The notes under the pieces: model-generated | The model's input: the letters and a program-made list of their open reading frames with translations, nothing else | Told to the model about the DNA's origin: nothing | Database searches by the model: none | Shown: positions 1-64,000 of the stretch, piece after piece | Numbering within the stretch: position 1 is the first letter of the stretch | Layout: each line of letters starts with the position of its first letter | Assembly (NCBI RefSeq): GCF_004803475.1 | Contig: NZ_SRKY01000001.1 | Span: 1,178,001-1,242,000 of the forward strand | DNA from: Aliishimia ponticola | GTDB taxonomy: Bacteria; Pseudomonadota; Alphaproteobacteria; Rhodobacterales; Rhodobacteraceae | DNA length: 64,000 nt | Direction: 5' to 3' | Made by a program: the position numbers and the translations under genes

Positions 1-207
1 GAGCGCGGCATGAAACAGGTCACCGATACCGGGGCCATCGAAAAGGCCGTGGACGAGATCATCGCCGCAAACCCCGCGCAGGTCGAAAAGGCCAAGGAAA
101 ACCCGAAACTTGCGGGCTGGTTCGTGGGTCAGGTGATGAAAGCCACCGGCGGCAAGGCCAATCCCAAAGCGGTGAACGAGATCGTCGCGAAGAAACTCGC
201 GGGATAG
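1..207 (+). CDS. gatB: Asp/Glu-tRNA amidotransferase subunit B, C-terminal fragment
   Basis: The window opens inside this gene; the visible 68 codons are its last part. The residues [20 protein letters not shown], followed by a segment ending [18 protein letters not shown], are typical of the GatB C-terminal (YqeY-like) helical domain that helps bind the tRNA. GatB is the kinase/transamidation partner in the GatCAB complex, which converts Glu-tRNAGln or Asp-tRNAAsn to the amidated forms in the cytoplasm. The stop lies 3 nt before the next gene, so the two are probably co-transcribed. The catalytic part lies outside the window. Confidence 0.88.
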
Positions 208-210
208 CAA

Positions 211-708
211 ATGCTGGAGTCGCTTTCCAAGGTTGTGGCAATGCTGGGCGTGATCAGCAGCGCAATTCTTGGATGGCTGTACTTCGTTTACGAACCGCCC
301 ATCGGCTGGAACGATGCGGTCGAAACAGTGGCCAGCAACCCGGATGCGGCAACGCAAACGGAAGACGTCGCGCGGGAAACTCTCGCGCGGCTGACTGACG
401 CCACCCAAACCATTGCAGACACGGCGGCGGGCAAAGGTTATTCCGACCTGCCGCCGCTGTTGATCACCCAAGACCCGGTCTGGGTGGCGCGCTATGCCTC
501 GGCAAATTGGAAGGTTCCCGGCGTCGGCCAAGTGTCGATCGGTGTCAATGGGTTCAACGGCGGGCGCGCGTGGATCAAATACGGCGATCAGGAAGGCTAT
601 TACAAATCCGGCGATGTGTTTGATATTCCCGGCAGTTCCTGCACGATCACGCTCGAAACCGTTGATGAGCCCAACCTGCGTGCCGGGTTGCGTCGCACCT
701 GCCCATAA
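211..708 (+). CDS. Hypothetical membrane-anchored protein
   Basis: This 165-residue protein is not one I recognise. It has one N-terminal hydrophobic segment (about residues 8-27, ending GWLYFVYEPP), which looks like an uncleaved anchor. A polar helical stretch follows, then a C-terminal part (about 95-165) rich in beta-forming residues with GQVSIGVNGFNGGRAWIKYG. Two cysteines lie in the last third (SSCTITLE and RRTCP) and could form a disulfide if the domain is periplasmic. It starts 3 nt after the gatB stop, which suggests it is read from the gatB message. No function is inferred. Confidence 0.6.
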   Translation: MLESLSKVVAMLGVISSAILGWLYFVYEPPIGWNDAVETVASNPDAATQTEDVARETLARLTDATQTIADTAAGKGYSDLPPLLITQDPVWVARYASANWKVPGVGQVSIGVNGFNGGRAWIKYGDQEGYYKSGDVFDIPGSSCTITLETVDEPNLRAGLRRTCP

Positions 709-964
709 CCCGCCGCGGCGTGCCCATACAGCTATCGTCGTTGGCAATTTTCCTGTGCGGACCGTCGCGGCACCACCGATGTTATCGGGCGGCGCGGGTT
801 AGGCAGTTTTGCTCAATGGAACGTCCGGCGGTGCATCGCACAGCATATGTGCCAAATCCCGCCCCGCGCGCCTTTGAAACCGCCTAAGTTCCGCTACGTA
901 ACGCGCGAAGGAACCGATCGGGCGACACCTTCCCTCCGCGCACATGCGCCGTTACAAAAACCGC

Positions 965-1441
965 ATGACTGATATACCCTTCCGCTCTTCGTTGATGACC
1001 GTGAAGCCCGAATGGATCGACTTCAACGGTCACCTCAACATGGCCTATTACAACGTCCTGTTCGATCAGGGCGCGGATGACCTGTTCACCATTTTCGGTT
1101 TTGGGCCAGAATACCGGGCAACGACGAATTTCACGACCTTCTCGGCCGAATTTCACGTCTGCTACCTGCGCGAATTGCACGAAGGCGCGCGGGTCTATGT
1201 GACCTCGCAACTTATCGATTTCGACGCCAAGCGCTTTCACTTCTATCAGGAGCTTTGGCACGAGGATGGCTGGCTGTCTGCCACGGGTGAAGGGCTGGGA
1301 CTGCATATCGACCTGTCCGGGCCACGTGTCGCGCCGATGCCGGACGCCTCCTATGCCGCGATGGAAAAACTACTGGCCGCCCACAGCCAACTGCCCCGCC
1401 CCGAACGGGTCGGACGCCGCATCGGAATTACGCGCAAGTAG
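965..1441 (+). CDS. Hotdog-fold acyl-CoA thioesterase family protein
   Basis: This 158-residue protein carries the hotdog-thioesterase signature DFNGHLNMAYYNVLFDQGAD near the N-terminus, which in the 4-hydroxybenzoyl-CoA thioesterase family holds the substrate-binding turn and catalytic acid. Such enzymes hydrolyse acyl-CoA thioesters in the cytoplasm. The family also includes thioesterases associated with carnitine dehydrogenase, so the substrate cannot be read from sequence. The ATG at 965 was chosen because the family starts a few residues before this motif; another in-frame ATG is at 944. Neither has a strong ribosome-binding site. The preceding 256 bases show nothing clear. Confidence 0.75.
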   Translation: MTDIPFRSSLMTVKPEWIDFNGHLNMAYYNVLFDQGADDLFTIFGFGPEYRATTNFTTFSAEFHVCYLRELHEGARVYVTSQLIDFDAKRFHFYQELWHEDGWLSATGEGLGLHIDLSGPRVAPMPDASYAAMEKLLAAHSQLPRPERVGRRIGITRK

Positions 1442-1563
1442 GGTCGGGAATACCGCCATACCCACAGTGCAGGAAAATACACTAAGCTCCCGTTAGTTTC
1501 ATACTGGGGGTGCCGGACCACGTCCTGAGGCCCCCCCCAACATTCAAACAGGGAGTTTCCTTC

Positions 1564-3558
1564 ATGGCCGATATTCAAGGCACCAGCATCCGCATTGCCG
1601 ATACGTTCAACGATATTCCTGCGAGCACGCTCGACGGCGGGATCGACGCGGCCTTTGCCACCGTCAATGGCGCGACGTTTCTGTATGCAACCGGCCAGAC
1701 TGCCGATGGATTTTCGATTTTCTCGGTGGCTGCGGACGGGTCTTTGACATTTCTTGACAGCATCACGGATACCGGTGGAACAACCCTTGATAACGCGAGC
1801 GATATCGTCTCGTTTCAGGTCGGGGGAAATCAGTTCATCGCTGTAGGCGGTGAATTCGATGACGGCGTCGCGGTCTATGCCCTGTCCGACACGCCCGGCT
1901 ATGCCACCTTTACCGATGCGGTGTTTGACAGCGAAGACCCGGATTATGAATTGAACGGGACGTTCAGTCTGGCGGTGATGGAATACAATGACCGGGCTTT
2001 CGTGTTCGCGGCAGGTATCAACGACTCGGGCCTCTCGGTGCTTGAAGTTGACGGAAGCGGCAACATCTCCGTGATCCAGAACGTACCCGACGACGTCAAC
2101 ACGGCATTGAGCATCCCGCGCCTTGGCCAGATTGTGGATCGCGGAACAGGCTCATTTACCCTGCCTGTCACCGGTGGATCGCAAGGACTTTCGGTTTTCA
2201 ACGTGTCCTCAACCGGGATTGTCAGCCTGCAGACAACGTTCGAAGATACCTCGGTTCTTTCCGGCCCCGCGCACCCGGCGGGCGCTTTGATCGGAAATGA
2301 TGAATACTATTATGTCACCGACCGCAACAACGACACGACCAATGTCTTTGTCCGCGACGGTTTCGATCTGGAACTGATCCAGTCCTTCCGGTCCAACGCT
2401 GTGTTCAGTGACAATCGCGACGGTCAAACGTTCCAGTTTGGCGACACCTGGATCTATGCCACGTCGGAAAACAGCTCGGGCGGGACGACCTCCTTCTATG
2501 CGATCGACTCCATCCTTGGGTCGCCCACGGCAGGGCATCTCAGCCTGATCCAGACCCTGACGGATGGCGTGGATGGGGACGATCTGGCCTCGATCTGGTT
2601 CGGCGACAGTATCACGATTGATGGCACATCCTTCATCGTCGGCAGCGCGCGGCTCGACGACAGCCTCGTGATGTTCGAAGTCGGCGGCGGCGATGATGTG
2701 CTGGACGGGACGCAAAGCGCGGACACCATACGCGGTGGCAGCGGCGATGACGTGATCCACGGGCTGGGCGGAGATGACGAAATCGATGGCGGCAATGACG
2801 ACGACATCATCTATGCCGGATCGGGCATCGACACGGTTTATGCCTCTGCCGGCGCGGATAGAACCTTTGGCGGGTCCAATTACGATACGTTCGATGCGGG
2901 GTTCTTCAATGGCGCCGCAGGCGGGGTTCAGATCGACACCGCCTTTGATCTGTTCCGCACGCCAGATGGGACCAAGCAGCTTGTATCCGGCTTTGAAAAG
3001 CTGCTTGGCACCAGCCAGGACGACGACATTCGCGGCGACGATGCCAATAACGATCTGCGCGGCCTGTCGGGCAATGACGTGCTGAACGGGCGCGGCGGCA
3101 ATGACAGCTTGCGTGGCTCGAACGGCGATGACCGGCTTCTGGGCGCGGATGGCAACGACTTTCTCTTTGGCGGCTTCGGCGCGGATGACCTGCGCGGCGG
3201 CAGCGGCAGCGACCAGTTGGCGGGCGACGCGGGCGATGACTTCATGCTGGGCGACAACGGGGCCGACACCCTGAATGGCGGCGTTGGAGAAGACACCATG
3301 ACCGGCGGCAATGGTGCCGATATCTTCGTGTTCGAGAACTACGCGCTTGGCGCGACGGAATATGACAGCGTGCGCGACTTCACCAGCGGGTCTGACAAGC
3401 TGGATCTGTCGGATTTCGGCTTTGCCAACGCCGCTGCCGTACTGGCGGGCGCGACGCAACGCGGATGGGGCGTGCGGCTGGAGCTCGATTCCGATCAGGT
3501 GGTCGCGCTTGAGGGTTTGAACCTTGCCGATCTTTCGGGCGCTGATCTGATCTTGTAA
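1564..3558 (+). CDS. RTX-type calcium-binding secreted protein with N-terminal propeller-like repeats
   Basis: This 664-residue protein has no Sec signal but shows two blocks of glycine/aspartate nonapeptides (GGSGDDVIHGLGGDDEIDGG near residues 375-420, and a second block near 490-585 such as GNGADIFVF). These are RTX repeats, which fold as a parallel beta roll on binding calcium. The last 80 residues have the DSVRDFTSGSDKLDLSDFGF pattern seen at the C-termini of type I secretion substrates. The first 370 residues repeat a motif of the type (I)FLYATGQTADGFSIFSV, reminiscent of lactonase/YVTN beta-propellers. The ATG at 1564 follows cagggag at 7-nt spacing; a GTG at 1510 has no such site. No type I exporter is adjacent. 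An extracellular or surface role is inferred. Confidence 0.82.
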   Translation: MADIQGTSIRIADTFNDIPASTLDGGIDAAFATVNGATFLYATGQTADGFSIFSVAADGSLTFLDSITDTGGTTLDNASDIVSFQVGGNQFIAVGGEFDDGVAVYALSDTPGYATFTDAVFDSEDPDYELNGTFSLAVMEYNDRAFVFAAGINDSGLSVLEVDGSGNISVIQNVPDDVNTALSIPRLGQIVDRGTGSFTLPVTGGSQGLSVFNVSSTGIVSLQTTFEDTSVLSGPAHPAGALIGNDEYYYVTDRNNDTTNVFVRDGFDLELIQSFRSNAVFSDNRDGQTFQFGDTWIYATSENSSGGTTSFYAIDSILGSPTAGHLSLIQTLTDGVDGDDLASIWFGDSITIDGTSFIVGSARLDDSLVMFEVGGGDDVLDGTQSADTIRGGSGDDVIHGLGGDDEIDGGNDDDIIYAGSGIDTVYASAGADRTFGGSNYDTFDAGFFNGAAGGVQIDTAFDLFRTPDGTKQLVSGFEKLLGTSQDDDIRGDDANNDLRGLSGNDVLNGRGGNDSLRGSNGDDRLLGADGNDFLFGGFGADDLRGGSGSDQLAGDAGDDFMLGDNGADTLNGGVGEDTMTGGNGADIFVFENYALGATEYDSVRDFTSGSDKLDLSDFGFANAAAVLAGATQRGWGVRLELDSDQVVALEGLNLADLSGADLIL

Positions 3559-3737
3559 CCCTTCGCGGGCGGGGGAAGTGTTCCCCTTGCCCCACGGGCC
3601 GCCGCCCCTGACCATGCCCCGGACCAGCCCGCGGCACCGGCGCAGCGCGGACACGATGTCAGCTTAAAATTCCCCTCACCTTCCCGCGCCCCGAAACCGC
3701 TGCTATACGGGGGGAACGATTTTCGTGGGGGACAAAA

Positions 3738-4157
3738 ATGGCCGCATATGAATACAAGGTGGTTCCAGCACCGACCAAGGGTGTGAAAGCCAAGTCTGTC
3801 AAAACGCCCGAAGCGCGATTTGCCCTGACTTTGCAAGACCTTATGAACGAATTGGGCGCCGATGGCTGGCAATATCAGCGCGCCGACACCCTGCCCAGCA
3901 CCGAACGGTCCGGCCTGACCGGGTCCACCACCACATGGCGGCACGTCCTCGTGTTCAAACGCCAGTTGGTCGAAGATGCCGAACAGACATCCATTCTGGG
4001 CGAAGAGCATCTGGACGAAGCGCAGCCGCCCTTCGCCAATGATCCGTCCGACGAGATGGAGGATATCGCCGCAGAGGCCGCGCCCGTGCCGCTGCGCCCG
4101 GTGCCGCCCCTGCGCGCCGTGGATGATCCCGAACCGACGGAAAAATCAGACGTCTAA
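3738..4157 (+). CDS. DUF4177 domain-containing protein
   Basis: This 139-residue protein begins MAAYEYKVVPAP and has the DUF4177 pattern (YEYKVV, then LNELGADGWQ-like and HVLVFKRQ) over about residues 1-76. That is a short domain of unknown function in which a strand pair flanks an ELGxxGWE helix turn. The remaining 60 residues are acidic and proline-rich and probably disordered. The start has tggggga 8 nt upstream. The 3' end overlaps the opposing BolA-family gene by 12 nt. No function can be assigned. Confidence 0.75.
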   Translation: MAAYEYKVVPAPTKGVKAKSVKTPEARFALTLQDLMNELGADGWQYQRADTLPSTERSGLTGSTTTWRHVLVFKRQLVEDAEQTSILGEEHLDEAQPPFANDPSDEMEDIAAEAAPVPLRPVPPLRAVDDPEPTEKSDV

Positions 4158-4403
4158 ATCCAGAGCCAGCGCGTGAATGCGCGCGACCAGATCCTTGCCA
4201 AGCGCCGCATGAACCGCCCGGTGACGGGCAATGCGAGACTGGTCCTTGAAATGCGCCGACCGGATGCGCACGTTGAAGTGGCTCTCCCCGCCCTCCTGAA
4301 ACCCTGAATGCCCGCGATGGCGTTCACTGTCATCGACGACTTCAAGCTCCGTCGGATCGAAAGCGTTTCTTAACAGGTTTTCGATTTCGTCGCGTACAGA
4401 CAT
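4146..4403 (-). CDS. BolA-family protein
   Basis: This 85-residue protein has the BolA class-II KH-like fold. It carries the conserved SERHRGHSGFQEGGESHFNV-type region with the invariant His in the loop, and RIARHRAVHAALGKDL in the helical half that resembles the RHR..Y..L motif. BolA proteins partner with monothiol glutaredoxins to bind or deliver [2Fe-2S] clusters, and some affect transcription and cell shape. It is transcribed divergently from the J-domain gene 74 nt away. The order BolA, J-domain protein, cobS, cobT is recurrent in alphaproteobacteria, although here two response-regulator genes intervene. The subtype within the BolA family is not decided. Confidence 0.85.
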   Translation of the reverse strand: MSVRDEIENLLRNAFDPTELEVVDDSERHRGHSGFQEGGESHFNVRIRSAHFKDQSRIARHRAVHAALGKDLVARIHALALDLDV

Positions 4404-4477
4404 TTTTTAGCTCTTCCCTCTTCAATCCGCCGACCAATCGCTTAAACTCTGGCGTCCGAGTCGAAAAGGTGTTCCCG

Positions 4478-5110
4478 ATGCCCAAACCAGACCCCTTCGG
4501 TTTTGATATGTCCGTTTCTTCTTCCAAGAAGAAAAATCCGCGCGGTCGGCGCGGTATGTCTGGCGCATCTGAAACCTCGACCCGCATCTGTGATCATGAC
4601 GGATGCAACGAAGCCGGGAAGTTTCGCGCGCCCAAAGCGCCGGATGTTCTCGACGATTTCTTCTGGTTCTGCCAGCAGCACGTGCGGGAATATAACCTCA
4701 AGTGGAACTTCTTCGACGGCAAGACCGAGGCGGAGATGAACGCGCAGGCGACGTCGGACAAGGTCTGGGAACGCAACACCAAGGACTGGCGCGATCCCGA
4801 AGCGAAAGCTTGGGCGCGGCTGGGGATCGAAGACCCGCATCAGGTTCTGGGCGCGAACGCCACACGCAATCCGGGGCGCAACGGCTCCAACGGTGGCGGA
4901 CGGCGCCTGCCCCCGACAGAGCAGCGCGCGGTCGAGATACTTGAAGCCAAGGAAGACTGGACCAAGAAGGAAGTGCGCAAGGCGTACAAGGCGCTGATCA
5001 AAGTGCTCCACCCCGATATGAACGGCGGAGACCGCAGCCAGGAAGAGCAATTGCAGCTTGTCGTCTGGGCGTGGGATCAGATCAAGGACAGCCGTTACTT
5101 CAAGGATTGA
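4478..5110 (+). CDS. J-domain (DnaJ-like) protein
   Basis: This 210-residue protein ends with a J domain (about residues 148-208) containing VRKAYKALIKVLHPDMNGG. The HPD tripeptide that stimulates DnaK ATPase is present. The N-terminal 120 residues contain a CDHDGCNEAGKFRAP segment and FWFCQQHVREYN, two Cys/His pairs that could bind metal. This is the layout of the alphaproteobacterial J-domain proteins found beside cobS. There is no G/F region or zinc-finger domain of classical DnaJ, so it is a specialised co-chaperone. The ATG at 4478 has aaagg 8 nt upstream; an earlier in-frame GTG at 4469 is less likely. Confidence 0.85.
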   Translation: MPKPDPFGFDMSVSSSKKKNPRGRRGMSGASETSTRICDHDGCNEAGKFRAPKAPDVLDDFFWFCQQHVREYNLKWNFFDGKTEAEMNAQATSDKVWERNTKDWRDPEAKAWARLGIEDPHQVLGANATRNPGRNGSNGGGRRLPPTEQRAVEILEAKEDWTKKEVRKAYKALIKVLHPDMNGGDRSQEEQLQLVVWAWDQIKDSRYFKD

Positions 5111-5215
5111 GCAGCGCTCGCCTTCCGAATGCAGCGTTAAGGCCCTCCCGCTATCTTTCATCGCATCAACCGGTGGCATCTTGCTGTCGGATGAAACCGT
5201 GGTGGGGGTCGACGG

Positions 5216-5581
5216 ATGAAGTGCCTGATCGTCGAAGACATGGTCAGCGACCAACTGGACTTTGAAACGGCGATGATCGACATCGGCTTTACCTGTTGGT
5301 GTACGCGGTCAGCGGCAGACGGTGCGTATCTGCTGCTCACCCATGACTTCGACCTGATCCTGCTGGATTTGCAGGTTCAGGACGGCGACACGCTGCAACT
5401 GGCCGATTACATACAGGTCATGGGCGCGCGCAGCACGATCATCCTGTTAACCGGGTCCGGTGCCTTCCCCCATGGCGAGGCCGCGACGCTGTCGCCAAGG
5501 ATCGACTACGTGATGCGCAAACCGGTCAATATCGTCGACCTGCAATCGCTGGCCAGCTACGCCTGTACATCCAAATCCTGA
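5216..5581 (+). CDS. Stand-alone response-regulator receiver protein
   Basis: This 121-residue protein is a single CheY-like receiver domain. It has the acidic pair in LIVEDM (E7, D8), phospho-acceptor D51 in LILLDLQVQ, the switch Thr79 in IILLTGSG and Lys102 in MRKPVN. There is no output domain, so it acts by protein contact or as a phosphate sink. No histidine kinase is in the window. It is followed 197 nt later by a second receiver protein. Both sit where the J-domain gene and cobS are usually adjacent in related genomes, so they look like local insertions. Confidence 0.85.
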   Translation: MKCLIVEDMVSDQLDFETAMIDIGFTCWCTRSAADGAYLLLTHDFDLILLDLQVQDGDTLQLADYIQVMGARSTIILLTGSGAFPHGEAATLSPRIDYVMRKPVNIVDLQSLASYACTSKS

Positions 5582-5778
5582 GCCGTGGCCGCTGGCGCCT
5601 GAAGTGACGCAAATTTCAGCCTTCAATCGGCATATTCTGGCCGAAATTCTGCGCTTGCAAAGATAGTTGCTTCATCAAGTATTTTTTTACTATGGTGACG
5701 GTCAGGCTTGTGTATAAGCCGTCGCAAAATCGCGAATTTAACCAATTGAACCCATTTTTCAGAACGGAATCTGGTCCC

Positions 5779-6156
5779 ATGAAAAAAGTTATGGTTGTCG
5801 ACGACGATCCAGAGACCCGTCTGATTGTATCGGACTTGCTGTCTCGGCTGGACATCAAACATGAGGTCGCCGCCTCTGCCGGGGAATGCCTTGGCCGGTT
5901 GGTGAAAGATCCGAATTCCTACGGCCTGGTGCTGATGGACATTCACATGCCCACCCTGTCGGGGGTTGATGCCTCCACCTGGATTTCCAGCAGCGAGACC
6001 GATCCGCCGCGCAGCATTCCGGTCGTGGCGTTCACCGGCGACAAGACCTACCATTGTCGCAACTACGTTTCGCAATTCGGAATGAAGGATTTTCTGGCCA
6101 AACCCGTCACGCTGGACACGCTCAGCGATACGGTCGCCAGTTACGCGGCGCTTTAA
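5779..6156 (+). CDS. Stand-alone response-regulator receiver protein (second)
   Basis: This 125-residue receiver domain starts [20 protein letters not shown] and has D8/D9 in the acidic pocket, phospho-acceptor D54 in [12 protein letters not shown], Thr86 in VVAFTGDKT and Lys108 in FLAKPVT. It keeps the canonical receiver sequence better than its upstream neighbour and resembles receiver modules of hybrid kinases. It has no output domain. The upstream 197 bases are AT-rich compared with the surroundings and may hold its own promoter. The ATG at 5779 was chosen because the conserved first strand begins there; the frame is open to 5692 but that part is not receiver-like. Confidence 0.87.
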
Positions 6157-6341
6157 CGCCGCAACACCGTTCCCCGCCGCCGAAATCGCCCAGGAAATGG
6201 GACCGTGACGGCGCGAAATGTCGGAACGTCATTTGGGGGGCAATGGCATTCGTCCTTCCCCTTGCACACAACATGAATATGTTGCACCAGAGACGCCGCG
6301 TCACAGGCGGCGCAAGCACTTGCAAGAAAGGCATGAGAGCC

Positions 6342-7328
6342 ATGGCAGACGGGTCCATCGACATCGACGCGAAACCAACCGAGGAGATTTCGGTACGGGA
6401 GGTCTTTGGCATCGATTCGGACATGAAGGTCAAAGGCTTTGCCGAGCGCAGCGACCGCGTGCCCGAGAACGACGAGACCTACAAGTTCGATCCCGACACG
6501 ACGCTCGCCATCCTTGCAGGCTTTACCCATAACCGCCGCGTGATGATCCAGGGCTATCACGGCACGGGCAAATCGACCCATATCGAACAGGTCGCGAGCC
6601 GTCTCAACTGGCCGACCGTGCGCGTCAACCTCGACAGCCATATCAGCCGGATCGACCTGATCGGTAAGGACGCGATCAAGCTGAAAGACGGCAAGCAGGT
6701 CACCGAATTCCATGAAGGCATTCTGCCATGGGCGCTGCGCAACCCCTGCGCGATCGTATTCGACGAATATGATGCGGGCCGCGCGGATGTGATGTTCGTG
6801 ATCCAGCGGATTCTCGAAGTGGACGGGAAGCTGACGCTTCTTGACCAGAACGAAGTGATCACGCCCCATCCCTATTTCCGGCTTTTCGCGACTGCGAACA
6901 CCGTGGGTCTGGGCGACACGACCGGGCTGTATCACGGCACGCAGCAGCTGAACCAAGGCCAGATGGACCGGTGGAGCCTTGTGGCCACGCTGAACTATCT
7001 GTCCATCGACGCGGAAACCTCGATCATTCTGTCCAAGGCGCCGCATTACAACACGGAAAAAGGCCGCAAGATCGTCAAGCAGATGGTCACTGTCGCCGAC
7101 CTGACCCGGACCGCCTTCATGAATGGTGATCTTTCCACCGTGATGAGCCCGCGGACCGTGATCGCATGGGCGCAAAACGCCGAGATTTTCCGCGATGTCG
7201 GCTATGCGTTCCGCCTGACCTTCCTCAACAAATGCGATGAGCTGGAGCGTCAGACCGTGGCGGAGTTCTATCAACGCCTGTTCGACGAAGAGCTTCCTGA
7301 AAGCGCGGCGAGCGTCAGCCTCGGCTGA
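6342..7328 (+). CDS. cobS: Aerobic cobaltochelatase subunit CobS
   Basis: This 328-residue AAA+ ATPase is one of the three subunits (CobN, CobS, CobT) that insert cobalt into hydrogenobyrinate a,c-diamide in the aerobic cobalamin pathway. It has Walker [14 protein letters not shown], Walker [11 protein letters not shown] and a sensor-type LFATANTVG, in a length typical of CobS. ATG 6342 is chosen over an in-frame ATG at 6333 because of its spacing from aagaaagg. cobT lies about 1.1 kb downstream on the same strand with two small genes between, and the large subunit cobN is not in the window. CobS forms a hexameric ring that stacks with CobT. Confidence 0.95.
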
Positions 7329-7530
7329 TCAACAAGGCCTTGAGCCACTGATTTTTACTGGCGGGCGTCATGATTCAGGTCATGGTGCCCGTTCTTCATT
7401 GGTGGCGGATGATTGTGCCTTCCCGCGTGAAGCCCTACCTGCTGCCCAAAAAACGGAAGGTGCCCGCCAGATTGTAAAGGTTTTGTGACACAGCCATTGA
7501 CCGGTCCGCTGCATGGGACAAACTGGGCGC

Positions 7531-7911
7531 ATGTCTTGTGCAAAGGTTTTCACCACTGCCGCCCTCCTGCCCCTGCTTTGCGCCGCCATGCCCGCGGCTG
7601 CGATGGGGCCCCGCGCCGATCTGGATCAATTCGCCATTTGCGCCGGACGGTTCTCTGCCATGGCAACGCAGCGCCCTGCGGACCATACCGACTTCGCCGC
7701 GCGGCGCGGCTGGTTCGCGGAACTGGCCGAAGCAGCGCGCCCGAATTCCGTTCCGGCAGATTACGTCGCGCAGGTGGAACTAGAAGCCTGGGCCGGTTTC
7801 ATGGTCCTTTTGCATACCGAAACCGCAAGCTTTAATTCCAATATTGCCAAGGGCGCGGCCCGCGCACGTCAGCGCGGATTGGCGGAATGTGAACGCCTGA
7901 TCTTCGGATAA
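7531..7911 (+). CDS. Small exported protein, first of a tandem related pair
   Basis: This predicted 126-residue protein has a clear Sec signal peptide (MSCAKVFTTAALLPLLCAAM, then PAAA). The mature part contains AICAGRFSA near its start and AECERLIFG at its end. The gene at 8014 has the same plan (ATCLGRFSA near the start, [10 protein letters not shown] at the end), so the two look like diverged tandem duplicates with two conserved cysteines. It lies between cobS and cobT. I know no family for it. ATG 7531 was preferred over 7513 because the signal peptide begins there. Confidence 0.65.
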   Translation: MSCAKVFTTAALLPLLCAAMPAAAMGPRADLDQFAICAGRFSAMATQRPADHTDFAARRGWFAELAEAARPNSVPADYVAQVELEAWAGFMVLLHTETASFNSNIAKGAARARQRGLAECERLIFG

Positions 7912-8013
7912 TCCCGCCGGTTCGGCGCTGCGACGCGGCGACATCATATCGGCAAACTGCCGTCGCACCGCCGGTTCACTTTTGACAAACACCTATCGTG
8001 TACTAATCCTGTC

Positions 8014-8397
8014 ATGGGCAAGAATGGTGCAATATCCGCCCTTGCGGCGCTTATAATCGGTCAGTTTCCCGGCCCGTCTTTCGCTGTGCCTGCCGATCCC
8101 GACCCGCTCTATGCCGGGATTGCCACATGCCTTGGACGGTTCTCTGCTGAAATCGAACATGCGCGCCTGCGGCCCGGCCCCGCTGAAGTAATCGCGCAGC
8201 GCTATTCTTCTTTTGATGAGCTTTACACAGCTATCGGTCCCGACCGCCGCTATCTTAGCCTGCGCATCGCGGCAAAGATGCAGCACCGCCAGTTGCTCGA
8301 CACGGCGCTTTTCGGCACCGATCCCCGCCGCGCCCGGCTGGCAGGACAACGCGCGGCCCGCCAGATTGCCAGCTGTGCGGAAATGCTGCTGAGTTAG
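8014..8397 (+). CDS. Small exported protein, second of a tandem related pair
   Basis: This predicted 127-residue protein has an N-terminal signal sequence ([20 protein letters not shown], probable cleavage after SFA). The mature domain is mostly helical, contains [11 protein letters not shown] near the start and [11 protein letters not shown] at the end, and shares its spacing and two cysteines with the neighbour at 7531. A periplasmic, disulfide-linked small protein is inferred. The function is unknown. It sits 59 nt before cobT on the same strand, so it may be co-transcribed with it. Confidence 0.65.
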
Positions 8398-8456
8398 CGC
8401 ATTTCAAAGCCGCATTCCCCCTTGCCAATTCCGCCGCTGCGGGCGAATTGTTGGGC

Positions 8457-10334
8457 ATGGTTCAGAAATCAGACAACCCTGCCGATCCTTTCAAGAAAGC
8501 GCTCGCCGAGGCCTCCAAGGTCATGGCCGACGATCCCGAACTGAACGTGTCCTACACGGTCGATCCTCCGGGCATGTCCGGCGATTCCATGCGTCTGCCG
8601 CAGGTCTCGCGCCGGATGACACGCGAAGAGGTCCTGCTGGCCCGTGGCACGGCGGATGCGCTGGCGCTGAACCGACGCTATCACAATGGCGAAACCCATG
8701 CCCGCTATGCGCCCCCCGGCGACATGGCACGCGAACTCTATGAGGCGATGGAAACCGCCCGCTGCGAGGCGATGGGCGCGCGCGACATGCCGGGCACGGC
8801 GGGCAATATCGACGCCAAGATCGCACATGAGGCGCTGCGGCGCGGCTATGATCAGGTACGCGAACCAGCCGAAGCCCCCCTGCCCGTCGCGGCCGGCTAT
8901 CTGATCCGCCATCTGGCCACCGGGCGCGATATGCCCAGCGGCGCGCAGAACGTCATGGATTTGTGGCGGCCCTTTATCGAAGAACAGGCGGGCGGGTCTC
9001 TCGAAAATCTCGAAGACATCCTGTCCGACCAGTCCGCTTTCGCGAAATTCGCCCGTCAGGTGATCAGCGATCTGGGCTATGGCGACCAGCTTGGCGACGA
9101 TCCTGACAGTATCGACGAAGATCAGGAAGAAGACGCCGAACAGGACGGGGAAGAGCAGGAAGACCCCGACAATCAGGGGCAGGACAGCGACGGCGAAGAA
9201 GACGCCGAAGGCACCCCGGAACAGACACAGGAAGAACAGCAGGACGCGGCGCAGGCTCAGGTCTCCATGGATGACATGGCCGATCAGGAGATGGGCGAAG
9301 AAGCGGAACTGCCCGAGGGCGAAGCCCCGCTTGAGCCGCCCAGCCCGCAGCCGATTTCCGACGCGGACCCTGAATATCAGGTCTTTTCGACCGAGCATGA
9401 CGAAGAAATCACCGCCGAAGATCTGGCCGAGCCGGTAGAGTTGGAGCGCCTGCGCGCCTATCTCGACCAGCAGCTTGAGCCGCTCAAGGGCGCGGTGAGC
9501 CGTCTTGCCAACAAGCTGCAACGCCGCCTTCAGGCGCAGCAGAACCGGTCTTGGGAATTCGACCGCGAGGAGGGCATCCTGGATGCCGGACGGCTGGCGC
9601 GTGTGGTGGCGAACCCGACCACCCCGCTGAGCTTCAAGGTCGAAAAGGACACCGAATTCCGCGATACGGTCGTGACGCTGCTGCTGGACAATTCCGGTTC
9701 GATGCGCGGGCGGCCGATCTCTATCGCCGCGATTTGCGCCGATGTTCTGGCCCGCACGCTGGAACGCTGCAACGTAAAGGTGGAAATCCTTGGCTTTACC
9801 ACCCGTGCGTGGAAAGGCGGGCTGGCGCGCGAGGCATGGCTGAACGATGGGCGCCCGCATCAGCCGGGCCGTCTGAATGACCTGCGCCACATCACTTACA
9901 AGGGGGCCGATACCCCGTGGCGCCGGTCGCGTGACAATCTGGGCCTGATGATGAAGGAAGGGTTGCTCAAGGAAAACATCGACGGTGAGGCGCTGGAATG
10001 GGCGCATCGCCGGATGCTTGGCCGGTCCGAAGCGCGCAAGATCCTGATGGTGATTTCGGACGGGGCCCCGGTGGATGATTCCACGCTGTCGGTGAACCCG
10101 GCGAACTATCTTGAAAAGCACCTGCGCGACGTGATCGCCATGATCGAACGCCGCAAGGCGGTGGAACTGCTCGCCATTGGTATCGGCCATGACGTGACGC
10201 GCTATTACGACCGCGCCGTGACCATCACCGATGTGGAGCAACTCGCCGGCGCAATGACCGAGCAATTGGCGGCACTGTTCGACAGTGACCCGCGCGCGCG
10301 CGCCCGCGTCATGGGAATCAAGCGCGCCAGCTGA
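8457..10334 (+). CDS. cobT: Aerobic cobaltochelatase subunit CobT
   Basis: This 625-residue protein is the VWA-containing subunit of the aerobic cobaltochelatase. The N-terminal half is helical. A long acidic linker (about residues 215-320, many Glu/Asp/Gln) follows, as usual in CobT. The C-terminal third is a von Willebrand factor A domain with the MIDAS motif [16 protein letters not shown] and the later [14 protein letters not shown]. CobT stacks on the CobS ring and contacts CobN. The ATG at 8457 begins [16 protein letters not shown], the usual CobT N-terminus; a TTG three codons earlier is ignored. Confidence 0.95.
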
Positions 10335-10356
10335 CACGCATGTAAGGGAGGAACAG

Positions 10357-12150
10357 ATGTTCCAGAGTTTCGAGGTCACCGCACGCCCCGAGCAAGGCCC
10401 GCCGCGTCTGGCGGCGCTGCGTGAAAAGATCGCGGCCGCCGGGATTGACGGTTTCATCATCCCGCGCGCCGATGTGCATCAGGGCGAATATGTCGCCGAT
10501 CACGACGCGCGGCTGGCATGGCTGACGGGCTTCACAGGCTCTGCCGGTTTCTGCATCGCGCTTGCAGATATTGCCGGGGTCTTCATCGACGGGCGCTACC
10601 GCACGCAGGTCAAGGCGCAGGTCGATCTGGCGCATTTCACCCCGGTTCCGTGGCCCGAAATCAGTTCCGGCGCGTGGCTGCGCGAACAACTTCCCGAAGG
10701 CGGCAAAGTGGGGTTCGATCCCTGGCTTTTTACCGCCGGACAATTGGCAGAGATCGAAACCGCGCTTGAAGGCAGCGGCATCACCCTTTGCCAGACAGAG
10801 AATTTCGTCGATGCGGTGTGGGAAGACCAGCCGCCGCCTCCCATGGCTCCGGCGCGGGTGCATCCGCTTGAATTCGCGGGCGAGGCCTATGGCGACAAAT
10901 GCGCGAGGCTGGCACAGGATCTGCGCACGGCAGGCCACAGCGCCGCCGTGATTACGCTTCCGGATTCGCTGTGCTGGCTGCTCAACCTGCGTGGCGGCGA
11001 CATTCCCCGCGTGCCGCTTTTGCATGGCTTTGCGATCCTGCACGACACGGCGCAGGTTGATCTGTTCGTGGCGGAAAGCAAGCTGGCGGAACTGGGCGAC
11101 CATTTGCAGGACGATGTGCATGTACGCGCACCCGCCGACTTCCTTACCGCCGTTGCCGCCCTGGATGGGGCTGTTCTGGTCGACAAGAACACCGTTCCGG
11201 TCGTGGTCGCAGACCAGCTTGGCGACAAGGCAGTGATGGGCAGCGACCCTTGCGCCTTGCCCAAAGCCTGCAAGAACGCGGCAGAGATCGAGGGCGCGGC
11301 ACAGGCCCACCTGCGTGATGGCGCGGCAATTGTCGAACTGCTTGCGTGGCTGGACAGTCAACCAGCCGGCAGCCTTACGGAAACGCAGGTCGTCACCCAG
11401 TTGGAAGCCTGCCGCCGTCAGGACAACGCCTTGCAGGATATCTCTTTCGATACGATTTCCGGCACCGGCCCCAATGGCGCGATCATGCATTACCGCGTCA
11501 CCGAAGAGACCGACAGCCGCCTTGAAGACGGGCATCTGCTGGTGCTCGATTCCGGGGGGCAGTACCAGGATGGCACCACCGACATCACCCGGACCATTGC
11601 AATCGGAACGCCTGATGACGAGGCGCGCGCCTGCTTTACCCGCGTGCTGCGCGGGATGATCGGCATGTCCTGCCTGCGTTGGCCCACCGGGCTGGCTGGC
11701 CGCGATATCGAAATGATCGGCCGCTTGCCGCTTTGGCTGGCCGGTCAGGATTTCGATCACGGTCTGGGTCATGGCGTCGGTGCCTATCTCAGTGTCCACG
11801 AGGGGCCGCAGCGTCTGTCGCGGGTCAGCCATGTGCCGCTGAAACCCGGTATGATCCTGTCGAACGAGCCGGGATATTACCGCGAAGGCGCCTTCGGGAT
11901 TCGCATCGAAAACCTGCTGGTCGTGGAAGAGGCCCCTGCTCTTGCGACCGGCGACGCCCATCGCGACATGCTATGCTGGCGGACGCTGACCTTCGCGCCC
12001 ATTGACCGCCGCCTGATCGTGCCCGACATGCTTACCGCCGCGGATCGCGAGTGGCTGAACGCCTATCACGCGCAGGTGCTCGAACATATCGGCCCGCGCG
12101 TCAGCAATGACGCTGCGACATGGTTGCGCGCAGCCTGCGCAGCCATCTAA
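10357..12150 (+). CDS. Xaa-Pro aminopeptidase (M24B family)
   Basis: This 597-residue enzyme has the three-domain layout of long-form aminopeptidase P: two creatinase-like N-terminal domains followed by a pita-bread catalytic domain. The metal ligands are visible: Asp in LVLDSGGQYQDGTTDITRT (both Asp), His in HGLGHGVGAYLSVHEGP, Glu in LSNEPGYY and Glu in GIRIENLLV. It removes N-terminal residues that precede proline and is probably cytoplasmic, since no signal peptide is seen. The start has a strong aagggagga site 5 nt upstream. It follows cobT by 22 nt, but a functional link is not evident. Confidence 0.92.
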   Translation: MFQSFEVTARPEQGPPRLAALREKIAAAGIDGFIIPRADVHQGEYVADHDARLAWLTGFTGSAGFCIALADIAGVFIDGRYRTQVKAQVDLAHFTPVPWPEISSGAWLREQLPEGGKVGFDPWLFTAGQLAEIETALEGSGITLCQTENFVDAVWEDQPPPPMAPARVHPLEFAGEAYGDKCARLAQDLRTAGHSAAVITLPDSLCWLLNLRGGDIPRVPLLHGFAILHDTAQVDLFVAESKLAELGDHLQDDVHVRAPADFLTAVAALDGAVLVDKNTVPVVVADQLGDKAVMGSDPCALPKACKNAAEIEGAAQAHLRDGAAIVELLAWLDSQPAGSLTETQVVTQLEACRRQDNALQDISFDTISGTGPNGAIMHYRVTEETDSRLEDGHLLVLDSGGQYQDGTTDITRTIAIGTPDDEARACFTRVLRGMIGMSCLRWPTGLAGRDIEMIGRLPLWLAGQDFDHGLGHGVGAYLSVHEGPQRLSRVSHVPLKPGMILSNEPGYYREGAFGIRIENLLVVEEAPALATGDAHRDMLCWRTLTFAPIDRRLIVPDMLTAADREWLNAYHAQVLEHIGPRVSNDAATWLRAACAAI

Positions 12151-12211
12151 TGTGTCACGTTGCTGTTACCAACCCTCGGCAGTAGGGTGCAGCACAACGA
12201 AGGAGGACCCC

Positions 12212-12556
12212 ATGGCAGATCATATCAAAATTACCAAGGCAGACGGTCGCTGGAGCGTTCGCGCCGGAGGTGCAGTGCTGGGCGAATCCGACAACGCGCT
12301 GGAACTGGTCGAAGGCGATTACCCCCCGGTGATCTATTTCCCCCGTCAGGACATCGCGATGGCGTTCCTTGATGCCACCGACAAGACCACCCATTGCCCC
12401 CATAAAGGCGATGCAAGCTATTTTTCCGTGGTCACCAAATCCGCCACGCTGGAAAACGCGGTCTGGAGCTATGAGAACCCCAAGGAAGGCGTCGCACGGA
12501 TCAAGGATCATCTGGCCTTTTACACCGGCAATGGCGTGACGGTCGAAAACATCTGA
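12212..12556 (+). CDS. DUF427 domain-containing protein
   Basis: This 114-residue protein matches the DUF427 family: VIYFPRQDIAMAFLDATDKT, then HCPHKGDASYFSV and AVWSYENPKEGV. These segments are highly conserved in the family and the middle one holds a Cys-Pro-His-Lys-Gly cluster. The biochemical role is not established. An aaggagga site sits 8 nt before the ATG. The gene ends at a hairpin that it shares with the convergent ClC gene. Confidence 0.85.
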   Translation: MADHIKITKADGRWSVRAGGAVLGESDNALELVEGDYPPVIYFPRQDIAMAFLDATDKTTHCPHKGDASYFSVVTKSATLENAVWSYENPKEGVARIKDHLAFYTGNGVTVENI

Positions 12557-12568
12557 ACCAAGATAACC

Positions 12569-12596
12569 GAACCCGGCGGGAATTTCCGCCCGGTTC
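12569..12596. terminator. Hairpin between convergent genes, likely bidirectional terminator
   Basis: gaacc-c-ggcgg pairs with ccgcc-c-ggttc across a gaattt loop (10 bp with one C:C mismatch). It lies in the 49-nt gap between the stops of the DUF427 and ClC genes. There is no U-tract, so termination is inferred from its position. Confidence 0.5.
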
Positions 12597-12605
12597 CCGT
12601 TCCGG

Positions 12606-14294
12606 TCAGCTATGCTCCTCTGCGGCGGTTGCCGCGAGGGCCCGGTTATAGGCCTTGAGCGCATCCACATGGAACAAGGTTCCCAAAAGCTGCGGCGGCG
12701 TGTCTTCGCCGGTCAGTGAGACTACCGGCAGGAACGCCACACCGGCCTGATCGAAGACCGGCATCGCCGCTTCCAGCGTCGCATTTCCATCCACATAGGT
12801 GCCGTCCCGGATCATGTCCCAGCATTGCTGTTCTGGCGCGGCGCGTGGGTGATCCGCCGCGCGCATCACGGCACTGACCCGGAACATCGACAGAAGATAG
12901 GCCTGCGGTCCGGCGGCTAAACGTGTGCCGCGGCGTTCCAACTGCGTCAGGAAGAAACTGCGATCGACCAGACGCGATGCCAGCGCCGTGGACATGGACA
13001 CAGAGACCATGACCGCCAGCCCCGTCTGCCAGTCCCCGGTCAATTCAAACACGATCAATGTCGTGGAAATCGGTGCGCCCAGAACGGCCGCCGCCACACC
13101 GCCCATCCCGGCAAGGGCATAGATCGCCACCGCGCCGGACCATTGCGGAAGCACGCTGGTTGCGATTAGCCCAAAGCTTAGCCCGGTCAAACCGCCGATC
13201 ATCAAAGACGGGGAAAACACGCCGCCGCCCATGCGTCCGCCCAGCGTAATCGCCACGGCCACGGATTTGATCAACGCAAAGACGATGGCATCATGCAGCA
13301 AAAGCTGGCCGGTCAGCGCAAGCGAGGTCGTCTCATAGCCGACGCCGATGATATGCGGATACCACACTGCAATCGCCCCCAGCAGCAGCCCCGCCAAGGC
13401 AGGACGCAGCCAGCGCGGCAGCTTGGTGCGCGCTTGCACATTGTTTGCAAGACTATCCGCCCAGAAGATCCCGCGCATCAGGAACACCGCAACCGCGCCG
13501 CATAGCAGCCCCAACAGCAGGAAGGCCGGAAGTTCGATGTAGAACGCCAATTCCGACGCGGTGGGCAGCGCAAATTCCGTCACACCGCCATATTCCAGCC
13601 GGTTGATGACGGTTCCCGCAGCGGACGCGATGACAATCGGCGCAAAGGCATGGACCGCGAAGTGCCGCAGCACGACCTCCAGCGCAAACAGCGCGCCGGC
13701 GATGGGTGCGTTGAAACTGGCCGATACCGCAGCCGCCACTGCGCAGCCCAGCAAATCGCGCCCCGTGATGCCATCGGCGGCAATCCGGTTGCTGATCCAT
13801 GTGGACAGCACGCCGGCCAAGTGAACGACAGGCCCCTCTCGCCCAGAGGAGCCACCCGAACTCAGCGTAATCAGCGAGGCCAGCGCAGAGGCCACCCCCG
13901 CCCGCTGTTCCACCCGGCCATCTTTCAGCGCCGCGCCCTCGATCACATCAGCGACGGACCGCACCCGGCCATCGGGCGTGAAATTGTGCAGGATCAGCCC
14001 CACAACAAGGCCGCCCACCACCGGGATGATGACGATCACGTACCATGGCAGACTGCCCGCATGGCTGTGCAGATATTGCACGTCATCGGTGCGGTAGATC
14101 ACCGCTTGCAGTGTCTCGATCCCCTTGCGGAAGAACAGCGCCGCGAACCCGGCCGCGATCCCGACCACCAGGGCGATGAACCAGAACTGGATCTGGCTTG
14201 GCCCGCGTCGGCGCAGCATTTCCCAGCCGCCTTTGCAGGCAGTCACGGCCTGATCCAGCTGTTCGGACAGAATGGAACGGTTCGGCGCAGACAT
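12606..14294 (-). CDS. ClC-family chloride channel or H+/Cl- antiporter
   Basis: This 562-residue inner-membrane protein shows the ClC fingerprints. GSSGREGPVV contains the gating glutamate of the selectivity filter, GGRMGGGVFSPSLMIGG matches the GKxxGGVFxP block, and PISTTLIVFELTGDW lies in the last helices. About ten hydrophobic segments span residues 35-440. The last 100 residues are a soluble tail with weak CBS-like character (FDQAGVAFLPVVSLTGE), probably one degenerate CBS unit. Whether it is a channel or an exchanger cannot be settled from these motifs alone. It lies 90 nt downstream of recN on the same strand and may be read through from it. Confidence 0.9.
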   Translation of the reverse strand: MSAPNRSILSEQLDQAVTACKGGWEMLRRRGPSQIQFWFIALVVGIAAGFAALFFRKGIETLQAVIYRTDDVQYLHSHAGSLPWYVIVIIPVVGGLVVGLILHNFTPDGRVRSVADVIEGAALKDGRVEQRAGVASALASLITLSSGGSSGREGPVVHLAGVLSTWISNRIAADGITGRDLLGCAVAAAVSASFNAPIAGALFALEVVLRHFAVHAFAPIVIASAAGTVINRLEYGGVTEFALPTASELAFYIELPAFLLLGLLCGAVAVFLMRGIFWADSLANNVQARTKLPRWLRPALAGLLLGAIAVWYPHIIGVGYETTSLALTGQLLLHDAIVFALIKSVAVAITLGGRMGGGVFSPSLMIGGLTGLSFGLIATSVLPQWSGAVAIYALAGMGGVAAAVLGAPISTTLIVFELTGDWQTGLAVMVSVSMSTALASRLVDRSFFLTQLERRGTRLAAGPQAYLLSMFRVSAVMRAADHPRAAPEQQCWDMIRDGTYVDGNATLEAAMPVFDQAGVAFLPVVSLTGEDTPPQLLGTLFHVDALKAYNRALAATAAEEHS

Positions 14295-14384
14295 TTCGGC
14301 ACACTGTTCTGACAGGTCTCACATTCGGTGATACGCTTCAGGAGCGCCGTGTAAAACCCCGTATGGGCGAAGATTTTCGCGGCG

Positions 14385-16034
14385 TTACCCGGAAAGCAAA
14401 GCCTGCGCAGCGCTGCGGGCCTCTGGGGTGATGCGATCACCGGACAACATCCGCGCGATTTCGTCCACCCGTTCCTCGGGCAGAAGCGGCACCACGGTAG
14501 AGGTCGTCATCCCGTCTTCGACCTGCTTTTCCACCCGCCAGTGATGCGCCCCAAGCGCTGCCACCTGCGGCGAGTGGGTAACGACCAGCACCTGCCCGTC
14601 CTCTGCCAGTGCCGCCAATCGGCGTCCGACCGCATCCGCCGTCGCACCGCCAACGCCCCGGTCGATCTCGTCGAAGATCATGGTGATGCCCTGCTGACCT
14701 TCGGTCAGGCACACTTTGAGCGCCAGCAAAAACCGGCTGAGTTCACCACCGCTGGCGATCTTGTTCAGCGGCCCGGCTGGTGCGCCGGGGTTCGTGGCAA
14801 CGGTGAAGGCCACCGCATCCTGCCCTTCCGGGCCGGGGGTGTCATCGCTGATCTGGGTTGTGAAAACCGCCCGCTCCATCTTGAGCGGGGCAAGCTCTGC
14901 GCGCACGGCTGTGTCCAGACGCTCTGCCGCCGCGCGCCGCGCCGCGCTCAACGCATCCGCTGCTGTGGCGAATTCCTGTTCGGCCACGCGCCAATCGGCC
15001 TGAAGCCGTTCGATATCCGCGTCACCATCGTCCAGCTGCGCCAGCCGCGCACGCAGGCTGTCGGCAAAATCCGCAAGCGCATCGGGTTCGACCCCGTGCT
15101 TGCGCGCAAGCCCACGGATCGCGAACAGACGTTCCTCGCAGCTTTCCAGTTCCGCCGGGTTGAAGGTCAGCACATCAAGGCAGCGCTCGACACCGCTGGC
15201 CGCATCGCCAAGTTCGTTCAGCGCCCGCCCCAGCGCGGCAATCGGTTCCTCCAACTGCCCTTCGGCCCGGTCCGCCACCCCTTCGAGCCAGCGCAGCGCG
15301 TCCGACAAGGCCCCTTCGGCGCCCTCATAACCCAACGCCGCCTGGGCGCGGCCCACATCGCCTGCAATCTTTTCGGAGGCCTGCATCATGCGCCGCTGCG
15401 AGTCGAGCGTTTCTTCCTCGCCCGGTTGCGGATCGAGCTTGTCCAGTTCGGACACCGCGTGGCGCAGGAAATCTTCCTCTGCCCGCACCGCGTCGATCGC
15501 CTCTTCCGCCGCGCGCAACGCCTTTTCCGCCGCGCGCAATCCGGCCCATCCCGCACGGGTGTCCTGCAACAGCGGCGCATGGCCGCCAAAACTGTCGAGA
15601 ATGTCGCGATGCCCGCGGGTGTTAAGCAATCCGCGATCATCATGCTGCCCGTGCAGCTCCAACAGCACTTCGGACAGCGCCCGCAGCACCTCCCCACTGG
15701 CGCGCCGGTCGTTGACCCATGCGGTCTTGCGCCCATCCGCCGTGTTGACCCGCCGCAGCAGCAATTCGTCGCTTTCGGGCAGACCGGCCTCGCGCAGGAC
15801 AGCACGCGCCGGATGCGCCTCGTCCAGATCGAACCACGCGGTCACTTCACCGGTCTGCGCGCCCTGACGCACCAGATCGGCCCGCCCGCGCCACCCCAGA
15901 ACGAAGCCAAGCGCATCCAGCAAGATCGACTTGCCGGCCCCGGTTTCGCCGGTCAACACGTTAAGACCCGGATGGAACGCCAGTTCCAACCGTTCGATGA
16001 TCAGCATGTCCCGGATTTCAAGCCCGCGCAGCAT
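14385..16034 (-). CDS. recN: DNA repair protein RecN
   Basis: This 549-residue SMC-like ATPase is involved in double-strand break repair. Walker A GLNVLTGETGAGKSILLDAL is near the N-terminus, the ABC signature ASGGELSRFLLALKV is around residue 430, and Walker B ITMIFDEIDRGVGGATADAV follows. The two head segments flank a coiled-coil middle rich in Ala, Glu and Arg (about residues 155-390). Length and the start MLRGLEIRDMLIIERLELAF fit the family. It follows bamD in the same orientation, an order common in this lineage. No LexA box was identified. Confidence 0.96.
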   Translation of the reverse strand: MLRGLEIRDMLIIERLELAFHPGLNVLTGETGAGKSILLDALGFVLGWRGRADLVRQGAQTGEVTAWFDLDEAHPARAVLREAGLPESDELLLRRVNTADGRKTAWVNDRRASGEVLRALSEVLLELHGQHDDRGLLNTRGHRDILDSFGGHAPLLQDTRAGWAGLRAAEKALRAAEEAIDAVRAEEDFLRHAVSELDKLDPQPGEEETLDSQRRMMQASEKIAGDVGRAQAALGYEGAEGALSDALRWLEGVADRAEGQLEEPIAALGRALNELGDAASGVERCLDVLTFNPAELESCEERLFAIRGLARKHGVEPDALADFADSLRARLAQLDDGDADIERLQADWRVAEQEFATAADALSAARRAAAERLDTAVRAELAPLKMERAVFTTQISDDTPGPEGQDAVAFTVATNPGAPAGPLNKIASGGELSRFLLALKVCLTEGQQGITMIFDEIDRGVGGATADAVGRRLAALAEDGQVLVVTHSPQVAALGAHHWRVEKQVEDGMTTSTVVPLLPEERVDEIARMLSGDRITPEARSAAQALLSG

Positions 16035-16050
16035 CAGCGTCGTCCCGTAG

Positions 16051-16068
16051 GGTGTGCTTCAGCACACC
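16051..16068 (-). other. Perfect hairpin between bamD and recN
   Basis: ggtgtgct-tc-agcacacc is an 18-nt near-perfect palindrome in the 37-nt gap between the bamD stop and the recN start. It lacks a U-tract, so it could attenuate or protect the message rather than terminate it. This is inference from structure only. Confidence 0.4.
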
Positions 16069-16071
16069 TGA

Positions 16072-16938
16072 CTATAGCCACTTGCCCTGGATCATTTGGC
16101 GATACACCTGCGCCAGCCAGTTATTGCCGCGCACTTTCGGCTCAAGCCCGACCCCGGTCAGCAGCGCATAACTTGCCTTGTACCATTCGGTCGACTGGAA
16201 GTTGTAGCCAAGGATCGCCCCAGCCGACTGCGCCTCATCCGTAAGACCCAGCGACAGATACGCCTCCACCAAACGGTGCAGCGCTTCGGCAGTGTGGGTC
16301 GTGGTTTGGAAATCTTCAACCACCACGCGGAAACGGTTGATCGCCGCCGGGTAATGTTCGCGCTTCAGGTAGTAGCGCCCGATTTCCATTTCCTTGCCCG
16401 CAAGGTGATCGAAGGCAAGGTCGAATTTCAGGATGGACGATTTAGCGTATTCGCTATCGGGATACCGTTCAATCACCTGCCGCAACGATTGCAGCGCCTG
16501 GAAGGTCAGTCCCTGATCCCGGCCCACATCGTCAATCTGGTCGTAATAGCTGAGCGCCAGAAGATACTGCGCATAGGCCGCGTCATCGTCATCGGGATAG
16601 AAGTCGATGAAGCGCTGCGCGGCAGAGCGGCTATTCTCGTAATCGCGGTCCTGATGATAGGAATAGGCCTGCATGATCAGCGCCCGCTTGGCCAGATCGC
16701 TATACGGGTAAAGCCGTTCGATTTCGCCAAAATAGAAGGCCGCGTCATCGGGACGCCGCCGTTCCAGTTCGAATTCCCCACGCTCGAAGATTTGAAGCGG
16801 GGTATAGGTTTCCAGCGGGATTTCTTCGTTCGAGAAAAAGCCAGCGCCGCCGCCATTGCCGCAGCCCGAAAGGGCCACAGCGAGCGCCGCCGCCGAGAGC
16901 CACTTACCTGCGCGGATCCGCACCGAGACGCTCGTCAT
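16072..16938 (-). CDS. bamD: Outer membrane assembly lipoprotein BamD (ComL)
   Basis: This 288-residue lipoprotein has the lipobox LAVALSGCGNGGGAGFF, with Cys about 27 residues in, so it is lipidated and outer-membrane attached. The mature part is a string of TPR-like helices (ETYTPLQIFERGEFELERRR and then ALSYYDQIDDVGRDQGLTFQ), as in BamD, the essential partner of BamA in folding outer-membrane beta-barrels. The ATG at 16938 has aagg 9 nt upstream; an upstream in-frame GTG at 16959 is less likely. It lies downstream of lpxC, so envelope biogenesis genes continue past the division cluster. Confidence 0.95.
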   Translation of the reverse strand: MTSVSVRIRAGKWLSAAALAVALSGCGNGGGAGFFSNEEIPLETYTPLQIFERGEFELERRRPDDAAFYFGEIERLYPYSDLAKRALIMQAYSYHQDRDYENSRSAAQRFIDFYPDDDDAAYAQYLLALSYYDQIDDVGRDQGLTFQALQSLRQVIERYPDSEYAKSSILKFDLAFDHLAGKEMEIGRYYLKREHYPAAINRFRVVVEDFQTTTHTAEALHRLVEAYLSLGLTDEAQSAGAILGYNFQSTEWYKASYALLTGVGLEPKVRGNNWLAQVYRQMIQGKWL

Positions 16939-17079
16939 ACCCAATGCCCTTGTTTCCACTTCAGCACGCGAAGGTCACCCCACCAGAGCCATCATCCTCA
17001 GATCGCTCTAGCACATTCACTTCCAAGGCTGAAAGTCGATTCAGGTCGTTTTGACAATCCATTCGCAGACTGTGACCCG

Positions 17080-18003
17080 TCAGGCGACTCGGGGCACTTC
17101 GCTCCAATGCAGCCCTGCCCCGGGAAGCCGGGCTGTCCGGGCGTCATCGCATGTTACCATCCGGACGGCGCCGGGGGTCGCGAAGAGTTTGCGCAGCAGC
17201 ATATTGGTCAGGGTATGCCCGGCCTTGTCGCCAGTGTAATGGCCGATCAGCGGGGCCCCCGCCAGTGCCAGATCGCCGAGCGCGTCCAGCATCTTGTGGC
17301 GAACAGGTTCGTCCCTGTGGCGCAGACCGCCGGGGCTGACCACATGACCGCCATCAAAGACCACAGCATTCACGCCGGGCGCGCCACCAAGGGCAAGCCC
17401 ATTGGCCTGCATCGCCTCGACATCCGCTTTCCGGCAGAAGGTCCGGCTGTCGCACAATTCGCGGGCAAAGCTGCCATTGGCCATATTCAGTCGCTTGGAC
17501 TGCTTGCCGATGGCTGCGTCTTCGAAGTCGATATGGAACTCGATGCCCATCTCTTCGGAGGGAGAAATCGTCGCCGTCGCACCGTTATGCGTCACGGAGA
17601 CTTCCTCGACCACTTCGAAGGCGCGCACCGGCACGTTGAGCCGCTGCAAACCACGCTGCATGATCCCGCGCACGAAAGGTGCGGCGGACCCGTCCAGGAT
17701 CGGAACTTCCGGGCCGTCGATTTCGATCAGCGCATTATGAACACCGCACCCGGCCAGCGCCGCCATGAGGTGTTCGACCGTGGAAACGGACACGCCCGCT
17801 TCGTTGATCAGCTTGGTGCACAGCGGAGAATGCTCCGCCACGTCCCAGCGCGCGGGCACAAGGTTGTCCTTGCCGATCACGTCGACTCGTTTGAACCAGA
17901 TTCCATGCTCCGCGGACGCAGGAAAGATCGTGATCCGGGCAGATGCGCCCGAATGCAAGCCTTTGCCCCGAAAGGTGACCGATGATTTGATCGTTGTCTG
18001 CAC
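17080..18003 (-). CDS. lpxC: UDP-3-O-acyl-N-acetylglucosamine deacetylase LpxC
   Basis: This 307-residue zinc amidohydrolase catalyses the committed step of lipid A synthesis. It has TFRGKGLHSG at the N-terminus, the zinc ligand His in STVEHLMAALAG, and HKMLDALGDLALAG with the second His and the Asp. The family normally begins (M)QTTxKSSV, and a GTG at 18003 encodes exactly that start, preceded by ggggcag. The same frame is open upstream to an ATG at 18120, but that extension is AT-rich, unlike LpxC, and probably the promoter or leader. Gene order ftsZ-lpxC is classic. An ftsZ terminator separates the two, so lpxC likely has its own promoter. Confidence 0.95.
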   Translation of the reverse strand: MQTTIKSSVTFRGKGLHSGASARITIFPASAEHGIWFKRVDVIGKDNLVPARWDVAEHSPLCTKLINEAGVSVSTVEHLMAALAGCGVHNALIEIDGPEVPILDGSAAPFVRGIMQRGLQRLNVPVRAFEVVEEVSVTHNGATATISPSEEMGIEFHIDFEDAAIGKQSKRLNMANGSFARELCDSRTFCRKADVEAMQANGLALGGAPGVNAVVFDGGHVVSPGGLRHRDEPVRHKMLDALGDLALAGAPLIGHYTGDKAGHTLTNMLLRKLFATPGAVRMVTCDDARTARLPGAGLHWSEVPRVA

Positions 18004-18168
18004 TGCTGCCCCGTAGCGTTGTTCGCGTATCTTGTTAGCGTTCACAAAGTTTACCGTTGTTAATGAAATATTGTTATGAGGCCGAAGGCTCAACACACGC
18101 TTTGTAACGGTTTGAAACATGACGGGCTGTAGTGGCGAAACCTTGCCACGCGCGCACTAAACATCTGA

Positions 18169-18203
18169 TAAAAAACGAAAAAGGGCCGCACGAAGCGGCC
18201 CCT
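18169..18203 (-). terminator. Rho-independent terminator of ftsZ
   Basis: Read on the minus strand after the ftsZ stop, ggggccgc-ttcgt-gcggccc forms a 7-bp GC stem with a 5-nt loop, followed by tttttcgttttttatc. This is a canonical intrinsic terminator that separates ftsZ from lpxC. Confidence 0.9.
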
Positions 18204-18225
18204 TTAATGAAACAATGTTTCAGGA

Positions 18226-19878
18226 TCAGTTGGCTTGGCGGCGCAGGAAGGCCGGGATTTCGATCCGCTCGTTGTCCTGATCGACCCCTTCACGGGCCTG
18301 CGGCTCCGGCGCGACGGCGCGGGACACCTGCGGTTGCACACGCTGCGCCGGTTGCGATGCTTGCCCTTCGGCGTGGCCGGTCATCCGGTTGATCAGCGAG
18401 TTGATGCCAAAGCGCGAGGACCGATCGCCCGCAGCGTGCTGCGGCTCTGCTGCCGGTTGCGGCTGCGCGGCCTGCCCGCCATTCGCGCGCTGGGTCACAG
18501 CCCGCAGACGTGCCATCGCTTCGGGCGACGGTGTGCCGGGTGCGTGATGCTGTTGCGGCGCGGGGTAATCTTCCGGCTCCGCTTCCAGCGACTGCTGTGC
18601 CGGTTCGTATTGCGCAGGCTCCGGCTGATAGGCCGGGGGCGGCAGGTCGTCGGCCGCATAATGCTGCGGGGCTTCATAACCTTGTGCAGGGGCTTCCGCC
18701 GCCGCGCCGCGCTGCGTTTCGATGTCTTCGAACAGGCTGGGTTCTTCTGCGGCAACCGCCATGGGCGTTTGCGCCGGTTCGGGCATCCGCTCTTCCGCGA
18801 CAGCGGGTTGCGGCTGTGCGTAGGTCGCTTCTTCCGGCGCATCGGCGGCCACGGTTTGCGTCAGCGGTGCGCTCAGGCTGCGACGCGGAACCGGAGTTTC
18901 GCCCACATTTTCGGACGCATCGATCCCGGTGGCCACGACCGACACACGCATGGTGCCGTGCATTTCGGGCTCAAGTGTGGACCCAACGATGATGTTCGCC
19001 TCGGGATCGACCTCTTCGCGGATGCGGTTGGCCGCCTCGTCGAGTTCGAACAGCGTCAGGTCTTCGCTGCCGGTGATGTTGATCAGAACGCCCTTGGCGC
19101 CACGCAGCGAGATTTCGTCCAGCAGCGGGTTTGCAATCGCCTTCTCTGCCGCTTGAACCGCGCGATCTTCGCCGTCGGCCTCGCCCGTTCCCATCATCGC
19201 CTTGCCCATCTCGTCCATGACGGCGCGCACATCCGCGAAATCAAGGTTGATCAGGCCGGGACGGACCATCAGATCGGTCACGCCTTTGACGCCTTGGTAC
19301 AGAACGTCATCCGCCATGGAGAACGCATCGGTGAAGGTGGTCTTTTCGTTGGCAAGCCGGAACAGGTTCTGGTTCGGAATAATGATCAGCGTATCGACAA
19401 CGCGCTGGAGCGCTTCGACGCCCTCTTCCGCCTGGCGCATCCGCTTGTTGCCTTCGAACTGGAACGGCTTGGTCACAACACCAACCGTCAGAACGCCCAA
19501 TTCGCGTGCAGCCTGCGCGATGATCGGCGCAGCACCCGTCCCGGTGCCACCGCCCATGCCCGCAGTGATGAAGCACATATGCGCGCCTGCAAGGTGATCG
19601 ACGATCTGCTCGATGCTCTCTTCCGCCGCAGCGGCGCCAACGGCAGCCCGCGCGCCCGCGCCCAGACCTTCGGTCACTTTCACGCCAAGCTGAATGCGCT
19701 GCTCCGAAGCCGATTGCTGCAGCGCCTGCGCGTCGGTGTTCGCAACAACGAACTCAACGCCCGCGAGTTGCTTTTCGATCATGTTATTGACCGCGTTGCC
19801 ACCGGCACCGCCCACACCAAAAACGGTGATCTTGGGTTTTAGGTCCGGTTCACCCGGCATGGAGAGATTCAAGGTCAT
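18226..19878 (-). CDS. ftsZ: Cell division GTPase FtsZ
   Basis: This 550-residue tubulin homologue assembles the division ring. The GTP-binding G-box GGGTGTG is at residues 109-115 and the T7 catalytic loop [15 protein letters not shown] is at 211-225 (N211, D213, D216). After the core (to about 320) comes a very long Gln/Pro/Ala/Glu-rich linker, then the conserved tail [12 protein letters not shown] that binds FtsA. The long linker is normal for Rhodobacteraceae (E. coli FtsZ is 383 aa). The gene follows a 349-nt intergenic region and ends at a strong terminator, so it can be transcribed apart from ftsA. Confidence 0.98.
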
Positions 19879-20227
19879 AATAGGATCCGCCTGTCTTGGT
19901 CCCGGCTGCCTGCGGGATTCGCCTTATAAATCACGAGCAAGTTTATCGAAGCGTAGGAAGGACGTCACCCGGAAATCGGCCTTCAACCACCAAATATGGC
20001 AATTTCAAGACAACAACAGGCAGTATTTTGCTGATCGCCCAAGATGTTGCGGCGCATAGTCAACGCACCACAATCTTTTCCACAACTACCGATACGTGTG
20101 GAATCGCAACCGTTTCGCGCGTGTCGTTCATTCAAAATGTCAGGACGACTGCTCAATTTGCCGTCCGGCCTCTGTGGGACCTTGGGGATAAACCTATGGA
20201 TAACCACGAAAGATGCAAGTCGATTCG
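19879..20227 (-). promoter_or_regulatory. ftsZ upstream region with a DnaA-box-like site
   Basis: These 349 bases hold no gene. They precede ftsZ, which starts at 19878. The minus strand contains ttatccata (20195-20203), one mismatch from the DnaA box TTATCCACA, followed by a tttatcccca half-match. A weak -10-like ttataa lies at about 19923-19928. GANTC sites, targets of CcrM methylation in alphaproteobacteria, occur at 19917, 20101 and 20222, about as often as expected by chance. No promoter is firmly identified. Confidence 0.35.
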
Positions 20228-20656
20228 TTAACTGATCGGGGTCTCCGGGCAGCCCACGGGCGTGTCCGAAATCTCGGTCACTTCCTGCACCTGAGCGCCG
20301 AAAGCCTCGGGCGTGCGCACCAGTAGGCGGTCATCCATTCGGAACACGTTCCAACAATCGGGCACCGCGTCGATATCTTCGTAAAGAAAGCAGATTTGCC
20401 GGTCTTCCACCCAGATGCGACCATAGACGCAGCCATATTCGCGGGTTTTCCAGACGCTAAGCGACCGGCTCAGGAATTGTTCCGTACCGACAAGCCGATT
20501 GCCCGGAAAGCTATGAAAGGTCAGCGTGCGGCCTTCTGCAATGTCCAGAAAGCTCTCGGGCGAGATCATCTCTTGCCCGCGGGCCGGCGCGATCCAGACC
20601 GACATAAGCACCGCAGGCAGCAGACAGATGGCCAGCAACAGGGATGAGGCCCGCAT
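20228..20656 (-). CDS. Hypothetical exported protein between ftsA and ftsZ
   Basis: This predicted 142-residue protein begins MRASSLLLAICLLPAVLMSV, a Sec signal peptide ending near APARGQ. The mature part contains PESFLDIAEGRTLTFHSFPG and four cysteines (GCVYGRIW, QICFLYED, DCWNVFR, GCPETPIS) that could form two disulfides in the periplasm. The frame is open back to a TTG overlapping the ftsA stop, but the ATG at 20656 gives a proper signal peptide. Its place between ftsA and ftsZ suggests an envelope role; no function is known to me. Confidence 0.65.
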   Translation of the reverse strand: MRASSLLLAICLLPAVLMSVWIAPARGQEMISPESFLDIAEGRTLTFHSFPGNRLVGTEQFLSRSLSVWKTREYGCVYGRIWVEDRQICFLYEDIDAVPDCWNVFRMDDRLLVRTPEAFGAQVQEVTEISDTPVGCPETPIS

Positions 20657-20682
20657 GGCAAGACCAGCAAGGCCCCTGCCCT

Positions 20683-22017
20683 TTACCAATTGTCACGGAA
20701 CCATTTGACGGCGCGGCGGAAGCTGCGCGCCGGGTAGCGATCCGCCGGAATGTCGAAATCCCACCATTCATCCTGCGGATGGGCGGCGAAAAGGCTCAGC
20801 CCCACGGCGCTGGCAAAGCCCGGGCCGGTCGCCGCCTGCGGCAGTCCATGCACCCGTAGCGGACGCCCCAGCCGCACATTCTGCCCAAGGATACGGCTTG
20901 CCAGCCCGTCGAGCCCCGGAATCTGGCTGCCGCCACCGGTCAGCACGATTTGCTGGCTGGGCAGGTGATCGAACCCGGCCGCATCCAGACGCGCGCGGAC
21001 CTCTTCAAGGATTTCCTCGACCCGTGGGCGCATGATACCAATGATCTCTGCCCGGCTGGCCGTGCGCCGGTCATGTTCGAAATCACCAGTATCACCGCCG
21101 ATCTCGATCATCTCGCGGTCATCCATGCCCGTCGCATGAACCCCGCCGTAAAAGGTCTTGATCCGTTCGGCCTGCTGCATCGGGACTTGCAGACCCATGG
21201 AGATATCGGCCGTCACATGGTCACCGCCCATGCGCACCGAATCCGCAAAGATCATGTGTTTCTTGATGAAGATCGACACGCCGGTTGCACCGCCGCCCAG
21301 ATCGATACAGGCCGCGCCAAGCTCTTGTTCGTCTTCCACCAGCGCAGCAATCCCCGAGGCATAGGCCGAAGACGCGATCCCCGCCAGTTCGAGGTCGCAG
21401 CGCTTGATGCAATGGGCCAGATGCTGCACGGCAGAGGCTTCGACAGTCAGCATGTGCATATCGACCGACAATTGGTTGCCGATCTGCCCGCGCGGATCAA
21501 TCAGCCCAGACCGGTGGTCCAATGCGAAATTGACCGGCTGCGCATGAAGCACTTCGCGCCCCGGACCGTAATCCGGCACATCGCAGCCCGCCAGAACGCG
21601 CGCCACGTGTTCTTCGGTCACAACCTGGCTTTCGACTTCCAGCTTGTGATCCAGACCGTAGGACCGCGGCTCTGCCCCCGAAAAACAGGCGATCACGTGA
21701 TCGACACGAATCCCGGCCATCTTCTGGGCCGCTTGCAAGGCGGTGCGGATCGCGCGCTCTGTCTCGCCCATGGCGCTGATCTCGCCGAATGTGACGCCGC
21801 GCGACCGTGTCGTCGCCGCGCCGATCACCCGGAAGCCCGCTTGCCCGGCCAGCGCGCCCATCTCTGGCGTGTCCTCCATCCGCGCGGCATTGTCGAAGCG
21901 CAGCACAAGGCAGGCGATCTTGGACGATCCCACGTCCAGAATAGCCACCACCCCGCGCTGAAGCGCTTGCTGCCGCATCCGTCGCATACTGCGTTGGAAA
22001 GAATAGAGATCCATCAT
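20683..22017 (-). CDS. ftsA: Cell division protein FtsA
   Basis: This 444-residue actin-fold protein anchors FtsZ to the membrane. The phosphate-1 region VVAILDVGSSKIACLVLRF, phosphate-2 CIDLGGGATGVSIF and adenosine motif VLTGGGSQIPGLDGL are present. The C-terminus FRRAVKWFRDNW is the amphipathic membrane-targeting helix. Its start overlaps the ftsQ stop as ATGA. FtsA links the cytoplasmic ring to FtsN/FtsQ-type partners. Standard length and gene order support the call. Confidence 0.97.
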   Translation of the reverse strand: MMDLYSFQRSMRRMRQQALQRGVVAILDVGSSKIACLVLRFDNAARMEDTPEMGALAGQAGFRVIGAATTRSRGVTFGEISAMGETERAIRTALQAAQKMAGIRVDHVIACFSGAEPRSYGLDHKLEVESQVVTEEHVARVLAGCDVPDYGPGREVLHAQPVNFALDHRSGLIDPRGQIGNQLSVDMHMLTVEASAVQHLAHCIKRCDLELAGIASSAYASGIAALVEDEQELGAACIDLGGGATGVSIFIKKHMIFADSVRMGGDHVTADISMGLQVPMQQAERIKTFYGGVHATGMDDREMIEIGGDTGDFEHDRRTASRAEIIGIMRPRVEEILEEVRARLDAAGFDHLPSQQIVLTGGGSQIPGLDGLASRILGQNVRLGRPLRVHGLPQAATGPGFASAVGLSLFAAHPQDEWWDFDIPADRYPARSFRRAVKWFRDNW

Positions 22018-22922
22018 TGCTCGTCACCTGCCTGTGTCACGGCACCCGCTGGTGCCCTGATCTGCCACCATGCCTGCGTGGCAGCCTCGTTCATCTGTAC
22101 CGTTGGGCGATCGCCCAGCCGCATATCAACCCGCGCGATGTCTCGCGCCAGCAAATCCTGTGCCTCGTCCAGCGCGATCACGCGCTCCAGCGCCTGCAAG
22201 GCCCCCTCTTCGGGCAACAGGATACGCTGGTCGCGGTCCAGCACGACGTCCCAACGCCGCTCGCCAATCCGCACAAGGCCGCGCATCCGGTCGCCCAGCG
22301 GGTCCGCCGCCTGGATCAGCGCCAACGCTTCGGGCACGTGTTTATCCGCGCCGTCACCTGCGATCAGCGGCAGATCGGGCCGCGCCAGACGGGTCGGGAT
22401 TTCTGCCACATGCGCGCCGCCCGCATCGATCAGCGTCAATTGTTCATAGGTCCGCCAAACCGCGACCGGGGTCCGTTCGGTCACATCGACCTCCAGCACC
22501 CCGCCAGAGCGGATGCGCAGGCTCGCCTCGGCTACCGGGTCCAGCCCTTCGATCGTGTCGCGCAGTTGCTCAAGATCCAGATCGAAGGACGAGGTCGGCA
22601 GATCGAAGGGCATGATATCGCGAATATCGGCCGCGACTTCGGGGCCAGCGCCTTCGACGGCCATGACATTTACCATGAATTCCGGTCGCTGCTCCACGCT
22701 GGCGCGCAGCTCTGCAATCGTGTCCAGTACCATCATGCGGTTCTCCTCGACAGAGAACCACCCCGTCACTGCCCCGAAGGCCAGCGCAAAGGGAATGCCC
22801 GCGCGCAGTGCAAGCCGGATGCTTGGCGTCAGCATCCACCGTTCCAGCCGCCACGCCCAGCGTGACGGGGCCGGGTCCGCCTTGCGCGGTTTGTCGCGGC
22901 GCAGCCAGTTCAACGGTCGCAT
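22014..22922 (-). CDS. ftsQ: Cell division protein FtsQ
   Basis: This 302-residue bitopic inner-membrane protein has a basic cytoplasmic tail ([12 protein letters not shown]), one membrane span (about residues 41-60, [16 protein letters not shown]), and a periplasmic POTRA-like domain starting at [20 protein letters not shown] and continuing to [13 protein letters not shown]. It scaffolds the FtsB/FtsL complex and thus regulates FtsWI. The ATG at 22922 has ggagg 7 nt upstream. The gene overlaps ddl by 13 nt at its start and ftsA by 4 nt at its end. Confidence 0.94.
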
Positions 22923-23842
22923 GAGGCATCCTCCACCATCCAGGCGCACAGTTCGGGGAAGCTGATCCCCTCATGCGCCGCCTGCTCTGGCACCAGCGAT
23001 GTGGGCGTCATGCCCGGCTGGGTATTCGTTTCAAGCAGGATCAACCCGTCCAGCCCGCGCGCCTCGTCCCAGCGGAAATCGGTGCGGCTGACGCCCCGGC
23101 ACCCCAGAACGCGGTGCGCCCGCAGCGCATAGTCGAGGCAGGCATCGAAAATCTCTTGCGGCACATCGGCGGGCACCACGTGGCGGGAACCGCCTTCGGC
23201 GTATTTGGCGTGAAAGTCGTACCAGCCGTCGGTGACGATATCCGTGACGCCCAGCGCCTTGTCGCCAATCACCGTGGTCGTCAATTCACGCCCCGGCGCA
23301 TAGGTTTCGACCATCAGCACGTCGGGCAATTCCGGCGCGAGGGTCGGCGGCCCGTTGGCTTTCTCGCGCACGATATAGACCCCGACCGAGGACCCTTCGT
23401 TATAGGGTTTGACCACATAGGGGGGCGCCATCACATGCGCCGCTTCGATATCCGCGCGCGTCGCCAGAACGCTGTCCATGACTGGCAGCCCCGCCGCGCG
23501 ATAGGCGTCCTTGGTCTTTTCCTTGTCCATCGCAAGGGCCGAACACAGCACGCCCGAATGGGTATAGGGAATGCGCATCCACTCCAGAAGACCTTGCACG
23601 CAGCCATCCTCGCCCCAGCGGCCATGCAGGGCGTTGAACACGACATCGGGCTTTTCAGAGGTCAGCACAGCGGCCAGATCGGGGCCTGCATCGACCTCGA
23701 TCACATCATATCCCGCCTCGCGCAGCGCAATGGCGCATTCGCGCCCACTGGACAAGGACACCTCGCGCTCTGCCGAGGGACCGCCCATCAATACCGCCAC
23801 ACGTTTGGGTGTCCTGCTCGACTGACCCACTTCGTGCCTCAT
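22910..23842 (-). CDS. ddl: D-alanine--D-alanine ligase
   Basis: This 310-residue ATP-grasp enzyme makes D-Ala-D-Ala for the peptidoglycan stem. It shows [20 protein letters not shown] at the N-terminus, [20 protein letters not shown], the flexible ATP-binding loop [14 protein letters not shown] and the Mg-binding [19 protein letters not shown] near the end. Length fits the short DdlB type. It lies between murB and ftsQ, as in most alphaproteobacteria. Confidence 0.97.
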
Positions 23843-23866
23843 TTCCCGGACCGTTTTTGGCCCTTG

Positions 23867-24817
23867 TTATTGTGCCGTTTTTTGGCTGTCTGCGGGGGAT
23901 GCCTCGCCCACCCGCATGATTTCCCATTCTAGCGTGATGCCGCTTGTCTGGTAAACCTTTTTTCGCACTTCTTCGCCCAATCCTTCAAGCTCTGCCGCTG
24001 TGGCGTCACCAGTGTTGATCAGGAAGTTGGAATGCTTCTCGCTCATTTGCGCGCCGCCGCGTGTCGCGCCGCGCATTCCCGCGTCGTCGATCACCTTCCA
24101 CGCCTTGAGATCATGCACATCATCAGCGCGCCCCGTGCTGGAAAAACCGGCAGGATTGCGGAACGTGGACCCGGCGCTGCGGTCCTTGGTCGGCTGGGTC
24201 GCATCACGCTTGTCCAGCTGGTCCTCCATCCGGGCCGCCAGTGCCGCCGGATCGCCTGCGGGCCCTTCCAGAACCGCGCTTACCAGCACTGCGCCGCCCG
24301 GCAGATCGCTTTGCCGGTAGCGGAAGTTCAGATCGTCCGGGCCCAGTGTCACGATCTCGCCCGTGCGCAAAACGACTGTGGCGGATACGAACACATCCGC
24401 CGTGTAGCTGCCATAGCACCCGGCATTCATCCGCACCGCGCCGCCGATTGCACCGGGGATGGTGCGCAGAAAGGTCAGGTCCACCCCCGCCTGCGCCGCC
24501 TGCATCGCCACCCGGCTGTCCAGCGCCGCCGCCCCTGCGGTGACGCGCGTGCCGTCAATGTCGATCTGGCCGAAACCGCGCATCGGCAAACGGATCACCA
24601 CGGCCCGCAACCCGCCATCGCGCACGATCAGGTTGGAGCCAACCCCCATGGGAAAGACTGTCATCTCGGCAGGCAGGTCGCGCAGAAACGCGCTAAGATC
24701 GTCGATATCGGCCGGCTGGAACAGCCAATCCGCCGGGCCACCCACACGCAGCCATGTCAGCTCATTCAGGGGCCGGTTCGGGGTCAGTTTGCCGCGCGGC
24801 GTCGGAATATGGGACAT
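23867..24817 (-). CDS. murB: UDP-N-acetylenolpyruvoylglucosamine reductase
   Basis: This 316-residue FAD enzyme reduces the enolpyruvyl group with NADPH to form UDP-MurNAc. FAD-binding [20 protein letters not shown] and [20 protein letters not shown], then [18 protein letters not shown] and the catalytic serine in [16 protein letters not shown] are visible, with the C-terminal [12 protein letters not shown] carrying the conserved region near the catalytic Glu. The layout fits the type II (shorter) MurB. An opposing high-GC frame is a shadow. Confidence 0.97.
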
Positions 24818-24921
24818 CGGGTCTGCTCAGGCGTTCGGAATTTTCCCGGTGCTACGCGCTTGGGCGCTGAACGGCAAGACCTGCGGGCAGATGGCCCTGC
24901 GTGGCCGGTCAGTTTGGGCGG

Positions 24922-25194
24922 TCAGCTTGTGCGGCGGCGCAGAGCCGTCAGGCCTGCCCCGATCAGCGCGCCCAGTTCCAATGGCGCAAGCGCAAGGAAC
25001 AGCAGCCCGATTTCAGCCACGCCGTCAAACCCCTCGGGCCGCGACCGTGCGTTGACCTGCCAAATCCCGATCCCGAACAGGACCGTGCCCAGCACCACCA
25101 GCGCGATCAAGCCGCCCCAGCGTTGCCGCCGCGCCAGCCACGCCCCGAGCAGCAGCCCCACGCCAAGAGACAGGATCGCCAAGACATAAATCAC
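24922..25194 (-). CDS. Small two-to-three-helix membrane protein
   Basis: This 90-residue protein starts at a GTG that overlaps the preceding DUF2484 stop (GTGA), which fixes the start. It has hydrophobic segments IYVLAILSLGVGLLLGAWL, GGLIALVVLGTVLFGIGIW and LFLALAPLELGALIGAGL, separated by a RRQRW basic loop. No family is recognised. As the last gene before murB and tightly coupled to DUF2484 and an APC permease, it probably works at the inner membrane with them. Confidence 0.65.
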   Translation of the reverse strand: MIYVLAILSLGVGLLLGAWLARRQRWGGLIALVVLGTVLFGIGIWQVNARSRPEGFDGVAEIGLLFLALAPLELGALIGAGLTALRRRTS

Positions 25195-25454
25195 AGGGAC
25201 CGCCCCTTTCCCGATAGAAGCCCGCGCAGCCAGCGCATCAGATAGATCATCGGCCAACGCAGGATGCTCATCCCCGCGACCATCACCAACAGTGCCAGCA
25301 GCACCCCGTGGCGATAGCCGATGGCCACCAGAATGGGAATGCCGATCGCGATGAGGATATAGGCGTTGCGCCAGTGATTGTCGCGCGACGGGAACATGGC
25401 GATCACATTCGCGACCACGGCCCAGAGGCAGGCAAGGATCAGCGGCAGGCTCAT
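25191..25454 (-). CDS. DUF2484 family membrane protein (second copy)
   Basis: This 87-residue protein starts MSLPLILACLWAVVANVIAM and continues with the DUF2484 pattern FPSRDNHWRNAYILIAIGIP, then LRWPMIYLMRWLRGLLSG at the C-terminus. Three hydrophobic segments are evident. The ATG at 25454 overlaps the stop of the APC gene (ATGA), so the translation start is certain. DUF2484 is a family of unknown function found in Rhodobacteraceae near murC/murB. A paralogue lies 1.2 kb upstream on the other side of the permease. Confidence 0.75.
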   Translation of the reverse strand: MSLPLILACLWAVVANVIAMFPSRDNHWRNAYILIAIGIPILVAIGYRHGVLLALLVMVAGMSILRWPMIYLMRWLRGLLSGKGRSL

Positions 25455-26644
25455 ACCGCAAGCGCCCGCAGGCTGGTCGCCAAGGCCCCGGCGGATAGCA
25501 GCAGCCCGGCCCATGGAACGGCCGCCGGAACGCGGAACGGTGCCTCGGGCACGCGGCGCTTTTGCAGGATCAGGGCAAGGTTCACCATCACGAAAACGGT
25601 CAGCAGCAGCGTGGTGGTCAACTCTGCCAGTTCCAGAACGCTCAGGAAAACCGCGCAGCCAATAACCGCCGCGCCGATCAGCACCGTGGCCAGCACCGGC
25701 GTTCCGAAACGCGGATGCGCGTGAAAGAAAATCCTCAAGCCCCGGTTACGCCGCCCCAGCCCGAACATCACGCGCGCCGCCATGACGATCTGCGCCAGCA
25801 CGCCGTTCAGTGCTGCCACAGCCGCGATCAGCGCCAGAAAGCCCGAGGACGTGCCCATGCCCCGTTCCCACACCAGCGCCAAAGGGCTGCTGGAGGCGGC
25901 CAGATCGGACACTGTCACTGCGCGCACGCAGGCCCATGCCACCAGCGCGTAGATGACGGATGTGATCGCCAGCGACAGTACGATGGCGCGCGGCATGGTG
26001 TGCTCCGGGCGGTCGACCTCTTCGGCCATGTTCACGATGTCTTCGAAACCGATAAAGGCGAAGAAGGCCAGCACCGCCCCCATGCCAACCAGCGACCAAG
26101 GCACCTCCGGGGGGCTGACATATTCGGCGACCGGCGTGGCATGACCCCCAGCCCAGATCACCATGCCAAGGCCCGCGACCTCGATCACCGTGAAAAGCGC
26201 GGCCAGTGCCAGGCTTTCCAGAACGCCCACGATACAGACCAGCGTGATGAGGCACCCCAGACCGATCAGCAAAACCAGTTCCGGCCATGGCAGCACGACC
26301 GACAGGTATCCAACGCCGCCCCGCAGAACCGCCCCCGCCGACACCGTGCCCGCCGCGACGATGGCCAGCCCGACCACAAGGGCGAGCGTCTGGCTCGACA
26401 GGCCCTGCCCGACATAGGCGGCTTCCCCCGCCGCTTCGGGCAGACGGGTCGAAAATTCGGCATAGCTCAGCGCTGTGGGGGCCGCGATCAGCCCCGCCAG
26501 CAGAAAGGACAGCGGCGCCCAGAACCCCGCCTGCCCGGCCACGGCACCGACCAGCACGTAAATCCCCGCGCCGATCATGACGCCAACGCCATACGCGGTT
26601 AGCAGACCCAGCCCGATCCTGCGTTTGAGATGTTCTTCAGCCAT
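25451..26644 (-). CDS. APC-superfamily amino acid permease
   Basis: This 397-residue inner-membrane transporter begins MAEEHLKRRIGLGLLTAYGV and contains the first-helix motif GVMIGAGIYVLVGAVAGQAG typical of the APC superfamily. AFFAFIGFEDIVNMAEEVDR is also present and matches the GFE(D)xxNxAEE signature of amino-acid/polyamine/organocation carriers. About eleven to twelve hydrophobic segments fit the length. It is somewhat shorter than classical 12-TM permeases, so the last helix may be missing or short. The substrate is unknown. It is embedded between murC and murB, flanked by two DUF2484 genes. Confidence 0.85.
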   Translation of the reverse strand: MAEEHLKRRIGLGLLTAYGVGVMIGAGIYVLVGAVAGQAGFWAPLSFLLAGLIAAPTALSYAEFSTRLPEAAGEAAYVGQGLSSQTLALVVGLAIVAAGTVSAGAVLRGGVGYLSVVLPWPELVLLIGLGCLITLVCIVGVLESLALAALFTVIEVAGLGMVIWAGGHATPVAEYVSPPEVPWSLVGMGAVLAFFAFIGFEDIVNMAEEVDRPEHTMPRAIVLSLAITSVIYALVAWACVRAVTVSDLAASSSPLALVWERGMGTSSGFLALIAAVAALNGVLAQIVMAARVMFGLGRRNRGLRIFFHAHPRFGTPVLATVLIGAAVIGCAVFLSVLELAELTTTLLLTVFVMVNLALILQKRRVPEAPFRVPAAVPWAGLLLSAGALATSLRALAV

Positions 26645-26665
26645 GCCCCGCCCCCGCGGTTATCC

Positions 26666-26917
26666 TCAGTCCGGCAGCTTCGGAGTTTGCCCCTTCAGCC
26701 GCGCCCAAAGATAGCGCAACGGGTTGCGAAACATCGACACGAAAGCCGCCGCCGCCAACATCCCCGCCCACCAGCCGATGTCCAGCCAAATCCAGATGAT
26801 GAGCAGCGGTGCGGCAATCAGCAGCATGACACCGGGGACATACTGGCGCCGCATCGGCAGCATCGCCACCACGGAAGAGGCCAGAACCCACGCGATACAT
26901 GTGTAAAGGAGTGTCAT
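26666..26917 (-). CDS. DUF2484 family membrane protein (first copy)
   Basis: This 83-residue protein begins MTLLYTCIAWVLASSVVAML and continues with PMRRQYVPGVMLLIAAPLLI and the C-terminal MFRNPLRYLWARLKGQTP. The fold is predicted to be three membrane helices with a basic C-terminal tail. The same plan recurs in the gene at 25191 (short N-terminal helix, MxP arginine loop, R-P-x-x-Y near the end), so the two are paralogues. The ATG at 26917 was preferred because the frame's upstream part is not DUF2484-like. The next gene downstream is the APC permease, 21 nt away. Confidence 0.75.
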   Translation of the reverse strand: MTLLYTCIAWVLASSVVAMLPMRRQYVPGVMLLIAAPLLIIWIWLDIGWWAGMLAAAAFVSMFRNPLRYLWARLKGQTPKLPD

Positions 26918-27148
26918 GACGCGATCATACCTCCTACCGGCCCCTGCGATCAACGTGATAAGCTGCGCAGCGATGGGCCGCGGTGCGGCGACCCACCCTT
27001 CGATCAGCAGCACTTTATGGTTGGTGTTTGCCTCGAAAGCCCTGAACGGCGCAATGCCCTCAACAAATCGCCGTGCCGGGGGGGGGCGGCCCGTCGATGC
27101 GCGGCGGCCTGCGGCCTTGTTCCGCGCGTTTTGAGAACCCGAGAAGAG

Positions 27149-28411
27149 CTATTTGGGGCTATCTTTTGGAGAGAACCGTGTCAAACTGGGCGGACTTTTC
27201 TTGAACTTTGTTTGCAAAAATTCTTTTGCTTTCGCGACAAACCCTTTGCTGTGTTGAGCAAGCGCAGCAGCTTCTGCGCTTTTTTGAGACCAACCGTTGT
27301 CGGTCATGTACTTAACGGTGGCTGTCATTGCGATGATATGCGCACTAATGTTTGGGATGGTTTCGAGTTGTTCCAGTTTTTCGGCCTGTTCAGTGACGGC
27401 AGGGACCTTTTCGTCAACAACAACCAGAGCCGTCGATGCTTCCTCTTCTTCGAAAACCCTTAAGATGTCGTCGATTATTTCACGCAGGGCCGCGAGCACT
27501 TCGAGGATTGGCTCGCGTTGTTCTTCGTCCGCTGAAAGTTCACCGTTGTAGCCTTTGAGGAACTCAAACTCGCCATCAACATAATCTTTAAGCGCAACGA
27601 CCTGCGATCTGATCGCCTTGATGTTCGCAGGTTTGCGTTGCGGAAAGGGATCAACGTCGCCACCGCCCCCCGCCTCATCCTGCCGATACAACTCCAAGAT
27701 CGGGTCGAAGGCGGGGTTCACCTTGGCGGGGTCGCCGAGCCAGTCGTCTTCAGTGAATTGGTCGAGGATGAGGGCGAGTTCTTCGGGATAGAGGTTTTTG
27801 CCCTCCAGTGCACGCTCGTACCATGTGATCCAGAAGGTCCAGTTGGTTTTGGGGTCGGCTTCGAGTGTCGCGCGGGCTTCGTTCCATGCTTCTTCTATTT
27901 CGCCGAACATGTCATCCGACCAGACCCGCTGCATCGGCCCTGTGGGATTTCGCTTCAGTGCCTTAAGGTCACTTTGAACGATAGCCCAGAATTTCGGGAT
28001 AAGTCCGGACGCAAAAGCAATCGCCACTGTGGCGGCGGCGGTTCTTCCGGCGGTGGCGGCAGCACCCGCGGTAGCGACCGACGCGGCTCTGACCATGTCT
28101 GAAGCATTAGTGATAGAGTTAGCGTAGTCGCGGGAAACTTTGACAGCGGTGCGGATTGAACTCAATTTAATTTTAGGTGTTGGATAACTGCTGACCACCG
28201 CTGAATATGACAACGTCGCGAAGAACGGTAGAACCGTTAACTCTGAGTTGTTCAAGTGCGACCGAGAAGAAAAATGACGCAGCGCAATCGGCGCGACCCG
28301 CATCGCAGAAAGATACGCGACGCGGCGTGCGGTCGGGATGCGGACAGCTTCGTCCTCGATCCCCAGATAAGACCGAAGGCTGTTTTTATCCCTGACCCCC
28401 TCGATCTCCAC
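27149..28411 (-). CDS. Unknown protein of unusual base composition, translationally coupled to murC
   Basis: This predicted 420-residue protein starts at a GTG 1 nt after the murC stop (tga-g-gtg). It has no signal peptide. I see an N-terminal helical part (RRVAYLSAMRVAPIALRHFS), an Ala/Thr-rich segment at about 105-140 (AGAAATAGRTAAATVAIAFA), then IPKFWAIVQSDLKALKRNP, an aromatic stretch NWTFWITWYERALEGKN, and an acidic C-terminus that is helical. The W-x-x-W-Y-E-R-x-L-x-G pattern resembles, to my memory, unclassified alphaproteobacterial accessory proteins; this is not a family assignment. Hand counts of three 60-base lines inside it give 45, 48 and 50% GC, against 70% in a murC line just outside. 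That points to horizontal acquisition. Confidence 0.6.
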   Translation of the reverse strand: MEIEGVRDKNSLRSYLGIEDEAVRIPTARRVAYLSAMRVAPIALRHFSSRSHLNNSELTVLPFFATLSYSAVVSSYPTPKIKLSSIRTAVKVSRDYANSITNASDMVRAASVATAGAAATAGRTAAATVAIAFASGLIPKFWAIVQSDLKALKRNPTGPMQRVWSDDMFGEIEEAWNEARATLEADPKTNWTFWITWYERALEGKNLYPEELALILDQFTEDDWLGDPAKVNPAFDPILELYRQDEAGGGGDVDPFPQRKPANIKAIRSQVVALKDYVDGEFEFLKGYNGELSADEEQREPILEVLAALREIIDDILRVFEEEEASTALVVVDEKVPAVTEQAEKLEQLETIPNISAHIIAMTATVKYMTDNGWSQKSAEAAALAQHSKGFVAKAKEFLQTKFKKSPPSLTRFSPKDSPK

Positions 28412-28412
28412 C

Positions 28413-29819
28413 TCAGGCAGCCCCTTTCATCAACCTTTCCGGCAGCGCATTGGCCCAGGCAGAGATCGTCCCGGCCCCAAGGCACACGACCATGTCGCCG
28501 GGGCGCGCCTGTTCCCGCACAAGTCGTTCCAGATCCGCTTCATCCACGACCGCCCGCGCATGGCGGTGCCCGTGGCGGATCAGCCCCGCAACGAGATCAT
28601 CGCGCGATGCGCCCTCAATGGGGTCTTCTCCGGCGGCGAAAACATCGGCGATGCCCACCACATCGGCCTCGTTGAAACAGGCGCAGAAATCATCGAAATG
28701 GTGGTGAAGGCGGGAATAGCGGTGCGGTTGGTGCACGGCGATGACCCGGCCCGAGGTCGCCTGGCGCGCGGCTTTCAGCACGGCGGCGATTTCAGTCGGG
28801 TGGTGGCCATAATCGTCGATGATCGTGACGCCGTCCACTTCGCCCACGCGGGTAAAGCGGCGGTTCACCCCGCCGAAGCCCGCCAGCGCGTCGCGAATTT
28901 CTGCGCGCTTCATGCCCAGATGACGAGCCACCGCAATCGCCGACAGCGCGTTGGAGACATTGTGATCCCCCGGCATCGGCAACACGCAGCCCTCGATCAC
29001 GGCATCTTCGGATTGCAGCGCCACGTCGAAATGAGCCTTGCCGTTTTCATAGGTCAGATTGATCGCCCGCACATCCGCCTGCGCATTAAAGCCATATGTG
29101 ATCACGCGGCGGTCGGTGATCTTGCCCACCAGCGCCTGAACGTCGTTGTCGTCGGTGCAGCACACCGCCAGCCCATAGAACGGGATATTGGAGACGAACT
29201 CGTAAAAACCGCGATGCAGGTTTTCCTCGGTTCCCCAATGTTCCATATGCTCCGGGTCGATATTGGTCACGATCGCAATGGTCGCAGGCAGGCGCGTGAA
29301 AGTGCCGTCGCTCTCATCGGCTTCGACGACCATCCACTCGCCCTCGCCCTTGCGGGCGTTCGAGCCATAGGCGTGAATGATCCCGCCATTGATCACCGTA
29401 GGGTCGAACTTGCCCGCATCCAGCAGCGTCGCGACCATCGTGGTCGTCGTCGTCTTGCCATGCGTGCCCGCCACGGCCACGTTCGATTTCAGCCGCATAA
29501 GTTCGGCCAGCATCTCGGCCCGGCGCACGATCGGCAGGCCACGGGCGCGCGCGGCGTCCAGTTCCGGGTTGCCCGGTTTGATCGCAGAAGAGATCACGAC
29601 CACTTCCGCATGTTCGATATTCTCGGCCCGCTGGCCCACGAAAATCCGCGCGCCCAGCCCTTCGAGCCGTTCGGTGATCTTGCTGGCTTTCAGATCGGAC
29701 CCCTGCACGGTGTAGCCATGGTTCAGCAGAACCTCGGCAATGCCGGACATGCCAATCCCGCCAATCCCGACAAAATGGATCGCGCCCACATCGCCGGGCA
29801 GTTTCGTTGCTGCGTTCAT
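28413..29819 (-). CDS. murC: UDP-N-acetylmuramate--L-alanine ligase
   Basis: This 468-residue Mur ligase adds the first amino acid of the peptidoglycan stem. It has the N-terminal nucleotide-sugar domain [20 protein letters not shown], the ATP P-loop [20 protein letters not shown], and [20 protein letters not shown] with the catalytic metal ligands. The ATG at 29819 overlaps the murG stop as ATGA. The stop is immediately followed by the GTG of the unknown gene at 28411. This is the standard murG-murC order. Confidence 0.97.
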
Positions 29820-30928
29820 GTCGGTGCCCCTTTCCGCGCGAGCGTTTCCACAAGATCGGCCAATGTCTGCGCCGCATCCGGTCGGCCGTGCTGCATGGCC
29901 GCATGGGCCATCTTGACCGCCCAATCGGGCGCCTCCAACACGGTTTTCATCTGTTGCGCAAGGCTTTCCGGCGTGAATTTACGCTCTGGTATCAATATCG
30001 CGCCCCCGGTTTCGACCAATCCGCGTGCATTCGCCGTCTGGTGGTCCCGCGCGGCGGCGGCATAGGGGATCAGGATCGCCGGGCGGCCGATGGCGGCAAT
30101 ATCGGCAATGCTGGAAGCACCGGCGCGGGCGATGACCAACTGCGCCTCTGCGAACTGGCGCGGCACGTCATGGATGAACGGCGCGATTTCGGCTCGCACA
30201 CCGATGGCGGCATAAGCCTGTTCTACGGCGGCGATGTCTTCCTCGCGCGCTTGCTGAACAACGGTAAGGTTGGACAAGATCTGATCGGGCAGCTCCGCCA
30301 CTGCGTCCGGCACCACCTGGCTGAGGATGCGCGCGCCCTGGCTGCCGCCGATCACCACCAGTTTCATCGGGTAGTCGCCCGGCGGAATGTAAGGCGCCCC
30401 GGCCCGCGTCAGGACCGCGCTGCGCACCGGGTTGCCGACCGGCGTGCCTTCGATCCCGTCGGCAAGCTGCGTCGGCCAGGTGCCGCAGGCGACCACATCC
30501 ACGCGCGAGGCGAATGCCTCATTCACGCGGCCCAGCACGCCGTTCTGTTCATGGATCATACGTGGCAAACGCAGCGCCCAAGCCGCTGCAATCGCCGGAA
30601 TGGACGGATACCCGCCGAACCCCACCACAACCGATGGGCGGTCGCGCAACATGCCAAGCGCCGCGCCCAGAACGCCGCCCGCAATTCGAAACGGCACCAG
30701 CGCCTTGGCCAGCAGGCCGCCGCGCGCGAATGTGGCAGAGCTGATGACGTCAATCTGCGTGCCTTCGGGAAAACCGCCCGTGTACCGCGCACCGCGCGCA
30801 TCGGTCGATAGCTTCACCCGCCAGCCCCGCGCCAGCATCTCTTCGGCCAGCGCCTGCGCGGGAAACATATGCCCGCCCGTGCCACCGGCAGCGATGACCA
30901 AAAGCGGTGCCGTCGCAGTCTGTGTCAT
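29816..30928 (-). CDS. murG: UDP-GlcNAc:undecaprenyl-PP-MurNAc-pentapeptide GlcNAc transferase
   Basis: This 370-residue peripheral inner-membrane glycosyltransferase makes lipid II from lipid I. It has the first Rossmann motif [20 protein letters not shown] and the second-domain glycine-rich [17 protein letters not shown], together with [13 protein letters not shown] in the N-domain that contacts the acceptor. The start ATG overlaps the ftsW stop (ATGA), and its stop overlaps the murC start. The reading frame is open further upstream, but only from 30928 does it look like MurG. Confidence 0.97.
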
Positions 30929-32088
30929 CGGCCGCGGCCCAGAAGTTCGGACAATTGCCCCTGCGGGCGCGTCCGGGTGAAGGCCAGCAGCATCCCCACC
31001 CCGATGGCCGAGGCGATAACCGACGAGCCGCCATAACTCACGAATGGCAACGTCATGCCCTTGGCGGGCAGCAAGCGGACCGCGACGCCGATATTGATCA
31101 TCGCCTGCACACCGAACATGCAGGCAATCCCCGTACCCGCCAGCCGGATGAACGGATCGCGTTCCCGCATCAGCCGCAGCAACGAGCGCACCACGATGAT
31201 CGCATAAAGCGCGATAATCGCCAGAACGAGGATCAGCCCGTATTCCTCCGCCGCCACCGCGATGATGAAATCCGTATGCGCATCGGGCAGCGACCATTTC
31301 ACCTGCCCCTCACCGACGCCGACGCCGAAAAGACCGCCCTCTTGAATGGCGTTGGTGGCATAGCCCATCTGGGTCCGCGGATCGATATCGGGCGACAGAA
31401 AGCCGTCGATCCGGCGCGCGAAATGTTCGGAATTGTTATAGGCGAAAGCGCCGCCCAGAACGACCAGCGCGGCCATCCCGACCAGCAGCAGCATCGGCGC
31501 GCCCGCGACGAAATACATCACGCCCCAGCCGAACAGAACCAGACAGGCCTGACCGAAATCGGGCTGCATCGCCAGCATCAGCACGATGGTCACGCACAGG
31601 GCAAAGGACCACATCCGCCCCGGCGGGCCGTTCACGTCCTGGCTGGCGGCCAGCATCCACGCGGCGGTGACAACGAAAACGGGTTTGAGGAACTCAGACG
31701 GTTGTACACTGGCAAAGCCCAGCGAATACCAGCGCACCGCGCCTTTGCCGAAATCGGTTCCAAGCACCGGGAGAAGCGCAAGCGCGATGAACGCGCCGAT
31801 AAATCCAAGGATCGCAAGGCGGCGCACCAGAACCGGGGACATCATCGAGGTCAGCACCATCGCGACCACGGCAACACCACCGAAAAACGCCTGACGCTGC
31901 ACATAATGGAACGGCGCAAAGCCATTCTTGGCCGCCAGCGGCGGGGACGCGGCCAGCCCAAGCAGCAGCCCGATACAGGAAAGCAGCAGAATACAGGTTA
32001 AAGTCCAACGGTCGACCGTACGCCACCATTTGGGAAGAACAGGCTCCGTGTCCCGAACCGGGACCGTGCCATACACCATTTCTGTCAT
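30925..32088 (-). CDS. ftsW: Peptidoglycan polymerase FtsW (SEDS family)
   Basis: This 387-residue multi-pass inner-membrane protein polymerises lipid II during septation with FtsI. It has ten hydrophobic segments and the SEDS signature blocks [58 protein letters not shown] and [18 protein letters not shown]. It is the last conserved dcw gene before the block is split by the + strand flavoprotein gene. The start is ATG 32088; an in-frame ATG three codons later is equally possible. Confidence 0.97.
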
Positions 32089-32271
32089 GTCAAACCGCCA
32101 ATTTGCCTCGAAAGCGTCCCGATTTTTCGGGATCTTGTCGGTAACAATACCGCAAGCCCCGCGATCCGGCTAGTCTTGATTGCATGGCCGGGCGCCGTGG
32201 CGCGCATCTTGGGTGGCGGCCCGCGCAGCTCCCGCTTGACCCCGGCCCGGCACTGGGTCACACGCCGCCCC

Positions 32272-33450
32272 ATGCAGGTCGATACGTTGATCCTTGGTGC
32301 CGGAGCCGCCGGTATGATGTGCGCAGCCCATGCGGGCGGGCGCGTGCTGGTCGTGGACCACGCCAAAGCGCCGGGCGAGAAGATCCGCATCTCCGGCGGC
32401 GGGCGCTGCAACTTCACCAACATGCATTGCGCGCCCCATGCCTTCCTGTCGGCAAATCCGCATTTCTGCAAATCGGCGCTGGCCGGGTATACCCAGTGGG
32501 ATTTCATCGACCTGATCGACCAGCACGGCATCGCATGGCACGAAAAGACGCTGGGCCAGCTATTTTGCGATGACAGCGCCCGCCAGATCGTCGAGATGCT
32601 GACTGGCCTGATCCGCAAAGCCGGGGCAGAGCTTTGGCTGAAAACCGAAATCGCGCAGGTCGCGCAGACGCCCGAAGGCTTCACCGCGCGGCTGATACGC
32701 GACGGGGATACCGTGACGGTAAAGGCCCGAAACCTTGTGCTGGCCACCGGGGGCAAGTCGATCCCGAAAATGGGCGCGACGGGGCTGGCCTATGATCTGG
32801 CGCGGCAGTTCGGGCTGCCCGTGACCGAGACGCGCCCCGCATTGGTGCCCTTCACCTTCCCCGATGGCCGTTTTGCCGCGCTGGCGGGCGTCTCGCAGCC
32901 CGTGCGCACGACGACGCAGGACGGCACAAGTTTCGACGAAGCGCTGCTTTTCACCCATCGCGGGCTGTCCGGGCCTGCGATCCTGCAAAGCTCAAGCTAT
33001 TGGCGCGAGGGGGAAGAGATCACCGTCAACCTGACCCCGACACCGCTGCTGGAGACCCTGCGCACGCAGCGCCAAAGCGGCGGCCGGCATGCGCTCAAGA
33101 CCGAACTGGCGCGGCACCTGCCCGCCCGTCTGGCGGAATATCTGGCGACAGAGCTATCGCTGTCGGGCAATCTGGCGGATCAATCTGACAAGGCGCTTGC
33201 CGCGCTGTGTACGCAGTTGGAGAACTGGTCGCTGCGTCCTTCCGGCACAGAAGGATACCGCACCGCCGAAGTCACGCTCGGCGGGATCGACACATCGGCC
33301 CTTTCCAGCAAGACGATGGCGGCCAAGACCCTGCCCGGCCTTTACGTCATCGGCGAGGCGGTGGATGTGACGGGCTGGCTGGGCGGATACAATTTCCAAT
33401 GGGCATGGTCATCGGCCATGGCAGCGGCGAAATCGATCCGTGCGGGGTAA
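32272..33450 (+). CDS. HI0933/YhiN-family FAD-dependent oxidoreductase
   Basis: This 392-residue flavoprotein begins MQVDTLILGAGAAGMMCAAH, a dinucleotide-binding GxGxxG motif, followed by GEKIRISGGGRCNFTNMHC, the family-specific loop. The C-terminus carries the second FAD segment LPGLYVIGEAVDVTGWLGGY. These proteins (BaiN/HI0933 type) may act on unsaturated or quinone-like substrates; the exact reaction is unknown. It is unusual here because it is the only + strand gene inside the dcw block, lying between ftsW and murD, and converges on murD with a gap of 51 nt. The ATG at 32272 starts at the conserved first strand. Confidence 0.9.
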   Translation: MQVDTLILGAGAAGMMCAAHAGGRVLVVDHAKAPGEKIRISGGGRCNFTNMHCAPHAFLSANPHFCKSALAGYTQWDFIDLIDQHGIAWHEKTLGQLFCDDSARQIVEMLTGLIRKAGAELWLKTEIAQVAQTPEGFTARLIRDGDTVTVKARNLVLATGGKSIPKMGATGLAYDLARQFGLPVTETRPALVPFTFPDGRFAALAGVSQPVRTTTQDGTSFDEALLFTHRGLSGPAILQSSSYWREGEEITVNLTPTPLLETLRTQRQSGGRHALKTELARHLPARLAEYLATELSLSGNLADQSDKALAALCTQLENWSLRPSGTEGYRTAEVTLGGIDTSALSSKTMAAKTLPGLYVIGEAVDVTGWLGGYNFQWAWSSAMAAAKSIRAG

Positions 33451-33501
33451 CGCTGTGGATAAGGCGGCACGGCGCGGGTAAAACGCGCGGCGCCACGCCC
33501 C

Positions 33502-34902
33502 TTAACTTTCCAATATACGTGAAATCTGCGCAACGAAATCGTCGCCGCGCTGCTCAAAGTTGTCATATTGGTCAAAACTGGCAGCCGCCGGGGCAAGCAG
33601 GATAACATCGCCCGGCTCTGCGTCTTCGATCGCGCGGGCCACGGCCTGCGCCATGGTTCCGCAGACCTCTGCTTCTGGCGCCAACTGCATCGCAAAGGCC
33701 GCAGCTTCCCGCCCGATCACATAGGCTTTGCGCACAGAGCCAGCAGCACCGCGCAGCGCTTCAAGCCCGCCATCCTTTTCCAACCCGCCGCAGATCCAAC
33801 GGACGTTCTTGAACGCCTGCAACGCCCGCAGCGCGCTATCCACGTTGGTTGCCTTGCTGTCATTGACGAAGACCACGCCATTCGCCTCTGCGACGACCTG
33901 ACTGCGGTGGGGCAGCCCCGGATAGGACCGCAACCCCTCTTCGATCACACGGGGCGCAAGGCCAAGGGACCGGCACACCGCATAGGCGCAACAGGCATTC
34001 TGGTGGTTATGCGCACCGGGCAGGCCCTTGATCTCCCGCAGGTCGATAGACCCCACCTGCCGCCCCTTGCGGTATTCGCTCAGATATCCCTTGCGCGCGA
34101 AAACGGCCCAGCCCGGCCCGCCCAGCTTGCCCGCCACCGACACGCGAATGACCCGGTCATCGCTGGGGCCTTCGGACATTTGCCCGGCAAGATAGCGGCC
34201 TTCAGCCTCGTCCACGCCGATCACAGCCCTATCCGGCCCCCCTTCGGAGAAGAGCCGCCGCTTGGCCGCGAAGTACCCGCCCATGCCTGCGTGACGATCC
34301 AGATGATCGGGCGAAAGGTTGGTAAACACCGCCACATCCGGTGTCAGCGCGCGCGCAAGCTCTGTCTGATAGCTGGACAGTTCCAGTACCACGACACTGC
34401 CATCGCCCGCCGGGTCGATATCCAGCACGCCGCGCCCGATATTGCCCGCAAGCTGCACATCGCGGCCCGCTGTTTCCAATACGTGATGGATCAAGGCCGA
34501 TGTGGTCGATTTCCCGTTGGAGCCTGTCACCGCCACCACGCGCGGCGCGGTTTCGTACTTGTCCCATTCGCGCGATGCGAAAGAGCGGAAGAACAGGCCG
34601 ATATCGTTGTCGACCGGCACGCCCGCCGCATAGGCCGCTGCGATCACCGGATTCGGCGCGGGGTAAAGATGCGGGATGCCGGGCGAGACGACCAGCAGGG
34701 AAAGGCGCTCCATCACCTTGTCGCGGCCAAGCTCTGCCACGGTGATGCCGTCCGCTTCGGCGCGGCTGCGCGCATCAAGGCTGTCATCCCAGACCAGAAC
34801 CTCGGCGCCGCCCGCCTGCAAGGCCCGCACCGCCGCCAGCCCTGACCGGCCCAGCCCCAAGACGCCAATCGCCTTGCCCTCAACACCTTGTATCGGAATC
34901 AT
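33502..34902 (-). CDS. murD: UDP-N-acetylmuramoylalanine--D-glutamate ligase
   Basis: This 466-residue Mur ligase adds D-glutamate. The N-terminal Rossmann motif [20 protein letters not shown], the ATP P-loop [20 protein letters not shown] and the later [11 protein letters not shown] and [17 protein letters not shown] (with the ligase's conserved DSKATN) all appear. Length fits. The 72-nt gap before mraY holds no gene. Its partners in order are mraY upstream and ftsW beyond the flavoprotein gene. Confidence 0.97.
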
Positions 34903-34974
34903 GCCGTGCCCCCGTCATTTCCACGCGACATTGCCCGCAGCTTGATGGCAGGCACAAGACCGGCGCCCGGCCCC

Positions 34975-36057
34975 TTAACGCACTTTCAGCGTTGCAAGGC
35001 CGATCATGGCGAGGATCAGCGAGATGATCCAGAAGCGGATCACGATGGTCGGCTCTGCCCAGCCCTTCTTTTCGTAATGGTGGTGGATCGGCGCCATCAG
35101 GAAGACCCGCCGCCCGGTGCGCTTGAAGTAAAGCACCTGAATGATGACCGACAGCGCTTCTACCACGAACAGACCGCCGACAATGGCCAGAACGATCTCG
35201 TGCTTGGTGGCGACCGCAATAGCGCCCAAAGCCCCCCCCAATGCGAGCGATCCGGTATCGCCCATGAACACCGCCGCAGGCGGCGCGTTATACCACAGGA
35301 ACCCCAGCCCGCCGCCGAACAGCGCGGCGCTGAAGATCAGGATTTCCCCGGTGCCCGGCACGTAATGGACGTCGAGATATTCGGTGAAATCGACCCGGCC
35401 CACCGCATAGGCGATGATGCCCAAGGTGCCGCCTGCGATCATCACCGGCATGATCGCCAGCCCGTCAAGCCCATCGGTGAGGTTCACCGCATTAGCCGCG
35501 CCCACGATGACGATCACGGCGAAGGGCACGAAGAAATAGCCGAAATTCAACAGGATATCTTTGAACACCGGCAGCGCGAGCTGGTATTGCAACTCTTCTG
35601 GATGGGCATATGTCGCGGCAATCGCAGCCACGGCGGCAATCACCACCCCAAGCGCAAGGCGAATGCGCCCCGGCACACCGTTCGTATTCTGGCGCGAAAC
35701 CTTGGCGTAGTCGTCGAGGAACCCGATCAGCGCAAAGCTGAGCGTTACGCCCAGCACGATCCACACGAATGGATTGTCGAGCCGCGCCCAAAGCAGCGTG
35801 GATGTCGCCAGCGCGCCCACGATCAGCAAGCCGCCCATGGTGGGCGTGCCGGCCTTGGCCAGATGCGCCTCCGGTCCGTCCTCGCGGATCGGCTGGCCCT
35901 TGCCCTGCCGCTTGCGCAGCACCGCAATCAACGGACGCCCGAACAGGAACCCGAAGATAAGCGACGTCAGAAACGCCCCGCCCGCACGAAAAGTGATGTA
36001 GCGGAAAAGGTTGAAGAAATCGCCGCCATCCGACAAAGCGGTCAACCAGTAGAGCAT
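34975..36057 (-). CDS. mraY: Phospho-N-acetylmuramoyl-pentapeptide transferase (lipid I synthase)
   Basis: This 360-residue integral membrane enzyme transfers phospho-MurNAc-pentapeptide to undecaprenyl phosphate. About ten hydrophobic segments are seen, with the catalytic aspartate blocks [18 protein letters not shown] and [18 protein letters not shown], plus [18 protein letters not shown] and the C-terminal [20 protein letters not shown]. Its start overlaps the murF stop by 16 nt, so the two are translationally coupled. Textbook length and motifs. Confidence 0.98.
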
Positions 36058-37514
36058 GAGGCCTGTCCCGAAAACATTATCTTGTGGTCAAGTTGGTCGC
36101 CCGAATGACCCATTTTGCGAATGGCGTCAACGACAGAGGCCAGCTTCATCGACAATGATCCCTTGACCATCACCACGTCACCACTGTCGAGCTTGTGGCG
36201 CATCTGATCTGCCATTTCGGCGCTGGTTTCGGTCCAAAGGCCACGCTTTTGGGGCGGCAAGGCCTCGAACAGGTGCCGCATCAGCGGGCCGACGCAGTGC
36301 AGCACATCGACCTGATCGATCTGGGGCAAGCGGGCCAGTCCCGCATGCAGATCGGCAGCATCACTGCCCAGTTCCTTCATGTCGCCCAGCACGGCGATGC
36401 GCCGCCCCCGAGACACCCGCCCCACATCGTTGGTGACGGTCGCGGCGGCAAGAACCTCCAGCGCGGCGGCGGCAGAAGTCGGGTTCGCGTTATAGCTTTC
36501 GTCGATCAGTTGCAGCGTCATATGGTCTTCGATCGGGTCCAAGTGAATGACCTCGCGCGCGCCGCGCCCGCGATAGGGCGACCACCGCCCCAGCGATTGC
36601 AGGGCCAGCGCACGGTCCGCCCCGACCGCCTCGGCAGAGGCCAGCGCCCCCATGGCATTCATCGCGAAATGCCGCCCCGGTGTGGGCAGCTTGAACAGCA
36701 GCGGCTCGCCCGCTGCATGGCCTTCGATCACCGTCACCGTGTCATGGATGGAGACCTTTTCGAGCACGTAATCGCGCGCCTGCTCCCCGAACGAGACAGA
36801 GGCGCAACCGACCGCCTGCGCCTTGGCCGTCAGAATCCCCGCGGTCGAAATATCGGCATTCAGCACCGCCACCCCGCCCGGCACCAACCCGTCGAGGATC
36901 GATGCTTTCTCATGCGCGATGCCCTCGATGCTTTCAAAGGCTTCCAGATGCGCGGGGGCGACGGTGGTGATCAACGCAACATGCGGCTGCGCCATCCGGG
37001 CCAGCGGCGCGATCTCTCCGGGGTGGTTCATGCCGATTTCGATCACGGCGAATTGGGTGTCGGACGGCATCCGCGCCAGCGTCAGCGGCACGCCCCAGTG
37101 GTTGTTGTAGGACGCGACAGAGGCGTGGGTGCGCCCCTGATCGGTCAGGATCGTGCGCAGCATCTCCTTGGTGGAGGTCTTGCCCACGGACCCTGTCACC
37201 GCGATGACTTTGGCGTCCGTGCGCGCGCGGGCGGCGCGGCCCAGATCCTCAAGCGCGGCCAGCACATCGGGCACCAGCAGGATCGGATCGTCATCTTCGA
37301 CACCGCCGGGTATGCGCGAGACCAGAACTGCGGCGGCCCCTTTCGCCAGCGCGGCGGCGGCGAAGTCATGGCCATCCCGTTCGGCGCTGAGGGCGACGAA
37401 CAAATCGCCCGGCTGAATCGTGCGCGTGTCGATGGACACGCCTGTTGCTGTCCAATCCCCTTTGGCTTGCCCGCCGGTCGCGGCAGCCGCCTCATTCGCA
37501 GTCCACAGGCTCAT
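36042..37514 (-). CDS. murF: UDP-N-acetylmuramoyl-tripeptide--D-alanyl-D-alanine ligase
   Basis: This 490-residue Mur ligase attaches D-Ala-D-Ala. It has the P-loop [20 protein letters not shown] and [20 protein letters not shown], followed by [20 protein letters not shown], the MurF metal-binding block. It overlaps murE by ATGA and mraY by 16 nt. The C-terminus is slightly extended compared with E. coli MurF but ends in an ordinary fashion. Confidence 0.97.
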
Positions 37515-38986
37515 GTTAGCCCCCCATCCAGCGCGGCGACAGAAATGCTCGCCTGTTCGGCATCGTCAAAGGGCAGCACGGCGTCGCCGACGATCTGCCC
37601 CGTCTCATGGCCCTTTCCCAGAACCAGCAGCGCATCGCCCGGCCCCAGCGCATCCACCGCACGCAAGATCGCCTCTGCCCGGTCGCCGACTTCGGTCGCC
37701 TCTGGGCAGCCCTCCATCACGGCGGCGCGGATCAGCGCGGGATCTTCGCTGCGCGGATTGTCATCGGTGACGAAAACGATATCGGCATGGCGTGCCGCAG
37801 CCTGCCCCATAAGGGGGCGCTTGCCCGCATCGCGGTCCCCGCCCGCGCCGACAATCGCGATCAGCCGCCCCATTACATGCGGGCGCAGCGCGTTAAGAGC
37901 GGTTTCAACCGCATCCGGCGTATGGGCATAATCCACATAGACCGACGCGCCATTGGCCCGTGTCGCCGCCAGTTGCATCCGTCCGCGCACCGTGCGCAGG
38001 CTTGGCAGCGTTTCGAACACGTCTTGCGGATCGGCGCCGCAGGCAATCACCAGCCCCGCCGCGACCATGACATTGGCCGCCTGGAAATCGCCCATCAGGT
38101 TCAGCCGCGTCTGATAGGACGCCCCGCCGAAACCGATGCGCAGCTCTTGCCCCGTGGCGTCCATACGCTGCCCTTCGATAGACAGGTCCGCGCCATGGGT
38201 GCCGACGGAAATGACCTCCTGCCCGCGCGCCGTCGCAATCGCCAACATATCAAGCCCGCGCGGATCGTCGATATTGATGACGGCGGTGCCCTCTTCGGGC
38301 AGCACCCGCGCGAAAAGCCCCGCTTTCGCGTCGAAATACGCCTCGAACGTGTGGTGATAATCCAGATGGTCCTGGGTGAAGTTGGTGAACCCCGCCGCCC
38401 GCAGCACCACCCCGTCAAGCCGGCGCTGGTCCAGCCCGTGCGAGGATGCTTCCATCGCCGCATGGGTGATCCCTGCCGCTGCGGCTTCGGCCAATGTGCG
38501 GTGCAACGTGATGGGTTCGGGCGTGGTATGGGCAAGCGGCGCCTGCCACGCGCCTTCAACCCCGGTGGTGCCCAGATTGACGGCAGGCAGGCCCATCTCT
38601 ATCCAGATTTGCCGCACGAAGGTCGATACTGACGTTTTGCCATTGGTACCCGTGACCGCGACCATGGTCTGCGGCTGCTGTCCGAAATAAAGCGCCGCCG
38701 CCAGCGACAGTGCCTCGCGCGGGGACTCCGTGATCACCAGCGCCGCGTCCGAGGCGGACAGTTCCTGCGCCGCGATCTGCGCCCCGGCCGCATCCGTCAG
38801 AATGGCCGCAGCGCCCATGCGCAGCGCGTATTGGATGAAAGTGCCGCCATGCACGCGCGATCCGGGCAAAGCGGCGAAAAGGTGCCCGTCCTTCACCATG
38901 CGGCTATCGACGCTGAGCCCGGTGATGACCGGGTTTGCGTTGCCTTTTGCGGTGAGGCCGAGGTCGGAAAGAGTCTTGCTGGTCAT
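37511..38986 (-). CDS. murE: UDP-MurNAc-tripeptide synthetase (meso-DAP adding)
   Basis: This 491-residue Mur ligase has the P-loop VAVTGTNGKTSVSTFVRQIW and the substrate-specificity block DDNPRSEDPALIRAAV near residue 410. The DNPR tetrad is the signature of the meso-diaminopimelate-specific enzyme, so the wall is of the Gram-negative DAP type. The start ATG overlaps the end of the small frame at 38983 (ATGA), and the stop overlaps the murF start. Confidence 0.97.
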   Translation of the reverse strand: MTSKTLSDLGLTAKGNANPVITGLSVDSRMVKDGHLFAALPGSRVHGGTFIQYALRMGAAAILTDAAGAQIAAQELSASDAALVITESPREALSLAAALYFGQQPQTMVAVTGTNGKTSVSTFVRQIWIEMGLPAVNLGTTGVEGAWQAPLAHTTPEPITLHRTLAEAAAAGITHAAMEASSHGLDQRRLDGVVLRAAGFTNFTQDHLDYHHTFEAYFDAKAGLFARVLPEEGTAVINIDDPRGLDMLAIATARGQEVISVGTHGADLSIEGQRMDATGQELRIGFGGASYQTRLNLMGDFQAANVMVAAGLVIACGADPQDVFETLPSLRTVRGRMQLAATRANGASVYVDYAHTPDAVETALNALRPHVMGRLIAIVGAGGDRDAGKRPLMGQAAARHADIVFVTDDNPRSEDPALIRAAVMEGCPEATEVGDRAEAILRAVDALGPGDALLVLGKGHETGQIVGDAVLPFDDAEQASISVAALDGGLT

Positions 38987-39111
38987 GGCTCAGCCTCTTG
39001 CGCGCAATTGCCGCGCTGTGCAAGGGCCAGCGCGGGTGCTGCGCTGAGGGCCGCGCCCCGCCAAAGCGCCCCGTGGAATGCCCGGCACCGCACCGCGCCG
39101 CGCATCATCAT
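38983..39111 (-). CDS. Possible 42-aa small protein bridging ftsI and murE
   Basis: A 43-codon frame exactly fills the 121-nt gap between ftsI and murE. Its ATG overlaps the ftsI stop and its TGA overlaps the murE ATG, both as ATGA, the coupling used throughout this operon. The translation starts MMMRGAVRCRAFHGALWRGA and continues LSAAPALALAQRGNCAQEAEP. It resembles a short signal or anchor sequence: basic N-region, then an Ala/Leu core. GC-rich filler can keep a frame open by chance, so translation is not proven. It is too short to compare with known families by eye. Confidence 0.4.
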   Translation of the reverse strand: MMMRGAVRCRAFHGALWRGAALSAAPALALAQRGNCAQEAEP

Positions 39112-40895
39112 TGCCCGGATGTCAGCACGACCTCGTTCAGTGCCAGCGGATCGGCCTGCGGGCGCAATCCCAGCAAAGGAGCAACACGGCGGATCATCTC
39201 TGCCGCGACGGGAACGGCGGTCCAACCCGCGGTGCGCCGAGGCTTGTCGCCGCTGGTTTCCACCGGCTCGTCCAGCGTGACGATCAGCACATATTGCGGA
39301 TCATTGGCCGGGAACATGCTGGCGAAGGTCGCGATGACCTTATCCTCGTAATACCCGCCGCGCGGCTTGGGTTTATCGGCGGTGCCGGTCTTGCCCGCCA
39401 CTTGATAGCCAGCGACTTCGGCCATGCTTGCCGTGCCCGAGGTCACCACCGCCCGCAGCATCCGCTGGGCCTGAAGGGCGGCGTTCGCGCTCATCACCCG
39501 CGTGCCCTCTTGCGGGCCCGATTGCTTGACCACCGTTGGCTTGACCATGCGCCCACCATTGGCGATCGCGCTGTAGGCCGCTGCCAGATGCATGGGCGAT
39601 GTGGAAATGCCGTGCCCATAGGAAATCGTCACCGCACTGACATCGGTCCAGCGCGTGGGATAAAGCGGCTTGCCGGTCGCGGCTTCGACGATCTCGAACG
39701 GGGTTTCGTGCAGCAGACCGAGCCGCTCCATCAGCGCCTTCTGCCGGGTCGGCCCAATCATCAGGGCCAGACGCCCGGTCCCCCGATTGGAGCTTTTCAC
39801 GATGATATCCGTCACCGACAGATCGCCGTATCGCTTGTTGTGAAACTCGCCGATGCGGTGGCCACCGACCTTGAGCGGCTCATTCGTGTCGAAGATCGTC
39901 GACGGCGATACCAGCCCCAGATCAATCGCCTGCGCGGCGGCAAAAATCTTGTAGACGGAGCCAAGCTCATACACACCCTGCACAAAGCGGTTGAACAGTG
40001 GGCTATCCCCCTGATCACCAGTCAGGATCGGGCGCGGACGGTCGTTCGGGTCGAAATCGGGCAGCGACACGGCAGAGATCACCTCGCCGGTCTCCACATC
40101 CATCAGGATCGATGTCGCACCCTTGGCATTCATGATCCGCATCCCGCCATACAGAACACGCTCTGCCGCCGCTTGCACCGTCAGGTCGATGGAAAGCTCC
40201 AGCGGGGCGTTGCCATTGGCCGGGTCGCGCAGATAGTCGTCGAAATATTTCTCGACCCCGGCAATCCCGATCACCTCGGCAGCGCCGACGCCTTCCTTGC
40301 CGAAAGACGCACCGCCCAGAATATGCGCGGCCAGCTTGCCATTGGGATACAGCCGCATCTCACGCGGGCCGAACATCAGCCCCGGCTCACCCAGTTCATG
40401 GACGGCCTGCATTTGTTCGGGGCTGATTTTCTTCTTTACCCACAGGAACTTGCGCTTGCCGGTGAAATCACGCAGCAGCCGGTCGCGATCCAGGTCGGGG
40501 AAAATCTGCACCAGCCCATCGGCCGCGCGCTCCGGCTCAACCATATGGGGCGGCTGGGCATAAAGCGCGTGCGTGTCGAGATTGGTCGCAAGGATGCGCC
40601 CATGACGGTCCACGATATCGGCCCGCGCATTGGAAATGACAGAGCCCGGCGCGGCGGCGCGCGGCTCTACCGGCTCGGAACTGGCCAGCATCGACATACG
40701 CGCGCCCACGACGACAAAGGCGCACAAAAAGAACACGCCCAGCACCAGAAGCCGCCCTTCAGCCCGCAGACGCGACTGATCGCGCATTTGTTCATGGCGA
40801 ATGCGGATATTCTCCCGTTCGATCGCATCGGGGTTCTCCCCCTTCTCGCGTGCTTCGAGGATACGGGGCAGCGGGCGGAGCGGCGTGCGGATCAT
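39108..40895 (-). CDS. ftsI: Septal peptidoglycan transpeptidase FtsI (PBP3)
   Basis: This 595-residue class B penicillin-binding protein cross-links septal peptidoglycan together with FtsW. One membrane span lies at about residues 48-66 (LLVLGVFFLCAFVVVGA) after a basic cytoplasmic tail. The three transpeptidase motifs are present: SVYK (about 311) in ELGSVYKIF, SSN (about 366) in VKSSNRGTGRL and KTGT (about 502) in QVAGKTGTADKP. The start overlaps the ftsL stop (ATGA). The stop overlaps the ATG of the small frame at 39111. Confidence 0.97.
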   Translation of the reverse strand: MIRTPLRPLPRILEAREKGENPDAIERENIRIRHEQMRDQSRLRAEGRLLVLGVFFLCAFVVVGARMSMLASSEPVEPRAAAPGSVISNARADIVDRHGRILATNLDTHALYAQPPHMVEPERAADGLVQIFPDLDRDRLLRDFTGKRKFLWVKKKISPEQMQAVHELGEPGLMFGPREMRLYPNGKLAAHILGGASFGKEGVGAAEVIGIAGVEKYFDDYLRDPANGNAPLELSIDLTVQAAAERVLYGGMRIMNAKGATSILMDVETGEVISAVSLPDFDPNDRPRPILTGDQGDSPLFNRFVQGVYELGSVYKIFAAAQAIDLGLVSPSTIFDTNEPLKVGGHRIGEFHNKRYGDLSVTDIIVKSSNRGTGRLALMIGPTRQKALMERLGLLHETPFEIVEAATGKPLYPTRWTDVSAVTISYGHGISTSPMHLAAAYSAIANGGRMVKPTVVKQSGPQEGTRVMSANAALQAQRMLRAVVTSGTASMAEVAGYQVAGKTGTADKPKPRGGYYEDKVIATFASMFPANDPQYVLIVTLDEPVETSGDKPRRTAGWTAVPVAAEMIRRVAPLLGLRPQADPLALNEVVLTSGQ

Positions 40896-41245
40896 GGCTG
40901 CGCCTCCGGTGCATTGGCGGACGACACTTCAATCGAGTTGATCAGCGGCAGCAACGGACGCGGCGGGTAAGACACCTGCTCCACAAGTCCGAACTGGTCG
41001 GGGCGCAGCGGCATCAGCCCAAGGCGCTGGAAGTTCAAATCCGCCAGTTCCCGCAAACGGTCAGGACGGTTGAGATAGGCCCATTCGGCCCGCAACATGG
41101 TCAGCCGCCCATGCGCCGCACGAATTTCCCGGCGCAGCTGTTCGGTATCCTTCAGCGCCTGCTGGGTCGCGTAATTCTCGCGGTAGGCCCAAAAGGCCAG
41201 CCCGACGACGGCGCAGGTGGTCAGAATGTAAAGCACTGTTTTCAT
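40892..41245 (-). CDS. ftsL: Cell division protein FtsL
   Basis: This 117-residue bitopic protein has a single N-terminal membrane span ([20 protein letters not shown]), followed by a predicted coiled-coil periplasmic helix ([20 protein letters not shown]). It ends in a segment with [20 protein letters not shown]. FtsL forms the FtsQBL complex and regulates FtsWI. Start and stop both overlap neighbours by ATGA (rsmH and ftsI). Confidence 0.93.
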
Positions 41246-42219
41246 TTACGATCTCCCGGCAACTCGGGCATTGAAATATCCTTGGCGGCAACATCGCCAT
41301 GGGGCACATCGGTGCGCCGCGCGACCCGCAACCGGGCCGAACGCGCCCGTGGATTGGCGGCGATCTCGTCAGCATCGGGCGCGATGGCCTTGCGCGGCGT
41401 CAGTTCGAATTGCGGCGCGGCGATCTCGGTCTCTGGCGCATAGCGGTTGGCCCGCCCGCCGCCGCCAGAACGCGCCGTCAGAAAACGTTTCACCATCCGG
41501 TCCTCGACCGAATGGAAGGTCACAACCGCCAGCTTGCCGCCGGGGGCCAGCGCCCGCTCTGCTGCCATCAAGCCGCGCCACAGCTCCCCGTATTCATCGT
41601 TGACCGCGATGCGCAGCGCCTGAAAGCTGCGGGTCGCGGGGTGCGACTGGCCCGGTTTGGCGCGCGGCAGGCAGGATTCGACGATTTCCGCCAGTTCCAG
41701 CGTCCGCGTGATCGGGCCCTGCGCCCGCGCCTTCACAATCGCCTTGGCAATCCGGCGCGAGGCCCGCTCTTCTCCGTAGTGAAACAGAATGTCCGCCAGC
41801 GTCCGTTCATCGGCTTCATTGACCAAATCCGCCGCACTCGGCCCGTCCTGGCTCATCCGCATATCCAGCGGCCCGTCTTTCATGAAGGAAAAGCCACGCT
41901 CTGCCAGATCAAGCTGCATGGAGCTGACGCCCAGATCCAGAACCACACCATCCAGCCCTTGCGCATACTCGTCCATCCGGGAAAACACGCCCTGCTGCAT
42001 CACAAGGCGGTCGCCATATTGGCCCGCCCAGTCCGATGCCAGTTCAAACGCCAAGGGGTCGCGGTCCACCGCAATCACCTTGTCCGCGCCCGCATCCAGC
42101 AACCGCCGCGTATAGCCGCCCGCCCCGAAGGTGCCATCCAGCCACGTGCCCTGGATCGGCGCACAAGCCTTCAAGATCGCGTCTATGAGAACCGGAATAT
42201 GTGGCCCCCCGGCGGTCAT
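41242..42219 (-). CDS. rsmH: 16S rRNA (cytosine1402-N4)-methyltransferase RsmH
   Basis: This 325-residue SAM-dependent enzyme methylates C1402 of 16S rRNA. It has [20 protein letters not shown], the SAM motif [20 protein letters not shown] and [20 protein letters not shown], all family hallmarks. The ATG at 42219 has one nucleotide between it and the mraZ stop. Earlier in-frame starts lie within mraZ and are not supported by conservation. The stop overlaps ftsL as ATGA. Also known as MraW. Confidence 0.97.
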
Positions 42220-42220
42220 C

Positions 42221-42712
42221 TTAATCGTAATCCCCATCCAGATAGATGGACGGATCGACATTCGGGTCGAAATCTTCGTCGCCATACGCCTCGATCGAGG
42301 CGTCATAGGCGTCTGGCTCCCAGATTTCGAACGTATCGCCCGAGGCCACGAATTTCGCCATATTCGTCAAACCGATCTTTTCACGCAGCTTCGCGGGCAG
42401 CACGATCCGCCCGGTTTCGTCCACAACAGTGTCGATGACTTGCGCGCTATAAAGCCGTTCCATCGCGCGGCGACGCCCAGAGGCGCGCGGAAGACGGGCG
42501 ATCTTTTCGTCGACCTCGTCCATTGCTTCGATGGTGAAACCTTCAAGGTAGTTCCGCGTGGCGCCGCCATAGACGATGATCAGCCGGGGCGGCAGGCCTT
42601 CGGTCCATTCCGGGTCGCACGCTTCGATTACACGGCGAAAAGAGGCCGGGATAGAGACCCTGCCCTTTGCATCGACCTTGTGGTCGCTTTCGCCTCTGAA
42701 CCTGCGTGCCAC
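42221..42712 (-). CDS. mraZ: Transcriptional regulator MraZ
   Basis: This 163-residue protein starts at GTG 42712 as [20 protein letters not shown] and carries two AbrB/SpoVT-like halves, each with a DxxGR motif: [13 protein letters not shown] and [17 protein letters not shown]. MraZ binds TGGGN direct repeats and represses its own operon in E. coli. It is the first gene of the dcw cluster, preceded by a long leader (see the sRNA, terminator and promoter entries). A C-terminal extension rich in Asp (about residues 145-163) is present, which is common in alphaproteobacteria. Confidence 0.97.
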
Positions 42713-42760
42713 GCCTGTCCGTCCCTTTTGTTACCTGCGCCGCGCGTCCGCGGTGCCGTT

Positions 42761-42805
42761 AAAACGAAAACGGCGGGTTGAACTGCTGCCACTGTTCAAC
42801 CCGCC
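42761..42805 (-). terminator. Intrinsic terminator inside the mraZ leader
   Basis: Read on the minus strand, ggcgggttgaac pairs perfectly with gttcaacccgcc (12 bp) across agtggcagca, followed by gttttcgtttt. This is a strong Rho-independent terminator only about 50 nt before the mraZ start and about 170-205 nt after the predicted promoter. It would stop most transcripts before mraZ and release an abundant short RNA. Confidence 0.9.
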
Positions 42806-42977
42806 GCCCTCGTCCCGCCTTGCGGGGTGTCCAGCTGCGCGCGCCACCTGGGGGGATGTCTGCTCGCTCGCGCGCCGGATCTCTGGTCCGATGAAAGAGG
42901 AATGCCTGTATGAAACCTGCTTGGTCTTTTGTTTTGCTGGGGTCGTTTGGTGCCCCGTGGCCTGCTCTCATCTGATG
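42761..42977 (-). ncRNA. UpsM-like sRNA from the mraZ 5' leader
   Basis: The predicted start site at about 42977 and the terminator at 42761-42805 define an RNA of about 210-217 nt. In Rhodobacter sphaeroides the sRNA UpsM (about 206 nt) arises exactly this way from a roughly 268-nt mraZ leader. The predicted leader here is about 265 nt. I assign the call from architecture and position, not sequence comparison. Internal structure includes ccgc-aaggcggg-type and ggcgcgc-agc-type GC hairpins. A role in stress or cell-division control is known for UpsM but inferred here. Confidence 0.72.
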
Positions 42978-42983
42978 CATATG

Positions 42984-43012
42984 GTTATGCGTGGGAATTC
43001 ATGGTCTGGCAA
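42984..43012 (-). promoter_or_regulatory. Predicted promoter of the dcw leader/mraZ
   Basis: On the minus strand, TTGCCA (43012-43007, five of six to the -35 consensus) is followed by a 17-nt spacer and CATAAC (42989-42984, four of six to -10). Transcription would start near 42977. The spacer is occupied by an MraZ-box-like repeat, which places a repressor on top of the promoter. Its fit with the known UpsM leader length is the main support. Confidence 0.65.
42992..43011 (+). promoter_or_regulatory. TGGGN repeat cluster A, overlapping the dcw promoter
   Basis: TGGGA (42992), TGGTC (43002) and TGGCA (43007) occur on the + strand; the first two are 10 nt apart. MraZ operators in E. coli are TGGGN direct repeats with 5-nt spacers. 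The 15-mer tgggaattcatggtc here recurs inverted at 43329-43343. Binding would cover the -35 and spacer. Confidence 0.5.
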
Positions 43013-43152
43013 ATGTTTTTTGAAGGTCAGACGCACTAAATCCTGTTCCCCGACCGCGTGGAAAACAAGATATGGACGGAAAAAGGCGACAAAATTCGCC
43101 TAAGTTGTGAAATATGGAAAACTTAACACTACATATAGACGCGAGAGCACAC

Positions 43153-43177
43153 GCCCGAAATTTCCCACATTTTCCCA
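43153..43177 (-). promoter_or_regulatory. TGGGN repeat cluster B
   Basis: On the minus strand TGGGA (43177-43173), TGGGA (43167-43163) and CGGGC (43157-43153) lie exactly 10 nt apart, one helical turn each. This is the MraZ-operator geometry, about 176-200 nt upstream of the predicted dcw start site. Confidence 0.55.
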
Positions 43178-43309
43178 TATAACTTGGAAGCGATGACTGG
43201 AATATCAAGATGTTCCACTCATGTTCTCACAAACGGCGACCGGACTCACCATGAAATCACCGAAATTGATTCGAATTTCTATGGAATCGACGCACAGCCC
43301 GAAGGATGC

Positions 43310-43343
43310 GCCCATGATTTCCCATGCTGACCATGAATTCCCA
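43310..43343 (-). promoter_or_regulatory. TGGGN repeat cluster C
   Basis: On the minus strand TGGGA (43343-43339), TGGTC (43333-43329), TGGGA (43324-43320) and TGGGC (43314-43310) are spaced 10, 9 and 10 nt apart. The distal half repeats cluster A as a 15-bp inverted copy. Four boxes in a row are unlikely by chance and fit a distal MraZ site, or an operator of another unseen promoter. Confidence 0.55.
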
Positions 43344-43677
43344 TACCAGTGCCGTGCCAGCCCCATGAAAGACCTGTTTGGGTCCAATCAGATCGGGAAC
43401 ACCAAGCGTATGGCACGACCATAGGCGTGCATTCTTATGAAGTTCTAAGGGATCTGATCGGGGAATTGCGCAGTGGACGGGGCGCTCGGACGCGCAATCT
43501 CCAGCCGGGATGGTGTCCTCCGCCCCGCTGCGCACTCCTTATATAGAGGTAAGGTCCGGCACGGGACGCCGCCGGACAGGACGATCCCATCCAATCCCAA
43601 GTGCGGCGCTATATATAAAGAAGGAACAGCCGCCCCGCCCCACAGACGATAAAGGTCCGGGCGAAGCGGCAAAAGAT

Positions 43678-44769
43678 TCAGGCCATGCCGCCCTTGATCA
43701 ACCCGTCCGCAATCTGGGCATAGGCCTGGGCCATCTGGCTACCCCCGGCGGCAATGGGCGTTCCGCCATCACCGGCCAGGCGCGTCTCAAGATCGATGGG
43801 CAGTTGCCCCAAAAGCGGCACGCCAAGCTTTTCTGCCTCCTCACGAACACCGCCGACACCGAAGATGTCATGCGTCGTGCCGCAGGTCGGACAGGTGAAC
43901 TGGGACATATTCTCGATCAGGCCCAGCACCGGCGTCTTCAGCGTCTCGAACATGTTCAGCGCCTTGCGCGCATCAAGCAGCGCCACATCCTGCGGGGTCG
44001 AGACGACGATGGCCCCGGACACCTCGGATTTCTGACAAAGCGTCAGCTGCACGTCTCCGGTCCCCGGCGGCAGATCGACGATCAGCACATCCAGCTCTCC
44101 CCATTCGACCTGACCCAGCATCTGCTGCAACGCGCCCATCAACATCGGTCCGCGCCAGACCACGGCCTTGTCCGGATCCAGCATGAACCCGATCGACATA
44201 AGTGTGACCCCATGCGCGTGGAGCGGGATGATCGTCTTGCCGTCCGGTGATGCGGGGCGCTTGTTCACCCCCATCATGCGCGGCTGCGACGGACCATATA
44301 TATCAGCGTCCAGCAAACCGACCTTCCGCCCCTTGCGCGCAAGCGCCACAGCAAGGTTCGACGAGACAGTAGACTTACCGACCCCGCCCTTGCCGGAGCC
44401 GATCGCCAGAATGCGCTGAACACCCGCAGGCTTCATCGGTGCGGCTTGCGGCTTGGGATGCCCCCCGATCTTAAGGCTTGGCGGCGCTTTCGGCGGGGCT
44501 TGGGAAGGACGCGCGCCCGCCGGGCCATGCGCGGTCAGCGCGGCTTGCACCTTTGTGACGCCGTCCAGCGCCAGAACCGCCGCCTCGGCCGCCTTGCGCA
44601 CAGGTTCCATCTGCGCGGCGATTTCGGGCGACGGCGCCTCGATCACAAAGCGCACCACACCCGAATCTATGTCAAGCGCACGGATCATGTCGCGGCTGAC
44701 AAGGTCACCACCGTCCGGAAGCGCGATCTGTGTTAGCGCAACCTCAACGTTCTTTTTCTGCACAGTCAT
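43678..44769 (-). CDS. Iron-sulfur cluster carrier Mrp/ApbC
   Basis: This 363-residue P-loop ATPase begins with a MIP18/DUF59-type domain (about residues 1-85, MTVQKKNVEVALTQIALPDG). After a Pro-rich linker comes the deviant Walker A ILAIGSGKGGVGKSTVSSNL and IVDLPPGTGDVQLTL, then the cluster-binding CxxC in QFTCPTCGTTHDIFG. These proteins assemble or deliver Fe-S clusters to apoproteins in the cytoplasm. It runs toward the dcw cluster, 965 nt before mraZ. In R. sphaeroides-like genomes it lies between the cuckoo RNA locus and UpsM, but I cannot verify that here. Confidence 0.93.
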   Translation of the reverse strand: MTVQKKNVEVALTQIALPDGGDLVSRDMIRALDIDSGVVRFVIEAPSPEIAAQMEPVRKAAEAAVLALDGVTKVQAALTAHGPAGARPSQAPPKAPPSLKIGGHPKPQAAPMKPAGVQRILAIGSGKGGVGKSTVSSNLAVALARKGRKVGLLDADIYGPSQPRMMGVNKRPASPDGKTIIPLHAHGVTLMSIGFMLDPDKAVVWRGPMLMGALQQMLGQVEWGELDVLIVDLPPGTGDVQLTLCQKSEVSGAIVVSTPQDVALLDARKALNMFETLKTPVLGLIENMSQFTCPTCGTTHDIFGVGGVREEAEKLGVPLLGQLPIDLETRLAGDGGTPIAAGGSQMAQAYAQIADGLIKGGMA

Positions 44770-44923
44770 TCATCGCCCCCTTACGGCTTTGCCGCATTAA
44801 CTCGCACACCCCGCACGGAACGCAACCCCCGCACAACCGAAACGGGTAAAGTCTTAAGAATGCGTAACTTTTTACCCTACGTTAGCTTGCATGAGGCGCA
44901 TAGCTGCATTGCAGCATTGCCCG

Positions 44924-44951
44924 TTGTGCAGGTGCAGCATAACCCTATATC
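44924..44951 (+). promoter_or_regulatory. Predicted promoter of the DUF1127/cuckoo RNA operon
   Basis: TTGTGC (44924-44929) is followed after 16 nt by TATATC (44946-44951), or CTATAT with 15 nt. Transcription would start about 44958, 36 nt before the DUF1127 ATG. The homologous R. sphaeroides operon uses RpoHI/RpoHII heat-shock sigma factors; whether this box is of that type is not decided from the sequence. Confidence 0.4.
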
Positions 44952-44993
44952 TTGATCACAAGACGAGCACACTAGATGAGTTGAGGCAATCAA

Positions 44994-45224
44994 ATGGCCT
45001 ATTTTAACGAAGCACACTCCCGCGACGCCGGTCTGGCAGAGCGCATCGTCGACAACATGGCCCACTGGCTGGCCGGTGTCGGTGAAAACATGGCGCGCCG
45101 CCGTCTGGCACGCGTAACTTATAGCGAACTTTCCTCTCTGTCCGATCGGGAACTGTCCGATCTGGGCATTGGCCGGAGCCAAATCCGTGGCCTCGCCCAA
45201 CAAGCCGCAGAGGGCAAGCTCTAA
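44994..45224 (+). CDS. DUF1127 small protein, CcaF1-like
   Basis: This 76-residue protein ends in the DUF1127 pattern YSELSSLSDRELSDLGIGRS followed by QIRGLAQQA. The N-terminal half is basic and helical (MARRRLARV). In R. sphaeroides the DUF1127 protein CcaF1 is encoded just upstream of the CcsR RNAs and was reported to bind RNA and affect sRNA maturation. The same arrangement here supports an RNA-binding role by inference. gagg sits 7 nt before the ATG. The stop is followed at once by a gggct-gtaa-agccc hairpin (45225-45238) and then the hairpin RNAs. Confidence 0.9.
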   Translation: MAYFNEAHSRDAGLAERIVDNMAHWLAGVGENMARRRLARVTYSELSSLSDRELSDLGIGRSQIRGLAQQAAEGKL

Positions 45225-45245
45225 GGGCTGTAAAGCCCACAACAG

Positions 45246-45337
45246 TTGGTGTCCAGATATCTCCACTCCTCCTCCCTCGGAGATATCGGTCCAAAAGGCG
45301 GTGGTGGCACGTCCTCCTCCCTAGTGTCGCCACCGCC
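45246..45337 (+). ncRNA. Cuckoo-type (CcsR-like) sRNA, unit 1
   Basis: This unit has two hairpins. The first (45256-45287) is gatatctcc/ggagatatc around a loop with cctcctccc (45268-45276). The second (45297-45337) is a 14-bp stem ggcggtggtggcac/gtgtcgccaccgcc (two wobbles) around gtcctcctcccta, motif at 45313-45321. Cuckoo RNAs are defined by paired hairpins with CCUCCUCC in the loops, complementary to Shine-Dalgarno sequences. The unit begins with ttggtgtccag, repeated exactly 100 nt later. Confidence 0.85.
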
Positions 45338-45345
45338 CGACAAGT

Positions 45346-45434
45346 TTGGTGTCCAGGCACCTCCGTCCTCCTCCCTAGGGGGTGCCTGTCCAAAAGCGGC
45401 GATGATGCGTCCTCCTCCCTAGCGTCATCGCCGC
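45346..45434 (+). ncRNA. Cuckoo-type (CcsR-like) sRNA, unit 2
   Basis: Hairpin 3 (45354-45388) pairs caggcacctcc with gggggtgcctg (11 bp) around gtcctcctcccta. Hairpin 4 (45396-45434) pairs gcggcgatgatgc with gcgtcatcgccgc (13 bp, one wobble) around the same 13-nt loop. Compared with hairpin 6, a stem A-T pair is replaced by G-C on both sides, a compensatory change that supports the RNA structure. Confidence 0.85.
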
Positions 45435-45441
45435 ATGAAAT

Positions 45442-45538
45442 TCGAATGTCAGGGGCGCCCGTCCTCCTCCCTAGGGTGAACCTGTCTAAAAGCGGCGGTG
45501 ATGCGTCCTCCTCCCTAGCATCACCGCCGTATTTTTTT
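45442..45538 (+). ncRNA. Cuckoo-type (CcsR-like) sRNA, unit 3
   Basis: Hairpin 5 (45450-45484) is the weakest: cagg/cctg and gccc/gggt with an internal loop (ggc/gaa), but it keeps the same loop gtcctcctcccta. Hairpin 6 (45493-45529) is a perfect 12-bp stem cggcggtgatgc/gcatcaccgccg with the same loop, and it doubles as the terminator. The unit begins with gaatgtcag instead of ttggtgtccag, so it has diverged from the first two. Confidence 0.83.
45493..45538 (+). terminator. Terminator of the DUF1127/cuckoo RNA operon
   Basis: Hairpin 6 (12 perfect base pairs, 13-nt loop) is followed by ta and seven T (45532-45538). It ends the operon before the convergent uvrD gene. The remaining 140 bases to uvrD contain a further 7-bp hairpin ccgtccc/gggacgg (45584-45613) without a U-tract. 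Confidence 0.92.
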
Positions 45539-45679
45539 GTCCAACCGAAATATCGAAATGGCACAGCGAAAGCCGTGCGCGAGCCGTCCCTGACCGGGCC
45601 GATTGCGGGACGGTGGGCGGGGCGCCGTTCGTGCGAATGCGCGAAACAGCGCCGTCCTGCCGTCCGGAAAACTTAAAGA

Positions 45680-48034
45680 TTAGAAGGGGATGTCGTCGCA
45701 GCCGGTCACAAAGCGGGACACGACTTTCTTCACGCCCGCCTTTTCAAACGCGATCTCCAGCTTGTCGCCTTCGATCCCGACAATCGCGCCATAGCCGAAT
45801 TTCTGGTGGAACACGCGTTCCCCCATCGTAAAGCTCGACACTGCATTCAGGTCAATCACCGTATTGCGCGCTTCGCTCGGTTGACGCACCGGACGCTCGC
45901 TGCTGCGCGACTGCATCCGTTTCCAGCCCGGCGAATTGTAGACATTTGCCTCCGCCACGCGCTGTTCGATCCCCGAAACACCCGGCGAGGCAGCGCCATA
46001 GCCGCCGCCATACAGCCCCGGCGGGGTCATCACATCCACATGTTCTTCGGGCAATTCATCAATGAACCGCGACGGCAGCGACGATTGCCACTGGCCAAAG
46101 ACCCTCCGATTTCCGGCGAAGGAGATCGTGCAGACCTCTTCAGCGCGCGTGATCCCGACATAGGCCAGTCGCCGTTCTTCTTCGAGGCCCTTCACCCCGC
46201 TTTCATCCATCGACCGTTGCGACGGGAACAGCCCGTCTTCCCAGCCCGGCAAAAAGACCATGGGAAATTCCAGGCCCTTCGCGGCGTGCAGCGTCATGAT
46301 CGACACTTTCGCCTCTGCATCATCGCTGGAATTGTCCATGACAAGGCTGACATGTTCGAGAAACCCCTGAAGATTTTCGAACTCTTCCAAGGCCTTGACC
46401 AGTTCTTTCAGGTTTTCCAGCCGCCCCGGCGCTTCGGGCGTTTTGTCATTCTGCCACATGGTCGTATAGCCGGATTCATCAAGGATGATTTCCGCCAGTT
46501 CCATATGGGTCATGCCCGTGTCGCCCGCCATGCGGCCCCAGCGTGCAATCCCTTCGACAAGTTCCCCAAGCGCCGCGCCGCCCTTGCCCTTGATCAGCCC
46601 GGCCTGCACCGCCAGACGCGCGCCTTCCACAAGGCTGACCCCGTTCGCACGCGCTGTCGTCTGGATCGTCTGCTGCGCCTTGTCGCCGAGCCCGCGTTTG
46701 GGCGTGTTCACAATCCGCTCGAATGCCAGATCGTCTTCCGGGCTGGTCACCACCCGGAAATATGCCATGGCATCGCGGATCTCCATCCGCTCGTAAAAGC
46801 GCGGCCCGCCGATGACGCGATAAGGCAGACCGATGGTCAAAAAGCGGTCCTCGAAGGCGCGCATCTGGTGCGAGGCACGTACCAGGATCGCCATTTCATC
46901 AAGGCTCATCGGGCGCACGCCGCGCGTGCCTTTCTGCGCCGCCTCGATCTCTTCACCGATCCAGCGGGCCTCTTCCTCGCCATCCCAATGGCCGATCAGG
47001 CGGACTTTCTCGCCGTCCTGCGCATCTGTCCAAAGCTCTTTTCCCAGCCGGTTCGTATTGCCCCGGATCACGCCGGACGCCGCCGCAAGGATATGCGGGG
47101 TCGAACGGTAATTCTGTTCCAGCCGCACCACATGCGCACCGGGAAAATCCTTTTCAAACCGCAGGATATTGCCCACCTCTGCGCCGCGCCAGCCATAGAT
47201 CGACTGATCGTCATCACCCACGCAGCAGATGTTCTTGTGCCCCGACGCCAGCAGCCGCAGCCACAGATATTGCGCGACGTTGGTATCCTGATACTCGTCC
47301 ACAAGGATATACCGGAACCAACGCTGATATTGTTGCAGCACATCGTCATGGGTCTGGAAGATCGTGACCATATGCAGCAGGAGGTCGCCGAAATCGACCG
47401 CGTTCAGTTCCATCAGCCGGGTCTGGTACTGCGCGTAAAGTTCGATTCCCTTATGGTTATAGGCCCCCGCATCGGCGGTCGGCACCTTGCCGGGTACCAG
47501 CGCCCGGTTCTTCCAGTCATCAATGATCGAGGCCAGCATCCGCGCCGGCCAACGCTTGTCATCGATCCCGGCCGCTTGCACCAATTGCTTGAGCAGACGC
47601 ACCTGGTCATCTGTATCCAGAATGGTGAAATTCGATTTCAAACCAACAAGTTCCGCATGGCGGCGCAGCAGCTTCACACAGATCGAATGGAAGGTGCCCA
47701 GCCAAGGCATACCCTCAATCTGTTGGCCCAGCATCCCGCCCACGCGGTTCTTCATCTCGCGCGCGGCCTTGTTGGTGAAGGTCACGGCCAGGATTTCGTT
47801 CGGGCGCGCCTTGCCGCGCGCCAGCAGATGCACGATCCGGGCCGTCAGCGCACGTGTCTTGCCCGTTCCCGCGCCGGCCAGCATCAAAACCGGGCCGTCC
47901 ATCTGCTCTACCGCGGCGCGCTGCGCCGGATTCAGCCCGTCCAGATAGGGTGTAGGCGGGGTCGCCGCCGCCATCGCCCGCTGAGACAGAGGCACCGCGC
48001 CCTCGAAGGCATCCATTTCGTCGAAATCGCTCAT
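45680..48034 (-). CDS. uvrD: UvrD/PcrA-family 3'-5' DNA helicase
   Basis: This 784-residue superfamily 1 helicase has motif I LMLAGAGTGKTRALTARIVH, motif II LVDEYQDTNVAQYLWLRLLA, and QSIYGWRGAEVGNILRFEKD. VHDxxLxKGLEF-like VSIMTLHAAKGLEFPMVFLP is in the second half. The last 45 residues (GERVFHQKFGYGAIVGIEGD) are the Tudor-like C-terminal domain. It acts in nucleotide-excision and mismatch repair. The start ATG 48034 (MSDFDEMDAFEG) was chosen because the frame's upstream part (to 48139) does not look like helicase sequence and overlaps the divergent gene at 48138. Confidence 0.95.
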   Translation of the reverse strand: MSDFDEMDAFEGAVPLSQRAMAAATPPTPYLDGLNPAQRAAVEQMDGPVLMLAGAGTGKTRALTARIVHLLARGKARPNEILAVTFTNKAAREMKNRVGGMLGQQIEGMPWLGTFHSICVKLLRRHAELVGLKSNFTILDTDDQVRLLKQLVQAAGIDDKRWPARMLASIIDDWKNRALVPGKVPTADAGAYNHKGIELYAQYQTRLMELNAVDFGDLLLHMVTIFQTHDDVLQQYQRWFRYILVDEYQDTNVAQYLWLRLLASGHKNICCVGDDDQSIYGWRGAEVGNILRFEKDFPGAHVVRLEQNYRSTPHILAAASGVIRGNTNRLGKELWTDAQDGEKVRLIGHWDGEEEARWIGEEIEAAQKGTRGVRPMSLDEMAILVRASHQMRAFEDRFLTIGLPYRVIGGPRFYERMEIRDAMAYFRVVTSPEDDLAFERIVNTPKRGLGDKAQQTIQTTARANGVSLVEGARLAVQAGLIKGKGGAALGELVEGIARWGRMAGDTGMTHMELAEIILDESGYTTMWQNDKTPEAPGRLENLKELVKALEEFENLQGFLEHVSLVMDNSSDDAEAKVSIMTLHAAKGLEFPMVFLPGWEDGLFPSQRSMDESGVKGLEEERRLAYVGITRAEEVCTISFAGNRRVFGQWQSSLPSRFIDELPEEHVDVMTPPGLYGGGYGAASPGVSGIEQRVAEANVYNSPGWKRMQSRSSERPVRQPSEARNTVIDLNAVSSFTMGERVFHQKFGYGAIVGIEGDKLEIAFEKAGVKKVVSRFVTGCDDIPF

Positions 48035-48137
48035 ACCCGGCAAACTAGCGCGCGCGGCCGGGGAGATAAAGACACGTTCGCACAATGTTCCGCGCAATCC
48101 TCTCGACATTTCGCGAGTGACCGGATGAAATCCGCCC

Positions 48138-49280
48138 ATGACACTGGATGCCCGCTACCCCGCCCTTTCTGATCTGAAGGCCCGCGCCCGCGCACGTCTG
48201 CCGAAATTCGTTTGGGAATATCTCGATAGCGGCACTGGCGACGAAATCACGAAGGCGCGCAATCGCACCGCGCTGGACGCGCTCCGCATGATGCCGGGCA
48301 TTCTGCATGGAGAGTTCGACCCGGATCTGTCGGTGGACCTGTTCGGGGCACGTATGCCCCTGCCCTTCGGGATTGCCCCGGTCGGCATGTCCGGGCTGGT
48401 CTGGCCCGGGGCCGAACGTGCGCTGGCCAAGGCCGCCGCCGCGTGGGGCATCCCCTATACCCTGTCCACCGTCGCCGCCGCCGCCCCGGAAGAGGTCGCG
48501 CCGGTGCTGGGCGATCACGGCTGGTTCCAGCTTTATCCGCCGCGCGATCCCGAAATCCGCCGCGATATGCTGCGCCGTGCGCAGGATTGCGGCTTTGGCA
48601 CCTTGGTGCTGACGGTCGATGTTCCGGTCGCCTCGCGCCGCGAACGCCAAACGCGGTCCGGGCTGACGCAGCCGCCCCGGCTGACGCCGCGCCTTGCGGC
48701 GCAGGTTGCGATGCGCCCTGCCTGGGCGCGGGCCGTGGCGCAGGCCGGGATGCCGCGGATGCGTATGCTCGACAAATACATCACCGCCGATACGGGCAAT
48801 CTGCCCTCCACGGCGCATATCGGATACCTGCTGCGCACGTCGCCCGACTGGGACTATCTGCGCTGGCTGCGCGATCACTGGAAAGGCAGGTTGATCGTGA
48901 AGGGCGTGCTGAACGCCGCCCATGCGGCGCGGCTTGATGCTGAAGGCGTCGATGGGCTTTGGATTTCCAACCATGCTGGACGGCAATTCGATGCCGCCCC
49001 GGCAACTATCGAAGTGCTGCCGCAAATCCGGGCCGCCACCAAGGCTCCGCTGATCTTTGACAGCGGTGTTGAGACCGGATTGGACATCCTGCGCGCATTG
49101 GCACTCGGCGCGGATTTCGTCATGCTGGGCCGCGCGTGGCATTTCGCCCTTGCCGCCTTGGGGCCAGAGAAAGGCCCCGACCATCTGGCGCATATCCTCA
49201 GCGCCGATCTGAAGGCCAATATGGGCCAGCTGGGCGCGCGCAGCCTGGCCGATTTGCCACCGGCCCGGAAATGGGATTAA
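48138..49280 (+). CDS. FMN-dependent alpha-hydroxy-acid dehydrogenase (lactate dehydrogenase-like)
   Basis: This 380-residue protein has the alpha-hydroxyacid oxidase TIM-barrel. It shows the N-terminal LPKFVWEYLDSGTGDEIT, FMN-binding PLPFGIAPVGMSGLVWPGAE, the barrel lysine in LIVKGVLNAAHAARLDAEG, and active-site histidine in ISNHAGRQFDAAPATIEVLP. The usual active-site motif reads SNHGGRQLD; here it is SNHAGRQFD, conservative but slightly off. It oxidises a 2-hydroxyacid, perhaps L-lactate; specificity is not decided. It is divergent from uvrD and convergent with the CoA-transferase gene (10-nt gap). Confidence 0.88.
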   Translation: MTLDARYPALSDLKARARARLPKFVWEYLDSGTGDEITKARNRTALDALRMMPGILHGEFDPDLSVDLFGARMPLPFGIAPVGMSGLVWPGAERALAKAAAAWGIPYTLSTVAAAAPEEVAPVLGDHGWFQLYPPRDPEIRRDMLRRAQDCGFGTLVLTVDVPVASRRERQTRSGLTQPPRLTPRLAAQVAMRPAWARAVAQAGMPRMRMLDKYITADTGNLPSTAHIGYLLRTSPDWDYLRWLRDHWKGRLIVKGVLNAAHAARLDAEGVDGLWISNHAGRQFDAAPATIEVLPQIRAATKAPLIFDSGVETGLDILRALALGADFVMLGRAWHFALAALGPEKGPDHLAHILSADLKANMGQLGARSLADLPPARKWD

Positions 49281-49290
49281 CCCACCCCGG

Positions 49291-50409
49291 TCAGGTCAGC
49301 GCCCCTGCCGCACGCATGGCGGCGATGTCGTCCGCTGAATAGCCGGCCTCTTGCAGAACCGCGTCTGTATCGCCACCCGGTGCGGCGGGCGGTGCCGGCA
49401 TTGCGGGCGCCGTCCGTGAAAAGCGCGGCGCCGGGGCCGCTTGCGATATGCCGCCGGGTGCAACGAAAGTCTGCCGCGCCGCCATATGCGGATGCGCGGG
49501 CGCTTCATCCCAAGTCAGCACCGGTGTCGCGCAGGCATCGGTCCCGTCGAAGATTGCAGCCCATTCGTCGCGCGTCTTCAGGCGAAACAGGTCTGCATAG
49601 CTGTCGTGCATATCAGGCCAGCGTTTTGGGTCATGTTGCTGCGCCAGATCCGCCTCCGGCAAACCTGCCCTGGTGACCAGCTCGGCAAAGAATTGCGGCT
49701 CCAACGGGCCGACGGCAAGGAATTTGCCATCGGCGCATTCATAGGTCCGGTAGAACGGCGCGCCACCATCCAGAAGGTTCGCCTCGCGCCGGTCCTGCCA
49801 CTGCCCCATGGCGCGCATGGAATGAACCAGCGCCATCAAGGCCGAGGCCCCGTCCACCATCGCGGCGTCAATGACCTGCCCCCGGCCAGAGCGTTCCCGT
49901 TCCCAAAGCGCGGCCATGATCCCGAACAGCAGAAACATCGTGCCGCCGCCATAATCGGCCGCGATATTCAGCGGCGGTGTTGGCACATCCCCGGCCCGGC
50001 CCGTTGCATGGAGAAACCCGGTCAGCCCCAGATAGTTGATGTCATGCCCGGCCATCTGCGCCCATGGGCCCTCCTGACCCCAGCCTGTCATTCGGCCATA
50101 GACCAGCGTATCGGCCAGATCATCCGGGCCAAGGCCCAGCTTTTCCATGACGCCGGGCCGAAACCCTTCGATCAGCACATCCGCCTTGGAAATCAGACGT
50201 TTGGCCGCTGCAATTCCATCTGGTTGCTTGAGGTTCAGCGCGACAGAGCGTTTGCCCCGGTTGTTGATATCCGCAGGGTTGGCCTTGCCCGATTTGCGCG
50301 TGATCAGCGTGACCTCGGCCCCGAGATCGGCCAGCAACTGCCCCGCCAAGGGCGCAGGGCCAAGCCCCTGCATCTCTACAACCCGCAGTCCCTCCAATGG
50401 CCCGGTCAT
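49291..50409 (-). CDS. CaiB/BaiF CoA transferase, alpha-methylacyl-CoA racemase-like
   Basis: This 372-residue protein starts MTGPLEGLRVVEMQGLGPAP and contains MAGHDINYLGLTGFLHATGR, the aspartate-containing block of alpha-methylacyl-CoA racemases. TMFLLFGIMAALWERERSGR is also present. These enzymes epimerise 2-methylacyl-CoA to the (S) form required by beta-oxidation. Its start overlaps the fadB-type stop as ATGA, so it is the third gene of a fadA-fadB-racemase operon. That context strengthens the racemase reading, although CoA-transferase activity is not excluded. Confidence 0.85.
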   Translation of the reverse strand: MTGPLEGLRVVEMQGLGPAPLAGQLLADLGAEVTLITRKSGKANPADINNRGKRSVALNLKQPDGIAAAKRLISKADVLIEGFRPGVMEKLGLGPDDLADTLVYGRMTGWGQEGPWAQMAGHDINYLGLTGFLHATGRAGDVPTPPLNIAADYGGGTMFLLFGIMAALWERERSGRGQVIDAAMVDGASALMALVHSMRAMGQWQDRREANLLDGGAPFYRTYECADGKFLAVGPLEPQFFAELVTRAGLPEADLAQQHDPKRWPDMHDSYADLFRLKTRDEWAAIFDGTDACATPVLTWDEAPAHPHMAARQTFVAPGGISQAAPAPRFSRTAPAMPAPPAAPGGDTDAVLQEAGYSADDIAAMRAAGALT

Positions 50410-52553
50410 GCGGCGGCGACCTTTTCGCTGCGAAGTCGATCCAGCGCCGTCGGCGCGATGTCGAACCGTTCGCCATATGCATCGGCCAGTTCAGCTGCGC
50501 GCGCGGCAAACGCATCGATCCCGACGCCGCGAATGAACTGGATCGCGCCGCCGGTATGGGCCGGGAACCCGATGGCGAAAATGCCGCCCAGATTGGCCTC
50601 GACCTCTGTGTTCAGAACGCCTTCATCCAGACAGCGCAGGGTTTCGATCGCCTGACGATACAGGATGCGATCCACCGCATCGGCCTGCGAGATTTCCGCA
50701 TTGCCCTTGGCGAACTGACTTAGTCCGGGCCAGAGCGTTTTGCTGCCATCCGCGGAATAGTCGTAGAAGCCGCCACCATATTGCCGCCCGCCGCGGCCCG
50801 CCGCGATCATCGGCCCGATCACCGCAGGCGTCGCCGTGTTGTGTTTGCCATACCCGCTTTCCACCCCAAGCCGTGCGTCAAGCGCCGCATGGGTCTGGCT
50901 GACTTTCTGGCCAAGGACCAGCGAGACCTCGTCAAACACTGCCAGCGGCCCCACCGGCATCCCCGCCGACCATGCCGCCCGCTCAATCGCCACCGGGTCC
51001 ATCCCGTCTTGAAGAAGTTGCAGCCCCTCATCCATGAACGTTCCGAACACGCGCGAGGTAAAGAACCCACGGGAATCATTCACGACAATCGGCATGTAGC
51101 CGATCTGCTGCACGTAATCATACGCCTTGCGCAGCGTATCCTGACTGGTCTTCTCGCCCATGATGATCTCGACCACCTTCATCTTGTCCACCGGGCTGAA
51201 GAAATGCAGCCCGATAAAGCGGCTGGGATCGGGGCAAGCCTCTGCCAGGATCGAAATCGGCAGGGTCGAGGTGTTGGAGCCGTAGATACCATCCTGCGAA
51301 AGCTGTTTGAACGTCTCGGGGATGACCTTTTCTTTCAGCGCGATATCCTCGAACACGGCCTCGATGATGATATCCGTGCCCGCGAAATCGGCATCCTGCG
51401 CGGTGGGGGTGATCCGGTCCAGCAAGGCCGCCTTGCCCGCATCGTCCATGCGTCCGCGCTTCATCGCCTTGTCACACAGGCCCGCCGAATATTGCTTGCC
51501 AGCCTCGGCCTTGCCAGCGTCCATATCTTTGAGAACCGACGGCAATCCGGCCTTGGCATGGGCATAGGCAATGCCCGACCCCATCATCCCTGCGCCCAAA
51601 ATCGCGGCGCGCGACGCCTGCCAGCGCGGCCCTTCCGGGCGCACCGCCCCGGATTTGATCGCCTGCATCCCGAAAAAGAAGGTGGAAATCGCCGCTTTTG
51701 CCTCGGGCGAGACGATCAGTCCGATGAAACGCCGCGTCTCGTAGCGCAGCGCGGCATCGAAATTCATCCGCATGGAATTGACCGCCACGTCGAGGATTTT
51801 CTCCGGCGCGGGAAGCAGGCCACGGGTTTTCTGGAACAGCATCGCGGGCGCGACCTGCATGGTTTGGCGCACGCGCGGCTCCATCGCGCCGCCGCCCGGA
51901 TAGCGGAACCCTTTCTGGTCCCAAGGTTGCGTATGTGCGTCCGGATTGGCCTTGATCCATGCCTTTGCAGCGGGGACAAGATCATCCGCCCCCGCAACGA
52001 TCTCATCGACCATGCCCTGTTTCAGTGCCGTTGCCGGTTTCGCCTGCCGTCCCTCCAGCAGATAGGGCAGTGCTTTTTCGAGGCCAAGCAAGGCGGTCAG
52101 TCGCACCACCCCGCCTGCGCCGGGCAGCAGACCCAGCGTGACCTCCGGCAGGCCAACCACGGCCTTGGGATCGTCCACAACGATGCGCCGATTGCAGGCA
52201 AGGCACAGCTCATACCCGCCGCCCAGTGCCGCGCCATTGATGGCCGCCACCGTCGGAACCGGCAGCTTTTCGATCCGGCGATAGACTGCCTTGCTGGCCT
52301 CGATCCCGGCGAAGAGTTCTTCATTCGCGGTCTCGATCGCCAGCAGGTCATGCAAATCGCCCCCCGCGAAGAAGGTCTTCTTGGCGGATGCAAAGACAAC
52401 GCCGGTCAGGCCCTCTTCGGCCTCCAGCCGGTCGCAGATCGCGCGCATCCCCGGTTCGAACCGGGCGTTCATCGTGTTGGCGTTCTGGCCCTGCATGTCG
52501 AGCGTGACAGTCACGATGCCATCTGCGTCTTTGTCGAAACGGAAATCTTCCAT
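50406..52553 (-). CDS. Trifunctional enoyl-CoA hydratase/3-hydroxyacyl-CoA dehydrogenase (FadB/FadJ-like)
   Basis: This 715-residue protein joins an N-terminal crotonase domain (about residues 1-190) and a C-terminal 3-hydroxyacyl-CoA dehydrogenase (about 310-700). The crotonase part has FASAKKTFFAGGDLHDLLAI, NGAALGGGYELCLACNRRIV and GLPEVTLGLLPGAGGVVRLT with both catalytic glutamates. The dehydrogenase has the NAD motif ILGAGMMGSGIAYAHAKAGL. IGLHFFSPVDKMKVVEIIMG holds the catalytic His. It performs hydration and oxidation in beta-oxidation. aggaggag is 5 nt before ATG 52553. Confidence 0.93.
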   Translation of the reverse strand: MEDFRFDKDADGIVTVTLDMQGQNANTMNARFEPGMRAICDRLEAEEGLTGVVFASAKKTFFAGGDLHDLLAIETANEELFAGIEASKAVYRRIEKLPVPTVAAINGAALGGGYELCLACNRRIVVDDPKAVVGLPEVTLGLLPGAGGVVRLTALLGLEKALPYLLEGRQAKPATALKQGMVDEIVAGADDLVPAAKAWIKANPDAHTQPWDQKGFRYPGGGAMEPRVRQTMQVAPAMLFQKTRGLLPAPEKILDVAVNSMRMNFDAALRYETRRFIGLIVSPEAKAAISTFFFGMQAIKSGAVRPEGPRWQASRAAILGAGMMGSGIAYAHAKAGLPSVLKDMDAGKAEAGKQYSAGLCDKAMKRGRMDDAGKAALLDRITPTAQDADFAGTDIIIEAVFEDIALKEKVIPETFKQLSQDGIYGSNTSTLPISILAEACPDPSRFIGLHFFSPVDKMKVVEIIMGEKTSQDTLRKAYDYVQQIGYMPIVVNDSRGFFTSRVFGTFMDEGLQLLQDGMDPVAIERAAWSAGMPVGPLAVFDEVSLVLGQKVSQTHAALDARLGVESGYGKHNTATPAVIGPMIAAGRGGRQYGGGFYDYSADGSKTLWPGLSQFAKGNAEISQADAVDRILYRQAIETLRCLDEGVLNTEVEANLGGIFAIGFPAHTGGAIQFIRGVGIDAFAARAAELADAYGERFDIAPTALDRLRSEKVAAA

Positions 52554-52717
52554 CTGGTCTCCTCCTTGCCGGGGTCGCATTTGCCCCTGGCCCTGCCTAT
52601 GGCGCGCCGCATTCATCGCATGAATACTGGCCGGCAGATAATTGATTTCATTCGCCCTTTGTGCAGGAAACATCCGGCCAAGCAAGGCGATGGGACGGGG
52701 CGGCCCCGCCCCGCCGA

Positions 52718-53926
52718 TTACAGGCGTTCGATGATGCTGGCGATGCCCATGCCGCCGCCCACGCACATGCAAATCAATGCGCGCTTTTGGTTGCGGCGCT
52801 CCAGCTCGTCCAGCATGGTCGAGACAAGGCAGCCCCCGGTTGCACCCAGCGGATGACCCATCGCGATGGCGCCGCCGACCACGTTCAGCTTTTCGTCCGG
52901 CACATCAAGGTCGCGCTGCAACCGCAGGGCAACGCTGGCAAAAGCCTCGTTGATCTCGACCAGATCGATATCGTCGATCGTCAGCCCCGCCTTGGCCAGC
53001 GCCTTTTGCGAGGCTGGCCCCGGACCGGTCAGCATGATGGTGGGATCGGTCGCTGTCAGCGCGATGGACAGCACACGCCCACGCGGATCAATCCCCTGAT
53101 CTTTCCCGGCCTGCTCGTTCCCCATCAGGATCAGCGAGGCGCCATCCACAATCCCAGAGGAATTGCCCGGCGTGTGGACATGGTTGATCTGCGCGACATT
53201 CGGGTATTTCGCCAGCGCCACCGCATCGAACCCCATCTGCCCGGGCATGGCAAAGGACGGCTTCAGCGCGCCAAGGCGCTGCATATCCGTGTCCGGCTTG
53301 ATGAAATCGTCCCGTTCGAGGATCGCAATCCCGTTTTCGTCCCGCACAGGCACCACCGACCGGTCAAACCAGCCCGCATCCCGCGCATGTGCCGCCTTCT
53401 GCTGGCTTTGCAGCGCAAAAGCATCCACGTCATCGCGGCTCCAGCCTTCAATGGTGGCAATCAGGTCGGCCCCGATGCCCTGCGGCACAAAGCCCGTATC
53501 CAGCGAGGTTTCGGGATCTTCGGCAAACGGGCCGCCATCGGCCCCCATCGGCACGCGCGACATGCTTTCGAACCCGCCCGCGCAGACCATGTCCTCCCAG
53601 CCGGAGGCGATCTTGGCAGCCGCCGTGTTGAATGTATCAAGCCCAGAGGCGCAGAACCGGTTGAGCTGTGCGCCCGGTACGGTTTCGTCCCAACCGGCCT
53701 TTTGCAGCGCAATCTTCGGAAGCACCGCGCCCTGCTCCATCACGGGTGCGACGCAGCCCAGCATCACGTCGTCGACTCGCCCCGTATCCAGATCATGCCG
53801 CTGCTGCATCTCTTCCAGCAGGGTGGTGACCAGATGGATCGGCTTGACCTCATGCAAGGTCCCGTCGGCCTTCCCCTTGGAGCGCGGCGTCCGGATCGCG
53901 TCGTATATATAGGCAGTTTCGGCCAT
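52718..53926 (-). CDS. Acetyl-CoA C-acyltransferase (thiolase, FadA-like)
   Basis: This 402-residue thiolase has the active-site cysteine in [20 protein letters not shown]. The histidine is in [14 protein letters not shown] and the second cysteine in [17 protein letters not shown], with [20 protein letters not shown] before it. It cleaves 3-ketoacyl-CoA in beta-oxidation. ATG 53926 has ggaggag 4 nt upstream; the frame is open upstream to 54073 but that part is not thiolase. It is followed after 164 nt by the fadB-like gene on the same strand. Confidence 0.93.
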
Positions 53927-54174
53927 GATCTCCTCCCAAAGCGTCAGCACGGCCTTACTCTGTCCAGCGGCCTCGTTGTCGTCAATCACACTGCACCGCA
54001 GCATCTCAGGACGTTGCGTCAAGTTGAAATTACGGGATTTTTGGTTGACTGAATTTGCCCGCTCCGCTCTCATTCAGTCGAGGGGAACCCTAGGCACAAG
54101 AACAAGAACAAGAGCCGACTCACGGGTTCCAAAGGGAGAAATAAGCGGGGCGCATGCGCCCCCAGGGGAGGTTC

Positions 54175-55050
54175 ATGGAGCTTTTGCAATTGCTCTTTGG
54201 CGGTATCGCCAATGGCTGTATTTACGGACTGGTCGCGCTTGGCTTCGTGCTAATCTACAAGGCCAGCGAAGGGGTTAACTTCGCGCAGGGCGACATGATG
54301 ATGCTGGGCGCGTTCATCGCGCTTGGTCTTGGCAACAGCGATCAATTGGGGCTGCCTTTCGGGCTGGCCGTGATCCTTGCCATGGTACTGATGGGCGGCG
54401 TTGGCTGGGGGATCGAGCGCGTCGTCGTGCGGCAGATCTTTGGTCAGCCGCAATTCGCGCTGGTGATCCTGACGATCGCGCTTGGCTTCGTGCTGCGCTT
54501 TGTCGCCGGGTCGATCTGGGGCTACACGCCGCTGGTGCTGGAAACGCCCTTCACGGGCAAGAACCTGCAACTGGGCGGAATTGTCCTTGGCGTCGCGGAC
54601 CTTGTTACGATCCTTGTCACTGCCGTGCTGACAATCGGGCTTTGGGCCTTCTTCGCCTTTACCCGCGTGGGTCTGGCGGCACAGGCCGCGTCGCAGAACC
54701 AGATGGCGGCCTATATCGTCGGCGTGCCGGTGATGCGCGTCAACGGCCTGATCTGGGGCCTGTCTGGCGCGGTCGCGACTGTGGCTGGTGTCATGTATGC
54801 CTCCAAGGGGGCGATCGACCCCAATATCGGGCTTCTGGGCATCAAGGCCTTCGCCGCAGCCGTGATCGGCGGCATGGGCTCGCTGCCCGGTGCGCTTCTG
54901 GGCGGCCTGCTGATCGGCGTCGTGGAACCCATCGCCGGGCGCTACGCCCCCGGAGAATTCGCCGCAATGGCCCCCTACATCATCATGCTGGTGGTGCTGG
55001 TGACCAAACCCAGCGGTCTGTTCTCGCAAATGCAAGCCAAGAAGGTCTGA
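54175..55050 (+). CDS. livH: Branched-chain amino acid-type ABC transporter permease LivH
   Basis: This 291-residue inner-membrane permease (HAAT family) starts MELLQLLFGGIANGCIYGLV with the characteristic GxxxGxxYALxALGxxLIYKxS segment. Eight hydrophobic segments follow, ending with GSLPGALLGGLLIGVVEPI. It forms the channel with LivM. ATG 54175 has ggggagg 5 nt upstream; an in-frame ATG at 54154 lies before it. The operon livH-livM-livG-livF-ligase-binding protein runs on the + strand, opposite to the fad genes. Confidence 0.9.
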   Translation: MELLQLLFGGIANGCIYGLVALGFVLIYKASEGVNFAQGDMMMLGAFIALGLGNSDQLGLPFGLAVILAMVLMGGVGWGIERVVVRQIFGQPQFALVILTIALGFVLRFVAGSIWGYTPLVLETPFTGKNLQLGGIVLGVADLVTILVTAVLTIGLWAFFAFTRVGLAAQAASQNQMAAYIVGVPVMRVNGLIWGLSGAVATVAGVMYASKGAIDPNIGLLGIKAFAAAVIGGMGSLPGALLGGLLIGVVEPIAGRYAPGEFAAMAPYIIMLVVLVTKPSGLFSQMQAKKV

Positions 55051-55054
55051 GCCG

Positions 55055-56152
55055 ATGCGGATTGCTTTCAAGACCTCTTACGATACCGATATCGACTTCC
55101 ACGAACACTGGAATAACCGTTTCTGGATAATTGCGCTGGTCGTCGTCATGGCACTGCTGCCCTTCATTGTCAGCGAATACTACCTCGCCGAAGTCGCCAA
55201 CACGCTGATCTTCTCGCTTGCGGGCATGGGATTGATGCTGCTGGTGGGGCATACGGGGCAAGTTTCCCTGGGACATGCGGCGTTTCTGGCCATCGGGGCC
55301 TATACCGATGCGGCGCTGATGAATGCGGGCTGGCCCTTTCTGATCGCCTTCCCCGTCGCGGGGCTGGCTGCGGGGCTGTTCGGTGCGCTGATCGCCATTC
55401 CGGCGGTGCGCTTGTCGGGTATCTATCTGGCCATCGCGACGCTTGCCGTGTTCGTCATCGTGGAAGAGATTATCATCCTCGCAGAGCCGATCACCGGCGG
55501 CGTCGGTGGCCTTTTTGCGCCGACCATCGAAATCTTCGGCCTGTCCTTCGACCGCTATGCGAACCTGAGCAACTTCTACTGGCTCTGCCTTGTCATCGTG
55601 GTTCTCGTCACGCTGGGCTATTCCAACCTGATGCGGTCGTCCACGGGGCGGTCCTTCCTTGCGGTACGTGACAGCGAAGTGTCTGCACGTGCGCTTGGCA
55701 TCGACGTCACCCGCACCCGCGCACTGGCCTTCGGGCTGTCCTGTGCGGTCACCGGGCTGGCGGGCGCGCTGATGGGTCACTTCATCGGGTTCTTCAACTA
55801 TGAACTCTTCTCGATCTTCATCTCGATCAACCTGCTGCTGGTGGTGACGATTGGCGGTCTTGGCTTCATTCAGGGCGCGTTTCTTGGCGCGATCCTGATC
55901 ACCGCCATGCCGCAGATCATCGCCATCCTGCGGGACGGGCTGAACGCGACGGCGGGCATCGACCTGGGGTCCATCCCCGGTCTGGACACGATCATCTTCT
56001 CGCTGATCCTGATCACGTTCATCATCTACGAACCCGCCGGGCTCTACGGGCGCTGGCTGAAGATGCGCGTCTGGTGGGAAATCTTCCCGCTGGCACGTCG
56101 TGACATGTTCCGCCGTCAGAAATCCTACCTCAAGACGGAGCGCCAGAAATGA
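55055..56152 (+). CDS. livM: Branched-chain amino acid-type ABC transporter permease LivM
   Basis: This 365-residue permease has [20 protein letters not shown], the strongly conserved LivM block, then ten hydrophobic segments and [20 protein letters not shown], the EAA-like cytoplasmic loop that contacts the ATPases. It starts 4 nt after livH. Its stop overlaps livG as ATGA. The N-terminus (to about residue 22) is cytoplasmic and longer than in some homologues. Confidence 0.9.
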
Positions 56153-56925
56153 GCCTTTTGAAAGCAGAAGACATCGCGGTGCATTTCGGTGGGGTCAAGG
56201 CCGTGGACGGCGTGTCCTTCGAAGTGGATGAAGGCGAGGTGTTTGCCATTATCGGCCCGAACGGCGCTGGCAAATCCACGATCTTCAACCTGATCTCGCG
56301 CATCTACACGATGACGCGCGGCAAGATCACCTTTGACGGCACCGACATCACCCGCCTGCCCTCGCACAAGGTCGCGCCCCTTGGGATTGCGCGCACGTTC
56401 CAGAATATCGAACTCTTCGATCATTCCACCGTGCTGCAAAACCTGCTGATGGGTCGGCATACGCATCGCAGCACCAATTTCGTCGAGGACATCCTGTTCC
56501 TGCCGAAGGTGCGCCGCGAGGAACGCGAGCATCGCAAGCGCGTCGAAGAGGTGATCGAGTTTCTCGAACTCGAAGCCTATCGTGGTAAGATGATCGCGGG
56601 CCTGCCCTATGGCGTGCGCAAGGTCGTGGAAATCGGCCGGGCGCTGGCGATGGGGCCAAAGCTGATCCTGCTGGATGAACCCGCCTCGGGCCTGTCGGTG
56701 GAGGAAAGCCAGGAAGTGGCCTTCTGGATCGAAGACATGCGCCGCGACATGGGCCTGACCGTCCTGATGGTGGAACATGACATGAAGCTGGTCAGTGCCG
56801 TGGCGGACCGCGTTCTGGCCGTGAATAACGGGCGCCCGCTGGCGCTTGGCACCCCTGCCGAGGTGCAATCCGACCCGCATGTGCAGGCAGCATATCTGGG
56901 CACCCCCGAGGAGGACGCAGCATGA
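56149..56925 (+). CDS. livG: ABC transporter ATP-binding protein LivG
   Basis: This 258-residue ABC ATPase has Walker [21 protein letters not shown], the LivG-typical [20 protein letters not shown] and Walker [21 protein letters not shown]. The signature block is present in degenerate form ([20 protein letters not shown]), as usual for LivG. It powers uptake through LivHM. ATGA overlaps at both ends tie it to livM and livF. Confidence 0.93.
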
Positions 56926-57689
56926 GCGATACCGTTCTTTCCGTCCGCAACGTCGAGACGTTCTACGGCGCGATCATGGCGCTGCGCGGCGTGTCCATCG
57001 ACGTGAACCGGGGCGAGATCGTCACCATCCTTGGGGCCAATGGCGCGGGCAAGACAACGCTGATGAAAACCATCTGCGGCCTGATGGACCCGGAAAAGGG
57101 CACGATTTCCTTTCTGGGCAAGGAAATCTCCCGGCAGGAGCCCGACAAGATCGTGCGGCAGGGTATTTCCTTGATCCCCGAAGGGCGCGAGGTCTTTCCC
57201 TATCTCACCATCGAAGAAAACCTGAAACTGGGCGCCTATACCCGCAAGGACGATGCGTCGGACGATCTGGAAATGGTCTATAGCTACTTCCCGATCCTCA
57301 AAGAGCGGCGCAAGCAGGCGTCGGGCTTTTTGTCCGGCGGGCAGCAGCAGATGCTGGCCATCGGGCGCGGTCTGATGGCCAAGCCGGAGCTGATGCTTCT
57401 GGACGAGCCGTCGCTGGGGCTGTCGCCGCTGCTGACGCAGGAAATCTTCGGGATCATCCGGCGCCTGAACGCCGAACAGAAAGTGACAATGCTGATCGTG
57501 GAACAAAATGCCCACATCGCGCTTGCGACGGCCCATAAGGGCTATGTGCTTGAAATGGGCCGCATCGTGATGGCTGGCGATGCCGATGACCTCGCAAATT
57601 CCGCCGACATTCAAGAGTTCTACCTTGGCAAGACCGAAGAGAACGAGCGCGGCCAGAAACGCTGGAAGAGGCGCAAGACATGGAGATGA
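56922..57689 (+). CDS. livF: ABC transporter ATP-binding protein LivF
   Basis: This 255-residue ABC ATPase has Walker A ILGANGAGKTTLMKTICGLM, signature FLSGGQQQMLAIGRGLMAKP and Walker B ELMLLDEPSLGLSPLLTQEI, all matching LivF. Its last 10 nt overlap the start of the acyl-CoA ligase gene, which suggests coupled translation. The C-terminal tail (ERGQKRWKRRKTWR) is basic and longer than in most LivF proteins. Confidence 0.92.
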   Translation: MSDTVLSVRNVETFYGAIMALRGVSIDVNRGEIVTILGANGAGKTTLMKTICGLMDPEKGTISFLGKEISRQEPDKIVRQGISLIPEGREVFPYLTIEENLKLGAYTRKDDASDDLEMVYSYFPILKERRKQASGFLSGGQQQMLAIGRGLMAKPELMLLDEPSLGLSPLLTQEIFGIIRRLNAEQKVTMLIVEQNAHIALATAHKGYVLEMGRIVMAGDADDLANSADIQEFYLGKTEENERGQKRWKRRKTWR

Positions 57690-59518
57690 CCCCTATCAAG
57701 ATGGACCCCGTTGTCATCGACGGCTGTGACACGGTCGTGAAGCTCTGGGCGCATCGCTGCCGCAAATATGGCAGCCGTGTTGCGCACCGGGAAAAGGAAC
57801 TGGGCATCTGGCAGGAATATTCCTGGTCGGATTACTATGAGGGCGGCAAGCGTATCGGCCTTGGCCTGCTGAAACTGGGTGTGCAACCGAAAGAGCCTGT
57901 GCTGATCCTCGCAGAGGACCGCCGCGAATGGCTTTATTGCGATATGGGGGCCGCCGGGATCGGCGCGGTGCCCACCGGGGTCTACACCACCGACAGCCCC
58001 GAGCAGCTGGCATATCTGGCCACCGATTCCGGTGCGAGCGTTCTGTTCGTCGAAAATGACGAGCAACTCGACAAGTGGCTGTCGGCGCGCAAGGACATGC
58101 CCGGCATCAAGCATGTGATCGTCATGGATAAAGACGGGCTGGCGACGTTCTCTGACCCTGCCGTGATGTTCTTCGACGACTTCCTTGCCCTTGGCGCGGC
58201 CGAGGAAAAGACCCACCCCACCCGCTTCGAAGACGCGCTGAACGCGGTGAAGGCGGATGATCCGCGTATGATCATCTATACCTCGGGAACGACCGGCCCG
58301 CCGAAAGGCGCGGTCATTCTGCATGTGAACATGATGTTCCAGATGCAGGCGGGCGAGAACATGTTCGACTTCCACGAGGATGATGAACAGCTATGCTTCC
58401 TGCCGCTTTGCCACGTGCTGGAACGGCTGGTTTCTGTGGATGGTCCGATCTTTGCCGGATCGAAGGTGAACTTCGCCGAAAGCCCGGAAACCGTGTTCGA
58501 GAACCTGCAAGAGGTCAGCCCGCATACCTTCACCGGGGTGCCGCGTATCTGGGAAAAGATGCACAGCCGCCTGATGATCCTTCGGTCCGAGGCCGGCTGG
58601 TTCGGCGGCAAGGCATTCGATTGGGCCATCGCCACCGGCTTCAAGGTTGCCAGCCTCAAGGAAGAGGGCAAGACCCCCGGCGCAGGGCTGAGGCTTGCGC
58701 ATCTGGCCGCCGACGCGCTGGTTCTGGCCAATCTGCGCCGCATGTTGGGCCTGTCTCGCGCGCGGCGTCTGGGATCGGGCGCGGCCCCGATTTCGCCCGA
58801 TCTGATCCGCTGGTTCTGCGGTCTGGGCGTGCCCCTGATGGAAGGCTTCGGCATGACCGAAACCTCGGGCGTGGCCACGGTGAACACCCGCGAAGAAAAC
58901 CTCATCGGCACGGTCGGCAAGACCCTGCCCGGCGTCGATGTGCGGATTTCGGACGAGGGTGAAATTCAGGTCCATGGCGGCTGCGTCTTTGGCGGCTATT
59001 GGAATAACCCTGAAAAGACCCGCGAAACCTTTACCGAGGATGGCTGGCTCAAGACCGGCGATGTGGGGCGTATCGGCAATGACGGTGCGCTGACCATCAC
59101 GGGCCGGATCAAGGACATCATCATCACGGCGGGCGGCAAGAACATCACCCCGGCCGAGATCGAAAGCCGTCTGAAGTTCTCGCCCTATGTCTCGGACGCG
59201 GTGGTGATTGGCGACAAGCGCAAATACCTCACATGCCTCGTGATGATCGATCAGGAGAATGTCGAGAAATTCGCGCAGGATCGGCAGATCCCGTTCTCGG
59301 ACTTCGCTTCGTTGACCCGCGCGCCCGAAGTGCGCGAGTTGATCGGCGATGTGGTCGCCGACACCAACAAGGCCTTCGCGCAAGTGGAACAGATCAAGGA
59401 TTTCCGCCTGATCGACATTCTGCTGACCGCCGAGGACGAGGAACTGACACCAACGATGAAACTCAAGCGCAACTTCGTCAACGAACGCCACAAGGCGCTT
59501 ATTGACGACATGTACTGA
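57680..59518 (+). CDS. AMP-dependent long-chain-type acyl-CoA synthetase
   Basis: This 612-residue ANL-superfamily ligase activates a carboxylic acid to its CoA thioester. It has the P-loop-like MIIYTSGTTGPPKGAVILHV, the A5 motif PLMEGFGMTETSGVATVNTR, A7 GWLKTGDVGRIGNDGALTIT and A8 GRIKDIIITAGGKNITPAEI. The length and FEDALNAVKADDPR region fit the long-chain (FAA1) group. It is embedded in the transporter operon between livF and the binding protein. That implies import and activation of the same acid; its identity is unknown. Confidence 0.9.
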   Translation: MEMTPIKMDPVVIDGCDTVVKLWAHRCRKYGSRVAHREKELGIWQEYSWSDYYEGGKRIGLGLLKLGVQPKEPVLILAEDRREWLYCDMGAAGIGAVPTGVYTTDSPEQLAYLATDSGASVLFVENDEQLDKWLSARKDMPGIKHVIVMDKDGLATFSDPAVMFFDDFLALGAAEEKTHPTRFEDALNAVKADDPRMIIYTSGTTGPPKGAVILHVNMMFQMQAGENMFDFHEDDEQLCFLPLCHVLERLVSVDGPIFAGSKVNFAESPETVFENLQEVSPHTFTGVPRIWEKMHSRLMILRSEAGWFGGKAFDWAIATGFKVASLKEEGKTPGAGLRLAHLAADALVLANLRRMLGLSRARRLGSGAAPISPDLIRWFCGLGVPLMEGFGMTETSGVATVNTREENLIGTVGKTLPGVDVRISDEGEIQVHGGCVFGGYWNNPEKTRETFTEDGWLKTGDVGRIGNDGALTITGRIKDIIITAGGKNITPAEIESRLKFSPYVSDAVVIGDKRKYLTCLVMIDQENVEKFAQDRQIPFSDFASLTRAPEVRELIGDVVADTNKAFAQVEQIKDFRLIDILLTAEDEELTPTMKLKRNFVNERHKALIDDMY

Positions 59519-59555
59519 CACCAGCAACGGTTCGGATAATCAGGGAGGATAATTC

Positions 59556-60722
59556 ATGAAACTGTTCAAGGCACTGGCCGCAAGTGTGGCCATGGCGATC
59601 GCGGGGGCGGCACATGCCGACACGCCCGGCGTCTCCGACGACGAAATCAAGATTGGCGGCGCGCATGACCTTAGCGGCATCTTCGCGCCCTTCTCGGTGC
59701 CCGCGGTGCAAGCGGCCCAGATGTATTTCGACGAGGTCAACGCCAATGGCGGCGTCCATGGCCGCAAGATCAGCTATATCGTAGAGGACCACGGCTATCA
59801 GGTGCCCAAGGCCGTTCAGGCGGGCAACAAACTGATCAACCGCGACGGCGTCTTTGCGATGCTGCTGAACCTTGGTACGCCGCACAACATCGCGCTGTTC
59901 CAACTGATGGGCCCCAAGGGCGTGCCAAACGTCAACCCGCTGACAGCCGCGCGCCAGATGGTCGATCCCCCTGCCCCGTGGAAATTCGCGGGCACGGCGT
60001 CCTACTATGACGCGGTGAAGGAAACGGCCAAGCACATGGTCGAAAATGAAGGCACGAAGAAGTTCTGCAACATGATCCTGCCGACCGATTTCGGCAAGGA
60101 GATCGAGGGCGCGGTGATCGACGCTTCCGCCGATCTGGGTATGGAAGTCGGCCCGACGATTTCCCACAAACCGGATGAGACAGACTTCACCGGCGCGCTC
60201 GGCAAGGTCAAAAGCGCAGGCTGCGACACGGTCGGCATGGCGCTTGGCATCGGCCAGATCATCAACGCCGTCGCCACCGCGCGCAAACTGGGCATGGATA
60301 CCAAATTCGTGCTGTCCTCTGCCGGGTTCCACACTGTCGTCGCCAAAGGTCTGGCCGCGCAGGGTGTGACTGACGGCGTCTTTGCGGGCGCGGGCTGGCA
60401 GGACATCGAAGTGCGTATCGCAGACACGCCGGAACTGGCCGAATGGGTCCAGAAATGGAACGCGGCCACAGGTGACGCATTGCCGGGCACCGGCGCATTG
60501 CTGGGCCATTCCGGCGCAGAGCTTTTGGTGGCTGCACTTGAAGCCGCCGGTCCCGACCTGACCCGTGAAAACTTCATCGCGGCAATGGAAGGCCTGAACT
60601 ACGCGGATCCGATCATGGGCAACACGGTTTCGATGTCCGCCGATGACCACGTCGCGGCGAAGGAAATTTTCGTGTCCAAGATCGAAAACGGCAGCTGGCA
60701 GCTGATCGCCACGATCGAGTGA
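59556..60722 (+). CDS. ABC transporter substrate-binding protein (LivK-type)
   Basis: This 388-residue periplasmic binding protein has a signal peptide (MKLFKALAASVAMAIAGAAH, cleaved after AHA). It matches the type I periplasmic ligand-binding fold with GVSDDEIKIGGAHDLSGIFA and FDEVNANGGVHGRKISYIVE. It is the substrate-recognition subunit for livHMGF. In this family the ligand may be branched amino acids, amides or aromatic/aliphatic carboxylates; adjacent ligase and fad genes favour a carboxylate. It ends at a strong hairpin terminator. Confidence 0.9.
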   Translation: MKLFKALAASVAMAIAGAAHADTPGVSDDEIKIGGAHDLSGIFAPFSVPAVQAAQMYFDEVNANGGVHGRKISYIVEDHGYQVPKAVQAGNKLINRDGVFAMLLNLGTPHNIALFQLMGPKGVPNVNPLTAARQMVDPPAPWKFAGTASYYDAVKETAKHMVENEGTKKFCNMILPTDFGKEIEGAVIDASADLGMEVGPTISHKPDETDFTGALGKVKSAGCDTVGMALGIGQIINAVATARKLGMDTKFVLSSAGFHTVVAKGLAAQGVTDGVFAGAGWQDIEVRIADTPELAEWVQKWNAATGDALPGTGALLGHSGAELLVAALEAAGPDLTRENFIAAMEGLNYADPIMGNTVSMSADDHVAAKEIFVSKIENGSWQLIATIE

Positions 60723-60744
60723 CCGGGCACAAATACAGTACAAC

Positions 60745-60778
60745 AAAGGGCGGCTCTTGGGCCGCCCTTTCGCGTTTT
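60745..60778. terminator. Bidirectional terminator between the liv operon and katA
   Basis: aaagggcggc pairs perfectly with gccgcccttt (10 bp) across tcttgg, followed on the + strand by cgcgttttcc. On the minus strand the same stem ends in tttg. It lies in the 75-nt gap between convergent genes. Confidence 0.85.
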
Positions 60779-60797
60779 CCGTATATGTGTGCGCCTG

Positions 60798-62312
60798 CTA
60801 CTCGGCGGCCTTGATCGGCGTATCATCCGTGACGGGCAGCGACGGATCACCGTGATTGCCGGCTTCCAGCGCCTTGCGCACGCCCGCCTCGTAATCGGGG
60901 TGAACCTTCTTCAGCACTGCCAGCCACCGCTCTTTCACAGACTCCGACACCGGGGCCATCCCGCCAGCCATGTTCTTGTGCAGGCGGTCGCGTTCCTCGT
61001 CATTCATCACGTCCCGGTAAAGGGCGCGCGGCTGAACATAGTCGATCTCCGCCTCTTCCTGTTCATGCCGGGCGATGATCGCATCCGCATCGATCCGCAG
61101 CGGCGGCTCGGCGGCGGTCTCGTCCGCAACCGGCCCGTCATATTGGTTCGGCTCGTAATACGCGTCGGGATTGCCAAAGTCGTTGGTGAAGAACCGCATC
61201 GCACCATCCTTGTGATAGTGCTGCACATTGGCGTTCTTGGGCGCGTTGGCGGGCAGCGCTTCGTAATGGGTGCCAAGGCGATAGCGATGCGCATCGGCAT
61301 AGGAGAAGATCCGCGCCTGCAACATCTTGTCGGGCGAGAAGCCAATTCCCGGCACCACGTTGTTCACGTTGTAGGCCGCGTTCTCGACCATCTGGAAATA
61401 GTTCTGCGGGATCGTATCCATGACCAACTCGCCCACCTCGATCAGCGGGAAATCCTCATGCGGCCAGACTTTCGTCAGATCGAACGGGTTGAAATCGGTC
61501 TTGTCCGCGTCCTCTTCCTTCATCACCTGAATATACATGGTCCATTTCGGGAAATTGCCCTGTGTCACCATGTTCCACAGCTCTTCCTGATAGCTTTCGC
61601 GGGTCTGGCCGATGATCTCGGCGGCCTTGTCATCAGAAAGCCAGTCATGCCCCTGCTGCGTTTTGAAGTGGAACTTGACCCAATGGCGCACGCCATCCTT
61701 GTTCCACATCGAAAACGTGTGAGAGCCATAGCCGTTCATATGCGCGGGCGAGCGCGGGATGCCGCGATCGGACATCAGGATGGTGACTTGGTGGACGCTT
61801 TCCGGCACCCCGGCCCAGAAATCGAACATCGCCTCGGGCGAGCGCATGTTCGTCATCGGGTGGCGCTTTTGGGTGCGGATGAAATCGGGGAATTTATAGG
61901 CGTCGCGCATGAAGAACACGGGCGTGTTGTTGCCCACCATATCCCAATTGCCGTCCTCGGTATAGAATTTCAGGCTGAAGCCGCGCACATCGCGTTCCGC
62001 GTCGGCTGCGCCGCGTTCGCCCGCCACGGTGGACCAGCGCGACAGCACTTCGGTCTGTTTGCCGACCTCCTGGAACAGTTTGGCGCAGGTATATTCGGTG
62101 ATGTCCTTGGTGACGGTGAACGTCCCCTGAAGGCCCCACCCCTTCGCATGGACAACGCGTTCGGGGATACGCTCGCGGTTCTGGTGGGCCAGCTTTTCCA
62201 GCAATTGATGATCTTCGACCAGAAGCTGACCGCGCGCCCCTGCCGTCTTGGACGTCTTGTTCGTGGGGTACGGGGCGCCGGATGTCGACGTCAGCGTGGG
62301 CTTCTTGGTCAT
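60798..62312 (-). CDS. katA: Monofunctional haem catalase (KatA type)
   Basis: This 504-residue catalase of the small-subunit (clade 3) type destroys hydrogen peroxide. Catalytic His is in PERVVHAKGWGLQGTFTVTK, the catalytic Asn in TEDGNWDMVGNNTPVFFMRD, and the haem-ligand Tyr in ARIFSYADAHRYRLG. The usual text after His is AKGxGAxG; here it is AKGWGLQG, an odd but harmless-looking change. ATG 62312 has ggagg 10 nt upstream. No OxyR gene is near. Confidence 0.95.
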   Translation of the reverse strand: MTKKPTLTSTSGAPYPTNKTSKTAGARGQLLVEDHQLLEKLAHQNRERIPERVVHAKGWGLQGTFTVTKDITEYTCAKLFQEVGKQTEVLSRWSTVAGERGAADAERDVRGFSLKFYTEDGNWDMVGNNTPVFFMRDAYKFPDFIRTQKRHPMTNMRSPEAMFDFWAGVPESVHQVTILMSDRGIPRSPAHMNGYGSHTFSMWNKDGVRHWVKFHFKTQQGHDWLSDDKAAEIIGQTRESYQEELWNMVTQGNFPKWTMYIQVMKEEDADKTDFNPFDLTKVWPHEDFPLIEVGELVMDTIPQNYFQMVENAAYNVNNVVPGIGFSPDKMLQARIFSYADAHRYRLGTHYEALPANAPKNANVQHYHKDGAMRFFTNDFGNPDAYYEPNQYDGPVADETAAEPPLRIDADAIIARHEQEEAEIDYVQPRALYRDVMNDEERDRLHKNMAGGMAPVSESVKERWLAVLKKVHPDYEAGVRKALEAGNHGDPSLPVTDDTPIKAAE

Positions 62313-62402
62313 GGGATAAAATCCTCCGTGGAATGGCTTCACATCTGGATGCGAAACGCCCCACGAAGGATTTGGTTCCCGGATCGCGCCGAAGCGCGTC
62401 GG

Positions 62403-63548
62403 TCAGGTCACGGCGTCGATCAGGTCCGCGGTGTTCTCGCGCGTCATCTCCACCGGGTTGCCGCCACAGCTTGGATCTTTGAGCGCGCCTTCAAGGATCG
62501 CGGCGCGGTCCGGATCTGTGACGCCCATCTCGGCCAGGCTTTTCGGGATGCCCAGCGTCGCGTTCAGATCGCCGACAAACGCGCGGAAGCCGTCAAAGCC
62601 GCCCTCGATCCCAAGATAGGCTCCGGCCATGGCCAGACGGTCCGCGATGGCGTCGCGGTTGAAGTCCAAGACCGCCTGCATCACCACCGCATTGGTCGTG
62701 CCGTGATGGGTGTTGTAAAGCGCCCCGATCGGATGGCTGATCGCATGGATTGCGCCCAAACCCTTCTGGAACGCCGTCGCGCCCATCATCGCCGCCGACA
62801 TCATATGCGCGCGGGCCTCAAGATCGTCCGCGACCTCATAGGCGCGCGGCAGGTTTTCTTTCACCAGCCGCATCCCTTCCAGCGCGATGCCTTGGCTCAT
62901 CGGGTGATAATGCGGCGAACAGAACGCTTCGAAGCAATGCGCAAATGCGTCCATCCCCGTGCCCGCCGTAATCGCCTTGGGCATGCCGACCGTCAGTTCA
63001 GGGTCCGCAATCACGACAGAGGGCAGCACCTTCGGGTGGAAGATGATCTTCTTTTCATGGGTGGCCGAGTTGGTCAGGACAGACGCGCGCCCGACCTCTG
63101 ACCCGGTGCCCGCCGTGGTCGGCACCGCGATATTGGGCGCGATGGCATCCGCATCGGCGCGGGTCCACCAATCGCCGATATCCTCGAAATCCCAGACCGG
63201 GCGGGTTTGCCCCGCCATGAAGGCGACCATCTTCGCCAAATCCAGACCAGAGCCGCCGCCAAAAGCGATCACCCCGTCATGGCCACCCATGCGGAACGCC
63301 TCGACCCCTGCGCCCAGATTGGCCTCTGTCGGGTTCGGATCGACCTCGGAATAGATCGCGCGGCCCAGACCGGCTGCCTCAAGGTGATCCAGCGTGGTTT
63401 GCGTGATCGGCAGCCCGGCCAACCCGCGATCCGTCACCAGAAGCGGCTTGGAGATACCCGCCGCCGCGCATGCCTCTGCGATTTCCTTGATCCGCCCCGC
63501 GCCGAACCGGATCGCGGTGGGATAGGACCAATTGCCCGTCAAGTTCAT
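62403..63548 (-). CDS. Iron-containing (group III) alcohol dehydrogenase
   Basis: This 381-residue enzyme has the NAD-binding VIAFGGGSGLDLAKMVAFMA and the catalytic region IAVPTTAGTGSEVGRASVLT. Iron ligands are seen in AGTGMDAFAHCFEAFCSPHY and AIHAISHPIGALYNTHHGTT. It interconverts an alcohol and an aldehyde. Its start overlaps the stop of the aldehyde dehydrogenase gene as ATGA, so the two enzymes work in sequence on one substrate. ATG 63548 begins at the usual N-terminus MNLTGNWSYPTAIRFGAGRI. Confidence 0.92.
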   Translation of the reverse strand: MNLTGNWSYPTAIRFGAGRIKEIAEACAAAGISKPLLVTDRGLAGLPITQTTLDHLEAAGLGRAIYSEVDPNPTEANLGAGVEAFRMGGHDGVIAFGGGSGLDLAKMVAFMAGQTRPVWDFEDIGDWWTRADADAIAPNIAVPTTAGTGSEVGRASVLTNSATHEKKIIFHPKVLPSVVIADPELTVGMPKAITAGTGMDAFAHCFEAFCSPHYHPMSQGIALEGMRLVKENLPRAYEVADDLEARAHMMSAAMMGATAFQKGLGAIHAISHPIGALYNTHHGTTNAVVMQAVLDFNRDAIADRLAMAGAYLGIEGGFDGFRAFVGDLNATLGIPKSLAEMGVTDPDRAAILEGALKDPSCGGNPVEMTRENTADLIDAVT

Positions 63549-64000
63549 GTGGATTTCCTCAAATGATAGGATTTCGGACGTGTGAGGGCCTGATAGCCCA
63601 GCATGGAAAGCGATGCGCCCCGGCCGGTATCCTTGCAGCCGGTCCAGCACAGCGCCGGGTCAAGATAATCGCAGCGGTTCATGAAAATCGTGCCGGTTTC
63701 GATCTGCGCCCCGATCCGTGCGGCGCGTGCGGCATCCTGGGTCCACAACGCGGCAGTCAGGCCAAAGTCGCTGTCATTCATCAGCGCAATGGCGTCCTCG
63801 TCGCCAGAGACCGGCATGATCCCGACCACCGGGCCAAAGCTTTCCTCGCGCATGACGCGCATGTCGTGGGTGACATCCGTCAGTATCTGCGGCGCAAGAT
63901 ACGCGCCGCCATCATCGGCAAAGGCGCTTTCGTCGATCAGTTTGCGCGCGCCCTTGTCCACCGCGTCGGCGATATGTTCGCGCACAAGGGCCGCGAACCG
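63545..64000 (-). CDS. Aldehyde dehydrogenase, C-terminal fragment
   Basis: The gene runs off the end of the window; the visible 151 codons are its C-terminal third. The conserved VMREESFGPVVGIMPVSGDE holds the ExFGP glutamate that positions NAD(P). ALMNDSDFGLTAALWTQDAA and IETGTIFMNRCDYLDPALCW are typical of the superfamily, while the catalytic Cys and the general base lie upstream, outside the window. It precedes and overlaps the iron alcohol dehydrogenase by ATGA. The substrate is not evident. Confidence 0.9.
   Translation of the reverse strand, partial: RFAALVREHIADAVDKGARKLIDESAFADDGGAYLAPQILTDVTHDMRVMREESFGPVVGIMPVSGDEDAIALMNDSDFGLTAALWTQDAARAARIGAQIETGTIFMNRCDYLDPALCWTGCKDTGRGASLSMLGYQALTRPKSYHLRKST

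Follow-up and report, generated by a model that had tools for sequence, protein, structure and literature searches.

What do the repeated hairpins behind a small DUF1127 gene of Aliishimia ponticola represent, and what governs their expression? The stretch of DNA analysed here, called the window in the following, comprises 64 kb (G000:C1:1178001-1242000) of the 4.08 Mb genome. In it, a ccaF1-like DUF1127 gene, the product of which is probably an RNA-binding protein, precedes a series of CCTCCTCCC motifs that share its strand, the first of them 44 nt past the stop codon. The upstream neighbour is an ApbC/Mrp-type NTPase gene and the downstream neighbour a convergent UvrD-like helicase gene, both on the minus strand. 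The locus is a real and well-conserved ccaF1-CcsR operon, one of many and ordinary for its bacterial family. The new and testable part is its likely control by a LysR-type regulator, to which the comparison of promoter sequences points. The features of the locus are compiled in Table 1.

Table 1. Sequence features of the ccaF1-CcsR locus of Aliishimia ponticola, numbered from the first nucleotide of the window
Feature	Position	Strand	Basis or remark
Putative VtlR/LsrB-type operator CGCATAGCTGCATTG	44897-44911	+	motif match, box definition PMC7486931, PMC12595884
Second, overlapping operator copy TGCATTGCAGCATTG (putative)	44905-44919	+	motif match
Putative sigma32/RpoH-like stress promoter	44923-44950	+	22-promoter alignment
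-35 element GTTGTGC (putative)	44923-44929	+	22-promoter alignment
-10 element CCCTATAT (putative)	44943-44950	+	13 nt spacing from -35
DUF1127 gene, ccaF1-like, 76 aa	44994-45224	+	PF06568, 47.5 bits, E 1.5e-12
Hairpin 1, type A, unit 1	45256-45287	+	loop ACTCCTCCTCCCTC
Hairpin 2, type B, unit 1	45297-45337	+	loop GTCCTCCTCCCTA
Hairpin 3, type A, unit 2	45354-45388	+	loop GTCCTCCTCCCTA
Hairpin 4, type B, unit 2	45396-45434	+	loop GTCCTCCTCCCTA
Hairpin 5, type A, unit 3	45450-45484	+	loop GTCCTCCTCCCTA, two mid-stem mismatches
Hairpin 6, type B, unit 3	45492-45530	+	loop GTCCTCCTCCCTA; also terminator stem with T-run
T-run (TTTTTTT) of Rho-independent terminator	45532-45538	+	sequence

On the plus strand of the window CCTCCTCCC occurs six times (at 45268, 45313, 45367, 45411, 45463 and 45507), all within 250 nt, and there is no copy on the minus strand of the 64 kb. 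From the composition one would expect 0.1-0.4 instances per strand (Markov estimate). Every one of the six copies forms a hairpin loop, and motif positions and fold agree with a first-pass annotation of this DNA, which had described six such hairpins with five identical loops on different stems. The hairpins alternate between type A (1, 3 and 5) and type B (2, 4 and 6), the stems of the latter beginning with GGCGG or GCGGCG, and so make up three A-B units. This division was already in the annotation, as was the spacing of exactly 100 nt between the TTGGTGTCCAG starts of the first two units (45246 and 45346). When the 293-nt RNA was folded, a check which the annotation had proposed, it reached -140.1 kcal/mol against -89.5 +/- 4.8 for shuffled sequences (z -10.5), and none of 200 shuffles was as stable. 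The stem differences between hairpins 4 and 6 had been called compensatory. One A-T to G-C change is indeed fully compensatory, but a second change, from T.G to T-A, is one-sided.

The whole 4.08 Mb genome holds only 19 copies of CCTCCTCCC, including the six of the array. The other 13 sites were considered as further CcsR loci; they are not CcsR-like and gave no match to the covariance model described below. In one case a single copy lies in GC-rich sequence about 300 nt downstream of a second DUF1127 gene (L049 841; C9:244432), and this site, too, was not matched by the model.

A covariance model (R1) was derived from 49 A-B units at loci of other genomes, with the window left out. It matches unit 1 at 45255-45337 (48.1 bits), unit 2 at 45354-45435 (51.2 bits) and unit 3 at 45450-45528 (60.2 bits), with E-values from 1.8e-10 to 4e-8; the next-best match in the window has 12 bits, and at E 0.001 no further match was found in the 4.08 Mb genome outside the three units. 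A search with existing family models had also been proposed in the annotation. The Rfam model CcsR1 (RF02791) matches all three units (31.5, 31.4 and 23.8 bits, E 1e-5 to 2e-3), but each of them below the gathering score of 65.3, which taken to the letter is the outcome that the annotation had named as refuting it. Little can be read from so narrow a cut-off, because only two of the 19 scanned array-bearing Rhodobacterales-type loci reach it, each in one unit.

From a MAFFT alignment RNAalifold recovered hairpin B only, and the R1 structure consists of hairpin B alone. Since hairpin A was misaligned by MAFFT, the pairs of A and B were counted separately, anchored at the loop. In the relatives the stem pairs of type B are 96-100% paired and those of type A mostly 93-100%, down to 78% at positions 7-8, compared with 41-83% in a control with shuffled 3' arms; as loop closure was set to maximise pairing, a step absent from the control, the loop-proximal pairs are biased upward and the argument rests on the outer pairs. 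Several pair types occur per stem position. The two mismatches of hairpin 5, at stem positions 6-7, adjoin the 78% positions 7-8 of the family and fall within the range of its type A stems. Therefore they indicate neither decay nor specialisation, the two explanations previously offered for a weakened first hairpin in unit 3.

Conservation of gene order was assessed at DUF1127 relatives collected from other genomes, which are only about 35-65% identical to the Aliishimia ponticola protein and include 33 Rhodobacterales-type loci. Arrays of 2-13 motif copies follow within about 1 kb downstream in 29 of the 33, and none of the 33 has an array on the opposite strand. The paired motif is present in 110 out of 150 genomes of the bacterial family. 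Among 29 loci found by the RNA pattern alone, 22 have a same-strand DUF1127 gene which ends 7-71 nt before the first motif; in one, DUF1127 lies downstream, and in six there is none within the fetched stretch. At none of these 29 loci does the motif occur on the opposite strand, and their arrays hold 2-26 motif copies. Three units are an ordinary array size. The loci L064 (3001), L076 and L088 (Planktomarina, Salipiger and Rhodovulum) have a DUF1127 gene without an exact downstream CCTCCTCCC array; in L064 the operator box discussed below is nonetheless present, with one mismatch. At rhizobial loci (L090-L138) the anti-Shine-Dalgarno (aSD) arrays are found upstream of the DUF1127 gene, and often there are two arrays.

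This organization is that of ccaF1-CcsR1-4 in R. sphaeroides (RSP_6037; RF02791), where two-hairpin units with CCUCCUCCC loops likewise come directly after a DUF1127 gene and on its strand, with a stress promoter upstream (putative here) and a terminator at the end of the array. The present locus differs in having three units instead of four, and in stems which have diverged enough to miss the Rfam gathering score. Structure, independent covariance model, synteny and literature all back the earlier proposal of three CcsR (cuckoo) units behind the DUF1127 gene. A similar modularity is known for RFMSmelA075 and RFMSmelA099, members of the CCUCCUCCC family in Rhizobiales, which combine a variable number of hairpins with an invariant loop and variable stems and for which an aSD function was proposed (PMC3927594). 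In contrast to the window, they have three or four hairpins per RNA and several dispersed copies per genome.

The sequences show the anatomy of the locus, its gene order and terminator, the conservation of its structure and promoter, and its place in the family. What such an array would do is suggested by its relatives, from which we infer its transcription, processing, targets and role under stress. Very probably this ccaF1-CcsR (cuckoo/CIN1) operon gives rise to a stress-induced precursor and, from it, to three two-hairpin sRNAs with aSD loops that block mRNAs. A single stress-responsive promoter would yield a precursor consisting of the DUF1127 mRNA, the 3' six-hairpin array and the terminator. 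By analogy to R. sphaeroides, the three sRNAs would be released from it by RNase E, with participation of the DUF1127 protein. There, ccaF1 and CcsR1-4 form one transcript with an RpoHI/RpoHII promoter, a terminator and cleavage by RNase E (PMC10253847, PMC8625941). In that species flhR mRNA is a target of the CcsR RNAs, which also interact with Hfq (PMC8307010), and CcaF1 is an RNA-binding protein which affects the maturation and half-life of these RNAs (PMC8307010, PMC10253847).

The unpaired loops, 5'-GUCCUCCUCCCUA-3', would mimic the 3' end of the 16S rRNA and pair with the GGAGG-type Shine-Dalgarno sequences of many mRNAs, so that translation is blocked and the mRNAs are destabilised; the stems may serve only to present the loops. 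The loop CCUCCUCCC has been described as an anti-Shine-Dalgarno sequence (PMC3927594). NfeR1 uses three loops of this kind to silence ntrB, the start region of which they cover, and mutation of all three aSD seeds abolished this silencing (PMC10746234). The first-pass annotation had considered both pairing with many mRNAs and titration of ribosomes. Pairing is likely, but titration is not, because the loop has the sense of the 16S rRNA itself, which implies competition with the ribosome for mRNAs. In the genome GGAGGAGG is located 3-10 nt before an ATG at 13 sites, against 4 for a reversed-pattern control. The genes behind these sites, among them those for an ABC ATPase, a DctP solute-binding protein, an EamA transporter and two AMP-binding enzymes, are candidate targets only.

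Many hairpins with one loop motif are also found in the protein sponges CsrB and RsmZ, where the motif is GGA-based and bound by CsrA. The array, too, repeats one loop motif, here the anti-Shine-Dalgarno CCUCCUCCC, and might act mainly by titrating an RNA-binding protein, possibly its own DUF1127 protein, with mRNA pairing being secondary. Such a role would suit the identical loops on unrelated stems, the array of one relative with as many as 26 hairpins, a number beyond the apparent needs of separate sRNAs, and the RNA binding of CcaF1 with its influence on CcsR maturation and half-life (PMC8307010, PMC10253847). We consider it rather improbable, since a precise aSD sequence would be needless for a protein site, the silencing of ntrB by NfeR1 is lost with the aSD seeds (PMC10746234) and the R. 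sphaeroides RNAs are processed into separate units (PMC8625941).

It is very hard to reconcile the data with a row of tandem terminators or a REP/BIME-like repeat without any role in trans. Hairpin 6 and its T-run do form a terminator, and repeated GC-rich hairpins separate the end of one gene from the convergent uvrD-like gene, but a T-run is found behind this last hairpin only and behind none of the other five; moreover, the loop does not vary across the family, keeps to one strand and accompanies DUF1127 in most pattern-found loci, and the genome has no other such array. There is also scarcely a chance that the locus belongs to the rhizobial alpha-r14 (NfeR1) type of sRNA instead of CcsR. 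The corresponding Rfam model (ar14, RF02344) does score higher than CcsR1, with 38.9 bits (E 1.4e-5) at 45248-45391, and seven of the 19 scanned array-bearing Rhodobacterales-type loci reach its gathering score. However, the match in the window stays under that score (58.8) and crosses a unit border, extending over unit 1 and half of the next one, and the array here lies downstream of DUF1127, in its 3' region, whereas rhizobial arrays lie upstream. Alpha-r14/NfeR1 of Sinorhizobium meliloti (RF02344) resembles the window in its hairpins with the identical loop motif. A further likeness is the VtlR/LsrB-type box found in rhizobia before the aSD RNAs as well as before the DUF1127 gene beside them. 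Unlike the array in the window, NfeR1 is an sRNA of three hairpins that is placed upstream of DUF1127, has a sigma70 promoter of its own and is reported to be Hfq-independent. We keep to the ccaF1-CcsR assignment in what follows.

The promoter region of this operon is conserved. In an alignment of 22 upstream regions TGCTGCATgGCAGCATTG is common, followed by tATTGTGCAnnTGCAGCA and in many of them also by CCCCATGT. A scan with the promoter pattern CTTG-N16-18-CTATNT was unconvincing in most relatives, because the spacing differs and the -10 element is CCCCATGT-like. The element TGCTGCATgGCAGCATTG fits the Brucella VtlR motif CAATGCAGCCATGCA (PMC12595884; TGCATGGCTGCATTG on the other strand). 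The published VtlR/LsrB box, GCAT-N3-TG-N3-T (PMC7486931), is present exactly at 44898-44910 in the window, upstream of the promoter; in the family consensus a single fixed base departs from it (AG in place of TG). Only three sites with at most one mismatch to TGCATRGCWGCATTG exist genome-wide, and two of these are the overlapping sites in the window. With up to two mismatches, a VtlR-type element precedes DUF1127 by 30-230 nt in 26 of the 33 Rhodobacterales-type loci and is found nowhere else in the 377 kb of these loci on either strand; one locus, L073, has an exact match to the VtlR motif. Such a site also occurs in 15 of the 29 loci found by the RNA pattern. A box within the 800 nt before DUF1127 is present in 45 out of 47 rhizobial loci, usually at -94 to -155, and several loci have a second box directly before an aSD array. 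Box and sigma32-like promoter together are ultraconserved before the DUF1127-CcsR operon (44897-44950 in the window; promoters of L059-L089). PhaR was also considered as the reader of this site, as the window contains CTGC-N3-GCAG, which we take to be the PhaR operator. PhaR is the less likely reader, since the published VtlR motif covers more of the element and the VtlR regulon includes DUF1127 genes.

No LysR gene was found beside trxB in the Aliishimia ponticola genome, and therefore the LsrB counterpart was located by protein search. The query was an Ensifer gene adjoining trxB, which we take to be lsrB from its position there and its sequence type. An LsrB-like LysR protein is encoded at G000:C1:990637-991503, with 39% identity to the query overall and 72% in the DNA-binding part. 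In each of nine tested Rhodobacterales genomes the query has one clear counterpart, with 37-39% identity and about 228-247 bits; the second-best protein reaches about 130 bits. Identity is 69-74% over the DNA-binding part and 27-32% over the remainder. Thus, conservation extends to the operator as well as to the protein that likely reads it. As sites are inherited among related sequences, conservation alone is no proof of an LsrB-like regulator; independent support for it comes from the fit to a motif that was established in a different bacterial order. Judged by these comparisons, the ccaF1-CcsR promoter is likely under LysR (LsrB-like) control.

We lean towards the broader view that ccaF1-CcsR of Rhodobacteraceae belongs to an ancient VtlR/LsrB regulon shared with rhizobia and Brucella, where this regulator governs DUF1127 genes and aSD sRNAs, and that in Rhodobacteraceae fusion of the array with DUF1127 has combined redox and RpoH control. 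In rhizobia, RNA array and DUF1127 would be separate units, in several loci with a box each, and in Rhodobacteraceae both would be fused in one transcript behind one box region and a heat-shock-type promoter. The fused unit would place a multi-copy anti-SD RNA array under redox (LsrB) as well as heat and singlet-oxygen (RpoH) control. The same operator, DUF1127 gene and anti-SD loop occur together in Rhodobacteraceae and rhizobia despite the swapped gene order, and this shared company suggests a stress circuit inherited from an alphaproteobacterial ancestor. The comparison names an LsrB-like LysR regulator which is unmentioned in the R. sphaeroides CcsR literature searched; for ccaF1-CcsR of Rhodobacteraceae in general, no LysR, VtlR or LsrB link was found in that search, the key CcsR papers being outside its reach.

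The largest array was observed at locus L024 (G146:C1:333449-336505), where 26 CCTCCTCCC copies follow a DUF1127 frame. They are arranged in almost identical tandem blocks with three types of hairpin, which makes this locus an extreme case provided by nature for dosage or sponge models.
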